From assembly GCA_018798825.1 (NCBI GenBank), contig CP076354.1:310001-374000 (forward strand): a DNA stretch of 64,000 nucleotides, given 5' to 3'. Shown in pieces: positions 1 to 64,000 of the stretch. Under the pieces are notes generated by a model. The model did no database searches. It was not told the DNA's origin and saw only the letters and a list, made by a program, of their open reading frames with translations. Numbering within the stretch: the stretch's first letter is position 1; each line of letters opens with the position of its first letter. This stretch comes from Ochrobactrum sp. BTU1. GTDB taxonomy: Bacteria > Pseudomonadota > Alphaproteobacteria > Rhizobiales > Rhizobiaceae. The position numbers and the translations under genes are program-made.

Positions 1-994
1 CCGGAAAAATATGAAACGGATATTTCTGCAGTTCTTTGACGAATGCAGGAATATCGCGCGGGTTGGGAATGAGGATATTGCGCGCGCCAAGCTTCATGCC
101 GATCATCGCGTTCACGGTCAGCGCGAAGATATGATAGAGCGGCAATGCGCAAACGAAGTTGAGTTCCTTCGGTTTGCCCTTGTTCTGGAAGGCTACATCC
201 ATCCAGAGCTGCATCTGCTCAACATTGGCGAGAATATTGGTGTGGCTGAGCATTGCGCCTTTGGAAATGCCTGTGGTGCCGCCGGTATATTGCAGGAAGG
301 CGAGGTCGGAATTGCCGACCGGAACCGGGTTGAAGGATTTGCCGCGCCCCTGCGCCAGCGCATCCTTGAAGCGCACATGGCCCGGAATATTCCATGCTGG
401 CACCAGCTTCTTTACCTTGCGCACCACCAGATTGATGATGTGGCCTTTAAAGCCATGCATATCACCCATCGTGGCAACAATAATGTTCGGTACATGGATG
501 GAAGCCAGTGATTTTTGAACCGTCGCTGCGAAGTTTTCGAGCACAACCAATGCTTTTGCACCAGAGTCGTTTAGCTGATGCTGAAGCTCGCGCGGTGTAT
601 AAAGCGGGTTGACGTTGACGACGACCAGACCGGCACGAAGAATTGCAGAGATAGTAATAGGATATTGCAGAATATTTGGCATCATGACGGCGACGCGGTC
701 GCCCTTGACCAATCCACGCGACTGAAGCCAGGCAGCAAGCCCGCGCGAGTTTTCGTCCAGATCCTTATAGGATAGATCCTTGCCCATGCAGGTGAATGCC
801 GATCTGTCTGCAAACTGACGGCACGCATTGGAGATCATGTCGCCAATCGAAGTGGCTTTGCTCAGATCAATCTCATGCGGAACGCTTTTCGGATAGGATT
901 TCAGCCAAATCTTATCCAGTGCAGGTGATGCTTCAGCTGCAGTGCCCACTGCTGAGCTCGACGTGGTTTTGGTTTCTGTTGCCTTTTTTACCAT
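1..994 (-). CDS. fadD: Long-chain fatty-acid--CoA ligase, C-terminus cut by window edge
   Basis: Activates long-chain fatty acids to acyl-CoA through an acyl-adenylate intermediate, feeding beta-oxidation. The 331 visible codons are the N-terminal part of an ANL-superfamily enzyme. The AMP-binding P-loop YTGGTTGISKG starts near residue 236, and the family-typical VNVNPLYTPREL lies upstream of it. The first ~20 residues are a low-complexity Lys/Thr/Ser/Ala tail before the adenylation domain. The ATG at 992-994 is the first in frame. The gene runs off the left edge with no stop, so the C-terminal lid domain is not seen. It is transcribed in the same direction as the downstream-located bepR but about 250 bp separate them. 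Family assignment is firm; chain-length preference is inferred. Confidence 0.92.
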   Translation of the reverse strand, partial: MVKKATETKTTSSSAVGTAAEASPALDKIWLKSYPKSVPHEIDLSKATSIGDMISNACRQFADRSAFTCMGKDLSYKDLDENSRGLAAWLQSRGLVKGDRVAVMMPNILQYPITISAILRAGLVVVNVNPLYTPRELQHQLNDSGAKALVVLENFAATVQKSLASIHVPNIIVATMGDMHGFKGHIINLVVRKVKKLVPAWNIPGHVRFKDALAQGRGKSFNPVPVGNSDLAFLQYTGGTTGISKGAMLSHTNILANVEQMQLWMDVAFQNKGKPKELNFVCALPLYHIFALTVNAMIGMKLGARNILIPNPRDIPAFVKELQKYPFHIFP

Positions 995-1132
995 GCCTTC
1001 TCCCCGGATTGCTCCGTCCGTTGTTTGAGCAGCAAGCCCGCCACCCTTCTCCCAATGATGCCAGATCCTCAATAAAGGAAAGGCACGCTCCTCAAAAATT
1101 AATGTGGTCGACTTTCGTCGTAATCGCAAGAG

Positions 1133-1153
1133 TTACATTGACGTAAGCGTAAA
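1133..1153. promoter_or_regulatory. Possible operator upstream of fadD
   Basis: An imperfect palindrome TTACATTGACGTAA overlaps a direct repeat of the form ACGTAA/GCGTAA, about 140 bp upstream of the fadD start. TTACGT-like palindromes are known for alphaproteobacterial regulators of fatty-acid and branched-chain amino-acid catabolism (LiuR/FadP type). The match is loose, so this is only a candidate. Confidence 0.22.
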
Positions 1154-1162
1154 TTAAAATTT

Positions 1163-1194
1163 GAGAGAACGTCTCTCCCAATAATTACGGAGAG
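1163..1194 (-). terminator. Terminator-like hairpins after bepR
   Basis: Read on the minus strand, CTCTCC pairs with GGAGAG across a 10-nt loop, and a second, mutually exclusive hairpin GAGAGA-ACG-TCTCTC overlaps it. A T-rich stretch follows on the minus strand. This fits the 3' end of the bepR transcript, though the T-run is interrupted. Confidence 0.4.
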
Positions 1195-1244
1195 GGGTTC
1201 ACGATGCGGTGAGGGAATGTCTATTGGAGATACAAAGTGCAGCT

Positions 1245-1874
1245 TTACGCGACAGGAACCGGCTCGCGGCGCATGGATTTCATCATGGTTTTGATGGTTT
1301 TTCCGCCATCGCTGACCAGATCGAACCCGCGTTCACTTCTGAGCCATTCATTGAGCAGGCCACCCAATACGGCGAGCAGGATTTGTGCGGCTGAAAGGGA
1401 TGTCCATTCGCTGGAAAGCTCTCCGCGTCGTTCTGCAACTTCGAGCAGTCCTGTAAAAAGCGAAAGCACATTCGCGCGTGCTTCTTTTAGATGCTCAACA
1501 AGCGGAGCGATCTCGCCGACATATTCACAACGTTGGTGGATGATCGTGAATAGATTCTGCTGCCGCTCATTGGTGATGAACAGTTCAAGTGCTGTCAGGA
1601 TCGACTGTTCAAGAACATAAAGAGGATTGGGATGGTCACAGGCCGCCGCCTGTAGCATAATCTCTTCATGTGGGAAGCGAGTGCGGTTGATTAGCGCTTG
1701 AAAAATGTCGAGCTTGTCGTGAAAATGGAAGTAGATCGCACCGCGTGTCACACCAGCATGACCCGCAATCTCCATCAGAGTAGATTGCGTTAAACCGCGT
1801 TCCAGAAAGACATGCTCGGCGGCCGTCAGAATAGCATCACGGGTTTCCGCGGCCTCGGCTTTGGTCCTGCGCAT
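1245..1874 (-). CDS. bepR: TetR/AcrR-family repressor, likely BepR
   Basis: A 209-aa TetR-family regulator. Residues ~10-55 form the DNA-binding domain, with the recognition-helix signature GVTRGAIYFHFHDK; the rest is the ligand-binding and dimerisation domain of the AcrR/TtgR C-terminal type. It is divergent from an RND pump operon, with a palindrome between the two genes. That is the classical layout of a local pump repressor (AcrR/acrAB, and BepR/bepDE in Brucella suis). It probably represses bepDE and itself and is released by pump substrates. The ATG at 1872-1874 is the only sensible start. The symbol is assigned by synteny and family, not by alignment. Confidence 0.8.
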   Translation of the reverse strand: MRRTKAEAAETRDAILTAAEHVFLERGLTQSTLMEIAGHAGVTRGAIYFHFHDKLDIFQALINRTRFPHEEIMLQAAACDHPNPLYVLEQSILTALELFITNERQQNLFTIIHQRCEYVGEIAPLVEHLKEARANVLSLFTGLLEVAERRGELSSEWTSLSAAQILLAVLGGLLNEWLRSERGFDLVSDGGKTIKTMMKSMRREPVPVA

Positions 1875-2006
1875 TCGGGTTCTTTCGATATTCCAAGGTG
1901 AATAAAAACCCCAAAGCCGTCTCGGGATTTTACTTCACAATTGGGATAAATCATTCGTGATATGTAACATTAGGTGATTGACTATAACACGGTAATTCGT
2001 ATTTAC

Positions 2007-2024
2007 AAACATTCGTGTATGTTT
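2007..2024. promoter_or_regulatory. Candidate BepR operator
   Basis: The interrupted palindrome AAACATTCGTGTATGTTT has 6-bp perfect outer arms (AAACAT/ATGTTT). It resembles the ACAT...ATGT operators of AcrR/TtgR-type repressors and lies in the bepR-bepD intergenic region, 40 bp before the chosen bepD start. A bepD start upstream at 1974 would place the operator inside the gene, which argues for the later start. Confidence 0.55.
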
Positions 2025-2063
2025 ATTCGGCCGCACCGTGCGACATCAAGGGCAACTCCCATT

Positions 2064-3266
2064 ATGACCATGAACCGTTCTATTCGGCTTTTTGCGGCAG
2101 GAGCCGCATTTTTCATTATTGCAGGACAGTCTGCCTATGCGCAGGCACCAGGAGGGGCTACGCCACCACCTCCGCCGGTCACTGTTACAGAACTCAAGGC
2201 GCAGAACGTTTCAGTCCCTTATGAATATGCCGCTCGCGTGAGCGCATATCGTGATGTTCAGGTGCGTGCTCGCGTTGGCGGCATTCTTTTGCATCGCAAC
2301 TTTATTGAAGGCACGGAAGTCAAAGCAGGCGACGTGCTTTTCGAGATCGATCCGGCACCATATGAGGCGGAAGCTGCTCGCGCACAGGCGCAGGTTGCGC
2401 AGGCTGAGGCAACCTATCAGCAGTCGATCCGCGATGCGGAACGGGCTGAGCAGCTCGTTCAGCAGAAGGTGCAGAGCACAGCCGTCCGTGATACTGCCCT
2501 GGCGACACGAGACCTTAACAAGGCTGCAGTTGCGGCTGCCAAGGCGCAGTTGCGCACGGCAGAACTGAACCTGAGCTATACCAAGGTTACAGCGCCCATC
2601 AGCGGCATCACGAGTCTCGAACAGGTTTCCGAAGGCAGTCTGATCGGTACGGATGCTTCGTCGAGCCTGCTGACATCGATCACCCAGATCAATCCGGTTT
2701 ACGTCAACTTCTCCTTCACGGACTCGGAAGCTGCGGAAATCCGCAAGCTGCGTGAAGCACGCGGAGCGACGGGACAGGATGCGGATCGTCTGCGCATTCG
2801 GATTCTGTTTGGTGACGGCGATGCCTATGACCATGAAGGCACCATCGACTTCACATCCTCATCGCTCGATACGGAAACCGGAACACTTGGTGCCCGTGCT
2901 GTCGTTGACAATCCTGATCAGCGCTTGATCCCAGGTCAGTTTGTCCGCGCATCGATCCTTGGCGTAACCATCGACAACGCAATTCTGGTTCCAAAAGCAG
3001 CCCTGATGCAAAGCCCGCAAGGTCAGTTCGTCTATGTTGTGAACAAGGAAAACGTTGCGGAAGTTCGGCCAGTTACGGTTTCCCGCGAACTGACGGATGC
3101 ATGGCTTGTGAGCAAAGGCGTTCAGGCTGGCGACCGTATCATCACCGAAGGCGTGATCAAGGCGGCCCCGGGCAAAACGGTTCAGCCGGTTGAAGCTTCA
3201 GCTGAGAAGGCTGCAGGCGAAGCTGGAGCAGAGGCCGGAAAAGAACAGGCGGCAGACAAGCAATGA
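2064..3266 (+). CDS. bepD: RND efflux periplasmic adaptor (membrane fusion protein)
   Basis: Links the inner-membrane RND pump to a TolC-type outer-membrane channel. The 400-aa product starts at the ATG at 2064, in frame with an earlier ATG at 1974; 2064 is preferred because it follows an AAGGG stretch and directly begins a signal peptide ending near AYA-Q. It has no lipobox Cys, unlike AcrA. A Pro-rich stretch follows, then the biotinyl-lipoyl half-motif [14 protein letters not shown], an alpha-helical hairpin rich in Ala/Gln (~100-165), the second lipoyl half (KVTAPISGI), and beta-barrel and membrane-proximal domains. The C-terminal tail is Ala/Glu/Lys rich. The stop overlaps the bepE start by 4 bp (ATGA), indicating coupled translation. 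Confidence 0.9.
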
Positions 3267-6200
3267 ATAGATTCTTCGTCGACCGTCCGGTTTTCGCGGC
3301 GGTCATCTCCATCATCATTGTGCTGGCAGGCCTCATTGCGATGCGGATCCTGCCTGTCGCGCAATATCCCGAGCTGACGCCGCCCCAGGTTGTCGTTAGC
3401 GCGACCTATCCGGGCGCAAGTGCTGAAACGGTCACGCAAACCGTTGCGGCACCGCTTGAGCAGCAGATCAATGGCGTCGAGAACATGCTTTATATGCAGT
3501 CCTCGAGCCTTGGCAGCGGCACCATGCAGCTGACCGTGACCTTTGCTCTGGGCACCGATCCGGATCAGGCAACGATCAACGTCAACAACCGTGTGCAGCG
3601 TGCAACTTCGTCTCTGCCGCAGGAAGTGCAGCGTCTCGGCGTGACCGTCGATAAGCGCTCCAGCACCATTCTCGGCATGGTGGCGATGTTCTCCACCACG
3701 GATCGCTATGACCGTACCTATGTTGGTAACTACGCGCTTTTGAACGTCATCGACGACCTCAAGCGCCTTACTGGTGTGGGCGATGTTCAGCTTCTCGGCA
3801 ACATCGATTATTCGATGCGCGTCTGGCTGCGTCCGGACAAGCTTGCACAGTATAATCTGACACCAACCGATGTTCAGACGGCAATTCAGGAACAGAACGC
3901 ACAGTTTGCGGCAGGTCGCTTTGGCGATCAGCCTGATCCGCAGGCAGGGCCGTTTACTTACACGGCAACAACGCAAGGCCGTTTGCCGGACGCATCAGCG
4001 TTCGAAAACATCATTCTTCGTTCCGACAAGAATGCTGCAACGCTGCGTCTTAAGGACGTTGCCCGTGTGGAACTGGGTACAGAAAGCTATCTGGTAGATA
4101 GTGCCCTCAATGGCACTCCAGCTGTTCCGATTGCGATTTATCTGCAGCCGGGCGCCAACGCGCTCAACACGATGGAGCTTATTCAGAACCGCATGGCGGA
4201 GCTGAAGGCAAGCTTCCCTGAAGGCATCGACTATTCGGTTCCATTCGATACGACCAAGTTCATTAAGGTCTCTGTCGAGGAAGTGATCCATACTTTCATC
4301 GAGGCTATCATCCTCGTTGTTCTGGTGGTCTTCATCTTCCTTCAGAACTGGCGTGCAACGCTTATTCCAGTCATCGCGGTTCCGATCTCGATTATCGGTA
4401 CATTCGCGGGAATGTATGTGCTTGGCTTCTCCATCAACCTGCTGACATTGTTCGGCCTGGTTCTGGCGATCGGTATCGTCGTGGACGACGCCATCGTGGT
4501 GTTGGAAAACGTCGAACGCATTATGACGACCGAGAAACTGCCGCCGCGCGAAGCTGCCATCAAGGCAATGAGTGAAGTGACGGGGCCGGTTATCGCGATT
4601 GTTCTGGTGCTCTGCGCCGTGTTCATTCCGGTCGCCTTCATGGGCGGTCTGGTTGGCGAAATGTATAAGCAGTTCGCTGTTACGATTGCGATTTCCGTGA
4701 CGATCTCCGGTATCGTGGCTTTGACGCTGACGCCCGCACTCTGCGCGCTGATCCTGAAGCCCGGCCATCATGAGCCGATGCTGCCATTTCGTATCTTCAA
4801 CCGCTTCTTCGACAGTTTGACGCGCGGTTATACCAACGGCGTGCGCTTCTTCCTGAAACGCGCTGCTATTGGCTTGCTGATTTTTGCAGGTCTGTTGGGC
4901 GGTACATATTATCTCTTTGAGAAAGTACCGGGATCGCTTCTGCCAGACGAAGATCAGGGCTTCCTGTTCAGTGTGGCCATCCTACCGCCAGCGGCATCGC
5001 TGGAGCGCACAAGTGCGGTTCTTCATGAGGCCAGCGAAAATATTCGTAAGCATCCCGCGGTAGAAAGCGTGTTTGAAGTCTCCGGCTTCGACCTGCTCTC
5101 GGGTGGTCTTAAGACCAGTGCCGGTACGATGTTCATCATGCTCAAGGACTGGAAAGAACGCACGACGCCGGATCTCGACGCGCGCAATCTGCCCGGTGCA
5201 ATCATGGGTATGAATGCGGGCATTCAGGATGGTCTGGTTCTGGCATTCAACCCACCTCCGATCATGGGTCTCAGCACGACCGGCGGTTTCGAACTTTACG
5301 TGCAGGATCGTACGGGTGGCGGTGTTGAATCGCTGACTAATGCGACCAAGCTTCTGACAGATGCCGCGGCCAAGCGCCCGGAACTGACGGGTGTGCGCAC
5401 AACGTTTGATCCGAACGTGCCGCAGTATGATATCCAGCTTGACCGTGAAAAAGCCAAGGCGATGGGCGTGCCGATCAATTCGGTCTTCACCGCCATGCAG
5501 GCGACCTTCGGTAGCGTTTACGTCAACGACTTTACGCTTTATGGCCGCAACTATCAGGTCAATCTGCAGTCGGAAGCCGAGTTCCGCCGCGACCCGAGCG
5601 ATTTGAAGCATGTGTTTGTGCGCGCCGATTCTGGCAGCATGATCCCGCTGAGCGCACTGGTAACGGTCAAGCGCGTTGTTGGCCCTGATCAGCTTGAACG
5701 TTTCAACGCGTTTAATGCGGCTAAGGTCACGGGTAATCCGGCACCGGGTTACACGTCGGGTGACTCGATCAAGGCGATGCAGGAAGTGGCTGCTGAAGTG
5801 CTCCCGCAGGGCTATCAGATTGCATGGACTGGCTCTGCCTATCAGGAAGTCACGACAAGCGGCAGCGGTAGTCAGGCTATGATCTTCGGCTTGCTTATGG
5901 TGTTCTTGATCCTTGCCGCCCAGTATGAACGCTGGAGCCTGCCACTGGCAGTCATTACCGCTGTGCCTTTCGCGATCTTCGGTGCGTTGCTGGCAACTGA
6001 TCTGCGTGGTCTGACCAACGACGTCTACTTCCAGATCGGTCTGGTGACGCTCATAGGTCTCGCGGCAAAGAACGCGATTCTGATCGTGGAATTTGCAGTG
6101 TTGCAACGCGAAGAGGGTAAGTCAGCCATCGAAGCTGCTGCTGAGGCTGCTCGCCTGCGCTTCCGTCCGATTGTGATGACGTCGCTGGCGTTCATCCTTG

Positions 6201-6436
6201 GTGTGGTTCCGCTGGCAATCAGCTCTGGTGCAGGTTCGGCAAGCCGTCACTCGATCGGTACCGGCGTTATCGGTGGTATGTTGGCTGCGACCTTCATCGC
6301 GACCTTCTTCATTCCGATGTTCTATAGCCTGATCGCACGCAAGCCGCCTAAAAAGCGTCCTGATGATGTAGCTGGAGCGCCAGCGCCTGTGCAGCAGCAG
6401 GCAGCACATGGCGACGAGAGCGGTGCGACGCACTAA
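3263..6436 (+). CDS. bepE: RND multidrug efflux transporter (HAE1 family)
   Basis: Inner-membrane proton antiporter of a tripartite drug exporter, 1057 aa, full length for the AcrB/MexB family. It has the N-terminal [12 protein letters not shown] signature, twelve expected membrane segments, two large periplasmic loops, and the TM4 proton-relay aspartates in [16 protein letters not shown]. The C-terminal half carries the typical [14 protein letters not shown]. It is translationally coupled to bepD. No outer-membrane factor is encoded nearby, so a distant TolC-like protein (BepC in Brucella) is presumably shared. Two hairpins follow the stop, the second a good terminator. The family call is firm; orthology to BepE rather than another RND pump rests on the TetR-adaptor-pump layout. 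Confidence 0.93.
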
Positions 6437-6446
6437 AAGTGATCAG

Positions 6447-6476
6447 CCCCGGCATATTCCTACGGATGTGCCGGGG
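6447..6476 (+). terminator. Stem-loop after bepE
   Basis: CCCCGGCA pairs perfectly with TGCCGGGG around a 14-nt loop, 10 bp after the bepE stop. No U-run follows, so it is more likely an RNA-stabilising hairpin or a first, weak terminator ahead of the stronger one. Confidence 0.45.
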
Positions 6477-6488
6477 TTAGAGAATAAG

Positions 6489-6520
6489 AAAAAGCCCCGC
6501 TCTCAAGCGGGGCTTTTTGT
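6489..6520 (+). terminator. Rho-independent terminator of bepDE
   Basis: A strong GC stem (GCCCCGC/GCGGGGC) with a short loop, flanked by A- and T-runs. It would work in either direction. Confidence 0.85.
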
Positions 6521-6705
6521 TGAATGCCGTAAGGCGCCAACGGAGCATCTGATGACTCAAGCGCATCCTATGGCCCATCATTATTTGGAAGCTTATGTGC
6601 GAAGTCTACCAAGCGCTATCCGCACCTGTTCGCTACGCTTCGTCAAAATCCATCGCCATCTACAGGCTCGTGACCGACAATCTATCTCGGGATCACCTGA
6701 CTTTC

Positions 6706-6870
6706 TTAGAAATGCGTCATTATGCTTTGAGCAATCGCCCAAAGGATAATTGCTGCAGGAACAGTCAGGCACGCCAGAAAAATCCCAAAGAACACATAGG
6801 TTGCTTCATTCGGCGACCGCTGGGTCTGTGCAGGAGACTTGTGCCAATGAGTGCTGATGCCTTGGTACAT
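6706..6870 (-). CDS. Small single-pass membrane protein, 54 aa
   Basis: A short gene with a strong ribosome site: GGAGGAATTATAC directly precedes the ATG at 6868-6870. The product has a polar, His/Gln/Ser-containing N-terminus of about 22 residues (MYQGISTHWHKSPAQ...). One clear membrane helix follows at about residues 24-48 (FFGIFLACLTVPAAIILWAI), then a short tail ending THF. I do not recognise the family. The shape resembles small subunits or regulators of membrane complexes, but neither neighbour (bepE, amino-acid-binding protein) suggests a partner. The 380-bp AT-rich region upstream could hold its promoter. The case for it being real is the RBS plus the hydrophobic pattern. Confidence 0.6.
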   Translation of the reverse strand: MYQGISTHWHKSPAQTQRSPNEATYVFFGIFLACLTVPAAIILWAIAQSIMTHF

Positions 6871-7251
6871 GTATAATTCCTCCTTCTCCTCGATTTTGAT
6901 TATCGATTAAAAGAAGAATTCTTCAAGAACAAATAAACATATGGATTTATTGGGAAAATGTGATATAAGGCGACACGAAATTACATAATAAGACGCGATT
7001 TAGCGCTTTATTTTCCTGAAAATCTAATTCAATATTTTGATTTCAAATAATTTTACTTATGTACTGTAAGTATCGAATGGTCGGAAATTTCAATAATCAC
7101 TGAAAATTCGCGGTGCTGCGTTCCCGTTGATGCGACAAAATGGCACGAAATTCTGCGGCGTACGTCGGTCAAAGAGTTGGCATGAACGGGCGTAATCCGC
7201 CGCACAGATGATTCTGCCACGCGATTCATGCGCAGCTGTTGCAGGTCTTAA
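6871..7251. other. AT-rich intergenic stretch
   Basis: About 380 bp without a convincing gene. The part at 6900-7080 is very AT-rich with runs such as AAATAATTTTACTT. It probably contains the promoter of the 54-aa gene. I see no terminator, repeat copy or structured RNA here. Confidence 0.5.
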
Positions 7252-8097
7252 TCAATAGAAGCTGGTTGGGAAGTAGCGCAGATAGAGCTCTGTGAGTTTG
7301 CCCTGCTGCTGTAATGACTGCAACGCACTGTTAAAAGCGATTGCCAGAGCAGCATTCTTTTGAGCGACAGCAATTGTCAGACCTGAGCCAAGATATTGCG
7401 GTGCCAGATATGGCCCGTCTGTGAAGACGCAGCAATCATGAGCCTGATCACTTTCAAGCCAGAATGACAGCGACATGCCGTCATCAAAAGCAGCGGTGAT
7501 CTCACCTTTTTGCAGTGAAGCTAAGAGAGCAGCTCGGTCGGGAAATGATTTGGCAACGGCTTGTGGAAAATATGCTTTTAAAAGCTGTTCATGCGCAGAG
7601 CTTGCTACAATGCCAATGTCTTTGCCGCGTGTTGAAATCGCCGCAGGTTCGGAAAAGCTATTTGCTTTTTTGGTTATGAAGCGTGCGGGAAAGCGCATAT
7701 AGGCGCGGGTGAAAACGAATTTCTGCTGGCTTTGTGCATTGACACTCAAGCCTGCGATGATTGCTTCCGCTTCACCACTTTCCAGTTTGGCTTCAAGTTC
7801 ATTCCAGGGCACAGCCTCGATCTGGCATATGTCGCTCAATCCCATCTGACTGCAGAGCGCTTTCGCAAGGTCAATATTGTAGCCTGAAAGTTGTCCGGCT
7901 TCGTTAAGTGCATTGAAGGGCGGGAAATCGAGCGTCGTCACGAAGCGCAGTCGATTAAGTCCCTGAAGGGATGGCAAGGCCAGCCTTTCCTTCTGGTTGA
8001 AGAAGTCAGGTGCCTTGGGCGCGGGCTGGGCGCCGACGGAGATGCCGCTGGCAAGCCAGCAAGCTGCAACCGCTATGCTCAAAAGGTGCCGTTTCAT
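7252..8097 (-). CDS. ABC-type polar amino-acid substrate-binding protein
   Basis: A periplasmic solute-binding protein of family 3 (GlnH/ArtJ-like), 281 aa. A signal peptide covers residues 1-23 (MKRHLLSIAVAACWLASG, cleavage near VGAQ). Lobe I begins RFVTTLDFPPFNALNEAGQL, followed by the family signature GYNIDLAKALCSQMG. The aromatic/acidic ligand-pocket pattern and the late hinge (AFDDGMSLSFWL) are present. The C-terminus ends LTELYLRYFPTSFY, as in other family members. No permease or ATPase genes adjoin it, so it is either an orphan receptor for a distant transporter or feeds a sensory protein. The ligand cannot be told from sequence. Confidence 0.85.
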   Translation of the reverse strand: MKRHLLSIAVAACWLASGISVGAQPAPKAPDFFNQKERLALPSLQGLNRLRFVTTLDFPPFNALNEAGQLSGYNIDLAKALCSQMGLSDICQIEAVPWNELEAKLESGEAEAIIAGLSVNAQSQQKFVFTRAYMRFPARFITKKANSFSEPAAISTRGKDIGIVASSAHEQLLKAYFPQAVAKSFPDRAALLASLQKGEITAAFDDGMSLSFWLESDQAHDCCVFTDGPYLAPQYLGSGLTIAVAQKNAALAIAFNSALQSLQQQGKLTELYLRYFPTSFY

Positions 8098-8379
8098 TGG
8101 AGCCTTGTGTAAGCAATATCTGATAATTTCACGTTAATAGAGCCTATGTGGAAAACTATGCAATGAATTTGAATGGGTTGGCATTAATTTGACCGTAAAG
8201 ATCCTGAATATAGTCAGAGTTAAATAATTCTGTTTCAATTTAAAATAGAATGAAATAAATATCTATATAGAGGGGTTATTTTCTAAATACATAATTTAGT
8301 TAAATAAATAATCCTCATAGAGCATTATAATAAATATTAGTGAAAAATAAAAATAGTCCATTAGTAGTGCGGGGGTACT
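8098..8379. other. AT-rich divergent promoter region
   Basis: About 280 bp, strongly AT-rich from 8200 to 8360, between the divergent substrate-binding-protein gene and the GT2 gene. No gene or clear palindrome is visible. A GGGGG stretch just before 8380 serves as ribosome site for the GT2 gene. Confidence 0.45.
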
Positions 8380-10275
8380 ATGAGTAACGGATCGATTGCT
8401 TCCGATCTGGGGATATGCACGGCCATATCTGCCAGATTGGAGCGACGCGGTGTGTCGCGTGATTGCCTGACGAAAGCCTATGAAGCATCCATCATCAACG
8501 GGACAAGCTTTTGCGCCGAAATTTCGCATCAGCGGGGTGTTTCAGAGACGTTGTTGTTTGAAGCAATAGCCGACTATCTCGAATTGACATTCACAGAGGA
8601 GGTCCTCTCGTCACGCGTCATTGTTACGGGTGAAGAGACATCGGCGATTTTTACGGAGCCGGGACAATTGACGGTGCTCGGAAAGGACGGCACTTCCTAT
8701 CTTTATCTCGCCCCTACTGAAAGTCGTATTGCAAAACTGCGCGACCATATTCAGCAAACACCAGAACTGCGAGAGCGGATTAGAATTTCCACACCGTCGG
8801 TCATCAAGAAGATTCTTCGCCAGCGCCATCAGAAGGATTTGATCGCGCGGGCGCATGGAATGACACCACAGCTGTTTTCAGCAGCCCGGGTCCTTGAAAC
8901 GCCACAGGCTTTCATCATTGCAATGGGGCTTTATGCGTTTATTGCAAGTTTCGTGAATTGGCCGTCAAAAACTATTCTATTCCTGCACGTCTGTCTGACA
9001 TTGTTCTTTTTCGGCTGTGTACTCATCCGCCTCTTCGCAGCGGTTTCAAGCCGTCGTCTGCGTTTTCCAGAAATCGTGCCGTTTAATCGACGCGACTTGC
9101 CGGTCTACTCTGTTCTGGTACCGCTCTATCGTGAACAAGCAGTTGTGGGGCAACTAATTGCTTCGCTGGAGAGGCTTAACTGGCCGCGCAGCAAACTCGA
9201 TATCAAACTTGTCTGCGAGAGAGACGATTTTGATACCATCGGGGAAATCAGGGCGAGGGCTCTTCCATCAAATTATGAGCTGGTTCTTGTTCCAACAGGC
9301 GGTCCGCGCACCAAGCCGAAGGCGTTGAACTATGCGCTTCAATTTGCACGCGGCGAAATCATAGCCGTCTTCGATGCAGAGGATCGTCCTCATCCAGATC
9401 AGCTGCTTGAGGCATGGCAGGCGTTTCAGCGGGGTGGCGATCAGCTTGCTTGCGTTCAGGCGCCTTTGATTATCGGAAACTTCCGGCAAAACCTGCTCAC
9501 GCGTATGTTTGCATTTGAATATGCCACACTGTTCCGTGGGTTGTTGCCATGGCTTGCTTCCCAAGGATTGGTTATCCCACTGGGCGGCACATCCAATCAC
9601 TTCCGCCGTTCATGCCTTGACCAGGTTGGTGGGTGGGACGCCTATAATGTCACCGAGGATGCCGATCTTGGAATGCGGCTCGCTCGCTTTGGTTACGGTA
9701 TCGATGTTATCACGCGGGGCACCGTCGAAGACGCGCCGGTTGACTATTCGGTCTGGCATAAGCAGCGCACGCGCTGGATCAAAGGCTGGATGCAGACATG
9801 GCTCGTTCATGGACGTAATCCATATGCCACCTGGCGCGAGCTTGGCTGGTGGCGCTTCGTCGTCAACCAGATTTACACCTTGGGTATTATCGGTTCGGCG
9901 CTTCTGCATCCATTCATGCTGGTGACCGTGCTGGTTCTTGCAGGGTTTATGCTGTTTGGCCCTCTCGATTCCCAAAACCAGTGGCTGTTGCGCATTGATA
10001 TGATCAATATCATGCTGGCCTACCTGAGTTTCTATGTGCTTGGATCGAAGACTATGGAGCCGACGGAATTAGGCGGTTATGCCTATATTCTCGCCATCCC
10101 AGCCTATTGGGTCTTGATCTCAGTTTCGGCATGGCGAGCTCTGTGGCAGCTGGTGTGGAAGCCGCATCTCTGGGAGAAAACACCACACCAGCCAAGCACG
10201 TTCTATTTGCCGGAATCGGATGCCGCCGGTGTTTTGGAAGCAAGAAACTCAGCGCCTCGTCCGATAATGGATTGA
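8380..10275 (+). CDS. Membrane glycosyltransferase family 2 with N-terminal GspE/MshEN-like domain
   Basis: A 631-aa processive-type GT2 enzyme. Residues ~1-160 are a soluble domain with ALAEQLG-like repeats ([18 protein letters not shown]), resembling the N-terminal domain of GspE/MshE ATPases that in some proteins binds c-di-GMP. Two membrane segments follow (~180-225). The GT-A core then shows the substrate aspartates (FDAEDRP), the TEDADLG acid motif and the QxxRW-type signature [10 protein letters not shown], as in cellulose and hyaluronan synthases. Three or four membrane segments end the protein. It is likely to make or extrude a beta-linked polysaccharide, possibly under c-di-GMP control; the product is unknown. 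The architecture resembles the GT2/MshEN combination seen in NfrB-like proteins. Its last 73 bp overlap ppk2 on the other strand. Confidence 0.82.
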
Positions 10276-11192
10276 TCTTCGGGGCCGATGGCTTCGAGAT
10301 CACGCCCTTCATAAGGCAAACTCAGGAGAATGCGCCGGATTGCAGCCAATCTGGCGCGTCTCTTATCGTTGGATCGAATAATCGTCCATGGCGCGTAACC
10401 GCTATCTGTGCGCTCGAGCATGACATACAGCGCTTTGGAATAGTCATCCCAGCGTGAAATGCCCGCAACATCCATCGGTGAGAATTTCCAGCTTTTCAGT
10501 GGGCTGTGGCGGCGCTCATGGAAACGCTTGAGCTGCATTTCCTGTCCGATATCCAGCCAGAACTTGAACAGGTGGATACCTTCGGTGACGATCATCCGCT
10601 CGAAATCAGGCGTTTCCGTCAGAAACGTTTCAAGTTGCTCGGGCGTACAGAACTGCATGACGCGCTCAACACCTGCACGGTTATACCAGGAACGGTCGAA
10701 GGTGACGAATTCACCGGACGTGGGGAAGAGCTGTACGTAGCGCTGAAAATACCATTGACCGCGCTCGGTTTCAGTGGGCTTTGGCAAGGCGACATTGCGC
10801 GCAGTTCTGGGGTTCATGAACTGCCGGATGGTGAAGATTGTTCCACCTTTGCCAGCAGCATCCCGCCCTTCAAAGACGCTGATTACCCGTCCACCGGTAC
10901 TTTGCAGCCAGTATTGCATTTTGACGAGCTCGATTTGAAGCCGCTCCAGCGTTTCCTCATAATCCTTCGATTTCATTTTATCAGGATAAGGATATCCGCC
11001 AGATTGCAGAGCCTGGTCATCAATCCAGTCCGGAAGCTTGGGATCGTTGATATCGAACTTGTGGGTGTCGCCTTCGATTTTGATCTTCAGAGGCTTGTCG
11101 CCGGATTTTGAATTGTCTTTTTCCGCTTTCTTTTTGTTAGCTGTCTTTGAACTGTCACCCACGGCAAGCTCCTTTGGTTTATATAAAGGCAC
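10203..11192 (-). CDS. ppk2: Polyphosphate kinase 2
   Basis: Transfers phosphate between inorganic polyphosphate and nucleoside diphosphates, usually favouring NTP formation. It is 329 aa with one PPK2 domain from about residue 70. Walker A is [11 protein letters not shown] (~107-117), Walker B/lid is [14 protein letters not shown], and WKFSPMD with the Arg-rich [10 protein letters not shown] complete the PPK2 signature. The first 50 residues are a Lys/Ser/Asp-rich, probably disordered extension. Catalytic residues look intact. It is convergent with the GT2 gene and shares 73 bp of 3' sequence with it. No terminator fits between them, so the two transcripts must overlap. Confidence 0.92.
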
Positions 11193-11323
11193 GTTTACGC
11201 AGTGCCCGCCGAACCTAGTGCATGCCGCAGAAATTGGGAAACCGTCTTCGCGGGGAAATCAGTTTACTGGGCTGATTTCTAATCCCGCTACGATCCGGTG
11301 ACGACATGCGCAAGAACAAGGAC

Positions 11324-11367
11324 TTAAAGCGCATCATTTGGAAATGATAAAATGCGATACGCTTTAA
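11324..11367. repeat. Nested palindrome in ppk2-phoR intergenic region
   Basis: Outer arms TTAAAGCG/CGCTTTAA (8 bp perfect) enclose an inner hairpin ATCATTT-GG-AAATGAT (7 bp perfect). The AGCGCATC segment resembles the scattered repeat family found elsewhere in the window, but the core differs. It may be a degenerate relative or a regulatory cruciform upstream of phoR. Confidence 0.5.
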
Positions 11368-11479
11368 TGCATGATATGGGCTGTTTATAAGCCGCGTAAA
11401 GGATCGTTGACCCGCTTTCGGGACAATTACATGCGTAAGGTAAATGGCTTGCGCGCTGTCTGAATTGAGAGATTTGAGA

Positions 11480-12769
11480 ATGAGTGAAAGCAGCAACCAA
11501 CCTTCTCCCGGTTCCGAGCCAGAGGAAACCCTCTTTGCTCCGCTTCTCAGGGTCAAGGGTGTGCTTATTGCCAGCATGGTGTTGGTGGTTTGCATCATGG
11601 TGCTGGAGTTGCCCTTGTGGTTTCGCATCCTTTTGATGGTTCTGGTCGTCGTTGGCGCCATCTGGGTCGCAAGCGCCACGCGCGATGACCCTGTTGAGGA
11701 AAAGCTGCAGGATGAACATCCCGTCAATGAAATGGCTGGTGTTTCCGGTGAGCGGCTTGCCGATCTTTTGACCGATCCGATGATTGTATTTGATCAGCGT
11801 GGAACTGTGCTGTTCGCAAATGCTGCAGCGCTCAGTGCCTTCCAGTCACTTGAAAAAGATACAGGTCTTTATCTGCGGTTTCGTGCTCCGGAAATGCACG
11901 CACTTATTCAAGGCGTGATTGCTGACGGTGAGCCGCGCAGCATAGATTATTTCGAGCGTGTGCCGATTGACCGCTGGTATAAGGCGATGGTGAAGGCTCT
12001 AAGGGATGCATCGGGCCAACCGGAACTTTTCGTTCTTTTGTTCCGCGATCAAAGCGAAACACGTCGCATCGACCGTATGCGTTCGGACTTTATCGCTAAT
12101 GCAAGCCACGAGTTGCGCACGCCGCTTGCCTCACTGCTTGGGTTCATCGAGACGCTGCAAGGCCCGGCTCGCAATGACGCAGGCGCACGCGAGCGCTTTC
12201 TGGGTATCATGCAGAAGCAGGCCGAGCGCATGTCGCGTCTGATTGACGATCTGCTTTCTCTCTCACGTTTGGAGATGCGCGCGCATTTGGCTGTGAGCGA
12301 ATGTGTGGATATGACCGCTGTGCTCAATCACGTAGCCGACACGCTGACACCTCTCGCCGCGGGTCTTGATGTCGTCATTGAGCGGCACTTCCCGGATCAT
12401 CCGGTGAATGTGACTGGCACCAGAGATGAACTTATCCAGGTTTTCCAGAACCTCGTTGAAAATGCCTGTAAGTATGGGCAGGGCGGCAAACGTATCATTC
12501 TAAGCCTGGACGAAGAGAGTAGCGAAAATGCCTCGGAAGTTGTAGCTTCGGTGCAGGATTTTGGTCCGGGCATTGCTGCCGAGCATCTCCCGCGTCTGAC
12601 CGAACGCTTTTACCGCATCGATGTCGAAACAAGCCGCGCTCAAAAGGGAACAGGTCTGGGACTTGCTATCGTCAAGCACATCCTCGCTCGCCATCGCGCC
12701 CGCCTTGTTGTGCGCTCGCAGCTTGGCGAAGGTTCTACCTTTATGGTCCGTCTGCCCAAGCGGGCGTAG
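11480..12769 (+). CDS. phoR: Phosphate-regulon-type sensor histidine kinase
   Basis: A 429-aa membrane histidine kinase. Two close hydrophobic segments lie at ~20-65, followed by a PAS-like domain (~90-195). The H-box NASHELRTPLASLLGFIETL has its phospho-acceptor at His210, and the N (FQNLVENACKYG), G1 (DFGPGIAAEHLPRL) and G2 (GTGLGLAIVKHIL) boxes follow. The GFIETLQGPARNDA segment and short N-terminus match PhoR, which activates PhoB under phosphate limitation. Pst genes and phoB are not adjacent here, so PhoR is assigned from domain sequence and could be a paralogue. The ATG at 11480 is preferred over in-frame 11444 because it follows a GAGAGATTTGAG stretch and begins a normal cytoplasmic N-terminus. 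Confidence 0.78.
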   Translation: MSESSNQPSPGSEPEETLFAPLLRVKGVLIASMVLVVCIMVLELPLWFRILLMVLVVVGAIWVASATRDDPVEEKLQDEHPVNEMAGVSGERLADLLTDPMIVFDQRGTVLFANAAALSAFQSLEKDTGLYLRFRAPEMHALIQGVIADGEPRSIDYFERVPIDRWYKAMVKALRDASGQPELFVLLFRDQSETRRIDRMRSDFIANASHELRTPLASLLGFIETLQGPARNDAGARERFLGIMQKQAERMSRLIDDLLSLSRLEMRAHLAVSECVDMTAVLNHVADTLTPLAAGLDVVIERHFPDHPVNVTGTRDELIQVFQNLVENACKYGQGGKRIILSLDEESSENASEVVASVQDFGPGIAAEHLPRLTERFYRIDVETSRAQKGTGLGLAIVKHILARHRARLVVRSQLGEGSTFMVRLPKRA

Positions 12770-12791
12770 GCAGATCATCCATGCTTCTTAT

Positions 12792-12837
12792 AGCATTTCC
12801 AGCAAAAGTGCGAAGCGGTTTTGCGTAGGATAATGCG
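12792..12837. repeat. Dispersed palindromic repeat, subfamily B copy 1
   Basis: A 46-bp element beginning AGCATTTCCAGCAAAAGTGC and ending TAATGCG. It is nearly identical to the copy at 22083-22128 and shares the AAAGTGCGAAGCGGTTTT core with the GCATCCCGAAAAGTG family. It lies just after phoR. Confidence 0.8.
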
Positions 12838-12850
12838 TAAAAACAAATAG

Positions 12851-12894
12851 TTACAGCGGTTCCAACGATTCTTTCTTAACTGGAACCGCTGTAA
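12851..12894. terminator. Perfect 14-bp inverted repeat between phoR and gcrA
   Basis: TTACAGCGGTTCCA and TGGAACCGCTGTAA pair perfectly around a 16-nt loop. It lies 80 bp after phoR and 100 bp past the gcrA stop. No long T-run adjoins it, so it is either a weak terminator or a processing or regulatory hairpin. Confidence 0.45.
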
Positions 12895-12935
12895 CGGACA
12901 GTTGGTAGCCGCCTTGAGCAGAGAGAGAGCAAAGA

Positions 12936-12968
12936 AAAAACCCCGGAGCGGAAACGCTGTCGGGGTTT
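12936..12968 (-). terminator. Rho-independent terminator of gcrA
   Basis: On the minus strand AAACCCCG pairs with CGGGGTTT around a GC-rich loop, followed by a T-run. It is placed 28 bp after the gcrA stop. Confidence 0.8.
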
Positions 12969-12995
12969 AAATTTATTGGACGCTGGTAAAGGAGA

Positions 12996-13550
12996 TTAGC
13001 GCGCGCGACGACGTTCCGCCGTCGGCTGGAAAGCCAACTTCGAATGATAGCTGCAATATGGGCTGGATTCACCGGATTCACTGCCGCAGAAGTGGAAATC
13101 TTCATTGAGCGGATCGCCAATCGGCCACTTGCAGGTGCGCTCGCTGAGCTGCAGAAGCGTCAGCTTACGGGAGATTGGAACAACAACGTCTGACGCTGGG
13201 CGTACGACGCGTTCTGTTACGGCATCTGCAACGTACTCCATCTGAAGCGCGGTTGCGCCGACGGTCTGCGTGACAGTTGCTGTGCGAATGGTTGTGGTCG
13301 CCTGTGGGCGGCTTGCACCATTGCTATGGGTGGTTGCTGCAGGACGCGGGGTCGCTGCAACGGTATTTACTTTTTTACTGCGTGGGGCTGCGGTCGTGGT
13401 CTTACCACGACCCGAAAGCTTCAGGCGGTGCACTTTGCCGATCACTGCATTGCGGCTGACGCCGCCAAGCTGCGCTGCGATCTGGCTTGCACTCAAGCCT
13501 TCGTTCCATAATTTCTTTAGCAGTTCGACGCGCTCATCTGTCCAGTTCAT
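12996..13550 (-). CDS. gcrA: GcrA cell-cycle regulator
   Basis: A sigma70-associated transcription factor that activates cell-cycle promoters, preferring GANTC sites methylated by CcrM. The product is 184 aa. The N-terminal helix-turn-helix MNWTDERVELLKKLW...SASQIAAQLGGVSRNAVIGKVHRL is the GcrA signature. A Thr/Ala/Pro-rich linker follows, then the C-terminal region with conserved CKWPIGDP and the Cys/His pair of FHFCG...YCSYHSKLAF. The ATG at 13550 has GGAG nine bases upstream and begins exactly at the domain; a TTG five codons earlier is possible but less likely. Like other GcrA genes it is monocistronic with its own terminator. Confidence 0.95.
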   Translation of the reverse strand: MNWTDERVELLKKLWNEGLSASQIAAQLGGVSRNAVIGKVHRLKLSGRGKTTTAAPRSKKVNTVAATPRPAATTHSNGASRPQATTTIRTATVTQTVGATALQMEYVADAVTERVVRPASDVVVPISRKLTLLQLSERTCKWPIGDPLNEDFHFCGSESGESSPYCSYHSKLAFQPTAERRRAR

Positions 13551-13565
13551 CGCCCTGGGCTCCAA

Positions 13566-14026
13566 TCAGTTTTCGTTATCCGGAATCCACCAGCGTCCCC
13601 GGATTGCTCCAGGCACAAACACTATATCTATCCGGGTGACTAGGTCCGCCGTACGAAATGTAGTTTTTTACTTTAAATAGAAACTACAATACCGAACGAC
13701 TCCATGACAAGGGATAGCCTTGCCAGGCGGATTCCATTTTTATGGTTTTCCCCAACTTGGGTGCTAAAGACGGTTTTTCTGAGTCAGCTACGCGTATTTC
13801 GCGGTGCATTTCAGAGGGGTTTCCCGTCGGGGAAGACATCTGGCGTCTATATATCGACCCGATCTGCAAAATGCCACCCCTGCAACTGCATAGGTGCCAT
13901 CTTAATCCCGCTCTTTATAATGTGAGCTTCCCGCATGAACTCATGCATAAAGATGCATGATTATCCGGGTGGGCTTTGATTGACATTTTTTTTGCGAGCG
14001 CCAATATACGCGCGGGATTAAATATT
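13566..14026. other. Long intergenic region upstream of gcrA and arg operon
   Basis: About 460 bp with no convincing gene. Short open frames here (e.g. 13684-13960) lack ribosome sites and protein-like composition. An inverted repeat TGTAGTTT/AAACTACA with a 14-nt spacer lies at 13659-13688, about 110 bp upstream of the gcrA start, and could be regulatory. The terminator at 14028-14048 implies that some RNA is transcribed rightwards across this region: an unannotated sRNA or an arg leader transcript. Confidence 0.4.
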
Positions 14027-14027
14027 G

Positions 14028-14048
14028 CCGCCCTGAGGGCGGTTTTTT
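14028..14048 (+). terminator. Intrinsic terminator upstream of the argD leader ORF
   Basis: CCGCCC-TGA-GGGCGG followed by TTTTTT is a textbook terminator. No gene precedes it on this strand for more than 1 kb. It either ends a small RNA or attenuates transcription into the arg operon 157 bp downstream. Confidence 0.75.
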
Positions 14049-14066
14049 ATTTCCGCCGGGAGGACC

Positions 14067-14180
14067 ATGCAAAGACATGTGATCCCCGAACCCGCCAGTG
14101 AACGATTGCGTTCATGTGCGGGACATCAACACAATGGGAAACGCTGCCTGACCGGCCCTAGCCGGAGGCGCTGCATTTAA
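14067..14180 (+). CDS. Candidate Arg-rich leader peptide ORF upstream of argD, 37 codons
   Basis: A short ORF with a very good ribosome site (GGGAGGACC immediately before the ATG), ending 24 bp before argD. The 37-residue product has seven arginines, including three consecutive near the end (PSRRRCI), and three cysteines. Codons within it also form a small stem CCGGC-CCTA-GCCGG at 14152-14165. Position, RBS and late Arg run suit a leader peptide sensing charged tRNA-Arg or ribosome stalling. No matching attenuator terminator lies between it and argD, so control could instead be translational. This is inference from sequence; chance is not excluded. Confidence 0.42.
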   Translation: MQRHVIPEPASERLRSCAGHQHNGKRCLTGPSRRRCI

Positions 14181-14204
14181 AAGGCTAATGGAGGCCTGAC
14201 TGCA

Positions 14205-15416
14205 ATGACCGACGTTACGACTGTGCAACCGCTCTACGACACTTACAATCGTGCGGCTCTGCGCTTCGAGCGAGGTGAGGGCATCTGGCTTATTACCGAA
14301 GGCGGCGACCGTTATCTCGATTTCGCAGCTGGCATCGCGGTTAACTCGCTGGGCCACTCCCATCCGCATCTGGTTAATACGCTTAAAGAGCAGGCTGACA
14401 AGCTCTGGCACCTGTCGAACCTCTATGAAGTTCCTGGTCAGGAAAAGCTTGGCAAACGTCTCGTAGATGCGACTTTTGCGGACAAGGTATTCTTCACCAA
14501 TTCCGGTGCTGAAGCGCTGGAATGCGCGATCAAGACCGCGCGCCGCTATCATTATGTAAACGGCAATCCTGAGCGCTTCCGCGTCATCACCTTTGAAGGC
14601 GCGTTCCACGGCCGTACGCTGGCAACGATCGCTGCTGGCGGTCAGGCTAAGTATCTCGAAGGTTTTGGCCCGAAGGTCGAGGGCTTCGATCAGGTTCCAT
14701 TCGGCGATGAAGCGGCGCTGCGTGCCGCAATCACCGAAGAAACTGCAGCAATTCTGCTTGAGCCTGTGCAGGGCGAGGGCGGTCTGCGCGGCTTCCCTGA
14801 AGAATTCATGCGTCTTCTGCGCAAGATCTGCGACGACAAGGGTCTTCTTCTGATCCTTGACGAAGTGCAGACCGGCGTTGGCCGTACCGGCAAGCTTTTT
14901 GCCCATGAGTGGTCGGGCATCACGCCAGACATCATGGCAGTCGCAAAGGGTATCGGCGGTGGCTTCCCAATGGGCGCTTGCCTTGCAACAGCAGAAGCTG
15001 CCAAGGGCATGGTGGCTGGCGTTCACGGCACGACCTACGGCGGCAACCCGCTTGCTATGGCTGTTGGCAATGCCGTGCTGGATGTCGTGCTGGCTGACGG
15101 CTTCCTTGAAAACGTGCAGGAAACTGCGCTGGCCATGAAGCAGGGCCTTGCCTCGATCATCGATCGTTTTCCGAACGTTATTTCGGAAGTACGCGGTCGC
15201 GGCCTGTTGATGGGCATCAAGTGCGTGGTTCCTAACGTGAACCTTATTCAGGCTCTACGTGATGAGCATCTGCTCAGCGTTGGCGCTGGCGACAATGTCG
15301 TTCGTATCCTGCCTCCGCTGGTTACGACGCCTGAAGAGGCCCGTGAAGCACTGGCACGCATTGAAGCGGCCGTTGAACGGCTTTCCGTCGCAAATCCGAT
15401 CAGCAAGACGGCATAA
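14205..15416 (+). CDS. argD: Acetylornithine aminotransferase
   Basis: PLP enzyme of arginine biosynthesis that converts N-acetylglutamate semialdehyde to N-acetylornithine; ArgD enzymes often also act on succinyl-diaminopimelate. It is 403 aa, full length for class III aminotransferases. The protein shows [17 protein letters not shown] (cofactor phosphate site), the [12 protein letters not shown] loop, [18 protein letters not shown], and the Schiff-base lysine in [15 protein letters not shown]. It starts an operon with argF (4-bp gap) and hslO (1-bp gap), an arrangement conserved in Rhizobiales. GGAGG lies ten bases before the ATG. Confidence 0.95.
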
Positions 15417-15420
15417 AATC

Positions 15421-16344
15421 ATGGCGAACAACGGTATCAAGCACTTCATCGATTTATCGACAGTTCCATCATCGGAACTGCGTGTCATCATGGAAGACGC
15501 CAAGGCCCGCAAAGCACGTCTGAAGGCTGGCGAGATCGAAAAGCCTTTCGCTGGCAAGGTTCTGGCGATGATTTTCGAAAAGCCGTCCACCCGTACCCGC
15601 GTATCGTTTGACGTCGGTATGCGTCAGCTCGGCGGTGAGACGATCATGCTCACGGGGTCGGAGATGCAGCTCGGTCGCAGCGAGACGATTGCGGACACCG
15701 CTAAGGTGCTTTCGCGCTATGTTGACGCGATCATGATCCGCACGACATCGCATGATCGTATGCTGGAATTGGCCGAATACGCGACTGTTCCAGTGATTAA
15801 TGCACTGACCGACGACACACACCCTTGTCAGATCATGGCTGACGTTCTTACATATGAGGAACATCGCGGCTCGATCAAAGGCAAGACCTTTGCCTGGATG
15901 GGGGACGGTAACAACGTCCTGCATTCGCTTGTGGAAGCTGCGGCGCGTTTTGATTTCAACGTCAATATCGCAACGCCGGAAGGCAGCGAGCCGAAGCAGC
16001 AATATATTGATTGGGCAAAGGCAAACGGCGCGAAAATCCTGTCCACAGTAGACCCGGACAAGGCAGTGAACGGTGCAGATTGCATCGTCACAGACACCTG
16101 GGTTTCGATGGGGCAGGAAGATCACGCTCGCGGCCATAATGTTTTCATGCCCTATCAGGTCAATGCGCATCTGATGGCTAAAGCTGACCCGAAGGCGCTT
16201 TTCATGCACTGCCTGCCCGCACATCGCGGCGAGGAAGTGACCGACGAAGTGATCGACGGCCCGCAATCGGTCGTATTCGATGAAGCTGAAAACAGGCTCC
16301 ACGCCCAGAAGGCCATTCTGGCATGGTGCCTGCAAGGAGCATAA
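15421..16344 (+). CDS. argF: Ornithine carbamoyltransferase
   Basis: Forms citrulline from ornithine and carbamoyl phosphate in arginine biosynthesis. It is 307 aa from the ATG at 15421, four bases after argD; an open frame extends to 15259 but lies inside argD. Family motifs are complete: the carbamoyl-phosphate loop [15 protein letters not shown] (STRTR), the [11 protein letters not shown] motif, [12 protein letters not shown], and the ornithine loop [16 protein letters not shown]. No residue is missing. Confidence 0.96.
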
Positions 16345-16345
16345 T

Positions 16346-17368
16346 TTGGCTGACAAGACCAGCATTGAGCATAACGAAGAAGAAGTCGTTCAGATCGACC
16401 TGAATAACTTCGACTTCGCGGGCGATGACGCCGTTGTGCCCTTCCAGGTGGAAGGGCTCGACGTGCGCGGTCGCGCCGTTCAGTTGGGTGCAAGCATCGA
16501 CGCTATTCTCAAGCGTCATAACTATCCGGAAACAGTTGCACGCCTGCTGGCAGAAGCGACTGTGCTCACGGTTCTGCTTGGCACGTCTCTGAAATTCGAA
16601 GGCAAGTTCATCTTCCAGACCCAGTCCGACGGACCTGTCGATATGCTGGTCGTGGATTTCCGTACACCGCGTTCGGTGCGTGCTTACGCGCGTTTTGATG
16701 CCGAGCGCGTCGCGGAGGCGGTGAGCGCAGGCAAGACACGTCCGGAAGAACTGCTTGGACGTGGCACGCTTGCTTTTACGGTTGACCAAGGTTCCCACAC
16801 GCAGCGCTATCAGGGCATTGTGGCTCTCGATGGATCGACGCTGGAAGAGATCGCACGTACCTACTTCCGCCAGTCGGAGCAGATTGCAACCGATATGAAG
16901 CTAAGCGTTGCAAAGCTCGTTGAGCGCGGCAGCGACGGCAAATTGGTCGAACGTTGGCGCGCCGGTGGCTTGATGATCCAGTTCCTGCCGGAATCCGAAA
17001 TTCGGTCACGCATGCCGGACCTTCCGGGTGGCGATGGCGACGAAAACACAGTTGTTCTCGACCTTGAAGACGACGGCTGGGATGAAGCGCGCTCGCTGGT
17101 TGGCACGATTGAAAGCTCGGAACTGACCGACCCGCAGGTTGGCTCGGAACGTCTGCTTTATCGTCTGTTCCATGAGCGTGGCGTTCGCATCTATGAGGCG
17201 ATCCGGGTTGTCGATGATTGCGCTTGTTCGCGCGAGAAGATCGAAGGTGTCTTTTCAAACTTCTCGGCTGAAGAAATTCAGGATAGCGTCGAGGATGGCA
17301 AGATTTCGGTTACGTGCGAATTCTGCTCCAAAACCTATGAGTTTGATCCTGCACAGTTTGCGAAATAA
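16346..17368 (+). CDS. hslO: Redox-regulated chaperone Hsp33
   Basis: A cytoplasmic holdase activated by oxidation that protects unfolded proteins under oxidative or heat stress. It is 340 aa from a TTG at 16346, one base after the argF stop, with AAGGAG six bases upstream; an ATG at 16280 lies inside argF and is rejected. The C-terminal zinc-binding redox switch is intact: CxC (DDCACSRE) and CxxC (TCEFCSKTY). Residues ~215-235 contain an acidic insert (GGDGDENTVVLDLEDD). Linkage to argDF suggests co-transcription. Confidence 0.93.
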   Translation: MADKTSIEHNEEEVVQIDLNNFDFAGDDAVVPFQVEGLDVRGRAVQLGASIDAILKRHNYPETVARLLAEATVLTVLLGTSLKFEGKFIFQTQSDGPVDMLVVDFRTPRSVRAYARFDAERVAEAVSAGKTRPEELLGRGTLAFTVDQGSHTQRYQGIVALDGSTLEEIARTYFRQSEQIATDMKLSVAKLVERGSDGKLVERWRAGGLMIQFLPESEIRSRMPDLPGGDGDENTVVLDLEDDGWDEARSLVGTIESSELTDPQVGSERLLYRLFHERGVRIYEAIRVVDDCACSREKIEGVFSNFSAEEIQDSVEDGKISVTCEFCSKTYEFDPAQFAK

Positions 17369-17372
17369 ACAA

Positions 17373-17410
17373 GCGCATCCCGAAAAAGCGCGACGCGGTT
17401 TTCGGGATAT
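17373..17410. repeat. Dispersed palindromic repeat, copy A1 (degenerate)
   Basis: A GCGCATCCCGAAAAAGCGCG...GCGGTTTTCGGG element just after hslO. The right arm (GATATGTGACG) has diverged from the usual GATGCGC. Confidence 0.65.
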
Positions 17411-17420
17411 GTGACGAATG

Positions 17421-17450
17421 AAAAAGGCGCTTCAATAGAAGCGCCTTTTT
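17421..17450. terminator. Bidirectional terminator between hslO and apaG
   Basis: AAAAAGGCGCTTC and GAAGCGCCTTTTT form a perfect stem with A/T flanks on both sides, serving the convergent hslO and apaG transcripts. It touches the apaG stop codon. Confidence 0.88.
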
Positions 17451-17842
17451 TAATTCAGCGTGCGGCGGGCTTCTGGAATATCCAGCGAGAAAGCCGGAAT
17501 ATCGACTTCAAAGGCATTCCCGTCGGAAGCCTGCATTTGATATCGCCCAACCATGACACCGGATGTCGTGCTCAAGGGGCAGCCTGAAGAGTATTGATAA
17601 GAGTCGCCGGGATTAAGCGTCGGCTGTTCGCCGATAACGCCTGCGCCCTGTACTTCTTCAATATGGCCATTGCCGTCTGTGATCTGCCAGTAACGCGAGC
17701 GCAACTGTACAGTCTGAGATGAATTGTTGGCGATTGTGATCCGGTAGCCCCAGACATAGCGGTTGTCTTCTGGCTCGGACTGGTCTTCGAGATAAAACGG
17801 TTCAGCCGTTACTTCGATACCCCGCGTTACCGCTTTGTACAT
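17450..17842 (-). CDS. apaG: ApaG domain protein
   Basis: A small immunoglobulin/FN3-fold protein of unknown exact role, linked genetically to ApaH in enterobacteria. It is 130 aa from the ATG at 17842, which has AAGGCGGG upstream; the open frame extends 39 codons further without support. Family motifs are present: [14 protein letters not shown], the [15 protein letters not shown] block, [30 protein letters not shown] and a final [18 protein letters not shown]. The length is typical. Confidence 0.93.
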
Positions 17843-17934
17843 ACGCACCCGCCTTTGAATCGCATCAAGTCTACTTGTCTCACCTATCGCTAAAGTTGCG
17901 CGGGAGGTCAACGAGTTGATGCCGACAAAAGCAG

Positions 17935-17964
17935 CGCAATTGCCGAAATGTTCCGGCAATTGCG
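17935..17964 (-). terminator. Hairpin terminator after metZ
   Basis: CGCAATTGCCG and CGGCAATTGCG form an 11-bp perfect stem with an 8-nt loop, 52 bp past the metZ stop. On the minus strand a short TTTT follows after a few bases, so termination strength is uncertain. Confidence 0.6.
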
Positions 17965-18015
17965 TCGTTTATGAATCGTTTTGCGGTCGAAAGCTGCAAA
18001 ATTAGTCGATTTTTG

Positions 18016-19209
18016 TTATCGAGCGGCAGCTAGCGCTTCCAGTACATCCTCAACCAGATCATCCTGATCTTCGAGACCAACAGAGATACGCAACATACCG
18101 TCAGAAATACCGAGTTCCGCGCGGGCTTCGTCTGTGAGGCTCTGATGCGTAGTTGTGGCGGGATGAGTGATGATGCTTTTTGCATCGCCCAGATTGTTGG
18201 AAATGCTGAAGACCTGCAGCGCATTTTCAAACTTGAACGCAGCCTCCTTGCCGCCTTCGAGTTCCAGCGCGATTAGCGTCGAGCCGCCGGTCATCTGCTT
18301 AGCGATGATATCGGCTTGTGGGTGATCAGCGCGGCCCGGATAAATGACCTGTTTCACACCTGCCTGACCGGCAAGCGCATCGGCAACGGCTGCAGCCGAC
18401 TGTGTCTGCTGACGCACGCGAACACCGAGCGTTTCGAGGCCTTTGAGCATGATCCATGCATTAAATGGGCTCATACCCGGGCCGGTATGACGGAAGTAAG
18501 GCTGGAGAACTTCTTCAGTCCACTCCTGATCGGAAAGAATGATCCCGCCAAGACAACGGCCCTGACCATCAATATGCTTGGTGGTCGAATAGACGACGAT
18601 ATGCGCGCCGAGCTCCAGTGGCTTCTGGTAAAGCGGCGTCGCAAACACGTTGTCGACGATCAGCTTTGCGCCGATTTCATTGGCAATGTCAGCAACAGCA
18701 GCAATGTCTATCACTTCGAGCGTCGGGTTCGACGGGCTTTCGAGCAGCATCACTTTGGTGTTTGGGCGAACAGCTGCTTTCCAGTTTTCGATCTTCGAGC
18801 CGTCGATAATTGAGAACTCAACGCCATAGCGCGGCAGCAGCGTTTCAATAATGTAACGCGACGACCCAAAGACGGCGCGTGCGCAGATGACGTGTTCTCC
18901 AGCCTGTACCTGACAGAGAATGGAGGCGGCGACCGCCGCCATACCAGAGGTGAAGGCGCGCGCATCTTCGGCACCTTCAAGCGCACACATGCGCTTTTCA
19001 AACATGTCTGTGGTTGGGTTGGCATAACGCGAATAGATGAAACCCGGGTCTTCGCCTGTGAATCGCGCTTCAGCGGCTTCTGCCGTCGGGTAAAGAAAGC
19101 CCTGCGTCAGATAGAGGGCTTCGGACAACTCTGCAAAGCCCGAACGCAGCGATCCTGCATGAACGAGCTGAGTTGCCGGGCGTAACTTACGGGTAGTCTT
19201 ATTCGTCAT
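18016..19209 (-). CDS. metZ: O-succinylhomoserine sulfhydrylase
   Basis: PLP enzyme that makes homocysteine from O-succinylhomoserine and sulfide in methionine biosynthesis. It is 397 aa from the ATG at 19209; the open frame continues upstream into the riboswitch and terminator region and is not coding there. The protein shows TQGFLYPTAEAAEARF, YSRYANPTTDMFEKRM (cofactor region), the Schiff-base lysine in VYSTTKHIDGQGRCLGG and the late ISNNLGDAKSIITHPATTTH, all typical of the Cys/Met metabolism family. Control is by the SAM-II riboswitch in the leader. O-acetylhomoserine specificity cannot be excluded. Confidence 0.93.
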   Translation of the reverse strand: MTNKTTRKLRPATQLVHAGSLRSGFAELSEALYLTQGFLYPTAEAAEARFTGEDPGFIYSRYANPTTDMFEKRMCALEGAEDARAFTSGMAAVAASILCQVQAGEHVICARAVFGSSRYIIETLLPRYGVEFSIIDGSKIENWKAAVRPNTKVMLLESPSNPTLEVIDIAAVADIANEIGAKLIVDNVFATPLYQKPLELGAHIVVYSTTKHIDGQGRCLGGIILSDQEWTEEVLQPYFRHTGPGMSPFNAWIMLKGLETLGVRVRQQTQSAAAVADALAGQAGVKQVIYPGRADHPQADIIAKQMTGGSTLIALELEGGKEAAFKFENALQVFSISNNLGDAKSIITHPATTTHQSLTDEARAELGISDGMLRISVGLEDQDDLVEDVLEALAAAR

Positions 19210-19267
19210 TTTTTCCAACCTGTCGAAAGCTGGTCGGCCGGGGCCTGGAAATGCCTCGGCGGCCAAT

Positions 19268-19302
19268 AAAAAACCGGCCTCGCGAACACGCAAAAGGCCG
19301 GT
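19268..19302 (-). terminator. Riboswitch expression platform: terminator before metZ
   Basis: On the minus strand ACCGGCCT pairs with AGGCCGGT across a 14-nt loop, followed by TTTTTT. It lies between the aptamer and the metZ start. The 3' end of the aptamer (AAGGCC, minus strand, at 19314-19319) can instead pair with GGCCTT of the terminator's 5' arm, giving a plausible antiterminator. SAM binding would then favour termination. Confidence 0.8.
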
Positions 19303-19317
19303 AACGAACCGCGGCCT

Positions 19318-19370
19318 TATTTTAGCGAATTCTTTAACGTGGCTGCAAGCCGGCCGGCCAAATCACCACG
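19318..19370 (-). promoter_or_regulatory. SAM-II riboswitch controlling metZ
   Basis: Read on the minus strand, the region starts CGTGGTGATTTGGCC and continues GCTTGCAGCCACGTTAAAG and TCGCTAAAA. This is the SAM-II consensus: the CGTGG/CCACG P1 stem, the TGATTT loop, TTGCAG, then TTAAA and GCTAAA for the pseudoknot. SAM-II aptamers precede metA/metX/metZ genes in alphaproteobacteria. The metZ ATG is about 110 bp downstream, behind an intrinsic terminator. Confidence 0.92.
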
Positions 19371-19572
19371 GAACACTTTTTCCTTATGCCTCTTGGGCAG
19401 GGTCGTCAATGCTTGGAAGGTCAGTTTTCAGGAAAAGAGCTGCCGGTGAAAGGTGCTTGGCCTCTGATTCCTGCGGAAAACCCCGAAACCAAGGGCTTTG
19501 AGGGTTGGCATCGGTGCTTAGAGCGGTCAATGGTCTTAGACCAACTTTAAGTAATTTACGGAGTTCAGTGGT

Positions 19573-20664
19573 ATGACACAGAGGGAAGCAGGAATTCTGG
19601 CAGATGCGGATATTGCCGCGCTGTTTGAAAGCGGTTTGCTCAAATCTGCGCGTCCATTGGATGCCGATCAGATTCAGCCTGCAAGTCTCGACCTGCGATT
19701 GGGTGTGAAAGCCTATCGTGTGCGCGCATCCTTCATGCCCGGTCCGGGAACGCCGGTTATAGACAAGCTGGAACGTCTCAAGCTTCACGAGATCGATTTG
19801 ACCGCAGGCGCGGTGCTTGAAACCGGCTGCGTCTATATCGTGCCATTGCTTGAAAGCCTGTCGCTTTCGCCGGAATTGTCTGCTTCCGCTAACCCGAAAA
19901 GCTCGACGGGCCGCCTCGATATTTTCACCCGCGTTATCGCCGATGGTGCGCAGGAGTTCGACAAGGTGCCTGCTGGCTATAATGGCCCGCTTTATCTCGA
20001 AGTCAGCCCACGTACTTTCCCGATTGTTGCACGCACTGGCTCGCGCCTGTCGCAAATCCGTTTTCGACAGGGACGTGCCCAGCTGACTGAAGCAGAACTT
20101 GCAGTCCTGCATCAGAGCGAAACGCTGGTTGCTGCCGAAATGCCGAATATTTCCGGCGGCGGCATCGCACTTTCGGTTGATTTGTCGGGTGGCGAAGACA
20201 AGCTGATTGGTTATCGCGGTAAGCATCATACGGGCGTTGTCGATGTCGATAAGCGAGCTGCCAATGACGTTCTCGACTTCTGGGAGCCGATCTATGATCG
20301 TGGGTCGCGTGAACTGGTGCTCGACCCGGATGAGTTTTACATCCTCGTTTCGCGCGAAGCGGTGCATGTGCCGCCGCTTTTCGCAGCGGAAATGACGCCT
20401 TTCGACCCGCTGGTCGGTGAATTCCGTGTGCATTATGCAGGCTTCTTTGATCCGGGCTTCGGTCACACCGCTGCTGGTGGAACGGGAAGCCGTGCGGTTC
20501 TGGAAGTGCGCAGTCATGAAGTCCCGTTCATTCTCGAACATGGCCAGATTGTCGGCCGTCTTGTTTATGAGCATATGTTGAATCGCCCGAAGGCGCTCTA
20601 TGGCATCGATTTGGGATCGAACTATCAGGCGCAGCAACTTAAGCTCTCCAAGCATTTCAGGTGA
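19573..20664 (+). CDS. dcd: 2'-deoxycytidine 5'-triphosphate deaminase
   Basis: Deaminates dCTP to dUTP for thymidylate supply. It is 363 aa, about twice the length of enterobacterial Dcd and in line with the long form annotated in alphaproteobacteria, which appears to contain two dUTPase-like halves. Visible motifs include QIQPASLDLRLG near the N-terminus, the SANPKSSTGRLDIFTRV nucleotide-binding block, and a second-half FDPGFGHTAAGGTGSRAVLEV. The start at 19573 follows GGAGTTCAG. It is divergent from metZ, so the riboswitch leader and the dcd promoter share about 360 bp. Confidence 0.88.
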   Translation: MTQREAGILADADIAALFESGLLKSARPLDADQIQPASLDLRLGVKAYRVRASFMPGPGTPVIDKLERLKLHEIDLTAGAVLETGCVYIVPLLESLSLSPELSASANPKSSTGRLDIFTRVIADGAQEFDKVPAGYNGPLYLEVSPRTFPIVARTGSRLSQIRFRQGRAQLTEAELAVLHQSETLVAAEMPNISGGGIALSVDLSGGEDKLIGYRGKHHTGVVDVDKRAANDVLDFWEPIYDRGSRELVLDPDEFYILVSREAVHVPPLFAAEMTPFDPLVGEFRVHYAGFFDPGFGHTAAGGTGSRAVLEVRSHEVPFILEHGQIVGRLVYEHMLNRPKALYGIDLGSNYQAQQLKLSKHFR

Positions 20665-20720
20665 TTGCGTTCTTCCTGATCCCGTTCGTATAAAGTGGGA
20701 TGTGGTGGAGGACTGCTTAG

Positions 20721-21719
20721 GTGAGAAATGGGAAGGATGAGGTTCGGGAAATCATAACGGATGTGCCATCGCGCCGTCTGTCCGTGGGCATCGTTGCGTT
20801 GCCCGGTTTTACGCTGACGGCCCTCAGCCTGTTTCTCGACCCATTTCGCCTTGCAGCCGATGATCGTGATAAAAGCCGCCAGATCCGGTGTGCCTGGAAA
20901 ATCTGCACATTGTCGGGCGATCCGGTCACATCCAGTTCCGGTATGGTGATTGAACCGACAGCACCCATCGGTGAGCTGGATGAGTGCGATTATGTGGCAG
21001 TTGTCGGCGGTTTGCTTGCGCAGTACCGCCCGCGTCAACAGGCTTTGATTGACCTTATCAAACGTGCCGATAAGCGTGGCAAGACCGTTGTGGGCCTTTG
21101 CACAGCAGCCTTTCTGCTGGCTGAGGGCGGCTTGCTTGATGACCGAAACTGTTGTGTCAGCTGGTTCCATCGTGATGATTTTCTCGATCTTTTCGATGGC
21201 CATACCGCTGATACGACAAGCCTTTTTCATCGCAGCGGACGGCACTATACCTGTGCGGGCGGCCTGGGCGCGGCATCGCTTTCACTTTCGATCATCCAGA
21301 ATGAAATCTCCGAGGAACTGGCACGTAAAAGCGCGTCCATTCTGATGATCCCTTATGAACTGGTGCGTTCTGAACAGCCGGCATTAAGCTTCAATGGTGT
21401 TCGTTCGCCGATGATCCGCAAGGCGATCCGCATTTTTGAGGAAACGCTGGAAGAGCCGGTGCCGATGATCGATGTTGCGCGCAAGCTGGGCATATCGGTG
21501 CGTCAGATGGAGCGCGGTTTTCGTATGGCGGTGGGGCGCACGGCTTTTGAGGTACGCGAAGAATTGCGCGTTAAAAAGGCGCGGGAGCTGCTGTCTGAAA
21601 CCGGGCTATCGTTGTTGGAAGTGGCAGTCGCCAGCGGATTTACGGACACACGTAGCATGAACCGCTCGTTCGTGCGCCAGAAGCAGAAGCCGCCACGCGA
21701 TTATCGCAAGGAACGCTGA
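20721..21719 (+). CDS. GlxA-family AraC-type regulator with DJ-1/PfpI domain
   Basis: A 332-aa transcription factor. Residues ~15-195 are a class-I-glutaminase-like DJ-1/PfpI fold with VGGLLAQYRP and the nucleophile-elbow region VVGLCTAAFLLAEGGLL. Residues ~225-330 hold a two-HTH AraC/XylS domain ending SGFTDTRSMNRSFVRQK. Regulators of this layout control catabolism of quaternary amines, carnitine or amino acids in Pseudomonas and rhizobia (GbdR, CdhR, ArgR-like), but no such genes adjoin here, so the ligand is unknown. The start is GTG at 20721; an in-frame ATG is not found nearby. Confidence 0.82.
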   Translation: MRNGKDEVREIITDVPSRRLSVGIVALPGFTLTALSLFLDPFRLAADDRDKSRQIRCAWKICTLSGDPVTSSSGMVIEPTAPIGELDECDYVAVVGGLLAQYRPRQQALIDLIKRADKRGKTVVGLCTAAFLLAEGGLLDDRNCCVSWFHRDDFLDLFDGHTADTTSLFHRSGRHYTCAGGLGAASLSLSIIQNEISEELARKSASILMIPYELVRSEQPALSFNGVRSPMIRKAIRIFEETLEEPVPMIDVARKLGISVRQMERGFRMAVGRTAFEVREELRVKKARELLSETGLSLLEVAVASGFTDTRSMNRSFVRQKQKPPRDYRKER

Positions 21720-21811
21720 ATTTATGAGCTTACTTGCGAATCCTGCGCCGACGACCTATTTTCCGCGGCGAAACTGCCACTTTGGCAGGCGACCAAATAC
21801 TGGAGATTTGC

Positions 21812-22078
21812 ATGTCTGATGGTGTGAACCGTTTTCTTGGCGATACGCCTGCACGCGTGCTGATCAAGCTTGTGCTGATCTCGCTGGTGGTTGGCGTGGT
21901 GATGAGCGCGTTCCACTGGACGCCTTATGATATCCTCTATGGCATCCGTGATTTCGTTCTGCGCCTTTGGAATATGGGCTTCTCTGCCATTGCAGGTTTT
22001 GCCGATTATCTCATCCTCGGTGCAGCCGTCGTCATTCCTGCCTTTATTTTGCTCCGTATCCTGAGCTACCGGAAATAA
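21812..22078 (+). CDS. Small two-segment membrane protein (DUF6460-like)
   Basis: An 88-aa protein with a ribosome site GGAGATTTGC before the ATG at 21812. The N-terminus MSDGVNRFLGDTPARVLIKLVLISLVVG leads into a first membrane helix (~18-38). An amphipathic YDILYGIRDFVLRLWNMGF follows, then a second helix (~60-82) ending LLRILSYRK. It resembles small conserved Rhizobiales membrane proteins of the DUF6460 type. Function unknown. An open frame extends 26 codons upstream without an RBS. Confidence 0.7.
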   Translation: MSDGVNRFLGDTPARVLIKLVLISLVVGVVMSAFHWTPYDILYGIRDFVLRLWNMGFSAIAGFADYLILGAAVVIPAFILLRILSYRK

Positions 22079-22082
22079 TCAG

Positions 22083-22128
22083 AGCATTTCCTGCGAAAGT
22101 GCGAAGCGGTTTTGCATAGGATAATGCG
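22083..22128. repeat. Dispersed palindromic repeat, subfamily B copy 2
   Basis: A 46-bp element AGCATTTCCTGCGAAAGTGC...TAATGCG, differing at only a few positions from 12792-12837. It starts 5 bp after the small membrane protein's stop. Confidence 0.82.
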
Positions 22129-22155
22129 TAGTAAAAAGCCTTTCGGAAGCGGGAA

Positions 22156-22638
22156 ATGCAAGACAACGACACTTTTAACCTTACCCGGCGTGGGTTTCTG
22201 ATCCTCGCCGGTGGCGCTCTGGCTTTCGCGGCTTTGCCCGCGGGTTTTGCAAACGCTGCAGCAGACGTTGACCCGACCGAGCTCTTCAATCAGATCCGCA
22301 AGTCCAACGGTCTACCGCTTATGGCAACCAACGGCAAGCTTGAGCAGGCAGCGCTTTATCAGGCACGTCGTATGGCGAGCCATGGCAAAATCGGCCACTC
22401 GGTCGGCTGGGGCAATGGGTTTGTTTCGCGGCTCAAACAGGCTGGTATTCGCGGTCCCGCTGCAGAAAATGTGGCGTCTGGTCAGCCCAATACGCAGGCT
22501 GTTTTCGATGCCTGGATGAAATCACCAGGGCATCGCAAGAATATGCTTGATCCGACCTTCGAGCATTATGGCCTTGCATGGGCGACGCCTGAAAACAATC
22601 CGCGTCGCCTCTACTGGGCGATGATGCTCGGCCTCTGA
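22156..22638 (+). CDS. CAP/SCP-domain secreted protein with Tat signal
   Basis: A 160-aa exported protein. Residues 1-35 are a twin-arginine signal (LTRRGFLILAGGALAFAALP), so it is probably exported folded. A bacterial CAP (SCP/PR1-like) domain follows: FNQIRKSNGLPLM, LEQAALYQARRMASHGKIGHS with the family histidines, the AAENVASGQPN motif, and MKSPGHRKNMLDPTFEHYGLAWA. All four conserved CAP cavity residues appear present. Function in bacteria is ill-defined; cell-wall or lipid binding has been proposed for the family. It stands alone between a repeat element and a MATE exporter. Confidence 0.88.
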   Translation: MQDNDTFNLTRRGFLILAGGALAFAALPAGFANAAADVDPTELFNQIRKSNGLPLMATNGKLEQAALYQARRMASHGKIGHSVGWGNGFVSRLKQAGIRGPAAENVASGQPNTQAVFDAWMKSPGHRKNMLDPTFEHYGLAWATPENNPRRLYWAMMLGL

Positions 22639-22775
22639 ATATTGTTGAACGCGCTCCTGACATAAGGCTGTCAGGGCTGCGACAATACGGTGGCCGAATT
22701 CACTGTCGTTTTGAATGATTCCAGAATAGAGCTTACCGATATTGCGACCGATATTCGAGGAAAGCCAGGGATCAG

Positions 22776-24119
22776 ATGCTGCACGATCAGAGCATTGTTT
22801 CCAGACCGTTTGAAGTGACCCATCGCATGGTGATGATGATCGCCGTGCCGATGACACTCGCCGCCGTCACCACGCCCTTGCTTGGGCTGGTGGATATGGG
22901 TGTGGTCGGTCAGATGGGGCAGGCCGAATTGATTGGTGGCCTCGCTATCGGCGCACTGGTTTTTGACTTTCTGCTGACCATGTTCAGCTTTCTGCGCTCC
23001 GGAACCACCGGGCTTGTCGCACAGGCGATGGGGGCAGGCGACAAGGCAGAAGAACAGGCAATCTTCTGGCGGGCTATCATTATAGCGATTGCTGCTGGCT
23101 TGCTGATGATCCTGAGCCTGCCGCTCGTGCTAACCGTTGCGTCTGATTTCATTCACCCGACACCTGCCACTCAGGAAGCGATGGTGACTTATGTGTCAAT
23201 CCGGATGCTTTCGGCACCGGTGGCGCTTATTAATTATTCCGTTCTGGGTCTGCTGCTTGGACGGGGGCAGGGTATTCTGGGCCTCAGCCTTCAGGTGCTA
23301 ATTAACGGTATCAATATTATTCTCTGCATTGTGCTCGGGCTGGAACTTGGCTGGGGTGTGGCCGGTGTTGCATGGGCCACGGTGACGGGCGAAACTGTTG
23401 CGGCAATCATTGGCCTCACGCTTGTTGCGCGCCACTTCAATCGCACGACAGGACGCAGGCCTGATTGGGCGCGCATCTTTCAGAAAGAAGGTCTTGTGCG
23501 GATGGTCGCGCTTAACCGCGACATTATGATCCGCTCCATTCTGCTTTTGACTGCCTTTGCATTCTTCACCCGCGCGGGCTCAGAGCTCGGTCCGGTGACG
23601 CTGGCGGCAAACGCGGTTTTGATGAATTTCTTCCTCGTCTGCGGTTTCTTTCTCGATGGTATGGCCGCAGCGGTCGAGCAGATCGTAGGCCGCTCGGTCG
23701 GGGCGCGCTATAGCCCGGCATTTGTTCGCGGTGCGAAACTCACCTTCGTTTGGGGGCTGGTCATGGCCAGCTTGATTGCATTCACTTTGCTGGTTTTTGG
23801 TGATGCGATTATCGACCTTCTGTCGAAGGCTTCCGATGTGCGCGATGAGGCGATCAAATATCTGCCATGGGCGGCATTAACCGGGCTCACCGGCCTGCTC
23901 GCATTCCATATGGACGGCGTTTACATCGGCGCAACATGGTCGCGCGATATGCGCAACATGATGTTCTTCTCGCTGATATTCTTTTTGGCTGTGCTTTATG
24001 CAGTAAAGCCCGTGATGGGAAATCACGGGCTTTGGCTGGCAATCAATCTGTTCCTATCGATCCGCGGCATCACGCTTCTGGCGTTGCTGCCGCGCAGATA
24101 CAGAACAGAGTTTTTTTAA
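22776..24119 (+). CDS. MATE-family efflux transporter (DinF-like)
   Basis: A 447-aa inner-membrane Na+ or H+/drug antiporter with twelve predicted segments in two MatE halves. Diagnostic stretches are PMTLAAVTTPLLGLVDMGVVG, FLRSGTTGLVAQAMGAGDK and, in the second half, FFLDGMAAAVEQIVGRSVGAR. The latter pattern (LDGMAAAVE) is typical of the DinF branch rather than NorM. The substrate is unknown. It is followed closely by a repeat copy and the convergent pyrD. Confidence 0.88.
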   Translation: MLHDQSIVSRPFEVTHRMVMMIAVPMTLAAVTTPLLGLVDMGVVGQMGQAELIGGLAIGALVFDFLLTMFSFLRSGTTGLVAQAMGAGDKAEEQAIFWRAIIIAIAAGLLMILSLPLVLTVASDFIHPTPATQEAMVTYVSIRMLSAPVALINYSVLGLLLGRGQGILGLSLQVLINGINIILCIVLGLELGWGVAGVAWATVTGETVAAIIGLTLVARHFNRTTGRRPDWARIFQKEGLVRMVALNRDIMIRSILLLTAFAFFTRAGSELGPVTLAANAVLMNFFLVCGFFLDGMAAAVEQIVGRSVGARYSPAFVRGAKLTFVWGLVMASLIAFTLLVFGDAIIDLLSKASDVRDEAIKYLPWAALTGLTGLLAFHMDGVYIGATWSRDMRNMMFFSLIFFLAVLYAVKPVMGNHGLWLAINLFLSIRGITLLALLPRRYRTEFF

Positions 24120-24121
24120 AG

Positions 24122-24160
24122 CATGACCCCGAAAAGTGGGAACCAGTTTTCGGGGTCATG
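24122..24160. repeat. Dispersed palindromic repeat, copy A2 (perfect arms)
   Basis: CATGACCCCGAAAAGTGGG...GTTTTCGGGGTCATG: the two arms pair exactly over CATGACCCCGAAAA. It lies between the convergent MATE and pyrD genes and could act as their shared terminator. Confidence 0.78.
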
Positions 24161-24172
24161 TTCAGGAGAAGT

Positions 24173-25267
24173 TTAGTCAGGCAGACGGCGCGCGGCCCAC
24201 TCCTTCGTGTCGCGGTCGCGCAGATCGGAAATGCTTGCCACGCCTTCTGTTTTGACGGCGTCTGAAAGTCCGCGCACGATTTCGGATGCGAGACCGGGAC
24301 CGCGATAGATCATGCCGGTGTAAAGCTGGATGAGATCAGCACCCGCCTTGATTTTCGCAAGGGCGGTTTCAGCACTGTCGATACCACCAACACCGATCAG
24401 CGGCATGTCAGCGCCGATCCGCTCGCGCATACGTGCCAGAATAATCGTCGAACGCTCAAATAGCGGTGCGCCCGAAAGGCCACCCGTTTCTTCGCGGTTC
24501 TCTGTGCTGTTCAGACCGTTGCGCGAAAGCGTTGTGTTGGAAACAATAATACCGTCAAGCTTCTGCTCAAGCGCTTCTGCAGCAATATCGTCGAGTTCTT
24601 CGTCGCTCAGATCAGGCGCGATCTTGAGGAAAACCGGACGCTTCAGCGTGCACATCTTGCCTTCTTCATCGCGGGCAGCAAGAACACGCGAGAGCAGCTC
24701 GCGCAGCGCATCGCGGGATTGCAAATTGCGCAGGCCCGGCGTGTTGGGCGAAGAGATGTTGACGGTGAAATATCGTGCCAGCTGATAGAACTTGCGAATA
24801 CCGGCTACATAATCGCCGATACGGTCTTCAGCATCCTTGTTGGCACCGATATTGACGCCGACAATACCGCTCTTTCCAGCGCGCTGCGAAAGGCGCTTGA
24901 ACGCTGCATCGTGGCCTTCATTGTTGAAGCCAAGACGATTGATCACAGCACGATCATCCACCAGACGGAAAATACGCGGACGCGGATTGCCGCTCTGCGG
25001 ACGCGGCGTGATGGTGCCGACTTCGGTAAATCCGAAGCCGATCTTCAAGAGTGCATCAGGGACTTCGGCATTCTTGTCATAACCGGCTGCCATGCCGACT
25101 GGATTTGGAAACTGCAGACCTGCAATCTTAACCGAAAGTGCGGGGTCATGTGGACGGCTGCAGGTGACAATACCAGTTTTCAGCCCTGCGATGGACAGAC
25201 CATGCGCTTGCTCGGCGTCGAACGTAAACAATGCACGTCGCCCAAAAAGTTCAAAAAGCCCGCTCAT
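24173..25267 (-). CDS. pyrD: Dihydroorotate dehydrogenase, class 2 (quinone)
   Basis: Membrane-associated FMN enzyme of pyrimidine biosynthesis that oxidises dihydroorotate with quinone as acceptor. It is 364 aa. The amphipathic N-terminal membrane helix is followed by GLQFPNPVGMAAGYDKNAE, EVGTITPRPQSGNPRPR and the catalytic-Ser loop FTVNISSPNTPGLRNLQ. FLKIAPDLSDEELDD, SNTTLSR and GVGGIDSAETALAKI/TGMIYRGPGL (FMN phosphate) complete the class 2 pattern. It overlaps the upstream DUF952 gene by 4 bp. Confidence 0.95.
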   Translation of the reverse strand: MSGLFELFGRRALFTFDAEQAHGLSIAGLKTGIVTCSRPHDPALSVKIAGLQFPNPVGMAAGYDKNAEVPDALLKIGFGFTEVGTITPRPQSGNPRPRIFRLVDDRAVINRLGFNNEGHDAAFKRLSQRAGKSGIVGVNIGANKDAEDRIGDYVAGIRKFYQLARYFTVNISSPNTPGLRNLQSRDALRELLSRVLAARDEEGKMCTLKRPVFLKIAPDLSDEELDDIAAEALEQKLDGIIVSNTTLSRNGLNSTENREETGGLSGAPLFERSTIILARMRERIGADMPLIGVGGIDSAETALAKIKAGADLIQLYTGMIYRGPGLASEIVRGLSDAVKTEGVASISDLRDRDTKEWAARRLPD

Positions 25268-25617
25268 TTGTCCTCAAGCTCCGGGAAGATATGGAGACCA
25301 TCTTTGTCGAGCAGCAATGGCTCGACCTTAACCACTGCCGATAGTGGCAGCACTGCATAAAGATGCGGAAACAATGCCCCGCCGCGCGAGGTTTCGAATT
25401 TCAGCGCATCGCCCAAGGCGACTGTATCTACGCTTACCAGCAGCAGATCCGTTTGCCCGGCAAAATGTTTGGCGGCTGTTTCGCGCACCTGTTCACTGGT
25501 GGAGAAATGGATATAGCCCTCGGCAATATCAACGGGTGCCCCGGTAAAATTGCCAGCCTCTTCTGCCTGCGCCCAGAGATCGCGCGGGGCGATCTTGTAG
25601 ATGGTCGTTTTGGTCAT
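25264..25617 (-). CDS. DUF952 domain protein
   Basis: 117 aa, one DUF952 domain: IYKIAPRDLWAQAEEAGNFTG, DIAEGYIHFSTSEQVRETA, LLLVSVDTVALGDALKFETSRGGALFPHLYA. These proteins have a fold related to ADP-ribosyl-processing enzymes (Tpt1/KptA-like), but activity is unproven. It precedes and overlaps pyrD by 4 bp (ATGA), so the two are co-translated, an arrangement common in rhizobia. Confidence 0.87.
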   Translation of the reverse strand: MTKTTIYKIAPRDLWAQAEEAGNFTGAPVDIAEGYIHFSTSEQVRETAAKHFAGQTDLLLVSVDTVALGDALKFETSRGGALFPHLYAVLPLSAVVKVEPLLLDKDGLHIFPELEDK

Positions 25618-25706
25618 GGCGGCTCTCTAGCCCGAATTTATCAGAAAATCAAAGCATGACTTGTTCGTTTTTCGCGCATAGCTCCCATATGATGGGGGTA
25701 GGCTCA

Positions 25707-25750
25707 AGCGCATCCCGAAAAGTGCAAAGCAGTTTTTGGATAAGATGCGC
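25707..25750. repeat. Dispersed palindromic repeat, copy A3
   Basis: An AGCGCATCCCGAAAAGTGC...GATAAGATGCGC element, first of a close pair, 10 bp from the next copy. Confidence 0.82.
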
Positions 25751-25760
25751 GAAGAAATAG

Positions 25761-25805
25761 AGTGCATCCCGAAAAGTGTGAAGCGGCTTTCGGACGGGAT
25801 GCGCT
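25761..25805. repeat. Dispersed palindromic repeat, copy A4
   Basis: An AGTGCATCCCGAAAAGTGTG...CGGGATGCGCT element in tandem with copy A3, 28 bp before the start of the secreted-protein gene at 25833. The pair may therefore lie within that gene's leader. Confidence 0.82.
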
Positions 25806-25832
25806 TAAACAGGCTATTAGGGAGACAGAACC

Positions 25833-26282
25833 ATGTCTGGCAAAAACATGCCGTTGTTTCGCACACTCGCCACGGTTTCACTTCTTGGGACCGGCTTTAT
25901 TGCCAGCAGTGCTTATGCGCAGGAAAATGGCCGCTATCGCCTTGAAGGCACGGAAACCGGCTATGTGCGGCTCGATACGCGAACGGGTGCGCTTTCAGTC
26001 TGCAATGAGCATCAGGGGCAGCTTGTCTGCAAGATGGCAACCGAAGACCGCGAGGCTTATGAGAACGACATTTCCGATCTGCAGGACCGCGTGAAAAGGC
26101 TTGAGGATAAGCTTGCAGCAGTTCAGTCGGGTGCTGCATCTGCTATGCCGTCAAAGCTGCCGTCCGATGCAGAGTTCGAACAGTCGCTTGGTTATATGGA
26201 ACGCTTCATGCGTCGCTTCATGGATGTCGCAAAGAGTTTTGACAGTGAGCCTGAGAAGCCGGCGAATGGTGCACAACAGTAG
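25833..26282 (+). CDS. Periplasmic coiled-coil protein of unknown function
   Basis: 149 aa with a signal peptide (residues ~1-30, ending SSAYA-Q). A short beta-rich region with two cysteines follows (YRLEGTETGYVRLDTRTGALSVC...QLVC), which could form a disulfide. A heptad-like coiled coil comes next (ISDLQDRVKRLEDKLAAVQ), then an acidic helical tail. The pattern recurs in small rhizobial periplasmic proteins. I cannot name a function. It is close to two repeat copies upstream and 100 bp before the large hybrid kinase, which may share its direction of transcription. Confidence 0.72.
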   Translation: MSGKNMPLFRTLATVSLLGTGFIASSAYAQENGRYRLEGTETGYVRLDTRTGALSVCNEHQGQLVCKMATEDREAYENDISDLQDRVKRLEDKLAAVQSGAASAMPSKLPSDAEFEQSLGYMERFMRRFMDVAKSFDSEPEKPANGAQQ

Positions 26283-26386
26283 GCCTGTCGTTATTTAGTA
26301 GTGCTTGCGTGTTTTGCCTGAAAATGCTTGCCTTGCCTAGTCTACTTTACCAATAAAGGGGGGTGGCAGGGGAGGAAAGTCCGGCA

Positions 26387-29300
26387 ATGCAGGGCTGGGG
26401 AATTATAGGCGTCGCATTTCTGTATCTGTTGATGCTGTTTGCGGTGGCAAGCATCGGTGACAGACGTGCTGCGCGCTGGAGTAGTGCCCCGCGTCCCTAT
26501 ATTTACGCACTCAGCCTTGCTGTTTACTGCACTTCGTGGACCTTCTTCGGCTCGGTCGGTTTATCAGCCCAGCGCGGGCTTGAATTCTTAGGCATCTATA
26601 TCGGGCCTATTCTGGTTTTCACGCTTGGCAATCGTCTGCTGCGTCATATCGTGCGGCTTGCAAAGGCCGAACATATCACTTCCATCGCCGATTTTCTGGC
26701 AGCGCGCTATGGCAAGAGCTTTGGCGTGGCGTCGCTGGCAACCTGTATCGCAGCGGTCGGGTCCATTCCTTATATCGCGCTACAGCTCAAAGCTGTTTCC
26801 GGCAGTGTCGGTCTGGTGATGGAGCATTACGGCTCTGCCTTCGATCCTTCGTCCTTTGTGTTTGGCGATATTTCGCTGCCCGTGGCAGCGGTTCTGGCGG
26901 TCTTTGCGATCCTGTTCGGTACGCGCCACACGGATGCGACCGAGCACCAGAATGGGCTTATTCTGGCGGTTGCGCTCGAATCAGTGATCAAACTCTCCGC
27001 ATTCCTTGCTGTGGGACTAGCCTGCACTTTCTTCGTGTTTGGGTCGCCCGGTGAACTGATAGAGAAGATCTCGCAATCGCCCGCAGCACTTGATGCATTT
27101 CACTACGAAACATCCATCGGCACATGGATTGTGCATACGATGCTGAGTGCAGCGGCTATCATCATGCTGCCGCGACAGTTTCATGTAACGGTCGTGGAAA
27201 GCCGCAGCGAAAAAGAACTGCGCACGGCTTCGTGGCTGTTTCCGCTCTATCTGATCTTGATCAATATCTTCGTTTTCCCGATTGCGCTGATTGGCGTGAT
27301 GACGCTTGGAAATACGGTGAGCGGCGATCTTTATGTACTAGCTTTACCACTTTCAGCCGGTGCACACTGGCTGGCACTGATTGCGTTTTTAGGTGGGCTT
27401 TCGGCTGCGACCGCGATGGTGATTGTTGCCTGCGTGGCGCTCTCGATCATGATCTCCAACCACCTTGTTCTGCCGCTGATCATCCGCAGATTGGCCGTGC
27501 GCCATCCGACAGAGCAGCGTGATCTGACGATGATCATTCTCAATACCCGGCGGCTGACGATTATCGGTATTCTGGCACTGGCCTTCGCCTATTACCGCAT
27601 GGCGTCGAATAATATTCATCTCGCATCCATTGGCCTCATATCCTTTGCGGCCATTGCGCAATTCGTGCCGTCTTTTATTGGCGGCCTGTTCTGGCGCAAT
27701 GCCAATGGGCGCGGGGCAATGCTGGGCCTTTCGGCGGGCTTTCTGATCTGGGCCTACACCCTGTTGTTGCCGACGGTTGCGCCTGAAAATGCTGCCATTT
27801 TGCGGGATGGATTTCTGGGGTTCACGGCTCTGCGGCCAGAAGCGCTGTTTGGCACTGATATGCTACCGCTCACCAATGGCGTGGTCTGGAGCCTGGCCGC
27901 TAATACGTTGTTCTATCTTCTTGGCTCGCTGTCGCGTGCCTCGACGCCGCTTGAACGTATTCAGGCCAGTATTTTCCTGCCACGCTATTTTATTGGCACC
28001 CCCACGCTCAAGCGTTTCCGCACAACCGTTACCGTTGCCGAACTCAAAGCAACCATGGCCCGTTATCTCGGTGCCGAACGTGTAGAGCGCGCTTTCCTGC
28101 GTTTTGAAGGGCGTGAGCAGCGCAGGCTTGATCCGGGCATGACGGTCGACACGCCGCTCATCCGCTACGCAGAACAATTGCTTGGCACGGCCGTTGGCTC
28201 TTCGTCGGCACGTCTGGTTCTGTCGTTGATGCTCAAGCGCAATGATGCATCAGCACGCGATGCGCGGCAGTTACTGGATGATGCTTCCGTTGCTCTGCAA
28301 CAAAACCGCGATCTTTTGCAGATCGCTCTCGACCAGATGGACCAGGGTATCACGGTTCTCGACAAGGACTTGCGGCTAACCTGCTGGAACCGTCAGTTTC
28401 GCAGGCTGTTCGATCTGCCTGATGAAGTGATGCAGGTGGGCATACCGGTATCCGAGATTGTGGAGCATCTTGCGCGCAGCGGCGATCTCGCAGCCAATGC
28501 ACAGAACGCCGCCATTCGTTCGCTGGCGACATTGCGTAAACCATGGCGTCTGACGCTGAAATCGACGGGCAAGGTGCTGGAAATCAACTCCAATCCGATG
28601 CCAGATGGCGGGCTTGTGGCGACCTATACTGATATTACTGATGAGGTCGAGGCGGATATCAGCCGTCAGCGGGCCGCGGAAGTGCTGGAGCAGCGCGTTG
28701 CTGATCGTACGGCAGAACTAACCCATGTGAACCAGAAACTTGCCAAGGCGCAGAGCGTCGCCGAAGAAGCCAATCTGGGCAAGACGCGCTTTCTTGCTGC
28801 GGCTGGTCACGACATTCTGCAACCTCTCAATGCTGCACGGCTTTACAGCACCGCACTGGCTGAGAAACTCGGCCGTGCAGAAACAAGCCAACTTGCAAGA
28901 AACATCGATTCTTCACTTGAATCGGTGGAAGCCATTCTCGGAATGGTCCTCGATATATCGCGACTTGATACGGGTGCGCTGAAGCCTGAAGTTTCGGCCT
29001 TCCGGCTCGATCGGCTTTTGAGCCAGATCGCCACTGATTTCACGCCGATGGCACGCAAAAAGGGGCTGAAACTGCGCGTGGTTCCATCGAGTATCGTGGT
29101 CAAAACTGATCGCAACATGCTGCGTCGTCTTATCCAGAACCTCGTTTCCAATGCTATCAAATACAGCCGTAAAGGCGGCATTCTCTTAGGCGTCCGTCGT
29201 CGCGGCAATTTTGTGGAATTGCAGGTGCTTGATACAGGTATCGGTATCCCGAAGCCGAAGCTTAAACTGGTTTTCCGCGAATTCACGCGCCTCGATGAAG

Positions 29301-29884
29301 GAATGCGCGAGGCAGAAGGCCTGGGGCTTGGTCTTTCGATCGTCGATCGTATTGCACGGATGCTCGAACTACCGCTGACGGTTTCATCGGACCCGGGCAA
29401 GGGTAGCGTTTTCACGCTCTGTCTTCCGATCAGCGATGAAGCAGTCCCGGTTGAGGAAATCGCCAGCCGCAAGGGCGTGAAACGTGCCTCCAGTCTGACG
29501 GGGCTTGACGTGCTCTGCATCGACAACGACGCTAATATTTTGGCCGGAATGGAAACCCTGCTCAATGGCTGGGGCTGCAATGTGACAACGCTGCGCGGTG
29601 GTGCCGGGCTGAAAGTGTTCTGTGTGGAGCGTGAAGTGGCGCCGGATATTATCGTGGCTGACTATCATCTCGATAATGAGAACGGGCTGGATATGATCGG
29701 TTTCACGCGCGAGACTTTCGGGCATGAGATTCCGGCTATTCTGCTGACGGCTGATCGTTCCAAGGAAGTTCGCAAACGAGCCGACGACGAGAACGTCACG
29801 GTACTAAACAAGCCGCTGCGTCCCGCAGCCCTGCGCTCGCTTTTATCGAGCGCACTGCATCAGCGCCAATCAGCAGCGGAATGA
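26387..29884 (+). CDS. SSF-domain hybrid histidine kinase (CrbS/MxtR-like)
   Basis: 1165 aa from the ATG at 26387, which follows GGGGAGGAAAG; an in-frame GTG 8 codons earlier is less likely. Residues ~1-500 form a sodium:solute-symporter-like membrane domain with about 13 segments. A linker and PAS domain (~645-760) follow, then a coiled coil, a HisKA domain with AAGHDILQPL (His808), an ATPase domain (VSNAIKYSRKGG, DTGIGIP, GLGLGLSI) and a receiver with Asp1092 (DIIVADYHLD). This is the CrbS/MxtR design, in which a transporter-like domain senses or transports a small carboxylate and the pair controls acetate use. The partner LuxR-type regulator is convergent, 4 bp away. Confidence 0.85.
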   Translation: MQGWGIIGVAFLYLLMLFAVASIGDRRAARWSSAPRPYIYALSLAVYCTSWTFFGSVGLSAQRGLEFLGIYIGPILVFTLGNRLLRHIVRLAKAEHITSIADFLAARYGKSFGVASLATCIAAVGSIPYIALQLKAVSGSVGLVMEHYGSAFDPSSFVFGDISLPVAAVLAVFAILFGTRHTDATEHQNGLILAVALESVIKLSAFLAVGLACTFFVFGSPGELIEKISQSPAALDAFHYETSIGTWIVHTMLSAAAIIMLPRQFHVTVVESRSEKELRTASWLFPLYLILINIFVFPIALIGVMTLGNTVSGDLYVLALPLSAGAHWLALIAFLGGLSAATAMVIVACVALSIMISNHLVLPLIIRRLAVRHPTEQRDLTMIILNTRRLTIIGILALAFAYYRMASNNIHLASIGLISFAAIAQFVPSFIGGLFWRNANGRGAMLGLSAGFLIWAYTLLLPTVAPENAAILRDGFLGFTALRPEALFGTDMLPLTNGVVWSLAANTLFYLLGSLSRASTPLERIQASIFLPRYFIGTPTLKRFRTTVTVAELKATMARYLGAERVERAFLRFEGREQRRLDPGMTVDTPLIRYAEQLLGTAVGSSSARLVLSLMLKRNDASARDARQLLDDASVALQQNRDLLQIALDQMDQGITVLDKDLRLTCWNRQFRRLFDLPDEVMQVGIPVSEIVEHLARSGDLAANAQNAAIRSLATLRKPWRLTLKSTGKVLEINSNPMPDGGLVATYTDITDEVEADISRQRAAEVLEQRVADRTAELTHVNQKLAKAQSVAEEANLGKTRFLAAAGHDILQPLNAARLYSTALAEKLGRAETSQLARNIDSSLESVEAILGMVLDISRLDTGALKPEVSAFRLDRLLSQIATDFTPMARKKGLKLRVVPSSIVVKTDRNMLRRLIQNLVSNAIKYSRKGGILLGVRRRGNFVELQVLDTGIGIPKPKLKLVFREFTRLDEGMREAEGLGLGLSIVDRIARMLELPLTVSSDPGKGSVFTLCLPISDEAVPVEEIASRKGVKRASSLTGLDVLCIDNDANILAGMETLLNGWGCNVTTLRGGAGLKVFCVEREVAPDIIVADYHLDNENGLDMIGFTRETFGHEIPAILLTADRSKEVRKRADDENVTVLNKPLRPAALRSLLSSALHQRQSAAE

Positions 29885-29888
29885 ATTA

Positions 29889-30539
29889 TCAGAGTGGCTC
29901 TGAGCTCAACGCATCATTACCAATGCGTGACAGAAGAATGACCGCCTGTGTGCGGCTGTCGACCCCAAGCTTCTGCAAAACAGCGGAGACATGTGCCTTG
30001 ACGGTGGCTTCCGAAACATTCAGCTCATAGGCGATCTGCTTGTTGAGCAATCCCTCGGCGAGCATGGTGAGAACCCGCGTTTGCTGCGGTGTAAGCGTTC
30101 TGATCTTGTTGATCAGCGCTTCGATTTCCGGATCATGTGCCTGATCAAGATCGATGTCCGATGGTGTCCAGATGTCGCCAGCAAGAACGGCATGTACGGC
30201 TTCACCAATGGCTTCCATACTGGCCGATTTGGATATGAAACCCGATGCACCGAGTTCGACCGCGTGGCGGATTGTTGCGGCATCGTCGGTCGCTGATACA
30301 ATGATGATCGGGAGAGCAGGCTGAAGCGCTTTAAGCGTGACCAGACCGGAAAGGCCCGTGCCCCCAGGCATGGTAAGATCCAGCAGCAGCAGATCAATAT
30401 CGTCGCGTTCTACGACCAGTTTTTTCGCGGCATCGAAATCGCCGACTTCGATGATTTCAGCCTCTTCAGGCAAACTGGACAGAACCTGCCGCAACGCGCC
30501 TCTGAAAAGCGGATGGTCGTCAGCGATGATAAACTGCAT
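29889..30539 (-). CDS. LuxR/NarL-family response regulator (CrbR/ErdR-like)
   Basis: 216 aa. The receiver domain (1-120) has the acidic pair IIADDHPLFR, phospho-acceptor Asp54 (LLLLDLTMPGG), the switch Ser/Thr (IIIVSATDD) and Lys104 (GFISKSAS). The C-terminal HTH (~150-205) is LTPQQTRVLTMLAEGLLNKQIAYELNVSEATVKAHVSAVL. CrbR/ErdR proteins pair with SSF-type kinases and activate acetyl-CoA synthetase in Vibrio and Pseudomonas. The stop is 4 bp from the kinase stop, tail to tail, so pairing rests on adjacency and family rather than co-transcription. Confidence 0.88.
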   Translation of the reverse strand: MQFIIADDHPLFRGALRQVLSSLPEEAEIIEVGDFDAAKKLVVERDDIDLLLLDLTMPGGTGLSGLVTLKALQPALPIIIVSATDDAATIRHAVELGASGFISKSASMEAIGEAVHAVLAGDIWTPSDIDLDQAHDPEIEALINKIRTLTPQQTRVLTMLAEGLLNKQIAYELNVSEATVKAHVSAVLQKLGVDSRTQAVILLSRIGNDALSSEPL

Positions 30540-30764
30540 AAGCCTCGCACGCCATTTTCTATGTCCTCCCCGAGCGATGCATTATTACATGCAACTCTTT
30601 TGTTTTATGCCGATTTTCAATCCGGGCAACCAAAAATAGCGGTATTTGGCCTGAACATATGTCGCATTGCCGCCTTCTGGCCGCATTATGTGCTAATTTC
30701 ACATATGAACGAGAGCAACCCGGCAAAGATGGGGACGGCTCTAACGGGAACGAAAAGGCACTTT

Positions 30765-31715
30765 ATGACGCGCAATACGCTTTATCCTGAAATCCATTCC
30801 TTCAAGGAAGAGATGCTGCAGGTTTCGCCTCTGCACCGCATCCATGTCGAACAATGCGGCAATCCTGATGGCAAACCCGTTATCATGATTCATGGCGGTC
30901 CCGGCGGCGGCATCACACCTGCCATGCGTCGTCTGCACGATCCCGAGAAATATCGTATCATCCTTTTCGATCAGCGCGGTTGCGGACGCTCCACGCCTCA
31001 TGCTGAACTACGTGAGAATACCACCTGGGATCTCGTGGCCGATATGGAGCATATCCGCGCTCATCTCGGTCTAGATAAATGGCAGGTATTCGGCGGCTCC
31101 TGGGGCTCGACACTGGGGTTGGCCTATGCCGAAACTCATCCTGAGCATGTCTCGGAAATAATTCTGCGCGGCATTTTCATGGTGCGCCGGTTTGAAGTCG
31201 ATTGGATGTACTCCAATGGTGCAAGCATCATCTTCCCGGATCACTTCGAAGCCTATCAGGAGCATATTCCGGAAGATGAACGCGGCGATATGATCGCAGC
31301 TTACTACAAGCGTCTGACGGACCGAGATCCGCAGGTGCAGCTTGCTGCGGCTCGTCTGTGGGCGCGCTGGGAAGGATCGGTGTTGTCGATCCAGCCTGAT
31401 CCGGCGCGTGTCGAAGCCTTCGGCGAAGACCTCTACGCGGTCGCTTTCGCCCGGATCGAATGTCACTATTTCCAGAACCGTGGCTTCCTAGAAAGCGATG
31501 ACCAGCTTCTTCGGAATGTTGAGCGTATCCGGCAGATTCCGGGCGTCATCGTTCATGGGCGGTATGATATCTGCACGCCATTCATCAATGCATGGCAACT
31601 CAAGAAGATGTGGCCCGAAGCCGATCTGAAGATCGTTGAAGACAGTGGGCATTCCGTTACTGAACCGGGCATCACCCACGAATTGATTGAAGCAACAAAA
31701 CGCTTTGCAGCATAA
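30765..31715 (+). CDS. pip: Proline iminopeptidase
   Basis: A cytosolic alpha/beta hydrolase that removes N-terminal proline from peptides. It is 316 aa from the ATG at 30765, with AAGG six bases upstream; open frame extends to 30513 without RBS. Motifs: oxyanion region MIHGGPGGGITPAM, DQRGCGRSTPHA, nucleophile GGSWGSTLGLAYA (GxSxG), Asp in VHGRYDICTP and catalytic His in DSGHSVTEPGI. Length is typical of the S33 family. Confidence 0.93.
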   Translation: MTRNTLYPEIHSFKEEMLQVSPLHRIHVEQCGNPDGKPVIMIHGGPGGGITPAMRRLHDPEKYRIILFDQRGCGRSTPHAELRENTTWDLVADMEHIRAHLGLDKWQVFGGSWGSTLGLAYAETHPEHVSEIILRGIFMVRRFEVDWMYSNGASIIFPDHFEAYQEHIPEDERGDMIAAYYKRLTDRDPQVQLAAARLWARWEGSVLSIQPDPARVEAFGEDLYAVAFARIECHYFQNRGFLESDDQLLRNVERIRQIPGVIVHGRYDICTPFINAWQLKKMWPEADLKIVEDSGHSVTEPGITHELIEATKRFAA

Positions 31716-31724
31716 GATCAAAAA

Positions 31725-31753
31725 TAAGAGGCGCATTTTCTGCGCCTCTTTCT
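31725..31753 (+). terminator. Terminator of pip
   Basis: AAGAGGCGCA pairs perfectly with TGCGCCTCTT across a 6-nt loop, followed by TCTTT. Confidence 0.8.
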
Positions 31754-31956
31754 TTCGCTAGTTTAAAAAAAGACGCCTCTAATTGGTGCTTTTTGAAAGT
31801 TCATCTTTTCTTTGAATATTTTCGCCTACAATCTAGCGAGCGAACAATTGTGATCGTGGCTGATCGCAGGAGTTCATCGTAGTGATTTATCTGGCGAAGC
31901 TTATCCGCAGCAAAGACGGCCCCGGTTAAGCTCGTGTTTGAGAGGGATACTGGCTA

Positions 31957-32379
31957 ATGTTGAAAGAATTCAGAGAATTTGCTCTCAAGGGCAACATGGT
32001 CGATCTGGCCATCGGTGTTATCATCGGCGGGGCATTTGGTGGTCTCGTTAACTCCATCGTCAATGACATCATCATGCCGGTCATTGGTTTGATCACCGGT
32101 GGTATCGACTTCTCCAACATGTTCATCCAGCTTGCTGGCGATCCAAAGTCCACGCTCGCTGCTGCTCGTGAAGCTGGCGCGACCATTGCTTATGGTAACT
32201 TCGTTACCCTGCTCATCAACTTCCTGATCGTTGCCTGGGTTCTCTTCATCGTGGTCAAGGCGATGAACCGCCTCAAGAAGAAGGAAGAAGCCAAGCCGGA
32301 AGCTGCAGCAGAGCTGCCACGCGATGAAGTTCTGCTGGCCGAAATCCGCGATCTTCTGGCAAAGCAGAGCAAAGCCTGA
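31957..32379 (+). CDS. mscL: Large-conductance mechanosensitive channel
   Basis: Releases solutes on osmotic downshock. 140 aa: N-terminal helix [21 protein letters not shown], pore-lining TM1 with the Gly/Ala-rich [22 protein letters not shown], a periplasmic loop, TM2 ([19 protein letters not shown]) and a charged C-terminal bundle ([11 protein letters not shown]...[12 protein letters not shown]). All are canonical. It is monocistronic, with a terminator after the gene. Confidence 0.97.
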
Positions 32380-32405
32380 TTACTTTCAGAATATTTTATC
32401 AAGAG

Positions 32406-32426
32406 CGGAGCCTTCTGGCTCCGTTT
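32406..32426 (+). terminator. Terminator of mscL
   Basis: CGGAGCC-TTCT-GGCTCCG followed by TTTCTCGTTT, 27 bp after the mscL stop. Confidence 0.75.
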
Positions 32427-32525
32427 CTCGTTTGATCCATCAATAAGGCTGATCGGATCATCACAAAATACCACATGATTTCATGTGTGCTCCTTGCTAA
32501 TCAGGTGCAAGCACAACCGGATTTT

Positions 32526-33704
32526 ATGTGGGAACAAATGACGCTTATCGCCAAACTTCGACCTGAAGCAGCCCAGTCACCCGAAAGCGGCATTGTTGCC
32601 GTTGCCAATCATGGCCGGGGTAAGCCGGGACTAATTCCGCTGTGGGTTGGAGAGGGCGATCTGCCCACTCCTGATTTCATCCGTGAGGCGGCCCAGAAGG
32701 GTATCGCAGATGGTGAAACCTTCTATACGTGGCAGGCTGGCATTCCTGAACTCCGTGAAGCGCTTGCCCGTTATCACGCGCGTCATTTCCCGCAATCCTT
32801 CAAGCCTGAAAACTTCTACGTCACTGGTTCGGGAATGCACGCCATTGAAATGGCGCTGAAGGCAACAACCGGTGCGGGTGAAGAAGCAATCTATCTTTCG
32901 CCTGCCTGGCCTAACTTCGTTGGCGCGGCAGGGCTTGCAGGGGCAGTTCCTGTGCCGGTCGAGCTAGAATTCGGCGCCAATGGCTGGGTTCTTGATCCTG
33001 AGAAGATTGCTGCGGCGATTACACCACGCACCCGCGCCATGTTCATCAATACGCCGTCCAATCCGACTGGCTGGACTGCCGATGTTGAGACGCTGCGCTT
33101 CATCCTCAATCTGGCCCGTGAGAAGGGCATCTGGATCATTGCCGACGAGATTTACACCCATTTCTATTACGGCGGTGGGCGTGCGCCATCCTTCATGGAT
33201 ATCATGGAGCCGGATGACCGTATCATCTTCGTCAATTCCTTCTCAAAGAACTGGGCGATGACCGGCTGGCGCGTGGGTTGGATGACGGTACATCCGTCCA
33301 TCGGCCCTGTTGTCGAGAACATGATTCAGTATTCCAATTCCGGTGTGGCGCAGTTCATGCAGCGCGGTGCGGTTGCGGCACTTGACCATGGAGATGACTT
33401 CATTGCCATGCTGGTGGAGCGTGCGCGTTCAACGCGGGACCGTCTCTGCGCGACGTTGCAGGAAACTGGCAGGGTGCGTTTGGCGCCGCCACAGGGTGCT
33501 TTCTATTTGTTCTTCGGCGTCGAAGGTGTGACGAATTCGGTCCAGGCTGCGATCGATATGGTCGATAATGCAAATGTCGGTCTCGCACCGGGCAGCGCAT
33601 TTGGTCTGGGCGGTGAGGGCTTCTTCCGTCTTTGCTTCTGTCGCGATCCGCAGCAGGTGGATGAATCTGCAGCAAGGCTGGTACAGTGGATCAATCAGAG
33701 ATAA
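32526..33704 (+). CDS. PLP-dependent class I/II aminotransferase
   Basis: About 392 aa. Fold type I signatures: WVGEGDLPTPDFIREAA, the TGSGMHAIEMALKA cofactor loop, NTPSNPTGWTAD, IADEIYTHFYYGG, and the Schiff-base lysine in NSFSKNWAMTGWRVGWM. The GEGDLPTP N-terminus places it near aspartate/aromatic aminotransferases, but the substrate cannot be fixed. Two ATGs are close, at 32526 and 32538; the second has GGGA at a good distance. The longer open frame to 32475 has no support. It is separated from mscL by a terminator and not in an obvious operon. Confidence 0.85.
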   Translation: MWEQMTLIAKLRPEAAQSPESGIVAVANHGRGKPGLIPLWVGEGDLPTPDFIREAAQKGIADGETFYTWQAGIPELREALARYHARHFPQSFKPENFYVTGSGMHAIEMALKATTGAGEEAIYLSPAWPNFVGAAGLAGAVPVPVELEFGANGWVLDPEKIAAAITPRTRAMFINTPSNPTGWTADVETLRFILNLAREKGIWIIADEIYTHFYYGGGRAPSFMDIMEPDDRIIFVNSFSKNWAMTGWRVGWMTVHPSIGPVVENMIQYSNSGVAQFMQRGAVAALDHGDDFIAMLVERARSTRDRLCATLQETGRVRLAPPQGAFYLFFGVEGVTNSVQAAIDMVDNANVGLAPGSAFGLGGEGFFRLCFCRDPQQVDESAARLVQWINQR

Positions 33705-33790
33705 GCGGTTAGCTCCGGACAGGGCTTTATCGCCCAAATCAACCCTGCTGCCACTATCTGGCAGTAGGGTAATGCGATACATCTCAGATT

Positions 33791-34486
33791 ATGTCCCGAT
33801 CAGAACGTCTTTTTGAACTCTTGCAGGCATTGCGCCGTCACCGTCGGCCGGTTAGTGGCAAAACGCTTGCCGCGGAAACCGGTGTCAGTATCCGCACGCT
33901 GTATCGCGATATTGCAAGTTTGCAGGCGCAGGGGGCAGAGATTGAGGGCGAACCGGGTATTGGTTATGTACTCAAACCCGGCTTTCTGTTGCCTCCATTG
34001 ATGTTTCGTCCCGAAGAGATCGATGCGCTGGTATTGGGTGCGCGGTGGGTGGCGGAGCGAACCGACCACAAGCTTCAGGATGCTGCAAAAGGCGCACTTG
34101 CACGCATAAGCGCTGTCTTGCCCGATGAATTGCGGGCAACGCTTGATACCTCAACGCTCCTTGTCGGTCCGAGTGCAAAGCTGCCGACCGATGGCATCGA
34201 TACTGCAATTCTTCGCGAAGCGATCAGGGCTGAACGCAAAGTACTGCTCGATTATCAGGACGGCAATGGCCAGGTGACAAAGCGCGTAATCTGGCCGTTT
34301 GCACTTTCATTTTTTGATGATGCGCGCGTGCTCGTTGCGTGGTGCGAATTGCGTGAAGGCTTCCGGCACTTTCGCACGGACAGAATTGCTGCGGTTGACG
34401 TTGTGGAACAGCGTTATCCGAAACGCCGTCAGATTCTGTTGCGTGAGTGGCGTGAGACACAAGGAATTAAACCACGCGAATTATGA
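33791..34486 (+). CDS. YafY-type WYL-domain transcriptional regulator
   Basis: 231 aa. The N-terminal winged HTH (HTH_11 type) shows RLFELLQALRRHRRPVSGKTLAAETGVSIRTLYRDIASLQAQGA. The C-terminal WYL domain (~140-225) includes IWPFALSFFDDARVLVAWCELREGFRHFRTDRI, where Arg and aromatic residues form the putative nucleic-acid/ligand pocket. It is followed 68 bp later by a VOC protein on the same strand. This pairing is common in rhizobia, and the regulator probably controls that gene. Confidence 0.88.
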   Translation: MSRSERLFELLQALRRHRRPVSGKTLAAETGVSIRTLYRDIASLQAQGAEIEGEPGIGYVLKPGFLLPPLMFRPEEIDALVLGARWVAERTDHKLQDAAKGALARISAVLPDELRATLDTSTLLVGPSAKLPTDGIDTAILREAIRAERKVLLDYQDGNGQVTKRVIWPFALSFFDDARVLVAWCELREGFRHFRTDRIAAVDVVEQRYPKRRQILLREWRETQGIKPREL

Positions 34487-34553
34487 TGCTGCCAAAAACT
34501 GGCAATGTGTTGCTGTAGATCGAGGATGTCACAATTTTACAGAGGACATTTTG

Positions 34554-34925
34554 ATGATCGACAAGAACAGTATCCTGCTTTTCGTCACCGACACAGACGC
34601 TAGCATTCGCTTTTATACAAAGCTGCTCGGGCAGGAGCCGGTAGCAGCCAGCCCGACATTTGGTATGTTCATTTTGCCTTCTGGTCTTGGCCTGGGCCTT
34701 TGGAAAAAAACTGGCGTTGAACCGGCACCAACCGCCGCAGGCGGGGCGGCGGATCTTGGCTTCCGCGTGAATGAACCGGGAATGGTCGATTCAATGTATG
34801 TTGATTGGAAGGCGAAGGGGGCTTCCATCCTCATGCTGCCGACCGACCTTGATTTTGGACGCAGTTTCGTTGCTGCCGATCCGGATGGGCATCGCCTTCG
34901 GGTCTACACAGTCGATGATGAATAG
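34554..34925 (+). CDS. VOC-family (glyoxalase/bleomycin-resistance-like) protein
   Basis: 123 aa from the ATG at 34554, with AGAGGA seven bases upstream. A single VOC module of two beta-alpha-beta-beta-beta units: NSILLFVTDTDASIRFYTKLLG, then DFGRSFVAADPDGHRLRVYTV, ending in the usual F-DP-G-H pattern. The activity is unknown; such proteins include drug-binding and lyase types. The WYL regulator upstream suggests inducible expression. A terminator follows directly. Confidence 0.86.
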   Translation: MIDKNSILLFVTDTDASIRFYTKLLGQEPVAASPTFGMFILPSGLGLGLWKKTGVEPAPTAAGGAADLGFRVNEPGMVDSMYVDWKAKGASILMLPTDLDFGRSFVAADPDGHRLRVYTVDDE

Positions 34926-34926
34926 C

Positions 34927-34955
34927 AAAAAGGCCGGTGAAAACCGGCCTTTTTT
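34927..34955. terminator. Bidirectional terminator between VOC gene and hemA
   Basis: AAAAAGGCCGG-TGAA-AACCGGCCTTTTTT, a strong stem with A/T flanks, shared by the convergent VOC and hemA genes. Confidence 0.85.
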
Positions 34956-34976
34956 GATGCTTTATTGCTGAACTTA

Positions 34977-36254
34977 TCAGCCACCCGCTTTGGAAACCAT
35001 CAGCGGAATGATGCGGTCTGAATTAGCAGCTTTCGGTGCATCCGGTTCTGCAAATGGGATGCCGAGAGTGTTCCAGACTTCCAACAATGCATCCTTGAGA
35101 CCATCAATCAGCAGGTCGTCATGCAATGGTGATGGCGTGATGCGCAGGCGCTCGGTGCCGCGTGGCACAGTCGGATAGTTGATTGGCTGAATATAGATGC
35201 CATGCACGTCGAGAAGACGGTCGCTGGCTTTCTTGCAAAGTTCCGGATCGCCAACCAGAATTGGTACGATGTGTGTTTCCGAAGACATGACGGGGAACCC
35301 GGCGGCCGACAGAACGTCCTTGGCGCGCTGCGCCTGACGCTGCTGGCCATCGCGTTCGACCTGCGAAACCTTCAAGTGACGGATCGCAGCGGTCGCGGAA
35401 GCAGCAACCGCTGGCGGAAGCGACGTTGTGAAGATGAAGCCCGGCGCATAAGAGCGCACGGCATCGATGATTGCGCGAGAGCCGGTGATATAGCCACCCA
35501 GCGCACCAAATGCCTTGGCAAGCGTGCCTTCGATAATGTCGATGCGATCGGCAAGGCCGTCACGTTCGGTGATGCCACCACCACGGGCGCCATACATGCC
35601 AACTGCATGGACCTCATCGATATAGGTCATGGCGTTATATTTGTCGGCGAGGTCTGCAATCTTTTCGATAGGCGCAATGTCGCCATCCATCGAATAAACG
35701 GATTCAAACACGATCAGCTTGGCGCGGGAATGGTCCGCAGCTTTCAGAAGCTGTTCGAGATGCTCGACGTCGTTATGGCGGAAAATCTTCTTTTCTGCAC
35801 CAGAGCGACGCACGCCTTCGATCATTGAAGCGTGGTTCAATTCGTCAGAAAGGATCAGGCAATTTGGAAGCAGCCGTGCAATTGTCGAGATCGATGCTTC
35901 GTTAGAAACGAAACCTGATGTGAAGACGAGACCGGCTTCCTTGCCATGCAGATCGGCAAGTTCTGCTTCCAGCTCTACAAGCGGATGGTTGTTACCCGAA
36001 ATATTGCGGGTTCCACCTGCGCCGGAGCCTGTATTGTTGGCTGTATCGCACATTGCCTTAATGACATCAGGATGGTGCCCCATGCCAAGATAGTCGTTCG
36101 AGCACCAAACGGTGATCTCACGGGCAGTGCCATTGTTACGCCAGGTAGCTCGGGGGAAGCGGCCCACAATGCGTTCAAGATCAGCAAACACGCGGTAACG
36201 CTTCTCGGCGTGCAACTGGTCGATCGCTTCTTCAAAAAACCGGCGATAGTCCAT
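34977..36254 (-). CDS. hemA: 5-aminolevulinate synthase
   Basis: Condenses glycine and succinyl-CoA to 5-aminolevulinate, the Shemin-pathway entry to haem used by alphaproteobacteria. It is 425 aa, full length. Motifs: [33 protein letters not shown], the substrate loop [37 protein letters not shown] and the PLP lysine in [15 protein letters not shown]. It carries no haem-regulatory CP motif near the N-terminus. It appears monocistronic. Confidence 0.97.
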
Positions 36255-36401
36255 TATACGCTCCTTGTTACTGCTCTAGTACCGCTTTTGCTCGATTGCG
36301 TCCATGCCGCAATGACGGTCAATTTGCCACGCATTCGTGAAGCTGCATTGATCAAAATCAAACAAATAGCCGGTTTTCAGTATCTGAACAAAAAAGGCGG
36401 G

Positions 36402-37112
36402 CTATCTGGTCATCAGGCGGTAGATGAATTTTGGTGCCAAATCTCGGCGGCGTACATAGATCCGCGGCATACCGAATGGATCGTCGGATGCTCGTGCGCG
36501 GGCACGGACAGTCGTTGTTGCAGTTTCATATCCGGCTTCGCGGCACATCTCGCGATGCACGGCATGATTCCCTCCATAGGGATAAGCGAAATTGGTCACT
36601 TCTGATCCAAGCATGTCCTCGAGCATGGTCTTGGATAAGGCGATCTGCTGGCGGGCTTCGTCTTCCGGTATCTTTTCAAGATTGACGTGATCGATTGTAT
36701 GCGCGCCGACTTCGTGGCCGAGTGCTGCCCATTCACGCATCTGCGCGACCGACATGCAGGGCGTCAGCGGCACACCCATGGCCTGATCCCAGACATTACT
36801 GCCACCAACCTGATTGGCGACAAAGTAATTGGTTGCCGTGAAGCCAAAATCGGCAAGAACCGGCAGCGCATTCTCATAATTATTGAGAAACCCGTCATCG
36901 AAGGTGATGACTGCGACTTTGCCGGTCTTCTCGCCTTTAATATAAGGCATGGCATCGCGCAGTGAGAGGCCTTGATAGCCGAGCCTCTTCAGCCAGGCCA
37001 TCTGGTTTCGAAACTTGTCCGGATGCACCCAAAGCCCGCGAAAAGGAATCTTCTTATGTGGGAGAGGGGCAATCTGATGATAGAGAAGAATCGGAACAGC
37101 CATTTGTTTCAC
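36402..37112 (-). CDS. Polysaccharide deacetylase (CE4)
   Basis: 236 aa with a NodB-homology domain: the first motif VITFDDGFLNNYENALP, the metal-binding second motif VGAHTIDHVNL (HxxxH) and a third-motif region FAYPYGGNHAVHREMCREAGY. Targets in the family are N-acetylated glycans. The start is a GTG at 37112 that overlaps the upstream GT25 stop as GTGA, implying translational coupling; an ATG three codons later is the alternative. No signal peptide is seen, so the substrate may be cytoplasmic or lipid-linked. It lies in a small glycan locus with GT25 and a GT29-like gene. Confidence 0.88.
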   Translation of the reverse strand: MKQMAVPILLYHQIAPLPHKKIPFRGLWVHPDKFRNQMAWLKRLGYQGLSLRDAMPYIKGEKTGKVAVITFDDGFLNNYENALPVLADFGFTATNYFVANQVGGSNVWDQAMGVPLTPCMSVAQMREWAALGHEVGAHTIDHVNLEKIPEDEARQQIALSKTMLEDMLGSEVTNFAYPYGGNHAVHREMCREAGYETATTTVRARARASDDPFGMPRIYVRRRDLAPKFIYRLMTR

Positions 37113-37834
37113 TTCGATCTTGCAGAAAAGCGACGCACACGCATCCGGTAGATTGGGCGCAGGATCTCACGCGCAAGCTTATCTGAGAAGGACTTCTTGT
37201 GCTGGATGGTCGTCCCGCCAAGCTGTGCGGAGATTTCCTTGACCCCGCCTGGAATGACTGCAAGCGGCTGCAGGCCCGTCACCCAGCGCATTTGTACGGT
37301 GGTGTCGACAGGTCGGTCGAACTGTTCTGTCGCTGCAAGTAATTTCTGAGCCGCGTCGAAACTCACAAGCTGCGCCACCATACCAAGCCCGATTGGATTG
37401 GGAATGATGAGGCGCATCTGGTCGTTGCGAAACACTTCGCGACCATGTTCGCGATCGTCGCGGAAAGTGAAGCGTACGAAGCTACCTGGCTCAAAATGAT
37501 TGGTGACGGCATGGAAGGCGGCGTTAAAAACGTCTGTCAGTTCGATGTCGTCTTCGATGATAAAACCGGCATCGAGTTTCTGATCAACAATGGCCTGCCA
37601 AGCTTTGCGATGCGACAGAAAGCACGCGATTTCATTCTTGCTCAATTCAAAAGGATAACGCGGCGCATGAAGTTTGCGGCGGTAAACGCGTTTGATTTCC
37701 GCGTCTGCGAGCGCGCGGCTGTCAACAGCGTCAATGACTTCCGTTTTGACAGGCAGTTCACGAATGAGTTTGTCGACTTGGGGTCCGCGATCGGTCGCGC
37801 GCGCCAAGTGGATGATAAAGGCCTTGATGTTCAT
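37109..37834 (-). CDS. Glycosyltransferase family 25 (LPS-type)
   Basis: 241 aa. The N-terminus MNIKAFIIHLARATDRGPQV, the acceptor-side IACFLSHRKAWQAIVDQ and the nucleotide-sugar metal site FIIEDDIELTD are GT25 signatures (LOS/LPS beta-galactosyl or glucosyl transferases such as LgtB/LpsA). The C-terminus is basic (YRMRVRRFSARSK), suggesting association with the inner membrane face. It overlaps the deacetylase by 4 bp. Donor and acceptor are unknown; a role in core oligosaccharide is plausible. Confidence 0.87.
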   Translation of the reverse strand: MNIKAFIIHLARATDRGPQVDKLIRELPVKTEVIDAVDSRALADAEIKRVYRRKLHAPRYPFELSKNEIACFLSHRKAWQAIVDQKLDAGFIIEDDIELTDVFNAAFHAVTNHFEPGSFVRFTFRDDREHGREVFRNDQMRLIIPNPIGLGMVAQLVSFDAAQKLLAATEQFDRPVDTTVQMRWVTGLQPLAVIPGGVKEISAQLGGTTIQHKKSFSDKLAREILRPIYRMRVRRFSARSK

Positions 37835-37919
37835 GTAAAACCTGAGCGCGCAAAAAGTAAATTCAGCCGAAGCGGCGTTCTATATCTGCTATGCGCTTAA
37901 TTTTCGCAAGTCACACTTA

Positions 37920-38534
37920 CTAGCCTACTTTATGAAGATCTCCCGCAGCGATCTTTTCTTCGATCCACTTGCGCTCGGCTGCCCAGTCGTGCCGCTTCCA
38001 GCCTTCCCAGCTGAAGCCACAGATTTTGACGTCCCAATCGGGTAAAGAGTATTTACGCAGAACAAGCCAGATACCGAAGAAGCCAGTGCTGGGAAAGACT
38101 GTCTTCATGCGGTCAGCGCCAATGCCAAGCTCTTCACAAACAGCGAAATAATCCTGCGAAGGCATGATGCGGATCTTCTTTCCAGCACGACCGAAATAAT
38201 CAATTGCCTGATTGGTCCAGTCAGCGCGGCGGCCTTTTAGGCGTGAGAGAAAATTGGGGTGGTGGTGGAACCGCTTGATGATGCTCGGATGAAATGCAAA
38301 CAGAACTTCTGGGGTATTTCGAACAATTTCAGAATTTATGAAAGTCGGATCTTTGATCCATTGTTCCATCTGCTTGCTCGATGTTGCAAGCATCAACATG
38401 TCGGTTTTTGTGCCGCTCATTCCGAGAGAGACGCGCGGTTCATTGAAACGAAGGACAAGATCGGCTGCGTCAATTTCAGAAGACAGATCACGGTCGAGAG
38501 GACCGTTCCCGACAATAAATATCGTTTTGTTCAT
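37920..38534 (-). CDS. GT29-like sialyltransferase-family protein
   Basis: 204 aa, cytosolic (no signal peptide). The N-terminus IFIVGNGPLD...EIDAADLVLRFNEP matches the nucleotide-binding sialylmotif L (VGN...D-VRxN). VFPSTGFFGIWLVLR at ~146-160 followed by DVKICGF matches sialylmotif S (PSTG...YGF), and H182-x4-E187 (HDWAAE) matches motif VS. These are the defining elements of eukaryotic-type GT29 enzymes using CMP-sugars, here in a minimal bacterial form of about two-thirds the usual catalytic-domain length. Cysteines of the eukaryotic disulfide are absent at motif L. The sugar donor need not be sialic acid. It lies 85 bp upstream of the GT25 gene on the same strand, probably in one transcription unit. 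Confidence 0.72.
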   Translation of the reverse strand: MNKTIFIVGNGPLDRDLSSEIDAADLVLRFNEPRVSLGMSGTKTDMLMLATSSKQMEQWIKDPTFINSEIVRNTPEVLFAFHPSIIKRFHHHPNFLSRLKGRRADWTNQAIDYFGRAGKKIRIMPSQDYFAVCEELGIGADRMKTVFPSTGFFGIWLVLRKYSLPDWDVKICGFSWEGWKRHDWAAERKWIEEKIAAGDLHKVG

Positions 38535-38825
38535 ACGTTGGGGAATCTTATTCTGTTAAGCCAGATAAACAGATTTAGTTAAAATCCGAAGATTACAAGT
38601 TTCGAACGCCCTCCTAACTCTATGGAGAGGTGTTTTGCCGATCACTTTTATCGCGGGCAGTAAAGAACTGCGTTACTGCGGGTCGCTCATTGTGTCAGCG
38701 CTGACGTCATTGCAGCCATGCAGTTTATGCACTTCTCAAAACGATTAAAAAGACGGAAGCTTCATATTGGGAGGAAGGTAAAAAGCTCAGCACTTAGAAG
38801 GTACTGAATATAAGGGGATACCACA

Positions 38826-38975
38826 ATGAACCACCTCCGTACCCAGTTTTCCCGTTGGATGCAGTATCGCGAAAATCTGCGCGAGTTGAGCGGTTGCACT
38901 GACCGCGAGCTTTATGATCTTGGTCTGACGCGTGATGACATCCATCGCGTAGCCCGTGAAGCAGCTTTCGCCTGA
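38826..38975 (+). CDS. DUF1127 small protein, 49 aa
   Basis: A short gene with AAGGGG eight bases before the ATG at 38826. The product has a basic amphipathic N-terminus (MNHLRTQFSRWMQYRENL) and the DUF1127 core LSGCTDRELYDLGLTRDDIHRVAREAAF. Short DUF1127 proteins in alphaproteobacteria have been tied to stress responses and to RNA/sRNA and phosphate or C1 metabolism; exact action here is unknown. A small hairpin CGCCTGA-TTAC-TCAGGCG overlaps the stop but lacks a T-run. The 290 bp upstream holds a 12-bp palindrome GTCAGCGCTGAC at 38694-38705, possibly an operator. Confidence 0.88.
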   Translation: MNHLRTQFSRWMQYRENLRELSGCTDRELYDLGLTRDDIHRVAREAAFA

Positions 38976-39005
38976 TTACTCAGGCGAAGCGTCTATCAGG
39001 CATCT

Positions 39006-39191
39006 TCAAACTTCACCCGGCTTTTTAAAGCGGATGTGAATGTCATCGCCTGCGAGATCAAAACCGGCATAGTTGCGCTGAAAGGCGATAAGGGCATCAT
39101 TTACGCCCTTTGAATAATCGTCGTCATGCACTTCGACGTGATGCCGGTAAATGATGCGATCGTCTTTGTAGAATATAACCTGACCTTCCAT
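39006..39191 (-). CDS. Hypothetical 61-aa protein
   Basis: Starts at the ATG at 39191 behind a near-ideal GGAGGCCATC; the open frame continues upstream to 39404 but crosses a repeat element and lacks support. The sequence MEGQVIFYKDDRIIYRHHVEVHDDDYSKGVNDALIAFQRN is soluble and acidic/aromatic, with a predicted beta-hairpin then helix. No family recognised. It is convergent with the DUF1127 gene, 30 bp away. Confidence 0.62.
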   Translation of the reverse strand: MEGQVIFYKDDRIIYRHHVEVHDDDYSKGVNDALIAFQRNYAGFDLAGDDIHIRFKKPGEV

Positions 39192-39206
39192 GATGGCCTC
39201 CTGTTT

Positions 39207-39250
39207 AGCGCATCCCGAAAAGTGCGAAGCTGTATTCGGACAAGATGCGC
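39207..39250. repeat. Dispersed palindromic repeat, copy A5
   Basis: An AGCGCATCCCGAAAAGTGCG...GACAAGATGCGC element, 16 bp upstream of the 61-aa gene. Confidence 0.82.
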
Positions 39251-39345
39251 GTAAGAAATAGGCGTGCAACCCTATGGGTGATGGGCGCGCGAACGCGTCC
39301 TGAACGTCGGTGTCTTCTATCGAGATAGGCGTTGGCTTGTTGCTT

Positions 39346-40236
39346 TCAAGCTTTGCCGCTGTTGTTTTCGCCTTTGCAAAGCGCAAGCCATGCTCTTGCG
39401 GCATGGGAAAGAAACGCGCCTTTGCGCCAGATCAAGGCCAAGTCCCAATTCACTTCCGCGTCTCTGATCCGATGGATGCGAACGCCGGGATTCTTGCGCT
39501 GTTCGGCGATCATTTGCGGCAGAAAGCCAATACCCATGCCCGCGGCCACCAACTCGACAATAAAGTCGATCTGGCTGGAGCGCACGGCGACATGCGGAAA
39601 CAACCCACGCTGATGGCACGCATCCAGAATGATATGATTGAGCGCGAAGCCGCTTTCAAAAAGAATGAAGGGCAGGCTCGCAATGTCCGACAAGGGAATG
39701 CCGCCATCGTCGATGAAACTGTGATTGGCGGGAAGCAGGGCTACGACCGGTTCGCAGCGGACCTCCTGCCATTCGAAGCTCTCTTCGACGGGCAGAAGCG
39801 AGGCGGCAAGTTCCACATCGCCAGCCAGCAAAAGCTCTTCCAGCCGCTTGCTGCCATGTTCGACCAGTTGAATGTCGATATCGGGGTAGAGCTTGGTGAA
39901 GTCTGCAAAGACCGGAGCAAACAAAACGCTGGAGCCGATGGGTGGCAAGCCAAGTCGCAAAAGCCCGCGCTTAAGTCCGCGCAACTCGCCGAGCTCGGTC
40001 AGCATATCATCTTTTTCGGTCAGCATCGCCAATGCGCGGCGGTAGACGATTTCGCCTGCACTTGTCAGGCGGGGCGGGGTGGCTTCCCTGTCAAGCAAGA
40101 TGAGCCCGAGTTCTTCTTCGAGCTGCCGCACCGTCTTGCTGACGGTGGATTGGGTGGCATTGATGGTGCGGGCCGCGGCCGAAAAGCCGCCCTGTCGCAC
40201 CACTTCCACGAAAGCCTGAAAGCCACGTAAGTTCAT
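39346..40236 (-). CDS. LysR-family regulator of the adjacent lrgAB-type genes
   Basis: 296 aa. The N-terminal LysR HTH is MNLRGFQAFVEVVRQGGFSAAARTINATQSTVSKTVRQLEEELG, followed by a substrate-binding domain (~90-290). It is divergent from the CidA/LrgA-CidB/LrgB pair, with two ATTC-N7-GAAT boxes between them, the first beginning two bases from its own start. This is the layout of CidR-like regulators, which respond to acetate/overflow metabolites in Bacillus and Staphylococcus. The effector here is unknown. Confidence 0.88.
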   Translation of the reverse strand: MNLRGFQAFVEVVRQGGFSAAARTINATQSTVSKTVRQLEEELGLILLDREATPPRLTSAGEIVYRRALAMLTEKDDMLTELGELRGLKRGLLRLGLPPIGSSVLFAPVFADFTKLYPDIDIQLVEHGSKRLEELLLAGDVELAASLLPVEESFEWQEVRCEPVVALLPANHSFIDDGGIPLSDIASLPFILFESGFALNHIILDACHQRGLFPHVAVRSSQIDFIVELVAAGMGIGFLPQMIAEQRKNPGVRIHRIRDAEVNWDLALIWRKGAFLSHAARAWLALCKGENNSGKA

Positions 40237-40237
40237 A

Positions 40238-40287
40238 AGCTATTCTATTATGGAATAGCTGCAATGAAATCAATTCATTTCTGGAAT
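40238..40287. promoter_or_regulatory. Paired LysR-type operator boxes
   Basis: Box 1 (40238-40260) is AGCTATTC-TATTATG-GAATAGCT with perfect 8-bp arms. Box 2 (40273-40287) is ATTC-ATTTCTG-GAAT. Both contain the same ATTC-N7-GAAT, a T-N11-A LysR motif, and their centres are 31 bp apart, about three helical turns, so a tetramer could bind both on one face. Confidence 0.72.
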
Positions 40288-40333
40288 GGCGACACAGCCC
40301 CTATATTGAATACACAAACACACGCATTGGAAC

Positions 40334-40747
40334 ATGACCATGACCGCCCATAACCTGATGATCCGCTTTCGCTATGCGCTGCACAACAGCCGTCTGATGC
40401 AGATTGCGACCCTGTTCGGCTTCTGGCTGGCGGGTGAGGGTTTTGTCCGTCTGGTTGGTCTGCCGCTACCCGGTGGTATTGTCGGTATGGCGCTGGTTCT
40501 GGCGCTGCTCTTAAGTGGTCGCATCAGCCTGTTCAGCATGAAGCGTGGCGCGGAATGGTTTCTGGCGGAAATGCTTTTGTTCTTTGTGCCTGCGGTTCTC
40601 GCCGTTCTTGAGCATCAGGAGCTGCTCGGAATGCTCGGGGTGAAGATCATGGCTGTTATTTTGGTTGGCACGCTGACTGTGATGACAGTGACAGCACTTA
40701 CTGTTGATATGTGCTATCGCCTGAGTGTGCGCTATGCCGCTAAGTAA
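40334..40747 (+). CDS. lrgA: CidA/LrgA-family membrane protein
   Basis: 137 aa, four membrane segments. LMQIATLFGFWLAGEGFVRLVGLPLPGGIVGMALVLALL carries the LrgA signature (LPLPGGIVGM), and the central ALLLSGRISLFSMKRGAEWFLAEMLLFFVPAVLAVL is typical. Family members are holin-like or metabolite (pyruvate/acetate-linked) transporters acting with LrgB. Its 3' end overlaps lrgB by 14 bp. The symbol denotes family, not proven orthology to LrgA over CidA. Confidence 0.86.
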   Translation: MTMTAHNLMIRFRYALHNSRLMQIATLFGFWLAGEGFVRLVGLPLPGGIVGMALVLALLLSGRISLFSMKRGAEWFLAEMLLFFVPAVLAVLEHQELLGMLGVKIMAVILVGTLTVMTVTALTVDMCYRLSVRYAAK

Positions 40748-41429
40748 TCCCTATGTGGCGATGCTGTTTTGGTCAGCGGCCACAATCCTCCTTTACCTAG
40801 CAGCAAAGCGCGTCTACCGCCGCTTTCCAATGTGGTGGCTGACACCGCTTGCCGTTACACCATTGCTGCTGATGGCGCTTCTCATTGGCATGAATGAAAA
40901 TTATCGCAGCTACTTTGGCGCAACACATTGGCTTGTGGCTTTGCTTGGCCCTGCGACCGTAGCCTTTGCCATTCCGATCTATCAGCAACGCGCAACCATT
41001 CGTCGGTACTGGCCTGTTTTGCTGGTCGGTGTGGTGATGGGCAGTTCGTCGGCAATGCTCTCTGCGTGGGGTTTAGCGCATTTGCTTGGTCTTAACGATG
41101 CGATCAGCCTCAGTCTGATGCCGCGCTCGATGAGTACGCCTTTTGCCATGACGGTGTCCGGCGATATTGGCGGCACGCCTGATCTGACCGCAATCTTTGT
41201 GGTCATCACCGGCGTTTTTGGTGCAGCTCTGGGCGAACTCATGCTCAACTGGCTGCCATTGCGCTCGACGCTCGCACGCGGCGCGCTGTTCGGCATGGGC
41301 GCGCATGGTGCAGGCGTCGCCAAGGCGCACCAGATTGGCAGAGAAGAAGGTTCGATCGCTGGCCTCGTGATGGTGCTTGTAGGACTGGTCAATGTTCTGG
41401 CTGCACCTTTCATTGCCCATCTTCTCTGA
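40734..41429 (+). CDS. lrgB: LrgB/CidB-family membrane protein
   Basis: 231 aa from the ATG at 40734 inside the end of lrgA; a GTG three codons earlier is an alternative. The protein has about 7-8 membrane segments with the family motif LMPRSMSTPFAMTVSGDIGGTPDLTAIFVV and the terminal FGMGAHGAGVAKAHQIGREEGSIAGLVM. It forms a membrane unit with LrgA; reported roles include antiholin-like control of cell lysis and pyruvate transport. Expression probably follows the LysR regulator upstream. Confidence 0.92.
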   Translation: MPLSNPYVAMLFWSAATILLYLAAKRVYRRFPMWWLTPLAVTPLLLMALLIGMNENYRSYFGATHWLVALLGPATVAFAIPIYQQRATIRRYWPVLLVGVVMGSSSAMLSAWGLAHLLGLNDAISLSLMPRSMSTPFAMTVSGDIGGTPDLTAIFVVITGVFGAALGELMLNWLPLRSTLARGALFGMGAHGAGVAKAHQIGREEGSIAGLVMVLVGLVNVLAAPFIAHLL

Positions 41430-41527
41430 ATCATTGTTTTAGCAGCATATTTTTCTACAAATGCTTATTTAATGAGCAGGATTCTTATATTCACATTTTT
41501 GCAATAAACTTAAGCACCGGCGTATTT

Positions 41528-41542
41528 GCATAACTGTTATGC
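41528..41542. promoter_or_regulatory. Perfect palindrome in the sRNA promoter region
   Basis: GCATAAC-T-GTTATGC, perfect 7-bp arms around one base, about 20-30 bp upstream of the probable 5' end of the triple-hairpin RNA. It is placed where a regulator could act on the promoter; the regulator is unknown. Confidence 0.45.
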
Positions 41543-41559
41543 GTTATTGGTCGTTGTTG

Positions 41560-41700
41560 AATAAAGAGGCTCAAGGTAAACATTGCTCATCGGGTTCACT
41601 CCTCCTCCCAGAACCCGATGACGAATACGGCACTCCTCCTCCCAGCCGTATTCAAGATCAGGCCGCGCATCCTCCTCCCGCGCGGCCTTTTTCTTTTTCT
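41560..41700 (+). ncRNA. Trans-acting sRNA of the alpha-r14/cuckoo type, three anti-SD hairpins
   Basis: Three successive stem-loops, each displaying CUCCUCCC in the loop. SL1 at 41588-41620 has a perfect 10-bp stem and 13-nt loop ACUCCUCCUCCCA. SL2 at 41623-41653 has a 9-bp stem and the identical 13-nt loop. SL3 at 41661-41687 has an 8-bp GC stem followed by TTTTTCTTTTTCT, so it doubles as terminator. The loops are complementary to Shine-Dalgarno sequences. This is the hallmark of the alpha-r14 (NfeR1) and cuckoo sRNAs of Rhizobiales and the CcsR RNAs of Rhodobacter, which repress many mRNAs, including transporters. No ORF is present and the stems are conserved in pairing despite differing sequence. 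The 5' end is estimated. Confidence 0.85.
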
Positions 41701-41853
41701 AATCTCGCAAAAACACATTCTGATCTGTTAACAGTGCGTCGCCGCATAGCCCCATGGGCATTTGAGCCGATGTAAACTATCGGGCAAGTTCACATTTGCG
41801 GTGAGTGCCTCTGTCTGAGAGACTTGCCGCCACAAAAGCGGGAGATCGCAATC

Positions 41854-43404
41854 ATGACCAGCGGCATCCATCACCTCACGCTCATTACGCGCAAGGTTCA
41901 GGCCAATGTCGATTTCTATGCAGGCTTTCTTGGCCTGCGTATCGTCAAGCAGACTGGCGGCTTTGAGGATGCCGAGCAGTTGCATCTTTTCTATGGCGAC
42001 CGTTCCGGAACGCCCGGCTCGCTGATCACTTTCCTCGTCTGGGAAGATGGTGCGAAAGGCCGTGTCGGTCATGGTCAGGTCAGCGAAATTGCGCTTGCCA
42101 TTGATCGTTCTTCTGTTGGCTTCTGGCTGGAGCGGGCATTGCGCTATCATGTGCAGCCCGAAGGTCCGGTGCAGGAGTTTGGCGAGCCAGTGCTGCGCCT
42201 GCGCGACCCAGATGGCGTGATCGTCAAGCTGGTTGGTAGCGATCTTGCGGCCAATGACGCGTGGGTGTCTGGTGACGTACCGGCAGAACATGCCGTGCGC
42301 CGCATCCGTTCGGCCACGATCCTGTCCGAGCAGCCTGAGCAAACTGTCAGCTTCATCGAGCGTTACTTCGGTTTTCATTCTCAGTCGAAAGAAGGCACGA
42401 TAGATCGTCTCATTTCCGATTCAGGTGATGCAATTGACGTGCGCGACGCAAGTGGTTTTTGGCCGGGTATTCCGGGCACGGGTATTGCCGATCATGTGGC
42501 TTTCCGTGCCGCAACAACTGACGATGTGACGACACTGGAGAAGGAGCTTTCAAAGCTTAACTCCAGCGAAGTGAATGTGCATGATCGCAAATACTTCACA
42601 TCTCTCTATGTCCGCGAGCCGGGCGGAACTCTGTTTGAGTTTGCCACAGACGCGCCCGGGTTCACTGTTGACGAAACGGTGGAGACACTCGGCCGAGCTC
42701 TTTTTGTGCCGCCGGGCAACGAACAGCAGGCCGACGCGATCCGTGCTCGTATGCCTCAATTTGGTCTGCCGGGCGAGGAGCGGGTGATCTATCGCGAATT
42801 GCCGTTTGTGCATCGTATTCATCAGCCGGAAAATCCGGATGGCACGGCGCTCATTCTACTGCATGGGACGGGTGGCAATGAAAACGATCTTATGCCGCTT
42901 GCTCGTCTTGCTGCGCCTCGTGCAACGCTACTTGGTGTTCGCGGACGTAGCACGGAAGAGGGCATTCAGCGCTGGTTTCGCCGGTTCGACCTGAAACGGT
43001 TCGACCAGAACGACATCCGGTTTGAGGCGGAGGCTTTTGAAGCTTTTGTCGAGGGGGCGATTGCTGCTTACGGCATCGACCCTGAACGAACTGCCTTCAT
43101 AGGCAATTCCAACGGGGCGAATTTACTTGCGGCTTTCATGCGGCTGCATCCGCATGTCGTGCGTAAGGCTGTATTGCTGCGCGCAACGGATGTTTTGGAA
43201 GAGCAGCCAATTGCGGACCTTTCGGACGCTTCTGTCCTGTTACTCAACGGGATAGGTGATCCATTTGGAGATGCATCCGGCAAGTTGGAAGCGGCCTTGC
43301 GGGCGGATGGGGCTGCAATAGACGTTCTTTCCGCAGAAGGTGGTCACGGGCTGTCGGATGAAGATGTCCGGCTGACCGGTGAATGGCTGCAGCAAAAGCT
43401 CTGA
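41854..43404 (+). CDS. Fusion of VOC ring-cleaving dioxygenase and carboxylesterase
   Basis: 516 aa from the ATG at 41854; an in-frame TTG ten codons earlier is less likely. Residues ~1-300 contain two VOC halves (MTSGIHHLTLITRKVQANVDF; CLTD-like second half ending EPGGTLFEFATDAPG) as in PcpA/LinE-type hydroquinone dioxygenases. The likely metal ligands are His6 (or His7), a mid-domain His and the Glu of LFEFAT. Residues ~320-516 are an alpha/beta hydrolase of the phospholipase/carboxylesterase family: LILLHGTGGNENDLMPLA, nucleophile Ser419 in GNSNGAN, Asp469 (GIGDPFG) and His498 (EGGHGLS). In Bacillus these are separate genes, mhqO/mhqE and mhqD, acting together in quinone detoxification. 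The fusion supports the same link here. A cousin dioxygenase lies convergently downstream. Confidence 0.83.
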   Translation: MTSGIHHLTLITRKVQANVDFYAGFLGLRIVKQTGGFEDAEQLHLFYGDRSGTPGSLITFLVWEDGAKGRVGHGQVSEIALAIDRSSVGFWLERALRYHVQPEGPVQEFGEPVLRLRDPDGVIVKLVGSDLAANDAWVSGDVPAEHAVRRIRSATILSEQPEQTVSFIERYFGFHSQSKEGTIDRLISDSGDAIDVRDASGFWPGIPGTGIADHVAFRAATTDDVTTLEKELSKLNSSEVNVHDRKYFTSLYVREPGGTLFEFATDAPGFTVDETVETLGRALFVPPGNEQQADAIRARMPQFGLPGEERVIYRELPFVHRIHQPENPDGTALILLHGTGGNENDLMPLARLAAPRATLLGVRGRSTEEGIQRWFRRFDLKRFDQNDIRFEAEAFEAFVEGAIAAYGIDPERTAFIGNSNGANLLAAFMRLHPHVVRKAVLLRATDVLEEQPIADLSDASVLLLNGIGDPFGDASGKLEAALRADGAAIDVLSAEGGHGLSDEDVRLTGEWLQQKL

Positions 43405-43422
43405 CTGTTTGTAAGAGATAAG

Positions 43423-43459
43423 AAAAAGGGCCGCCGGAGATCTCCGGCGGCCCTTTTGT
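43423..43459. terminator. Bidirectional terminator between the two VOC genes
   Basis: A 13-bp perfect stem GGGCCGCCGGAGA/TCTCCGGCGGCCC, flanked by AAAAA and TTTT, shared by the convergent fusion and dioxygenase genes. Confidence 0.88.
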
Positions 43460-43462
43460 TGT

Positions 43463-44428
43463 TTAATCAAGAGGCTTCAAGCCCTTTTCAATCGCCTGTC
43501 GTTTTCCTTCAAGGAATGGCGGCAGTGATAAGCTTTCGCCGAGGGTTTCAAGTGGTTCGTCAACTGCGAAGCCAGGACCATCGGTTGCGATTTCAAACAA
43601 AACGCCATTGGGTTCGCGGAAGTAGAGCGAGCGGAAATAATAGCGCTCGACCTCACCGCTTGATGGAATACGAAACGCTCTCAGACGATCCACCCATTCC
43701 TGCATGGTTTCCTGATCCGGAGTACGGAAAGCAACGTGATGCACTGCGCCTGCTCCCTGGCCAGCAGGTTCCAGATTAGGCTGCACAGCGATGTGCAACT
43801 CAGCACCCGCACCACCGTTACCCATTTCAAAGACATGGACATGGCCTTCGCCATCAGGCGATGCATAGTCGCCAGCTTCACGCATGTTCATCACCTTTTC
43901 CAGCACGATTTTTGTCGGTGCCAGATCCGGAACGCTTAGCGTGATCGGGCCAAGGCCACGTATCTGCCGCTCAGCAGGAACCGGGCTTTTCTCCCAGCTA
44001 TGCGATGCGCCTATGCCGCCATCATCGGTCAAGCGCAGCCGCTGGCCTTCCGGGTCCTCAAAATCGAGAACTGCGCGACCGGCAATCTCAAATATGTCGC
44101 CGGTTTCGATACCCTTTCCTTTGAGGTGATTGCGCCACCAATCGAGGCTTTCAACCCCATTCACGCGCAATCCTGTCCGCGAAACACTGTGAGTGCCGCG
44201 CCGTTCACGATGAACGGGCCAATCGAAAAAGGTAATGTCAGTCCCCGGAGATGCCAGCCCATCGGCATAGAACAAATGATATGCGCTGGTGTCATCCTGA
44301 TTGACGGTTTTCTTGACAAGCCGAAGCCCGAGTGTGTCGGTATAGAAGCGACGATTGCCCGGTGCATCAGCGGTAATGGCTGTCAGATGATGCAACCCTG
44401 TGAGTTGCGGCTTAAGTTCTGAAGTCAT
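43463..44428 (-). CDS. Ring-cleaving dioxygenase, VOC family (MhqO/LinE-like)
   Basis: 321 aa from the ATG at 44428, preceded by AGGAGG; the open frame extends 48 codons further without support. Two VOC halves: [38 protein letters not shown] and the second starting [20 protein letters not shown], with metal ligands His (HHLTA), His (VHHVAF) and Glu (VLFEIATD). It resembles hydroquinone/catechol extradiol dioxygenases including B. subtilis MhqO. Together with the convergent fusion it suggests a quinone or aromatic-electrophile detoxification pair. The substrate is unproven. Confidence 0.85.
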
Positions 44429-44673
44429 TGTATGTCCTCCTGCGCAAAGGCGAACTTGCCCGCGCTGTTGGCTCAAATATCGGGCGCTTGGGATCTGCAG
44501 AAAAGTGGCTGTTGCGGAAACAGTGTGTAACCAAGATGCCGCATCGGGACGATCTTTCCACAGCCCCCACATTTAGGGCTTGGCATATCCTCTCAGGTAA
44601 AGAATATATTAACCGCGCGCTCCGTGACGGTGAGAGCGCTCTTCGGTTTGTATCCTGTCAGGAGAGTTGGGTT

Positions 44674-45915
44674 TTGCGGAGCATCATTCGTCGTACTGCC
44701 CCGGCATTGCTTGTCTGCCTGACGCTGATCACCGGCTGTGCAAGCCGTCCGGATGGTGTTCTCGTTCCTATTGCTGCAAGTGTTCCCGGCGCATCCAAGG
44801 TCGATCTTCTGGTGGCAACTACGCGCGCGCCTTCCGGCAATCCAGGAACGCTATTTTCCGGCGAACGCGATCAGGATATCAGCCTGACTGAGATCATGGT
44901 CTCCATCCCGCCTGAAAAGAACCGCAAGGTCGGCGAAGTTCAATGGCCAAAGAAGCTGCCCGCCAATCCGCTCAAGGATTTTGCCACAGTTGAGGTCAAG
45001 GCGATCAATACCGAAACTGGTGCGCGTCAGTGGCTTCAGCACAGCCTTCCGAAATCTCGACGTGTGATGGTGTTCGTCCACGGGTTCAACAACACCTATG
45101 AGGATTCGGTCTATCGTTTCGCACAGATCGTTCATGATTCAGGTGCCGAGGTTGCACCTGTCATCTTCACATGGCCGTCGCGCGGCAGCGTGTTTGACTA
45201 TAATTACGACAAGGAAAGCACGAATTATTCGCGCGATGCACTTGAAACGACTTTGCGTAAAATCGCCGAAGATCCGCGTGTAAAAGATATCACCGTCATG
45301 GCTCATTCCATGGGCAGTTGGTTGACGGTTGAAGCTCTGCGCCAGATGGCGATCCGCGACAAGCGTGTTAATCCGAAGATTAGCGATGTCATTCTCGCGT
45401 CCCCTGATCTCGACGTGGATGTGTTCAGCAAACAGTACCGCGCGATGGGCAAAGACCATCCGCGCTTCACGCTTTTCACGTCGCGCGACGATCGAGCCCT
45501 GCGCGCTTCCCGTTTCATCTCGGGTAATGTTGATCGTCTCGGACAAATCGACCCTTCGGTAGAGCCATATCGTTCTCAGCTTGAGACGGCGGGGATAACC
45601 GTCATCGATCTCACGCAGCTTAAAGCCGGAGACAGCCTCAATCACGGCAAGTTTGCCGCAAGCCCAGAAGTCGTGCAGTTGATAGGTCAGCGTCTCGTCA
45701 CTGGCCAGACGATCACCGATTCCGACATTGGACTGGGTGAGCGTCTCGGTGCTGTGGCCCTTGGTACGGCGCAAGGTGTAGGCAGTGCTGCGTCGCTGGT
45801 TGTCAGTGCGCCGATTGCCGTCTTCGATCCAAACACTCGCCGAACCTATAATGAGCAGATCGACAGGTTTGGCAGAACAGTGGGCGGCACGGTCAGCGGT
45901 GCAGTTGGTAACTAA
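44674..45915 (+). CDS. Lipoprotein alpha/beta hydrolase (DUF900 family)
   Basis: 413 aa from a TTG at 44674, seven bases after GGAGAG; the open frame runs back to 44428 without an RBS. The N-terminus MRSIIRRTAPALLVCLTLITGCAS has a lipobox (ITGC), so it is probably a lipoprotein. The catalytic domain has VFVHGFNNTYEDSVYRF, FTWPSRGSVFDYNYDKEST, nucleophile in MAHSMGSWLTVEAL (GxSxG variant HSMGS), and LASPDLDVDVF. A His is in the GDSLNHGKFA segment. The C-terminal ~90 residues are Gly/Ala/Val-rich. DUF900 hydrolases are widespread in rhizobia, with unknown substrates. Confidence 0.83.
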   Translation: MRSIIRRTAPALLVCLTLITGCASRPDGVLVPIAASVPGASKVDLLVATTRAPSGNPGTLFSGERDQDISLTEIMVSIPPEKNRKVGEVQWPKKLPANPLKDFATVEVKAINTETGARQWLQHSLPKSRRVMVFVHGFNNTYEDSVYRFAQIVHDSGAEVAPVIFTWPSRGSVFDYNYDKESTNYSRDALETTLRKIAEDPRVKDITVMAHSMGSWLTVEALRQMAIRDKRVNPKISDVILASPDLDVDVFSKQYRAMGKDHPRFTLFTSRDDRALRASRFISGNVDRLGQIDPSVEPYRSQLETAGITVIDLTQLKAGDSLNHGKFAASPEVVQLIGQRLVTGQTITDSDIGLGERLGAVALGTAQGVGSAASLVVSAPIAVFDPNTRRTYNEQIDRFGRTVGGTVSGAVGN

Positions 45916-46017
45916 GCGCGGGCTCTTTCATATATTCACTAGCAAATGCGCTGTTGTCATATTTGAGGGCGCGCTGTAGGACTGCGACAAAATCTGGTTG
46001 TTGGCAGGGAGACCCTC

Positions 46018-46887
46018 ATGCAGATCATCCATACGATTGAAGACTTACGGTTTGCGCTTGGCGCAGCGCGCAAGAGCGGTAAATCTATCGGCCTCGTGCC
46101 AACGATGGGCTATCTGCACAAAGGGCATCTCGAACTTGTTCGCCGCTCGCGTGAGGACAATGACGTCACCGTCGTTTCGATCTTCGTCAATCCGCTGCAA
46201 TTTGGTGCCACCGAAGACCTCGACAAATATCCGCGTGATCTGGAACGTGATGCAAATCTACTCCGCAATGCGGATGTTGATTTTCTCTTCGCGCCTGCCG
46301 TATCGGATATGTATCCTCGACCGATGCAGACGGTGGTTGATGTTCCAACACTTGGCAACCAGATGGAAGGCGAGGCGCGCCCCGGCCATTTTGCGGGTGT
46401 TGCAACGGTCGTGAGCAAGCTTTTCAATATCGTTGGGTCTGACGCCGCTTACTTCGGCGAGAAGGATTTTCAGCAGCTCGTTATCATCCGCCGCATGGTG
46501 GACGATATGGCTATCCCGGTACGGGTCGTTGGTGTTGAGACGGTGCGTGAGGACGATGGGCTCGCTTGTTCATCGCGCAATGTTTATCTGACAGCTGAGC
46601 AGCGCGCCGCGGCAATCATCGTGCCAAAAGCGCTGGATGAAGCCGAGCGACTTTACCGCTCGGGCGTAGATGATCCTGAAGCATTGGAAGTAGCTATTCG
46701 AGTATTTATTGCGTCAGAACCATTGGCGGCGGTGGAAGTGTTGGCGCTTCGCGATCCGCAGACGCTAGAGCGCCTTGAGACTGTTCAGGGGAGGCCGCTT
46801 CTCGTCGCTCTATTTGTACGTTTTGGAAACACAAAGCTGCTCGATAATCGCGTGATTGCACTTGCCGCACAGGAAAAGGCCGCCTGA
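46018..46887 (+). CDS. panC: Pantothenate synthetase
   Basis: Joins pantoate and beta-alanine with ATP to form pantothenate (CoA pathway). It is 289 aa: [20 protein letters not shown] contains the HIGH-like [14 protein letters not shown], the pantoate site [52 protein letters not shown] and the KMSKS-like region [11 protein letters not shown]. All are conserved. It forms an operon with panB, one base apart. Confidence 0.97.
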
Positions 46888-46888
46888 C

Positions 46889-47710
46889 ATGAGCGTCACC
46901 GTTAAGAAGAAGCGCCTTTCGCCGAAAGCAGTTCAAGCAATGAAGGGCGAGCGTCCGATTGTCAGCCTCACGGCCTATACGACGCCGATTGCCCGGCTGC
47001 TCGATCCGCATTGCGATCTTCTTCTGGTGGGCGATTCCGTTGGCATGGTGCTTTACGGCATGGATTCGACGCTTGCCGTTACGCTCGATATGATGATCGC
47101 GCATGGACAGGCAGTGATGCGCGGCGCGGAACATGCCTGTGTGATTGTTGACATGCCGTTTGGTTCTTATCAGGAATCGAAGGAACAAGCCTTCCGCAAT
47201 GCGGCCCGCATCATGCAGGAAACCGGCTGTGACGGCGTGAAGCTTGAGGGCGGCGAGGAAATGGCTGAGACGGTTGAATTCCTCGTCAAGCGTGGCATTC
47301 CGGTCTTCGGTCATGTCGGGCTGATGCCGCAGCAGGTGAATATGGTTGGTGGTTTCCGCTCACTCGGTCGCGATGATGAAGAGGCCAACCGCATCCGCCG
47401 TGATGCCCAGGCTATTGCAGAAGCTGGTGCGTTCGCGCTGGTCATTGAAGGCACGGTTGAGCCATTGGCGCGCGAAATCACGCAGACCCTATCAATTCCG
47501 ACGATTGGCATCGGTGCATCGCCTGCCTGTGACGGTCAGATTCTCGTTTCAGATGATATGCTTGGACTGTTTCAGGATTTTACGCCGCGTTTCGTCAAAC
47601 GCTTCACGGAGCTTGCGCCGCAAGTGTCGGATGCTGCCAAAGCCTATGCGGAAGAAGTGCGCGCCCGATCATTTCCGGGACCGGAGCATGTTTTTGGTGT
47701 CAAGAAGTGA
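46889..47710 (+). CDS. panB: 3-methyl-2-oxobutanoate hydroxymethyltransferase
   Basis: Transfers a hydroxymethyl from methylene-THF to ketoisovalerate, giving ketopantoate. It is 273 aa from the ATG at 46889, one base after panC. Motifs: [28 protein letters not shown] (metal Asp), [29 protein letters not shown], the catalytic Glu in [12 protein letters not shown] and [23 protein letters not shown]. Complete. The order panC-panB is reversed relative to E. coli (panBC) but usual in Brucella relatives. Confidence 0.97.
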
Positions 47711-47716
47711 CTAAGC

Positions 47717-48322
47717 TTACGATCTGACTGCTTTTAAAAATAGATCCTGAACGCCGCGAACCATTTCATCGCGCTCCGTGATGTTTGAGCGGATGATAAA
47801 ATCATCGACAGCGCCATGCAGCGCATGAAACAGCAGCGTCGCCAGCAAGCGTGTGTTTTCGACGGACCAAGCACCCGCTGTCTTGCCTTCGCTCAACAGC
47901 TGATCAAGCCGGACGATTGCCGGGTTTTCCTGCATCACATGGCGCATAGGCGGGTGAAAGTCATGAAAAACCAGATCGTGCAGGCGATAATTATCGAGAT
48001 AGCTCGCAATGCCTGTGCTGGCCCAGACAGCGAGACGAGTGTTCCAGTCATTGGCTGGAACACTGTTCATTTCGCTGTCAAGCCGCTCGCAATAAAAGCC
48101 AATGAAGCGCTCGCGTAATGCCACAAGGACATCGTCCTTGCTGCGAAAATGTAGGTAGAATGTACCCTTGGCGACATCGGCCTTGTGCACAATCTCGTCG
48201 ACGCTGGTTGCTGCGAACCCCTTTTCCAGAAAGATCGTTTCAGCAGCAGACATAAGCTCGCTGCGGCGAATTTCCGCCGGTTTGGTGCGGGGCTTGGTCT
48301 TGGCTGCTGGGAAATCCTTCAC
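47717..48322 (-). CDS. TetR-family regulator
   Basis: 201 aa. The HTH at ~20-65 is SAAETIFLEKGFAATSVDEIVHKADVAKGTFYLHFRSKDD, and the rest is a ligand-binding domain. The start is a GTG at 48322, 8 bp after the stop of the gene upstream, so the two form an operon. A 17-bp palindrome upstream of that operon (48941-48957) is the likely autoregulatory operator. Effector unknown. Confidence 0.87.
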   Translation of the reverse strand: MKDFPAAKTKPRTKPAEIRRSELMSAAETIFLEKGFAATSVDEIVHKADVAKGTFYLHFRSKDDVLVALRERFIGFYCERLDSEMNSVPANDWNTRLAVWASTGIASYLDNYRLHDLVFHDFHPPMRHVMQENPAIVRLDQLLSEGKTAGAWSVENTRLLATLLFHALHGAVDDFIIRSNITERDEMVRGVQDLFLKAVRS

Positions 48323-48330
48323 TCCGGTTT

Positions 48331-48762
48331 TCAGGCTGCTTCCAGTTTTGCGCGGATTGCAGCTTTGTCAAAGGCAAGCTGGTTGGGTCGAACAACCCGT
48401 TCATCAAGCCAGTGCAGGGCGGCGTCGATATTTGAGAATGTACCGGCTGGCACGCGGAACAGTTTTTCCGCATCCATGCGGCTTGCTTCCTCATACACGG
48501 ATTCAGGCACAATGCTAATCATGCCCATGACCTGATGGCGGATGCGTTCGGCATTCTGTTGAAACCATTGCTTGATTTCACGCGCTGCACCGTCTGGATG
48601 CTGAAGTGCATCCGTGTCGAGAAACCGCCGGATCGCAATGAAGGGCTTTCCTTCATCCAGCCATGCGTTCCAGCTATCGAAGAATGCGCGCAGCTCTTCA
48701 ATGGTTGATGGGCCTTTGGCGAGCGTGACGATATAGGGCCACTGTTCGGTATCGTGAAACAT
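48331..48762 (-). CDS. Conserved hypothetical protein co-transcribed with a TetR regulator
   Basis: 143 aa, soluble. The layout MFHDTEQWPYIVTLAKGPSTIEELRAFFDSWNAWLDEG, then PFIAIRRFLDTDAL and AREIKQWFQQNAERIR, resembles STAS/SpoIIAA-like folds of alternating strands and helices, with a C-terminal helix (AFDKAAIRAKLEAA). I cannot name the family. Being first in an operon with a TetR gene and having an operator upstream suggests it responds to the regulator's ligand. Confidence 0.72.
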   Translation of the reverse strand: MFHDTEQWPYIVTLAKGPSTIEELRAFFDSWNAWLDEGKPFIAIRRFLDTDALQHPDGAAREIKQWFQQNAERIRHQVMGMISIVPESVYEEASRMDAEKLFRVPAGTFSNIDAALHWLDERVVRPNQLAFDKAAIRAKLEAA

Positions 48763-48940
48763 AGAATCTCGCTTTTGCTGCGGCCTTCGAGTGTCGGTTC
48801 AAGCGGCATCCAGAAATCTGCGTTGCACGTCTGGAGGCAGCTGAAACCGGCCGCAAGCACTCATGTCTCGTGGTTATTGGGTCTGACAACCTGAAAGACC
48901 TGCACGCACACATTAGCCGGTCTCTCAGGTCGCCAATTTC

Positions 48941-48957
48941 ACTGACTGATAGTCAGT
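48941..48957. promoter_or_regulatory. TetR-type operator upstream of 48762
   Basis: ACTGACT-gat-AGTCAGT, 7-bp perfect arms with a 3-bp spacer, about 180 bp upstream of the hypothetical-TetR operon. An AT-rich stretch follows to the right. The size and symmetry fit TetR-family operators. Confidence 0.58.
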
Positions 48958-49102
48958 CATTTATAATTTGCATGAAAATATGAATAAAGCAATCATGTTT
49001 CTTCAAAGAAACTGTTGCGACCAGCTGGCAGAGAGGGTGGCCCCGTAAAATCCAAATGAAAGGCCCACCCGCAACTCGCAGGCAGGCCTCCCGTGTTTTA
49101 GA

Positions 49103-49738
49103 TCACTGGTCGCAAACGTTACTCTGCCAATAGCGATAAAGCGCTTCCACATCGCCATTTGTCAGCGTCTGCATCGCGCCTTTCAGTTGATGGTCAGTCC
49201 AGTCCCACCATTGCATTTCCAGAAGCATATTGACGTTCCTCTCATCGAAACGCGAGCGGATGGTGCGGGCAGGGTTGCCGCCAACAATCGCAAAGGGTTC
49301 AACATCACGCGTCACCAGTGCGCGCGTGCCAATAATTGCGCCATGGCCGATTTTCACACCCGGCATGATGATCGCTTCAGAGCCAATCCAGACATCATTG
49401 CCGATGACCGTATCGCCCGATGGGGCATAACCATTCGTGCTGCCTGCGAATATGTCCACTTCTGACATGAAGAAGAACGGGAAGGTGCTGATCCAGTCGT
49501 GTCGATGGCCCTGATTGCCCGCCATGATGAAGGCTGCACCTGATCCGATTGAGCAGAAGCTGCCAATGATCAGCTTGTCGGCACCTTCATCGGGCAGGAG
49601 AAAGCGGGCGCAGTCGTCGAAGCTGTGGCCATGATAATAGCCGGAATAATAGCTGTAGCGCCCGACGACGATGTTTGGATTTGTGACCTGTTTGTCGAGA
49701 GTGATGCCCTTGAATGGGCTTTCAAAGTAATTTTTCAT
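49103..49738 (-). CDS. catB: CatB-type (xenobiotic) acetyltransferase
   Basis: Hexapeptide-repeat acetyltransferase that can inactivate chloramphenicol by O-acetylation. It is 211 aa from the ATG at 49738; the open frame upstream crosses a repeat element. The N-terminus [18 protein letters not shown] and [20 protein letters not shown] are near-identical in pattern to the Agrobacterium CatB enzyme. The catalytic His in [11 protein letters not shown] and the left-handed beta-helix repeats [31 protein letters not shown] and VGGNPA are intact. No mobile element flanks it, so it is a chromosomal, possibly intrinsic resistance gene. Confidence 0.9.
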
Positions 49739-49769
49739 GAGAATACTCACTGCATGAGTGCCGGTATCT

Positions 49770-49814
49770 AGCGCATCCCGAAAAGTGAGAACCGGTTTTC
49801 GGAATAGGATGCGC
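49770..49814. repeat. Dispersed palindromic repeat, copy A6
   Basis: An AGCGCATCCCGAAAAGTGAG...ATAGGATGCGC element, 31 bp upstream of catB, within its promoter or leader. Confidence 0.82.
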
Positions 49815-50012
49815 GTGAAACGAAAGGCTCGGCATTTATCCGCCTGCAAATATGCAAACGAAAACCCCGCAAGAAACCAGAGGTTTGCTTGCGTTCATGC
49901 TCCTGGTGATTGATTGCTCAAATCACGGGAGCGCGATGCAGGGGGTACTCGAACATTTTATCATGGTGACAAGCATAGCGCCCATCACGGCGAAAGCCAA
50001 GCAGGCCACGAA

Positions 50013-51008
50013 CTAGTTCAGCTTCTCCAGGTTCTTTTCAAAGAAAGCTGCGATTTCAGCATTCATGCGCTGGTGAAGTGCAGTTCTCACGATGCCGGGA
50101 TTATCAATGCAGAACCCGGCAACGAGCTTTGTAAGTTCTTCCGAGCATGGCGCGAGGAAGGTGAAGTGCCCGGCCTTTTCAATGACTTGCAACTGTGCCT
50201 TTGGCAGTTGAGGCGCAAGCGCCATGGCATTTTCTTGCGGCGATAATTCTCCATCCTGATCACCCACATAGATGAGTGTCGGTGCTGTGACTGACTTGAG
50301 AGTCTCGGCCCCGAAGATAACGCTCAGTGGTGCCATCAGGACATAAGCGCTGATGCGCGGGTCGGCTTGTGGGGCGAGGTCAGGGCGGTCAGTTCTGATC
50401 TTACCCTCTGCCTCGCAGACGCTATGATCATCTGGTCGTTTTGCGCAGTAAGCTTCAAATCGTGACAGGTCCGGCTTAGCACCTGCAAGGATGAGGCCGG
50501 TTGTGCCGCCTGCCGAAAAGCCGGCGAAACCGATGCGGTCCTTGTCGATATGGGGGGCGAGTGCAGCTTCGTCTAAAGCTGCCGTCAATGCTGCTGAAAT
50601 CTGCATCGGGCGGCCATAGGTCGAACTGACGGTACCCAATCGGCTTGGGTCTTTAAAGTTGTCGCCGGGATGGGTCACACTCACAACGATGTAGCCATTG
50701 CGGGCAAGCGATGCGCCCAGATCATGATGCCCCCACATGCTGCCCATATTGCCATGCGACAGCAGGATCAGAGGAAAGCGGCCTTCTGCCATCGGTGCAG
50801 TGGGTGACGCCTGAACCTGATAAGGCCCAATTTTCGTAGCTTCCGTCTTTGCTGCACTGGGATAGAAGACGACTGCTTCCATGGGACGGCTATCGACCGG
50901 ATCGACTACGGCAAGTTTCTTGAGACCGCTGCCATTGAAACTCTCGGCATTCGCCACGGATACGAGGCATAAAATCGCGGTGACGAGGGCGAATAATCTC
51001 AGAAGCAT
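50013..51008 (-). CDS. Secreted alpha/beta hydrolase (dienelactone-hydrolase-like)
   Basis: 331 aa. A signal peptide covers residues 1-21 (MLLRLFALVTAILCLVSVANA). An alpha/beta hydrolase fold follows: PLILLSHGNMGSMWGHHDLG (oxyanion), the nucleophile in IGFAGFSAGGTTGLILAG (GxSxG), the Asp region VTAPTLIYVGDQDGELSP, and His in EKAGHFTFLAPCSEEL. Similar proteins are called dienelactone-hydrolase or PAF-acetylhydrolase-like. Two Cys pairs (EAYCAKRPDDHSVCE; CSEEL...FCIDN) suggest periplasmic disulfides. It is unlinked to neighbours. Confidence 0.82.
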   Translation of the reverse strand: MLLRLFALVTAILCLVSVANAESFNGSGLKKLAVVDPVDSRPMEAVVFYPSAAKTEATKIGPYQVQASPTAPMAEGRFPLILLSHGNMGSMWGHHDLGASLARNGYIVVSVTHPGDNFKDPSRLGTVSSTYGRPMQISAALTAALDEAALAPHIDKDRIGFAGFSAGGTTGLILAGAKPDLSRFEAYCAKRPDDHSVCEAEGKIRTDRPDLAPQADPRISAYVLMAPLSVIFGAETLKSVTAPTLIYVGDQDGELSPQENAMALAPQLPKAQLQVIEKAGHFTFLAPCSEELTKLVAGFCIDNPGIVRTALHQRMNAEIAAFFEKNLEKLN

Positions 51009-51065
51009 TTCAAAGCACTCCCAAGGGCAAATGACGCGTAGTCTGTAAATTCGAATTATAATAGC

Positions 51066-51092
51066 AAAAAGGGAGGCATGAGCCTCCCTTTC
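51066..51092 (-). terminator. Terminator of fpr
   Basis: AAAGGGAGGC-ATGA-GCCTCCCTTT with A/T flanks, about 20 bp past the fpr stop; it could also stop transcription from the other side. Confidence 0.78.
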
Positions 51093-51111
51093 TATCTTTA
51101 TGCGGCGCGTT

Positions 51112-51888
51112 TTACTTTTCGACGAAAGCCTTTTCGATCACGAAATGACCGGCTTCGCTCTGGCTGCCTTCTTCAAGACCGAGACCTTCGAGGATGACAC
51201 GCATGTCCGCAAGCATTTCTGGACTCCCACAAAGCATCATGCGGTCGTCTTGCTCGGAGAATTTCGGAAGGCCGAGATCTTCAAAAATCTTGCCGGAGGT
51301 GATGAGATCAGTGAGGCGACCCTTGTTGCGGAATTCTTCGCGCGTCACGGTCGGATAATAGATGAGCTTCTCGCGCACCATCTCGCCCAAGAATTCGTCT
51401 TCTGGCAGTTCTTTGGTGATCAGATCAGCATAGGCCAGTTCGTTCACTTCGCGCACGCCATGCACGAGGATGATTTTCTTATAGCGCTCATAGGCTTCCA
51501 GATCGCGGATGATCGACAGGAATGGCGCAAGGCCCGTACCCGTGGAAAGCAGCCACAAATTGTCGCCTGGAATGAGATTGTCATAAAGCAGCGTGCCAAC
51601 CGGCTTTTTGCCAACGATCAGCTTGTCGCCTTCTTTAAGGTGCTGCAGGCGCGAGGTCAGCGGACCGTCCTGAACTTTAATGGAGAAAAACTCGAGCTGT
51701 TCATCATAGACGCTGGAAGCAATCGAATAGGCCCGCAACAACGGTTTGCCGTTCACTTCAAGGCCGATCATAATGAACTGACCACTCTGGAAGCGTAGGC
51801 CCTGATCACGTGTTGTGCGGAATGAAAACAGCCTGTCGGTCCAGTGGTGAACGTCAAGAACGGTTTCCTGATAAAAATTGCTGCTCAT
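51112..51888 (-). CDS. fpr: Ferredoxin/flavodoxin--NADP+ reductase
   Basis: FAD enzyme moving electrons between NADPH and ferredoxin or flavodoxin, often part of oxidative-stress defence. It is 258 aa from the ATG at 51888; the extra 14 upstream codons have no support. FAD-binding RAYSIASSVYDEQLEF (RxYS), GKKPVGTLLYD, the NADP motif LLSTGTGLAPFLSIIRD, and CGSPEMLADM are present. The C-terminus FVIEKAFVEK matches the bacterial subclass of short FPRs. Confidence 0.95.
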   Translation of the reverse strand: MSSNFYQETVLDVHHWTDRLFSFRTTRDQGLRFQSGQFIMIGLEVNGKPLLRAYSIASSVYDEQLEFFSIKVQDGPLTSRLQHLKEGDKLIVGKKPVGTLLYDNLIPGDNLWLLSTGTGLAPFLSIIRDLEAYERYKKIILVHGVREVNELAYADLITKELPEDEFLGEMVREKLIYYPTVTREEFRNKGRLTDLITSGKIFEDLGLPKFSEQDDRMMLCGSPEMLADMRVILEGLGLEEGSQSEAGHFVIEKAFVEK

Positions 51889-52203
51889 GTCGGAACTGTC
51901 TCTGTTTCGCTTTTCACGGTGTCCGCTCAAAACAAGCGAACTTCATTGATCGCAATCATGGGGGGATCGCGTGTGGCTGCCTTCAGGGTGGCTTCCGCGG
52001 AGGTCGTGATTTGCCGGTATGCTGCACCATGCCCGGCCGACGATTACGGAAGTTGGAATAATGCTTCTGTGTCCCGACATCAAGAGTTAATCAGGTGTAC
52101 ACTTCGCGCAATTAAATCGAATCCAAACGCAGTCTCAAGAAAACACATCCTAATCAGACATGCCTTCGGAGTATGCTATGCTCCAAAGGCCTTGTTTTAC
52201 ATA
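51889..52203. other. Intergenic region without recognised genes
   Basis: About 315 bp between the MFS exporter 3' end and the fpr start. Small frames here lack ribosome sites. I see no strong hairpin or repeat. It presumably holds the fpr promoter. Confidence 0.4.
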
Positions 52204-53637
52204 TCAGCGTGAGCTGCGCACCAGTGCGATTGCTGCAAAGAGAGCGACGCCCGACATCACGGCAAAGCCGATAAAAAGCCAGAGCGCTGCATTTGCAGTG
52301 CCTGCAACGCCGCCCGGATTGCTAAGACCCGCCAAGTTGGCAATCATCCCTGCCAGCGCCGCACCCATAGCTGTGGTGAAAAGCTGGACTGTAGTGAGTG
52401 ACGCTGAAGCCAGATTCTGGTCCGCAGCTTCGGCACGTTTGAACACACGGGTAAGCAGGTGCGGCCATGTCATGCCGACGCCGAAGCCGACAATAATCAT
52501 CGCAAGACAGATTGGCACCAGCGTGGCCCAATGACCATCGCTGCCCGGAGGCACGAGGATAGCAAGTGTCGCCATGCCGACAACGCCCATAATGGGTGCG
52601 GCAAGGATAACCTTGTTCACGCTCTTGCCTGTCACGCCGGATGAACCGATGGAACCCAACGTCCAGCTTCCACCCATAAGTGCAGCAAGATAACCGGCAA
52701 TCAACGGAGACTGGTTATGCAAAACCTGAAAAAACAGGGGAACGAACACTTCAGAACTGGTGACCGATCCGCCCAGAAAACCCATGGTGAGATAAAGCGC
52801 ACCAAGGCGGCTCAGGCTGAACGTACCTTTCGGCAGAATACGCTTTGTTGATCGATGCTCGACCCACACAAGCAACATCAGCACGGCAAGTGCGATCAAC
52901 ACGCCAGCGATATTCCAGAAAGCGCTTGGCGAAATGCTGGCGGCTGAGATGATCAGTACGGCCATTGTGAGCAGAATAAGCTGCGGCCATGCCAGTCGAT
53001 CTTTGTTTTCAGCATTGTTGGTTTGCTTTGGCAAAATAACCATCGCCATCACCGCAAAAATAGCAATCACTGGCACCAGCGACCAGAAGGCAGCGCGCCA
53101 TTGTCCCAGCTCGGCAAAAATGCCGCCAACGGCAGGGCCAACCAGTGTTGCCACACCCCACATGCCGGAAACCAGCGCAATGGCACGCGGCCAGAGCCGT
53201 TCACTGAACACGATGCGGATCATCGCATAGGAGAGTGCCAGCAACATACCGCCGCCTAACCCCTGCACAATACGCCCGCCAAGCATGGCTGGCATGGAAG
53301 GGGCGAAGCCGCAGATGAGCGTGCCAATGGCGAAGATGATGGCCGCGACCAGATAGGCATAGCGCGGCGCTGCCTGTGACAAGAGTTTAGGCACGAGAGC
53401 TGAGCCAAGGATCGACGCCGTCACGAACAGTGCTGTGTTCCAGGCATAATAATCCATGCCGCCAATATCGGCGACCACGGTTGGCAATATGGTTGTGGCA
53501 ATGAAAACATTGATGGCGTGGAGCGCTACGCCACCGACGAGCGTTAGCGAACGGATCGCATTCTTGCCCGCGAACAATTCTCCCCAGCCTGCGGTAGCCC
53601 CTGCTGTTACAGTGGCGGCTGGATTTTCGGTCTGCAT
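52204..53637 (-). CDS. MFS multidrug transporter (DHA2/14-TM-like)
   Basis: 477 aa from the ATG at 53637, with AGGGAAAG upstream; the longer frame of 19 codons is rejected. The N-terminus is cytoplasmic, then a membrane domain with LVGGVALHAINVFIATTILPTVVADIGG (motif D-like), the LICGFAPSMPAMLGGRIVQGLGGG segment (motif A/C region) and about 12-14 segments. The family exports drugs or amphipathic compounds; the substrate is unknown. No regulator is next to it. Confidence 0.86.
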   Translation of the reverse strand: MQTENPAATVTAGATAGWGELFAGKNAIRSLTLVGGVALHAINVFIATTILPTVVADIGGMDYYAWNTALFVTASILGSALVPKLLSQAAPRYAYLVAAIIFAIGTLICGFAPSMPAMLGGRIVQGLGGGMLLALSYAMIRIVFSERLWPRAIALVSGMWGVATLVGPAVGGIFAELGQWRAAFWSLVPVIAIFAVMAMVILPKQTNNAENKDRLAWPQLILLTMAVLIISAASISPSAFWNIAGVLIALAVLMLLVWVEHRSTKRILPKGTFSLSRLGALYLTMGFLGGSVTSSEVFVPLFFQVLHNQSPLIAGYLAALMGGSWTLGSIGSSGVTGKSVNKVILAAPIMGVVGMATLAILVPPGSDGHWATLVPICLAMIIVGFGVGMTWPHLLTRVFKRAEAADQNLASASLTTVQLFTTAMGAALAGMIANLAGLSNPGGVAGTANAALWLFIGFAVMSGVALFAAIALVRSSR

Positions 53638-53918
53638 TTCTTTCCCTGGTCCTATCCCGCATTTCAGAGGCGGGTTAATGCCCGCTGTCCGCACGCGTTG
53701 GCGACCTTATAAAATGCTTTTTCAAACTTCGGAATGGGGCGTGAAGTAAAACAACGCCAATAAAAATCAAAAGGGGTTCAATTTAAGATGAAAAGTCCTA
53801 TATGAAGCACAGAATTCAAAATCCGCCGCTGCGTTGGAGAAATTTTTCTCAAAACGTCTGTGGCGGATTTGTGTTTCTGTCACAAGGTTCCTATAAGCCT
53901 CTCCAAAGCGGCTTTTAT

Positions 53919-53962
53919 AGTGCATCCCGAAAAGTGTGAAACGGTTTTCGGATAAGATGCGC
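53919..53962. repeat. Dispersed palindromic repeat, copy A7
   Basis: An AGTGCATCCCGAAAAGTGTG...GATAAGATGCGC element, 71 bp upstream of the nspC start, in the 396-bp region between the MFS and nspC genes, which otherwise shows no gene. Confidence 0.82.
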
Positions 53963-54033
53963 GCCAGAGCAAATAACGTGCCCGCCAGCCAGCTGGATAG
54001 GCCATCTCCCCTAACTGACGACCCGGAACGACC

Positions 54034-55131
54034 ATGATCCAGACGCCTTACTATCTGATCGACAAGACCAAGTTGAAGCGCAACATGGAAAAAGTTGCCT
54101 ATGTGCGTGAGAAGTCCGGCGCAAAGGCGCTGCTGGCGCTCAAGTGCTTTGCTACATGGTCGGTGTTTGATCTGATGAGCGAATATATGGACGGTACAAC
54201 GTCCTCCTCGCTCAATGAAGTGCGTCTTGGCCATGAGCGATTTGGCGGCGAAACCCATGCCTATAGCGTGGCCTATGCCGATCATGAGATCGACAAAGTC
54301 ATCAGCCATGCTGACAAGATCATCTTCAATTCGATTGGCCAGCTCGAACGCTTTGCCGATAAGGCTGCGCATATCAAGCGTGGTCTGCGTCTTAATCCGG
54401 GCGTTTCATCTTCGACATTTGATCTTGCCGATCCGGCGCGTCCGTTCAGCCGTCTTGGCGAATGGGATGTATCGAAGGTCGAAAAGGTTATGGACCGCGT
54501 CACCGGCTTCATGATCCATAACAATTGCGAAAATTCCGATTTCGGTCTTTTCGACAAGATGCTGACCGACATCGAAGAAAAGTTCGGCTCGCTCTTGCAT
54601 CGCGTTGAATGGGTTAGCCTTGGCGGCGGTATCCACTTCACCGGCGACGATTATCCGGTCGATGAATTCTGCGCACGCCTGAAGGCGTTCTCGGAAAAGT
54701 TCGGCGTACAGGTTTATCTGGAGCCGGGCGAAGCCTCGATCACCAAGACCACGACGCTGGAAGTGACTGTTCTTGATACGCTTTATAACGGCAAGAACCT
54801 CGCCATCGTTGATAGCTCGATTGAAGCGCATATGCTCGACCTGCTCATTTATCGTGAAAAGGCGAAAATGGCGCCAAACAATGGCGAGCATAGCTACATG
54901 ATTTGCGGCAAGTCCTGCCTTGCTGGCGATATTTTCGGCGAGTTCACTTTCTATAAGCCGATTGCCATTGGCGACCGCCTCTCATTTGAAGATGCGGCCG
55001 GTTATACCATGGTCAAAAAGAACTGGTTTAATGGCGTGAAAATGCCAGCCATTGCCGTGCGCGAACTTGATGGCACGGTCAAATTAGTCCGTGAATTTGA
55101 TTATGCGGATTTTGAAGGGTCGCTTTCTTAA
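54034..55131 (+). CDS. nspC: Carboxynorspermidine/carboxyspermidine decarboxylase
   Basis: 365 aa PLP enzyme of the alternative polyamine route, decarboxylating carboxy(nor)spermidine to spermidine or norspermidine. The start YYLIDKTKLKRNMEKVAYVRE and the PLP lysine in ALLALKCFATWSVF identify the alanine-racemase-fold family. EPGEASITKTTTLEVTVLD and the Cys loop SYMICGKSCLAGDIFGEF follow. The next gene is the matching dehydrogenase. In alphaproteobacteria this pair usually produces spermidine from putrescine and aspartate semialdehyde. Confidence 0.93.
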   Translation: MIQTPYYLIDKTKLKRNMEKVAYVREKSGAKALLALKCFATWSVFDLMSEYMDGTTSSSLNEVRLGHERFGGETHAYSVAYADHEIDKVISHADKIIFNSIGQLERFADKAAHIKRGLRLNPGVSSSTFDLADPARPFSRLGEWDVSKVEKVMDRVTGFMIHNNCENSDFGLFDKMLTDIEEKFGSLLHRVEWVSLGGGIHFTGDDYPVDEFCARLKAFSEKFGVQVYLEPGEASITKTTTLEVTVLDTLYNGKNLAIVDSSIEAHMLDLLIYREKAKMAPNNGEHSYMICGKSCLAGDIFGEFTFYKPIAIGDRLSFEDAAGYTMVKKNWFNGVKMPAIAVRELDGTVKLVREFDYADFEGSLS

Positions 55132-55244
55132 AGATCCTTTTGCGGTCCTCAGACTGCGAAAAACTCATGTGTTCCGGGTGAGAAGGCAATCGGGACGGTT
55201 AACAGATGGCGGGTAACCGCTGGAAGAGGAAGCATCGACAGAAA

Positions 55245-56486
55245 ATGAAGAAGAACGTTCTCATTATCGGCGCCGGGGGCGTGGCACAGGTTGTTGCACA
55301 TAAATGTGCTCAAAACTCTGACATATTGGGCGATATCCATATTGCGTCCCGCACGGTTGAGAAATGCCGCAAGATTATCGATAGCGTGCATGAAAAGAAG
55401 AGCCTCAAGACTGAGGTGAAACTGGAAGCGCATGCTTTGGACGCGCTGGATATTGAAGCCACCAAGGCTCTGATCCAGAAGACAGGCGTTCAGATCGTCA
55501 TCAATGTCGGCTCGGCCTTCCTCAATATGTCGGTCCTTCGCGCCTGTATCGATACGGGCGTGGCTTACATGGATACCGCGATCCATGAAGATCCGAAGAA
55601 GATCTGCGAGACCCCACCGTGGTATGGCAACTACGAATGGAAGAATTTGCAGGAATGCGAAGAGAAAGGCATCACCGCAATTCTCGGCATCGGCTTTGAT
55701 CCAGGCGTGGTCAATGCCTATGCACGTCTGGCTGCTGACGATTATCTCGATGAAGTCAAATCCATCGACATCGTTGACATCAATGCCGGTTCGCATGGCC
55801 GCTGGTTCTCGACCAACTTCGACCCTGAAATCAACTTCCGCGAATTCACCGGCACAGTCTATTCATGGCAAGGCGGTCAGTGGCAGTCGAACAAGATGTT
55901 CGAAGTCGGCCAGACTTTCGATCTGCCTGTCGTCGGTCCAAGCAAGGCCTATATGACCGGCCATGATGAAGTGCACTCGCTGTCCAAGAACTACCCGAAC
56001 GCCGATGTGCGTTTCTGGATGGGCTTTGGCGATCACTATATCAACGTCTTCACGGTGTTGAACAATCTCGGCCTTCTGTCCGAACAGCCGGTCAAGACCG
56101 CTGAAGGTCTGGAAGTCGTGCCGCTCAAGGTGGTCAAGGCCGTTCTGCCGGATCCATCGTCGCTTGCACCGGATTACACCGGCAAGACCTGCATTGGCGA
56201 TTTCGTTAAGGGCACTAAGGACGGTAAGGAGAAGGAAGTCTTCATTTATAACGTTGCCGACCACAAGGAAGCCTATAACGAAGTGGGTAGCCAAGGCATT
56301 TCCTACACCGCTGGCGTTCCGCCGGTCGCAGCCGCAATCCTGATCGCTTCAGGCGAATGGGATGTGAAGAAGATGGTCAATGTGGAAGAGCTTAATCCAA
56401 AGCCTTTCCTCCATATTCTGAACCAGATCGGTCTGCCATCGCGCATTAAAGACGAAGACGGCGACCGCGCACTCGACTTCGCGTAA
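55245..56486 (+). CDS. Carboxynorspermidine/carboxyspermidine dehydrogenase
   Basis: 413 aa of the saccharopine-dehydrogenase fold: N-terminal Rossmann motif MKKNVLIIGAGGVAQVVAHKC, IASRTVEKCRKI, VINVGSAFLNMSVLRACIDTGVAYMDTA, then GIGFDPGVVNAYARLA and the C-terminal GISYTAGVPPVAAAILIASG. It makes the Schiff-base reduction from putrescine or diaminopropane and aspartate semialdehyde, and its product is then handled by NspC. The ATG at 55245 is preferred over an upstream in-frame 55206. The 113-bp gap to nspC has no terminator. Confidence 0.92.
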   Translation: MKKNVLIIGAGGVAQVVAHKCAQNSDILGDIHIASRTVEKCRKIIDSVHEKKSLKTEVKLEAHALDALDIEATKALIQKTGVQIVINVGSAFLNMSVLRACIDTGVAYMDTAIHEDPKKICETPPWYGNYEWKNLQECEEKGITAILGIGFDPGVVNAYARLAADDYLDEVKSIDIVDINAGSHGRWFSTNFDPEINFREFTGTVYSWQGGQWQSNKMFEVGQTFDLPVVGPSKAYMTGHDEVHSLSKNYPNADVRFWMGFGDHYINVFTVLNNLGLLSEQPVKTAEGLEVVPLKVVKAVLPDPSSLAPDYTGKTCIGDFVKGTKDGKEKEVFIYNVADHKEAYNEVGSQGISYTAGVPPVAAAILIASGEWDVKKMVNVEELNPKPFLHILNQIGLPSRIKDEDGDRALDFA

Positions 56487-56507
56487 GCTTGAATACAATG
56501 ATAAAAG

Positions 56508-56533
56508 AAAACCCCGCTTTAGCGGGGTTTTTT
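56508..56533 (+). terminator. Terminator of the polyamine operon
   Basis: AAAACCCCGCT-TT-AGCGGGGTTTTTTG, a strong stem and T-run 22 bp after the dehydrogenase stop. Confidence 0.86.
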
Positions 56534-56685
56534 GTTTGTCGGACACGCGGTGCGAGGTGATTGAGATTTTTGTGATGACGAGACGAAAATGGTGTTTCTC
56601 GAGAACCGGAGCGGAATGTACTTAAAGGTACATGAGCACCGGAAGTGAAGAGAAGCGCCATTTGCAGTCCGTCAGCGCGTAAATA

Positions 56686-57714
56686 TCAGTCGTCTCGGGG
56701 CCATGTGTCGGAAAGTCGATACCCACCCGGAAACGGATCGCTTGGATCAAGCATAAGCTGCGAAGTCCCCGTCACCCATGCGCGACCGGAAATGATCGGG
56801 CTGATGGCGGGTTTGCCAGCAAGGTCTACAGCCTTATCAAGTCGACAATGAAACTCCGTTCCAAGTACAGATTTGCCGATAAATCTTTCACCGACTTTCA
56901 TCTGGCCCTTGGCGTACAATACGGCCATGCGCGCTGAACAGCCAGTGCCAGTTGGCGAACGGTCGAGCTTGGCCGGGCGGATAGCGACGGTGTTGACGCC
57001 GGTGAGTACGTCGCCATCGCGTGTCACTGGTTCAGTGATCTGGCAGAATGAAATGTGGTTCCAGTCTTTCTCAGGATGGCGGAAACCGAATTGTTCATTG
57101 GCGGCTTTGGTGATCTTCACGCCGATCTCGGCCAGTTCACGCGCCTGACCCGGCTCAATCTTCATGCCTATATGCGTCGCATCGACAATGACGAAACTGT
57201 CGCCGCCATAAGCAGTATCGACGGTAATTGTGCCAAGCCCTTCGATTTCCAATGTAGCATCCAGACGATCTGCAAAGGACGGCACGTTGCGGACACTGAT
57301 GCGCTCGGCCTTGCCGTTGCGACATTCCGCCTCCACTTCAATGATTCCGCCGGGCGCTTCCAGCACTATGCGGGTTATCGGTTCCTGCATCGGGATGATG
57401 CCGCTATCCAGCAGAACAGTGGAGACGCAGATCGAGTTGGAACCAGACATTGGCGGGGTATCCGCGGGCTCCATGATGATGAACCCCATCTGCGCGCGCG
57501 GATCTTTGGGTGGGACCAGCAGATTGATATGGCGAAACACGCCGCCACGCGGCTCGTTCAACACGAAATTGCGCAAGGTCTCGTCGCTGGCAATGAAGCG
57601 CGACTGCTCCCACACGGTATCGCCAGGAGGAGGAGCCACGCCACCGACAATAACATCACCGACTTCACCTTCAGCATGACAACCAACAATGTGGATGACT
57701 TTGGTACTACGCAT
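56686..57714 (-). CDS. Proline-racemase-superfamily protein, probably trans-3-hydroxyproline dehydratase-like
   Basis: 342 aa of the proline racemase fold. The first catalytic position, Cys in MCGH of racemases and epimerases, is Ser here ([10 protein letters not shown]). The second, Cys in DRSPCGTG, is Thr ([14 protein letters not shown]). Thr at the second site is typical of trans-3-hydroxy-L-proline dehydratases, while proline racemase and 4-hydroxyproline epimerase need Cys there. Remaining features ([48 protein letters not shown]) are normal. It is therefore unlikely to be a true PrpA-type racemase. Inverted repeats upstream suggest local control. No hydroxyproline transporter or reductase is adjacent. 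Confidence 0.82.
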
Positions 57715-57803
57715 GGCTTTCCTCGCAAATTCGCATCGCCACTATTGGTAAATCACGCGGCGTCGCGGTCAACTGAAATACGGACGGAAAAATGCCGTTT
57801 TGC

Positions 57804-57858
57804 GACATGTGGGAAATTGATTTCCACGCATGTCAGCAGTTGAGAATTTACTTCTCAA
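57804..57858. promoter_or_regulatory. Inverted repeats upstream of the proline-racemase-like gene
   Basis: Two imperfect palindromes. GACATG...GGAAAT-TG-ATTTCC...CATGTC lies at 57804-57834 (6-bp inner and 6-bp outer arms). TTGAGAA-TTTAC-TTCTCAA lies at 57840-57858 (7-bp perfect arms). They sit about 100-140 bp before the start at 57714 and could be regulator sites. The remainder of 57715-58167 shows no gene. Confidence 0.42.
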
Positions 57859-58167
57859 GATGTGTTGCTTCTTTGTGCAAGTCTGATATCCATTGTGCTC
57901 TAATTTTGTGCAAATCGATGCGCAGCCCGCTTGGCTCCGGATCAATTTCTGGAACATACACAACGTTCCCGATAGAAATTGAATATTCCGAAAAGTTGGG
58001 GCGAAGTCGCTTTTAGCGATGGACGCTCTTAGCCGGCATGGGGCGATCGATATTCGTATCACGATGCTAAATTCCTCAGATTGACATGGTCTCTGACGTC
58101 ATGGCGCGTGTTCTGGCTATGGATTGTCTGGCGGATTGACGGCCCCGGACAGTTCGGGGAGTAACTT

Positions 58168-59574
58168 GTGACCAATACAGTTGATGCGGGCTTTCGCGAG
58201 CCACAATTGAACAGCGTGCAGCGCTGGACCCGGGAAATGTCGACAGCCCTTAAACTGGGCTGGCCGCTGATTCTAACCAATCTTTCGCAAGCGGCATTGA
58301 CGGCAACTGATGTGATTTTCATCGGGCGACTGGGCAAGGATACGCTTGCCTCGGCGCTGCTTGCGACCAGTTTTTATCATACGCTGATGATCTTCTCGAT
58401 GGGCCTTGTCTCGGCTGTCATGCCGATGATTGCCATCGCGCTCGGCAAGAATCGGCATTCGGTGCGCGATGTTCGCCGTACCGTGCGTCAGGGCATGTGG
58501 TCGGCGATCATTATCTCGGTCCCAATCTGGATTGTGCTCTGGCATTGCGAGGAGATTTTCCTCTTCCTCGGTCAGCAGCCGGATATTGCGGCACGCTCAA
58601 CGGATTTCATGCACACGCTGCAATGGGCGCTGTTGCCATATCTCTTCTACATAGTGCTGCGCTCTTTCTTTGCGGCGATGGAAAAGCCGATGTGGACGCT
58701 ATTGATTGCGGCTGCTGCCATCGGGTTCAACGCGCTGGCGGGCTGGACGTTGATTTTCGGTCATTTTGGCTTCCCGCGTATGGAACTGCATGGTGCGGGT
58801 ATCGCCACCACGCTGTCGAGCATCATGATGTTCCTTGGCATGGCCATTATCACCGTGCGCCATCACCGTTTTCGTCGCTATCGCTTGTTCGGTCGCTTTT
58901 GGCGTCCGGATTGGCCACGCCTGATTGAGCTATGGCGCATCGGTTTTCCGATGGCGCTGACCTTCGTATTTGAAACCTCGATCTTTTACGCAGCCGTCGT
59001 CATGATGGGCTATATCGGGCCGACAGCCATGGCAGCCCATGCGGTTGCCATTCAGGTGGCATCGCTCAGCTTCATGGTACCGCTTGGCTTTGGTCAGGTA
59101 GCAACCGTGCGCGTTGGCCGCGCCTATGGTCGTGGTGATCCGCAGGCCGTGGCCTATGCAGGTTGGAGCGCCTATGCGCTTGGCGTCGGCTTTATGGCGA
59201 TCATGGGCCTGCTGATGATTCTCATCCCGCGCCTGTTTATCGGCGTATTCCTCAACCTTAAAGACCCGGAAAACTTCGCCGTTATCGAACTCGCGGTCAC
59301 GTTCCTGGCGCTTGCTGCACTGTTTCAGATTGTCGATGGCGCGCAGGCAGTTGCAGCGGGCATGTTGCGCGGTCTGCGTGATACACGCGTTCCAATGTAT
59401 CTGGCGCTGGTCGGATATTGGGGTGTGGGCCTACCGTTGGGCGCGCTGCTGGCATTCCAGTTCAAGCTTGGCGGTGCGGGTGTCTGGCTTGGTCTGGCAG
59501 CAGGGCTTGCTATTGTTTCGGTGCTGATGACCATGCGCTGGCGTCGATCGCTCAAGCGCATAGGTGCGGTTTAA
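58168..59574 (+). CDS. MATE-family efflux transporter (NorM-like)
   Basis: 468 aa with a GTG start at 58168, eight bases after GGGGAG. Twelve membrane segments in two MatE halves: GWPLILTNLSQAALTATDVIFIGRLG, FVFETSIFYAAVVMMGYIG, and PLGFGQVATVRVGRAYGRGD, the last being the NorM-type second-half signature. NorM proteins export cationic drugs and fluoroquinolones using Na+ or H+. A norM-type gene is known in Brucella. It is distinct from the DinF-like MATE gene at 22.8 kb. Confidence 0.9.
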   Translation: MTNTVDAGFREPQLNSVQRWTREMSTALKLGWPLILTNLSQAALTATDVIFIGRLGKDTLASALLATSFYHTLMIFSMGLVSAVMPMIAIALGKNRHSVRDVRRTVRQGMWSAIIISVPIWIVLWHCEEIFLFLGQQPDIAARSTDFMHTLQWALLPYLFYIVLRSFFAAMEKPMWTLLIAAAAIGFNALAGWTLIFGHFGFPRMELHGAGIATTLSSIMMFLGMAIITVRHHRFRRYRLFGRFWRPDWPRLIELWRIGFPMALTFVFETSIFYAAVVMMGYIGPTAMAAHAVAIQVASLSFMVPLGFGQVATVRVGRAYGRGDPQAVAYAGWSAYALGVGFMAIMGLLMILIPRLFIGVFLNLKDPENFAVIELAVTFLALAALFQIVDGAQAVAAGMLRGLRDTRVPMYLALVGYWGVGLPLGALLAFQFKLGGAGVWLGLAAGLAIVSVLMTMRWRRSLKRIGAV

Positions 59575-59654
59575 GGACTGAACCTTAGCCTATTATATTA
59601 TTCCTTAAGCTTGAATCAGTTTAAGGTAAAATTATGCTGTAAATATAAAGTGTT

Positions 59655-59690
59655 AGAGCACCGCGCGCCCAAAAGGACGCACGGTACTCT
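59655..59690. repeat. Imperfect inverted repeat after the second MATE gene
   Basis: AGAGCACCGCGCGCCC-AAAA-GGACGCACGGTACTCT pairs in most positions with three mismatches. It may be a weak terminator for the norM-like gene; no long T-run follows. Confidence 0.45.
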
Positions 59691-59709
59691 AGTGCGCATC
59701 AAGGGTGCA

Positions 59710-59740
59710 AAAAAACCGTACGGTGGAAGCCGTACGGCGT
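59710..59740 (-). terminator. Terminator of the IalB-family gene
   Basis: On the minus strand CCGTACGG-CTTCCA-CCGTACGG followed by TTTTTTT. Each arm is itself palindromic. It lies 55 bp past the IalB-like stop. Confidence 0.78.
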
Positions 59741-59794
59741 GATCTTTGATGCTGCGGATATCGTTATGTATCCGCTAAAATCAAATGCCCCCTA

Positions 59795-60316
59795 TTATTT
59801 CGTAAGTGCAATAATACGGTCGAGCGCTGCACCATAGCCTTTCAATGAAATTTTGAAAGCGACAGCCTGGCTTGGGCTGAGTGCAGTCGCGCTGACGTTC
59901 AAATTTGTGCCAGCCTTGAGCGAGGCGACCTGCTTGGCATCAAAACTAACTGGCGCCAGACAGCCCTGCGGCAAGCACGTTGAAAAAGTCAAATGCGGGC
60001 CATCAACTTCGTCGATCTTGAGAGTGGAACCTTTTGCGAGATCAAGGCCAAATGGCATCAGAATGACACCTTCGACTTTGCCGCCGTTCACATTGCGCAA
60101 CTCGACCGTCAGGACGCGCTGACCGGTCTGCGTACTGCTTTGATCCTGGCGGACGGCGCAAACTGTGTTGTCTTTTGCAGACTGGCAGGAAACTGTCCAA
60201 TCCTCATAGGTTTCCTGCAAAGTGCTGGCCCCACCAGGGAGAGGTGCAGCAATAGCGGGAAGGCTCGAGATTACGGCAAAGCCTATTGTGAGACCGATTT
60301 GGCGATAGATTTTCAT
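59795..60316 (-). CDS. Invasion-associated locus B (IalB) family protein
   Basis: 173 aa from the ATG at 60316; the open frame extending to 60475 is AT-rich and not coding. A signal peptide (1-23, ending AIA-A) precedes the IalB domain: [21 protein letters not shown] with its cysteines, [51 protein letters not shown] and the C-terminal [15 protein letters not shown]. Named for the Bartonella virulence factor but common in non-pathogens, where the periplasmic role is unclear. It is divergent from the porin across an AT-rich region. Confidence 0.9.
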
Positions 60317-60802
60317 AAATAGATTCTCTGTTAATGGGCATTTTTTAAAAGGTTTTAACTCGAAATCAAACCTTTCCGATGCCAGTGTACATGACGTTAA
60401 TTCTTTTACAATAGAAATATATTTGCAGAATAATAAATATAAGTAAATTATGAAATATGAATTATCTAAAAACATTAATTAATATATACTGGTGAATACT
60501 TAATTCATCGGGAGTGATGGTTTTTTATGAATACGGTGTGAGCATCAATGTAATTGGTGAATCTCAATATTTTAAAATCAATGCCATTAATTTATAGGCA
60601 CCGAGTCGTATGTAGCAACATATAGGGTGTAATATTTTTGATAAAAATTGCTATATTTCAATGTAATTCTAAATAGTGTTTAAATTAACACACAATATTC
60701 GATAATTTTGAAATTGTAAAAGTTGCAATTGAGATTGTTGAGTTTTCTATTCTATCAGTCATTTGCATTAATTAACTTAGATTTGTTGGAGGCATTTTCA
60801 AA
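60317..60802. other. Very AT-rich divergent region between IalB-like and porin genes
   Basis: 486 bp with long A/T runs and no gene. The extreme AT content and length stand out from the rest of the window and suggest curved DNA and several upstream activating or nucleoid-protein sites for the porin promoter. GGAGGCATTTTC at 60788-60799 is the porin ribosome site. Confidence 0.5.
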
Positions 60803-61957
60803 ATGACTATTAAGGGACTTCTTCTCGGGTCAGTGGCAACTATCGCGGTGGGAACTGCTGCTGCGAATGCAGCTGATGCCGTTGTGGCTCCCGAGCCAGA
60901 ACACGTAGAATATGTACGCGTATGCGATGCTTATGGAGCAGGCTACTTCTACATCCCGGGAACTGAGACTTGCCTGCGCGTATCTGGTTATGTCCGCTAT
61001 GATCTGACCGGCGGTGATGATGTTTACGGTCGCGGATTTACAGATCGTGACGGTGCTGCGATTGGTGGCAAAGACTACGAGCGTAAGACCTGGGATAATA
61101 AAGCTCGCTTCACGCTGCGCCTTTCGACTGCTTCTGAAACCGAGCTCGGCACTCTCAAGACCTATGCTGAAACGCGATATGATTGGGGTAATGGCACGCC
61201 CGGTACGTCCGGTGAACTGCGTTACGGCTATATCGAGCTTGGAGGTCTCCGCGTAGGTCTCGACGAATCTGCATTCGTCACCTTTCCGGGCTATCTCGGC
61301 AATGTCATCAACGACGACGTCATCCTTGCAGGTGGCTATCGCACAGGTTTGATCAGCTACACATTCAATGCTGGTAACGGCTTCTCGGCAATTCTTTCGC
61401 TTGAACAGGGCAACAACGTCGATACCGATGGCAAGTATGGTTATAACGGCGCCATCAAGGATTATACGCCTCATGTCGTTGGCGGCCTGAAGTATGAGCA
61501 GGGTTGGGGTAAGATTGCTGCAGTCGCAGCTTATGACGCCCGCAATGAAGAATGGGCTGGCAAGGTTCGCGCTGATTTAAACATCACCGATCAGTTCTCG
61601 ATCTGGGCTATGGGCGGATATAAGTCCAACAAGGACCAGTACATGAACGTAACAGATGGTTCGGGCAATGTTCTCGGACAGGTTCGTGCGATCAGCAGCT
61701 TCTACGGTACTTGGGGTGGTGATTGGGCCGTTTGGGGCGGTGCATCCTTCAAGGCAACCGAACAGGCAACCCTCAATGCGCAGGCTGCATATGATGGCAG
61801 CAGCACATTTGCAGCAACCGCAAATGTTGCCTACGAGCTGGTTCCTGGCTTTACTGTTACACCAGAAGTTTCCTACACCAAGTGGCAGGATGACAAGTCT
61901 TACCTGAAAGGCAAGGATGCTTGGCAGGGTATGGTTCGCTTCCAGCGCTCGTTCTAA
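60803..61957 (+). CDS. Omp2-type general porin
   Basis: 384 aa outer-membrane beta-barrel. The signal peptide [23 protein letters not shown] is followed by [45 protein letters not shown], the signature of alphaproteobacterial porin type 2 (Brucella Omp2a/Omp2b), including the conserved Cys pair. Alternating beta strands run to the C-terminal aromatic end [10 protein letters not shown]. It is monocistronic with a strong terminator. Whether it corresponds to omp2a or omp2b cannot be told because the usual tandem partner is not in this window. Confidence 0.94.
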
Positions 61958-61965
61958 TACAAAGC

Positions 61966-61992
61966 ATGGCCGCCACATATTGTGGCGGCCAT
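61966..61992 (+). terminator. Terminator of the porin gene
   Basis: ATGGCCGCCACA-TAT-TGTGGCGGCCAT, a perfect 12-bp stem, followed by ACTTATTTTT. Confidence 0.82.
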
Positions 61993-62206
61993 ACTTATTT
62001 TTGAATTAATACATTAATACTTATCCGTTTTCATATATCTATGAAAAAATACATGTAATTTTGAATTTAATATTCGATCAACTACATCACGAGATGCCAT
62101 TGGATAGCGTAGAAGGACTGCGCTGTTTTAAATTCTGATCTCCAGTCGGAAAATGGCTGCGGCGGGCTTAACTATAATGTTAGGCCCGCCGCTTTTATTT
62201 GCGCTG

Positions 62207-63028
62207 TTATCGCGACAGCTTCATATGACGATTGACGTCCTTGTAAAGCAGATAGCGGAATTTGCCTGGCCCGCCAGCATAGCAAGCCTGCGGGCAGAAG
62301 GCGCGCAGCCACATGAAATCGCCCGCTTCTACTTCCACCCAATCTTGATTGAGGCGATAGACGGCTTTGCCTTCCAGCACATAAAGCCCGTGTTCCATGA
62401 CATGGGTTTCGGCAAAGGGAATGACGCCGCCCGGCTCGAATGTCACGACTGTCACATGCATGTCGTGGCGCAGATCGTTTGGATCGACAAAGCGCGTTGT
62501 CGCCCATGCTCCATTGGTGTCAGGCATCGGCGTTGGTGCAATGGTCTTCTCGTTGAGGAAAAGCGGCTCCGGCACGTCAAGGCCCTCGACCTTTTCATAA
62601 GCCTTGCGCACCCAATGGAAGCGCGCGACGGCGCTTGAATTGTTGCGAAGCGTCCAGCCGCTCTTTGGCGGCAGATAGGCATAGCCGCCTTCGGTCAGCA
62701 CATGGTCTTTGCCTGAAAGCGTGACGGTGATTTCGCCTTCGACAACGAACAACACACCCTGTGCGCCGTCATCAAGCTCTGTGCGGTCACTACCGCCGCC
62801 GGGCTGCACTTCCATAATATATTGCGAGAAAGTCTCGGCAAAACCTGATAGTGGGCGAGCGATGATCCATAGCCGTGTCTTGTCCCAGAAGGGCAGGAAA
62901 CTTGTGACGATATCGCTGAATGTGCCTTTTGGAATAACCGCATAGGCTTCGGTGAACATCGCGCGATCAGTCAGAATTTGCGTCTGTGGCGGCAGGCCAC
63001 CGGTCGGTGCGTAATAATTACGGCTCAT
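62207..63028 (-). CDS. allE: (S)-ureidoglycine aminohydrolase
   Basis: Converts ureidoglycine to ureidoglycolate, after allantoate, in ureide (purine) degradation. 273 aa bicupin: N-terminal cupin with PGGGSDRTELDDGAQGVLFVVEG, C-terminal cupin with the Mn ligands ETHVMEHGLYVLEG and the typical EVEAGDFMWLRAFCPQACYAGG. The end FRYLLYKDVNRH is diagnostic of AllE/YlbA. It lies 12 bp downstream of the allantoinase/OHCU-decarboxylase gene on the same strand, confirming a purine-catabolism operon. Confidence 0.93.
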   Translation of the reverse strand: MSRNYYAPTGGLPPQTQILTDRAMFTEAYAVIPKGTFSDIVTSFLPFWDKTRLWIIARPLSGFAETFSQYIMEVQPGGGSDRTELDDGAQGVLFVVEGEITVTLSGKDHVLTEGGYAYLPPKSGWTLRNNSSAVARFHWVRKAYEKVEGLDVPEPLFLNEKTIAPTPMPDTNGAWATTRFVDPNDLRHDMHVTVVTFEPGGVIPFAETHVMEHGLYVLEGKAVYRLNQDWVEVEAGDFMWLRAFCPQACYAGGPGKFRYLLYKDVNRHMKLSR

Positions 63029-63040
63029 TGTTGCCTCTGA

Positions 63041-64000
63041 TCAATACAGTGTTTCGGGAAGAATATCTTTGAGCCGCAGCAGCGCGATGCGCTCGACCTG
63101 TTCGGATGCTGTTTCCAGCTCCGCCTGCTTGCTGTTTTCGACGCGCCGTTTGAAAGCATCGAGAATCTCATGGCGGTTGCGGCCCTTGACCGCGATGATG
63201 AACGGGAAGCCGAACTTATTGGTATAGGCGTCGTTGAGTTCGGTGAATGTCTTGCGTTCATCATCCGTCAGAGCATCAAGACCGGCAGATGCCTGCTCAG
63301 ATGTGGATTCTGGTGTAAGGCGTTTGGCCGCCGCAAGCTTTCCTGCAAGATCGGGATGGGCACGCAACACACCGAGCTTTTCATCGTCTGATGCAGCGCG
63401 GAATGCCCGGACCAGAACCGTATGAAGACCGGATGCAGAATCGGCCAGTTCCGTCAGGCCGGTGTCGTAGGCGCGTTCGGCAATCCATGGCGAGTGCTCG
63501 AAAATCCCGCCATAGCGTGCAACAAAATCCGCCTTGCTGGCCTTGGATGGCACAACATCGATTTGTTTCGGTTTGTGATGTTCGTGCCAGTGACGCGCAA
63601 TATCGACGCGCTTGGCAACCCACACCTTGTCATGGCTCTGTACGTAATCAAGGAAGCGTTCAAGTGCTGCCACACGACCTGGACGCCCGACCAGACGGCA
63701 ATGCAGGCCAATCGACATCATCTTTGGCGCGCCTTCTGCACCCTCGCGATAAAGCACGTCGAACGTGTCTTTGAGATAGGTGTAGAACTGATCGCCGGAG
63801 TTAAAGCCCTGTGGCGTGGCAAAGCGCATGTCATTGGTGTCGAGCGTATAAGGCACGATCAGATGCGGACCCTTTGGCCCCTTAACCCAATAAGGCAGTT
63901 CATCGGCATAGGAATCGGCTGAATAGAGGAAACCGCCTTCCTCCATCACCAGCTTCAGCGTGTTATCCGACGGCTTGCCCTGATAAATACCGAGTGGGCG
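63041..64000 (-). CDS. PuuE allantoinase-OHCU decarboxylase (UraD) fusion, N-terminus off window
   Basis: Partial; 319 codons are visible up to the window edge. The left part (~1-145) is the end of a PuuE-type allantoinase, a polysaccharide-deacetylase-like cofactor-independent enzyme: GFLYSADSYADELPYWV, HLIVPYTLDTNDMRFA and MMSIGLHCRLVGRPGRVAAL. The remainder is an OHCU decarboxylase (UraD): SKADFVARYGGIFEHSPWIAERAY, RAHPDLAGKLA, LTDDERKTFTELNDAYTNKFGFPFIIAVKGRNRHEILDAFKRR (FIxAVKG signature). The fusion of two consecutive urate-pathway steps is common in alphaproteobacteria. It is co-transcribed with allE. Confidence 0.9.
   Translation of the reverse strand, partial: RPLGIYQGKPSDNTLKLVMEEGGFLYSADSYADELPYWVKGPKGPHLIVPYTLDTNDMRFATPQGFNSGDQFYTYLKDTFDVLYREGAEGAPKMMSIGLHCRLVGRPGRVAALERFLDYVQSHDKVWVAKRVDIARHWHEHHKPKQIDVVPSKASKADFVARYGGIFEHSPWIAERAYDTGLTELADSASGLHTVLVRAFRAASDDEKLGVLRAHPDLAGKLAAAKRLTPESTSEQASAGLDALTDDERKTFTELNDAYTNKFGFPFIIAVKGRNRHEILDAFKRRVENSKQAELETASEQVERIALLRLKDILPETLY

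What the first reader, a model, noticed from the sequence alone, without database searches (positions are those of the whole stretch)
41528..41700. Triple-hairpin sRNA with three anti-Shine-Dalgarno loops
Three consecutive stem-loops expose CUCCUCCC. The first two have identical 13-nt loops on unrelated but fully complementary stems, and the third is the terminator. This is the alpha-r14/cuckoo design of broad translational repressors. A perfect GCATAAC-T-GTTATGC palindrome sits at the promoter and may be the control point. The sRNA is easily missed because it contains no ORF.
Basis: partly seen in the sequence, partly recalled or inferred. Interest (0 to 1): 0.75.

Follow-up and report, generated by a model that had tools for sequence, protein, structure and literature searches.

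The report
Known-family ar14 anti-Shine-Dalgarno small RNA
This is a small regulatory RNA of a known family (ar14, also called cuckoo RNA) that probably blocks ribosome-binding sites of certain mRNAs, and the palindrome in front of it looks like the binding site of a known regulator, VtlR/LsrB.

Summary
The window comes from the genus Brucella (Ochrobactrum side). Window 41582-41693 matches Rfam ar14 (RF02344) at 87.3 bits (cut-off 58.8), and the stems covary. It is one of six copies in this genome; all 34 other genus genomes searched have the family. So it is a new member of a known kind.

The addition is the palindrome. It fits the published box of the LysR regulator VtlR/LsrB, which activates the ar14 RNA NfeR1 in Sinorhizobium meliloti. 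Perfect symmetry is incidental (5 of 34 orthologs). The box is not: of 34 genus ar14 loci examined (of 183 matched), 34 carry the dyad GCA-N9-TGC and 32 the strict box, either before the RNA (15) or before a DUF1127 gene followed by the hairpins (19); control 0 of 875 slots.

Bolder reading: VtlR drives the whole cuckoo-RNA set in Brucella, where the papers seen name AbcR2 and three DUF1127 proteins as its main targets. Nothing here shows transcription, binding or silencing.

The parts
41528..41542 (+). GCATAACTGTTATGC: VtlR/LsrB-type box (GCAT-N3-TG-N3-T), here a perfect palindrome; begins at -61 if transcription starts at 41589
   Evidence: Exact in sequence; consensus in PMC7486931 and PMC8844928; same place in orthologs and paralogs
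41554..41559 (+). -35 hexamer TTGTTG, predicted
   Evidence: Read from sequence; TTG part conserved in the aligned promoters
41577..41582 (+). -10 hexamer TAAACA, predicted, 17-nt spacer; a poor match
   Evidence: Read from sequence; partly conserved block
41589..41695 (+). predicted ar14 sRNA, about 107 nt
   Evidence: Rfam RF02344 match at 41582-41693, 87.3 bits; ends inferred from -10 and terminator
41587..41621 (+). hairpin 1, 13-nt loop 41598-41610 with CTCCTCCTCCC; covarying stem
41623..41653 (+). hairpin 2, identical 13-nt loop 41632-41644; nearly invariant among orthologs, covarying among paralogs
41654..41660 (+). linker AAGATCA, invariant in 21 orthologs
41661..41698 (+). hairpin 3 (loop 41669-41679) plus U-run: intrinsic terminator that also shows the anti-SD motif
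38707..38721 (-). second VtlR-type box in the window (GCATGGCTGCAATGA on the minus strand), upstream of a DUF1127 gene
   Evidence: 38708-38722 differs at one position from the published Brucella motif CAATGCAGCCATGCA (PMC12595884)
38826..38969 (+). DUF1127 small protein (47 aa), possible fellow member of the VtlR regulon
   Evidence: PF06568, 52 bits; no CTCCTCC in the following stretch searched

Best explanation
The element is a free-standing trans-acting sRNA gene of the ar14 (NfeR1/cuckoo) family. VtlR/LsrB binds the box at 41528-41542 just upstream of a sigma-70-type promoter and activates it. The RNA is about 107 nt with three stem-loops, each showing a CCUCCUCCC-type sequence like the 3' end of 16S rRNA. 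The loops pair with mRNAs whose ribosome-binding site reads (U)GGGAGGAG close to the start codon, many perhaps ABC-transporter components, and block translation. Shown by sequence: structure, covariation, family membership, box position, presence of a VtlR/LsrB ortholog. Inferred from the S. meliloti relative: activation by the regulator, base-pairing and silencing.
For: Rfam ar14 at 87.3 bits, gathering 58.8. Six copies over the cut-off in this genome. Matches at E<=0.001 in 45 of 60 genomes, own included, 37 of 60 over the cut-off; all 35 genus genomes are among them. Covariation: in 44 distinct stand-alone genus copies 93.6% of cells paired, 16 of 20 pairs changed on both sides, covariation score reached by 0 of 500 shuffles, slid controls at most 41% paired. 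Box: GCAT-N8-TGC 50-65 nt before CTCCTCCTCCCA in 35 of 35 genus genomes, reversed-pattern control 0 of 35. A LysR protein beside trxB scores 489 bits over its full length against 9HH1, the A. tumefaciens LsrB structure. In S. meliloti LsrB binds and activates the NfeR1 promoter and the three anti-SD motifs act redundantly (PMC10746234). TGGGAGGAG-N2-12-ATG occurs 19 times in this genome, reversed control 2; 15 of 19 lead into ORFs of 100 aa or more, and 9 of these 15 are ABC-transporter parts.
Against: No expression, binding or silencing data for this locus. The motif alone is weak: up to 3 mismatches it occurs 74+62 times in this genome against 64+54 for the reversed control, and GCAT-N3-TG-N3-T occurs 20 times in the window on both strands. 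In A. tumefaciens a genome search with the VtlR box found only one further site, and one VtlR-activated sRNA lacks the box (PMC7486931). The transporter bias is not significant: 9 of 15 versus 3 of 14 with another SD-type pattern, Fisher p 0.06; the control used 30 of its 37 matches. The -10 is poor. Not all covariation measures exceed the shuffles: 'further pair types' was 29 against a mean of 33.5 (500 of 500 shuffles as high) and 8 against 8.1 (499 of 500). Among 21 orthologs helices 2 and 3 hardly vary, so evidence there rests on four pairs of helix 1.
Confidence: 0.8

Rival explanations
1. It is an ar14 sRNA, but another regulator, or none, uses the palindrome; VtlR does not act on this copy.
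For: The motif is short and common. In A. tumefaciens most tested promoters with altered expression did not bind VtlR in gel shifts (PMC7486931). Two of 15 stand-alone loci (L005, L024), and 5 of 47 distinct stand-alone promoter segments of the genus, fit the dyad but not the strict box. Only one of six copies in S. meliloti was reliably detected by northern blot (PMC7143759).
Against: All 34 Brucella-genus loci examined keep the dyad at the expected place, 32 the strict box, control 0 of 875 slots. LsrB is the shown activator of the S. meliloti relative (PMC10746234).
Confidence: 0.15
2. The hairpins are a 3' untranslated region or terminator array of the upstream lrgB gene, not an independent sRNA.
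For: It lies on the same strand about 150 nt after lrgB (stop at 41429) and ends in a terminator.
Against: The promoter-plus-RNA unit is kept where the flanks differ: no lrgB match in the 7.5-8.5 kb around 3 of 7 orthologs fetched by region (L160, L161, L165). A separate terminator-like hairpin precedes the unit in a relative (L061). Own -35/-10 and conserved box.
Confidence: 0.03
3. It is a general brake on translation, imitating the 16S rRNA 3' end and occupying SD sequences at large, rather than a selective silencer.
For: Three near-identical short motifs, six copies in the genome, motif close to the ribosomal anti-SD.
Against: NfeR1 silences particular mRNAs (two ABC-transporter proteins and ntrB; PMC10746234). 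Full 9-nt matches shortly before ATG are few (19).
Confidence: 0.12

Closest known systems
NfeR1 (Smr14C2, SmelC397) of Sinorhizobium meliloti, alpha-r14 family, Rfam RF02344
   Same: Three hairpins with CCUCCUCCC loops, similar length (115 nt versus about 107), sigma-70 promoter, LTTR box upstream, multi-copy
   Different: NtrC repression is a feature of NfeR1 whose signature was reported as not evident in Brucella (PMC10746234); the TGC-N11-GCA match here is not kept in L060. Stem sequences were not compared directly with S. meliloti.
Cuckoo RNA family / CIN1 locus (DUF1127 gene with CcsR-type sRNAs, e.g. ccaF1-CcsR1-4 of Rhodobacter sphaeroides)
   Same: Same anti-SD hairpin modules; two sibling copies here (L002, L006) lie just behind a DUF1127 gene
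   Different: The window copy stands alone with its own promoter; the Rhodobacter locus uses an RpoHI/RpoHII promoter (PMC10253847)
AbcR1/AbcR2 (ar15, RF02345)
   Same: Anti-SD seeds, one member LsrB/VtlR-activated, transporter targets (PMC8844928)
   Different: Different covariance family; three separate loci here, one with the strict box; Hfq-binding

Membership tests
ar14 (RF02344) | Covariance-model score over the gathering cut-off | tested here: met
   87.3 versus 58.8 bits, full model 1-123
ar14 (RF02344) | Three hairpins each with CCUCCUCCC unpaired, stems variable in sequence | tested here: met
ar14 (RF02344) | Stem covariation among relatives | tested here: met
   helices 1 and 2; among orthologs alone only helix 1 is informative
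ar14 (RF02344) | Transcribed as a trans-sRNA of about 115 nt that silences mRNAs | not testable with these tools
   No expression data held
CIN1 / DUF1127-linked cuckoo locus | DUF1127 gene directly upstream on the same transcript | tested here: not met
   The DUF1127 gene found in the window (38826-38969) lies 2.6 kb away with three genes between. Met for sibling copies L002 and L006
VtlR/LsrB regulon | GCAT-N3-TG-N3-T upstream of the -35 | tested here: met
   41528-41540 exact
VtlR/LsrB regulon | Regulator encoded in the genome | tested here: met
   L172:1259-2164 minus, next to trxB; 9HH1 489 bits
VtlR/LsrB regulon | Regulator binds and alters expression | not testable with these tools
   Needs gel shift and mutant
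NtrC-repressed NfeR1 promoter | TGC-N11-GCA upstream of the LsrB box | tested here: inconclusive
   Present at 41462-41478 (read), but GCG in L060 and part of a terminator-like hairpin in L061

The most novel reading that the evidence does not exclude
In the genus Brucella, VtlR/LsrB controls the complete cuckoo-RNA set: free-standing ar14 genes through a box before their own promoter, and the rest as the 3' part of VtlR-activated DUF1127 mRNAs, which would then be double-purpose transcripts (small protein plus anti-SD RNA). The VtlR target lists seen here for Brucella (mainly AbcR2 and three DUF1127 proteins) would lack their main RNA arm because these RNAs are not annotated genes. That could explain why removing the four listed targets did not affect B. 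abortus virulence and restoring them singly did not rescue a B. melitensis vtlR mutant, as told in PMC12595884.
Probability: 0.5. Interest if true: 0.65.

Novelty: new member of a known kind. Interest (0 to 1): 0.4.

Why it matters
As a gene it adds one more ar14 RNA. The promoter finding matters more: the same regulator dyad stands before each of the 34 ar14 loci examined in the genus, including 19 that sit behind DUF1127 genes. This gives a concrete, testable answer to an open point in print, namely which VtlR targets are still missing in Brucella, and would extend LsrB control from one NfeR1 copy to a whole sRNA family.

Tried and rejected
A perfect palindrome as significant in itself: rejected (2 found, about 3.9 expected; 5 of 34 orthologs have it). 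NtrC repression: a TGC-N11-GCA match exists but is not kept in L060. Genome-wide enrichment of the box: not seen. Transporter bias among full-complement SD sites: suggestive only (9 of 15 versus 3 of 14). A coding role for the 78-aa ORF: rejected because of 1-nt indels between orthologs. PmaR of A. tumefaciens as a relative: its paper says its pairing region is not an anti-SD sequence (PMC6234868). The 2022 Brucella sRNA review held none of the terms ar14, r14, NfeR, anti-SD, Shine or hairpin (PMC9751625).

Rows dropped: in the target list 4 of 19 matches, with ORFs under 100 aa. In the SD control 16 of 30, short or duplicate, and 7 of 37 without a locus. In the covariation set 9 of 53 copies, from other genera, and two more (L070, L071) left out by the script; helix 3 was not counted because the alignment failed there. 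Of 183 ar14 matches in the 35 genus genomes (my sum), 34 were classified locus by locus: six own copies and the one locus returned for each of 28 other genus genomes.

Full report
WHAT IS THERE. The window lies in a 5.88-Mb, four-contig genome. An exact search for the palindrome followed by the first loop found two named records, Brucella pseudogrignonensis CCUG 30717 and Brucella sp. 21LCYQ03; the downstream protein is 98% identical to that of the first (L060). So the organism is an Ochrobactrum-type Brucella (inference). At 41582-41693 the Rfam model ar14 (RF02344) matches over its full length with 87.3 bits against a cut-off of 58.8. CCTCCTCCC occurs nowhere else in the window on either strand.

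FAMILY AND COVARIATION. Six ar14 copies pass the cut-off in this genome. Of 60 genomes, own included, 45 have a match at E<=0.001 and 37 pass the cut-off. All 35 genus members are among them, with 3 to 8 matches each; of the 25 others 10 have a match, 2 over the cut-off by subtraction. Reading the table, 34 of 35 genus genomes hold a copy alike in promoter and RNA to this one; the exception (G012) is listed as 72% complete. Flanking genes (LrgA and LrgB upstream, a glyoxalase-domain protein downstream) are kept in some orthologs and not in others, so the unit is independent of them. Among 21 distinct orthologs 96.9% of cells pair; four pairs, all in helix 1, show changes on both sides (6 of 500 shuffles reach four), and helices 2 and 3 are almost or wholly invariant. 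Among 44 distinct stand-alone copies of the genus, 16 of 20 pairs of helices 1 and 2 change on both sides, no shuffle reaches the observed covariation score, and slid controls pair at most 41%. One measure, the number of further pair types, did not exceed the shuffles in either count. Helix 3 was left out of the second count because the alignment did not hold there.

THE PALINDROME IS A REGULATOR BOX. VtlR (Brucella, Agrobacterium) or LsrB (Sinorhizobium) is a LysR-type regulator with the box GCAT-N3-TG-N3-T (PMC7486931, passages; PMC8844928, passages). The window palindrome fits it exactly. In S. meliloti the box of the abcR1 promoter lies at -61 to -49; here, with a start at 41589 inferred from the -10, it begins at -61. 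In S. meliloti LsrB binds and activates the promoter of the ar14 RNA NfeR1 (PMC10746234: abstract, passages, part 1 of the Discussion). An earlier promoter alignment that included Brucella is reported there to share a conserved upstream stretch, so the box in front of Brucella ar14 genes is at least implicit in print.

HOW FAR THE BOX REACHES. The pattern GCAT-N8-TGC followed after 50-65 nt by CTCCTCCTCCCA occurs in 35 of 35 genus genomes (89 places by my sum of the table) and in none when read backwards. Of 47 distinct stand-alone promoter segments of the genus selected by a pattern of that kind, 42 fit the strict box in one orientation or the other and 5 do not. I then classified the 35 loci L001-L035, which were fetched by ar14 score and not by the box: 15 are stand-alone with GCA-N9-TGC 71-72 nt before the first CTCCTCC; 19 follow a DUF1127-type ORF that itself has the dyad 96-118 nt upstream (two of these, L012 and L029, needed a second look); one, from another genus (L025), has neither. 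So 34 of 34 Brucella-genus loci carry the dyad and 32 of 34 the strict box in one orientation; L005 and L024 do not. In 875 control slots of 40 nt from the same loci the box was found 0 times. These loci are related by descent and are not independent, and they are 34 of 183 ar14 matches in the genus. In a draw of 297 genomes of the order, own included, the strict box with the loop motif was found in 17, and the reversed control in two; some of the 17 may be chance.

SAME REGULATOR, OTHER MEMBERS. In this genome seven DUF1127 matches were found, six over the cut-off. Three carry the strict box within 130 nt upstream of the domain (L086, L087, L089), two of them (L086, L087) with anti-SD motifs behind the gene. 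One more strong member (L088) has no strict box but does have a looser dyad, GCATGCCTCATTTGC, at -87. B. melitensis is similar: VtlR strongly activates three DUF1127 genes, while a fourth lacks the motif (PMC12595884, passages). Whether the genes correspond one to one was not tested. One of three ar15/AbcR copies has the strict box, at -63. The regulator itself is encoded beside trxB, as described for Rhizobiales (PMC11975290, passages), and scores 489 bits against the A. tumefaciens LsrB structure 9HH1.

TARGETS. The loop complement TGGGAGGAG followed by ATG within 2-12 nt occurs 19 times in the genome, reversed control 2. One match is the antisense of this RNA itself. Fifteen lead into ORFs of at least 100 aa: seven solute-binding proteins, two ABC ATPases and six others. 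With another SD-type pattern, 3 of 14 usable ORFs were transporter parts, Fisher p 0.06. This agrees with NfeR1, whose predicted targets are mostly ABC systems (PMC10746234), but it is not proof.

WHAT IS KNOWN AND WHAT IS NOT. Three- and four-hairpin anti-SD RNAs of Rhizobiales were described in 2011 (PMC3927594, passages) and are called alpha-r14 or cuckoo RNA; the link of CcsR-like RNAs to DUF1127 genes is called CIN1 (PMC10253847, passages; the cuckoo paper itself is not held). I found no paper that places the ar14 or DUF1127-linked RNAs in the VtlR regulon of Brucella. The searches were 'VtlR, sRNA', 'DUF1127, LsrB, small RNA', 'Brucella, NfeR1, VtlR' and 'Ochrobactrum, sRNA, LsrB, ar14, NfeR1, cuckoo RNA', of which I saw listings and, for some papers, passages. 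The B. melitensis VtlR paper does not use the words NfeR1, ar14 or cuckoo. The primary B. abortus paper on the three small proteins is not held. A 2021 paper on LsrB control of many sRNAs in A. tumefaciens is known to me only from a reference list and recall, and may cover part of this.

VERDICT. The added value is the regulator box, its presence before each of the 34 genus loci examined, and the resulting hypothesis that VtlR commands the whole set.

Noticed in passing
38707-38969: A DUF1127 gene with its own VtlR-type box lies 2.6 kb upstream of the sRNA, so the window may hold two members of one regulon.
   Followed up: partly
41623-41687: Helices 2 and 3 and the linker AAGATCA are almost letter-for-letter constant in 21 orthologs while helix 1 varies with compensation; pairing alone does not explain this.
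   Followed up: no
G001, G006, G008, G009, G011, G017, G022, G023, G028, G029: Ten of 35 genus genomes carry two boxed ar14 genes head to head a few hundred bases apart.
   Followed up: no
G000:C1:1172940-1172954 (L038): GCATAGCTGCTATGC with no ar14 match beside it; possibly another target of the same regulator.
   Followed up: no
41462-41478: TGC-N11-GCA, the NtrC-type motif of the S. meliloti NfeR1 promoter, but not kept in L060; in L061 the place looks like a terminator hairpin after lrgB.
   Followed up: partly
19299-19379, minus strand: SAM_alpha riboswitch (RF00521), 79.8 bits.
   Followed up: no
L012 and L029, first codons of the DUF1127 ORF: The coding sequence itself holds a CTCCTCC motif six bases after the start of its ATG in these two loci.
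   Followed up: no
L088 (G000:C2:863909-864019, minus): A fourth DUF1127 gene with a looser dyad GCATGCCTCATTTGC at -87 that fails the strict box.
   Followed up: no
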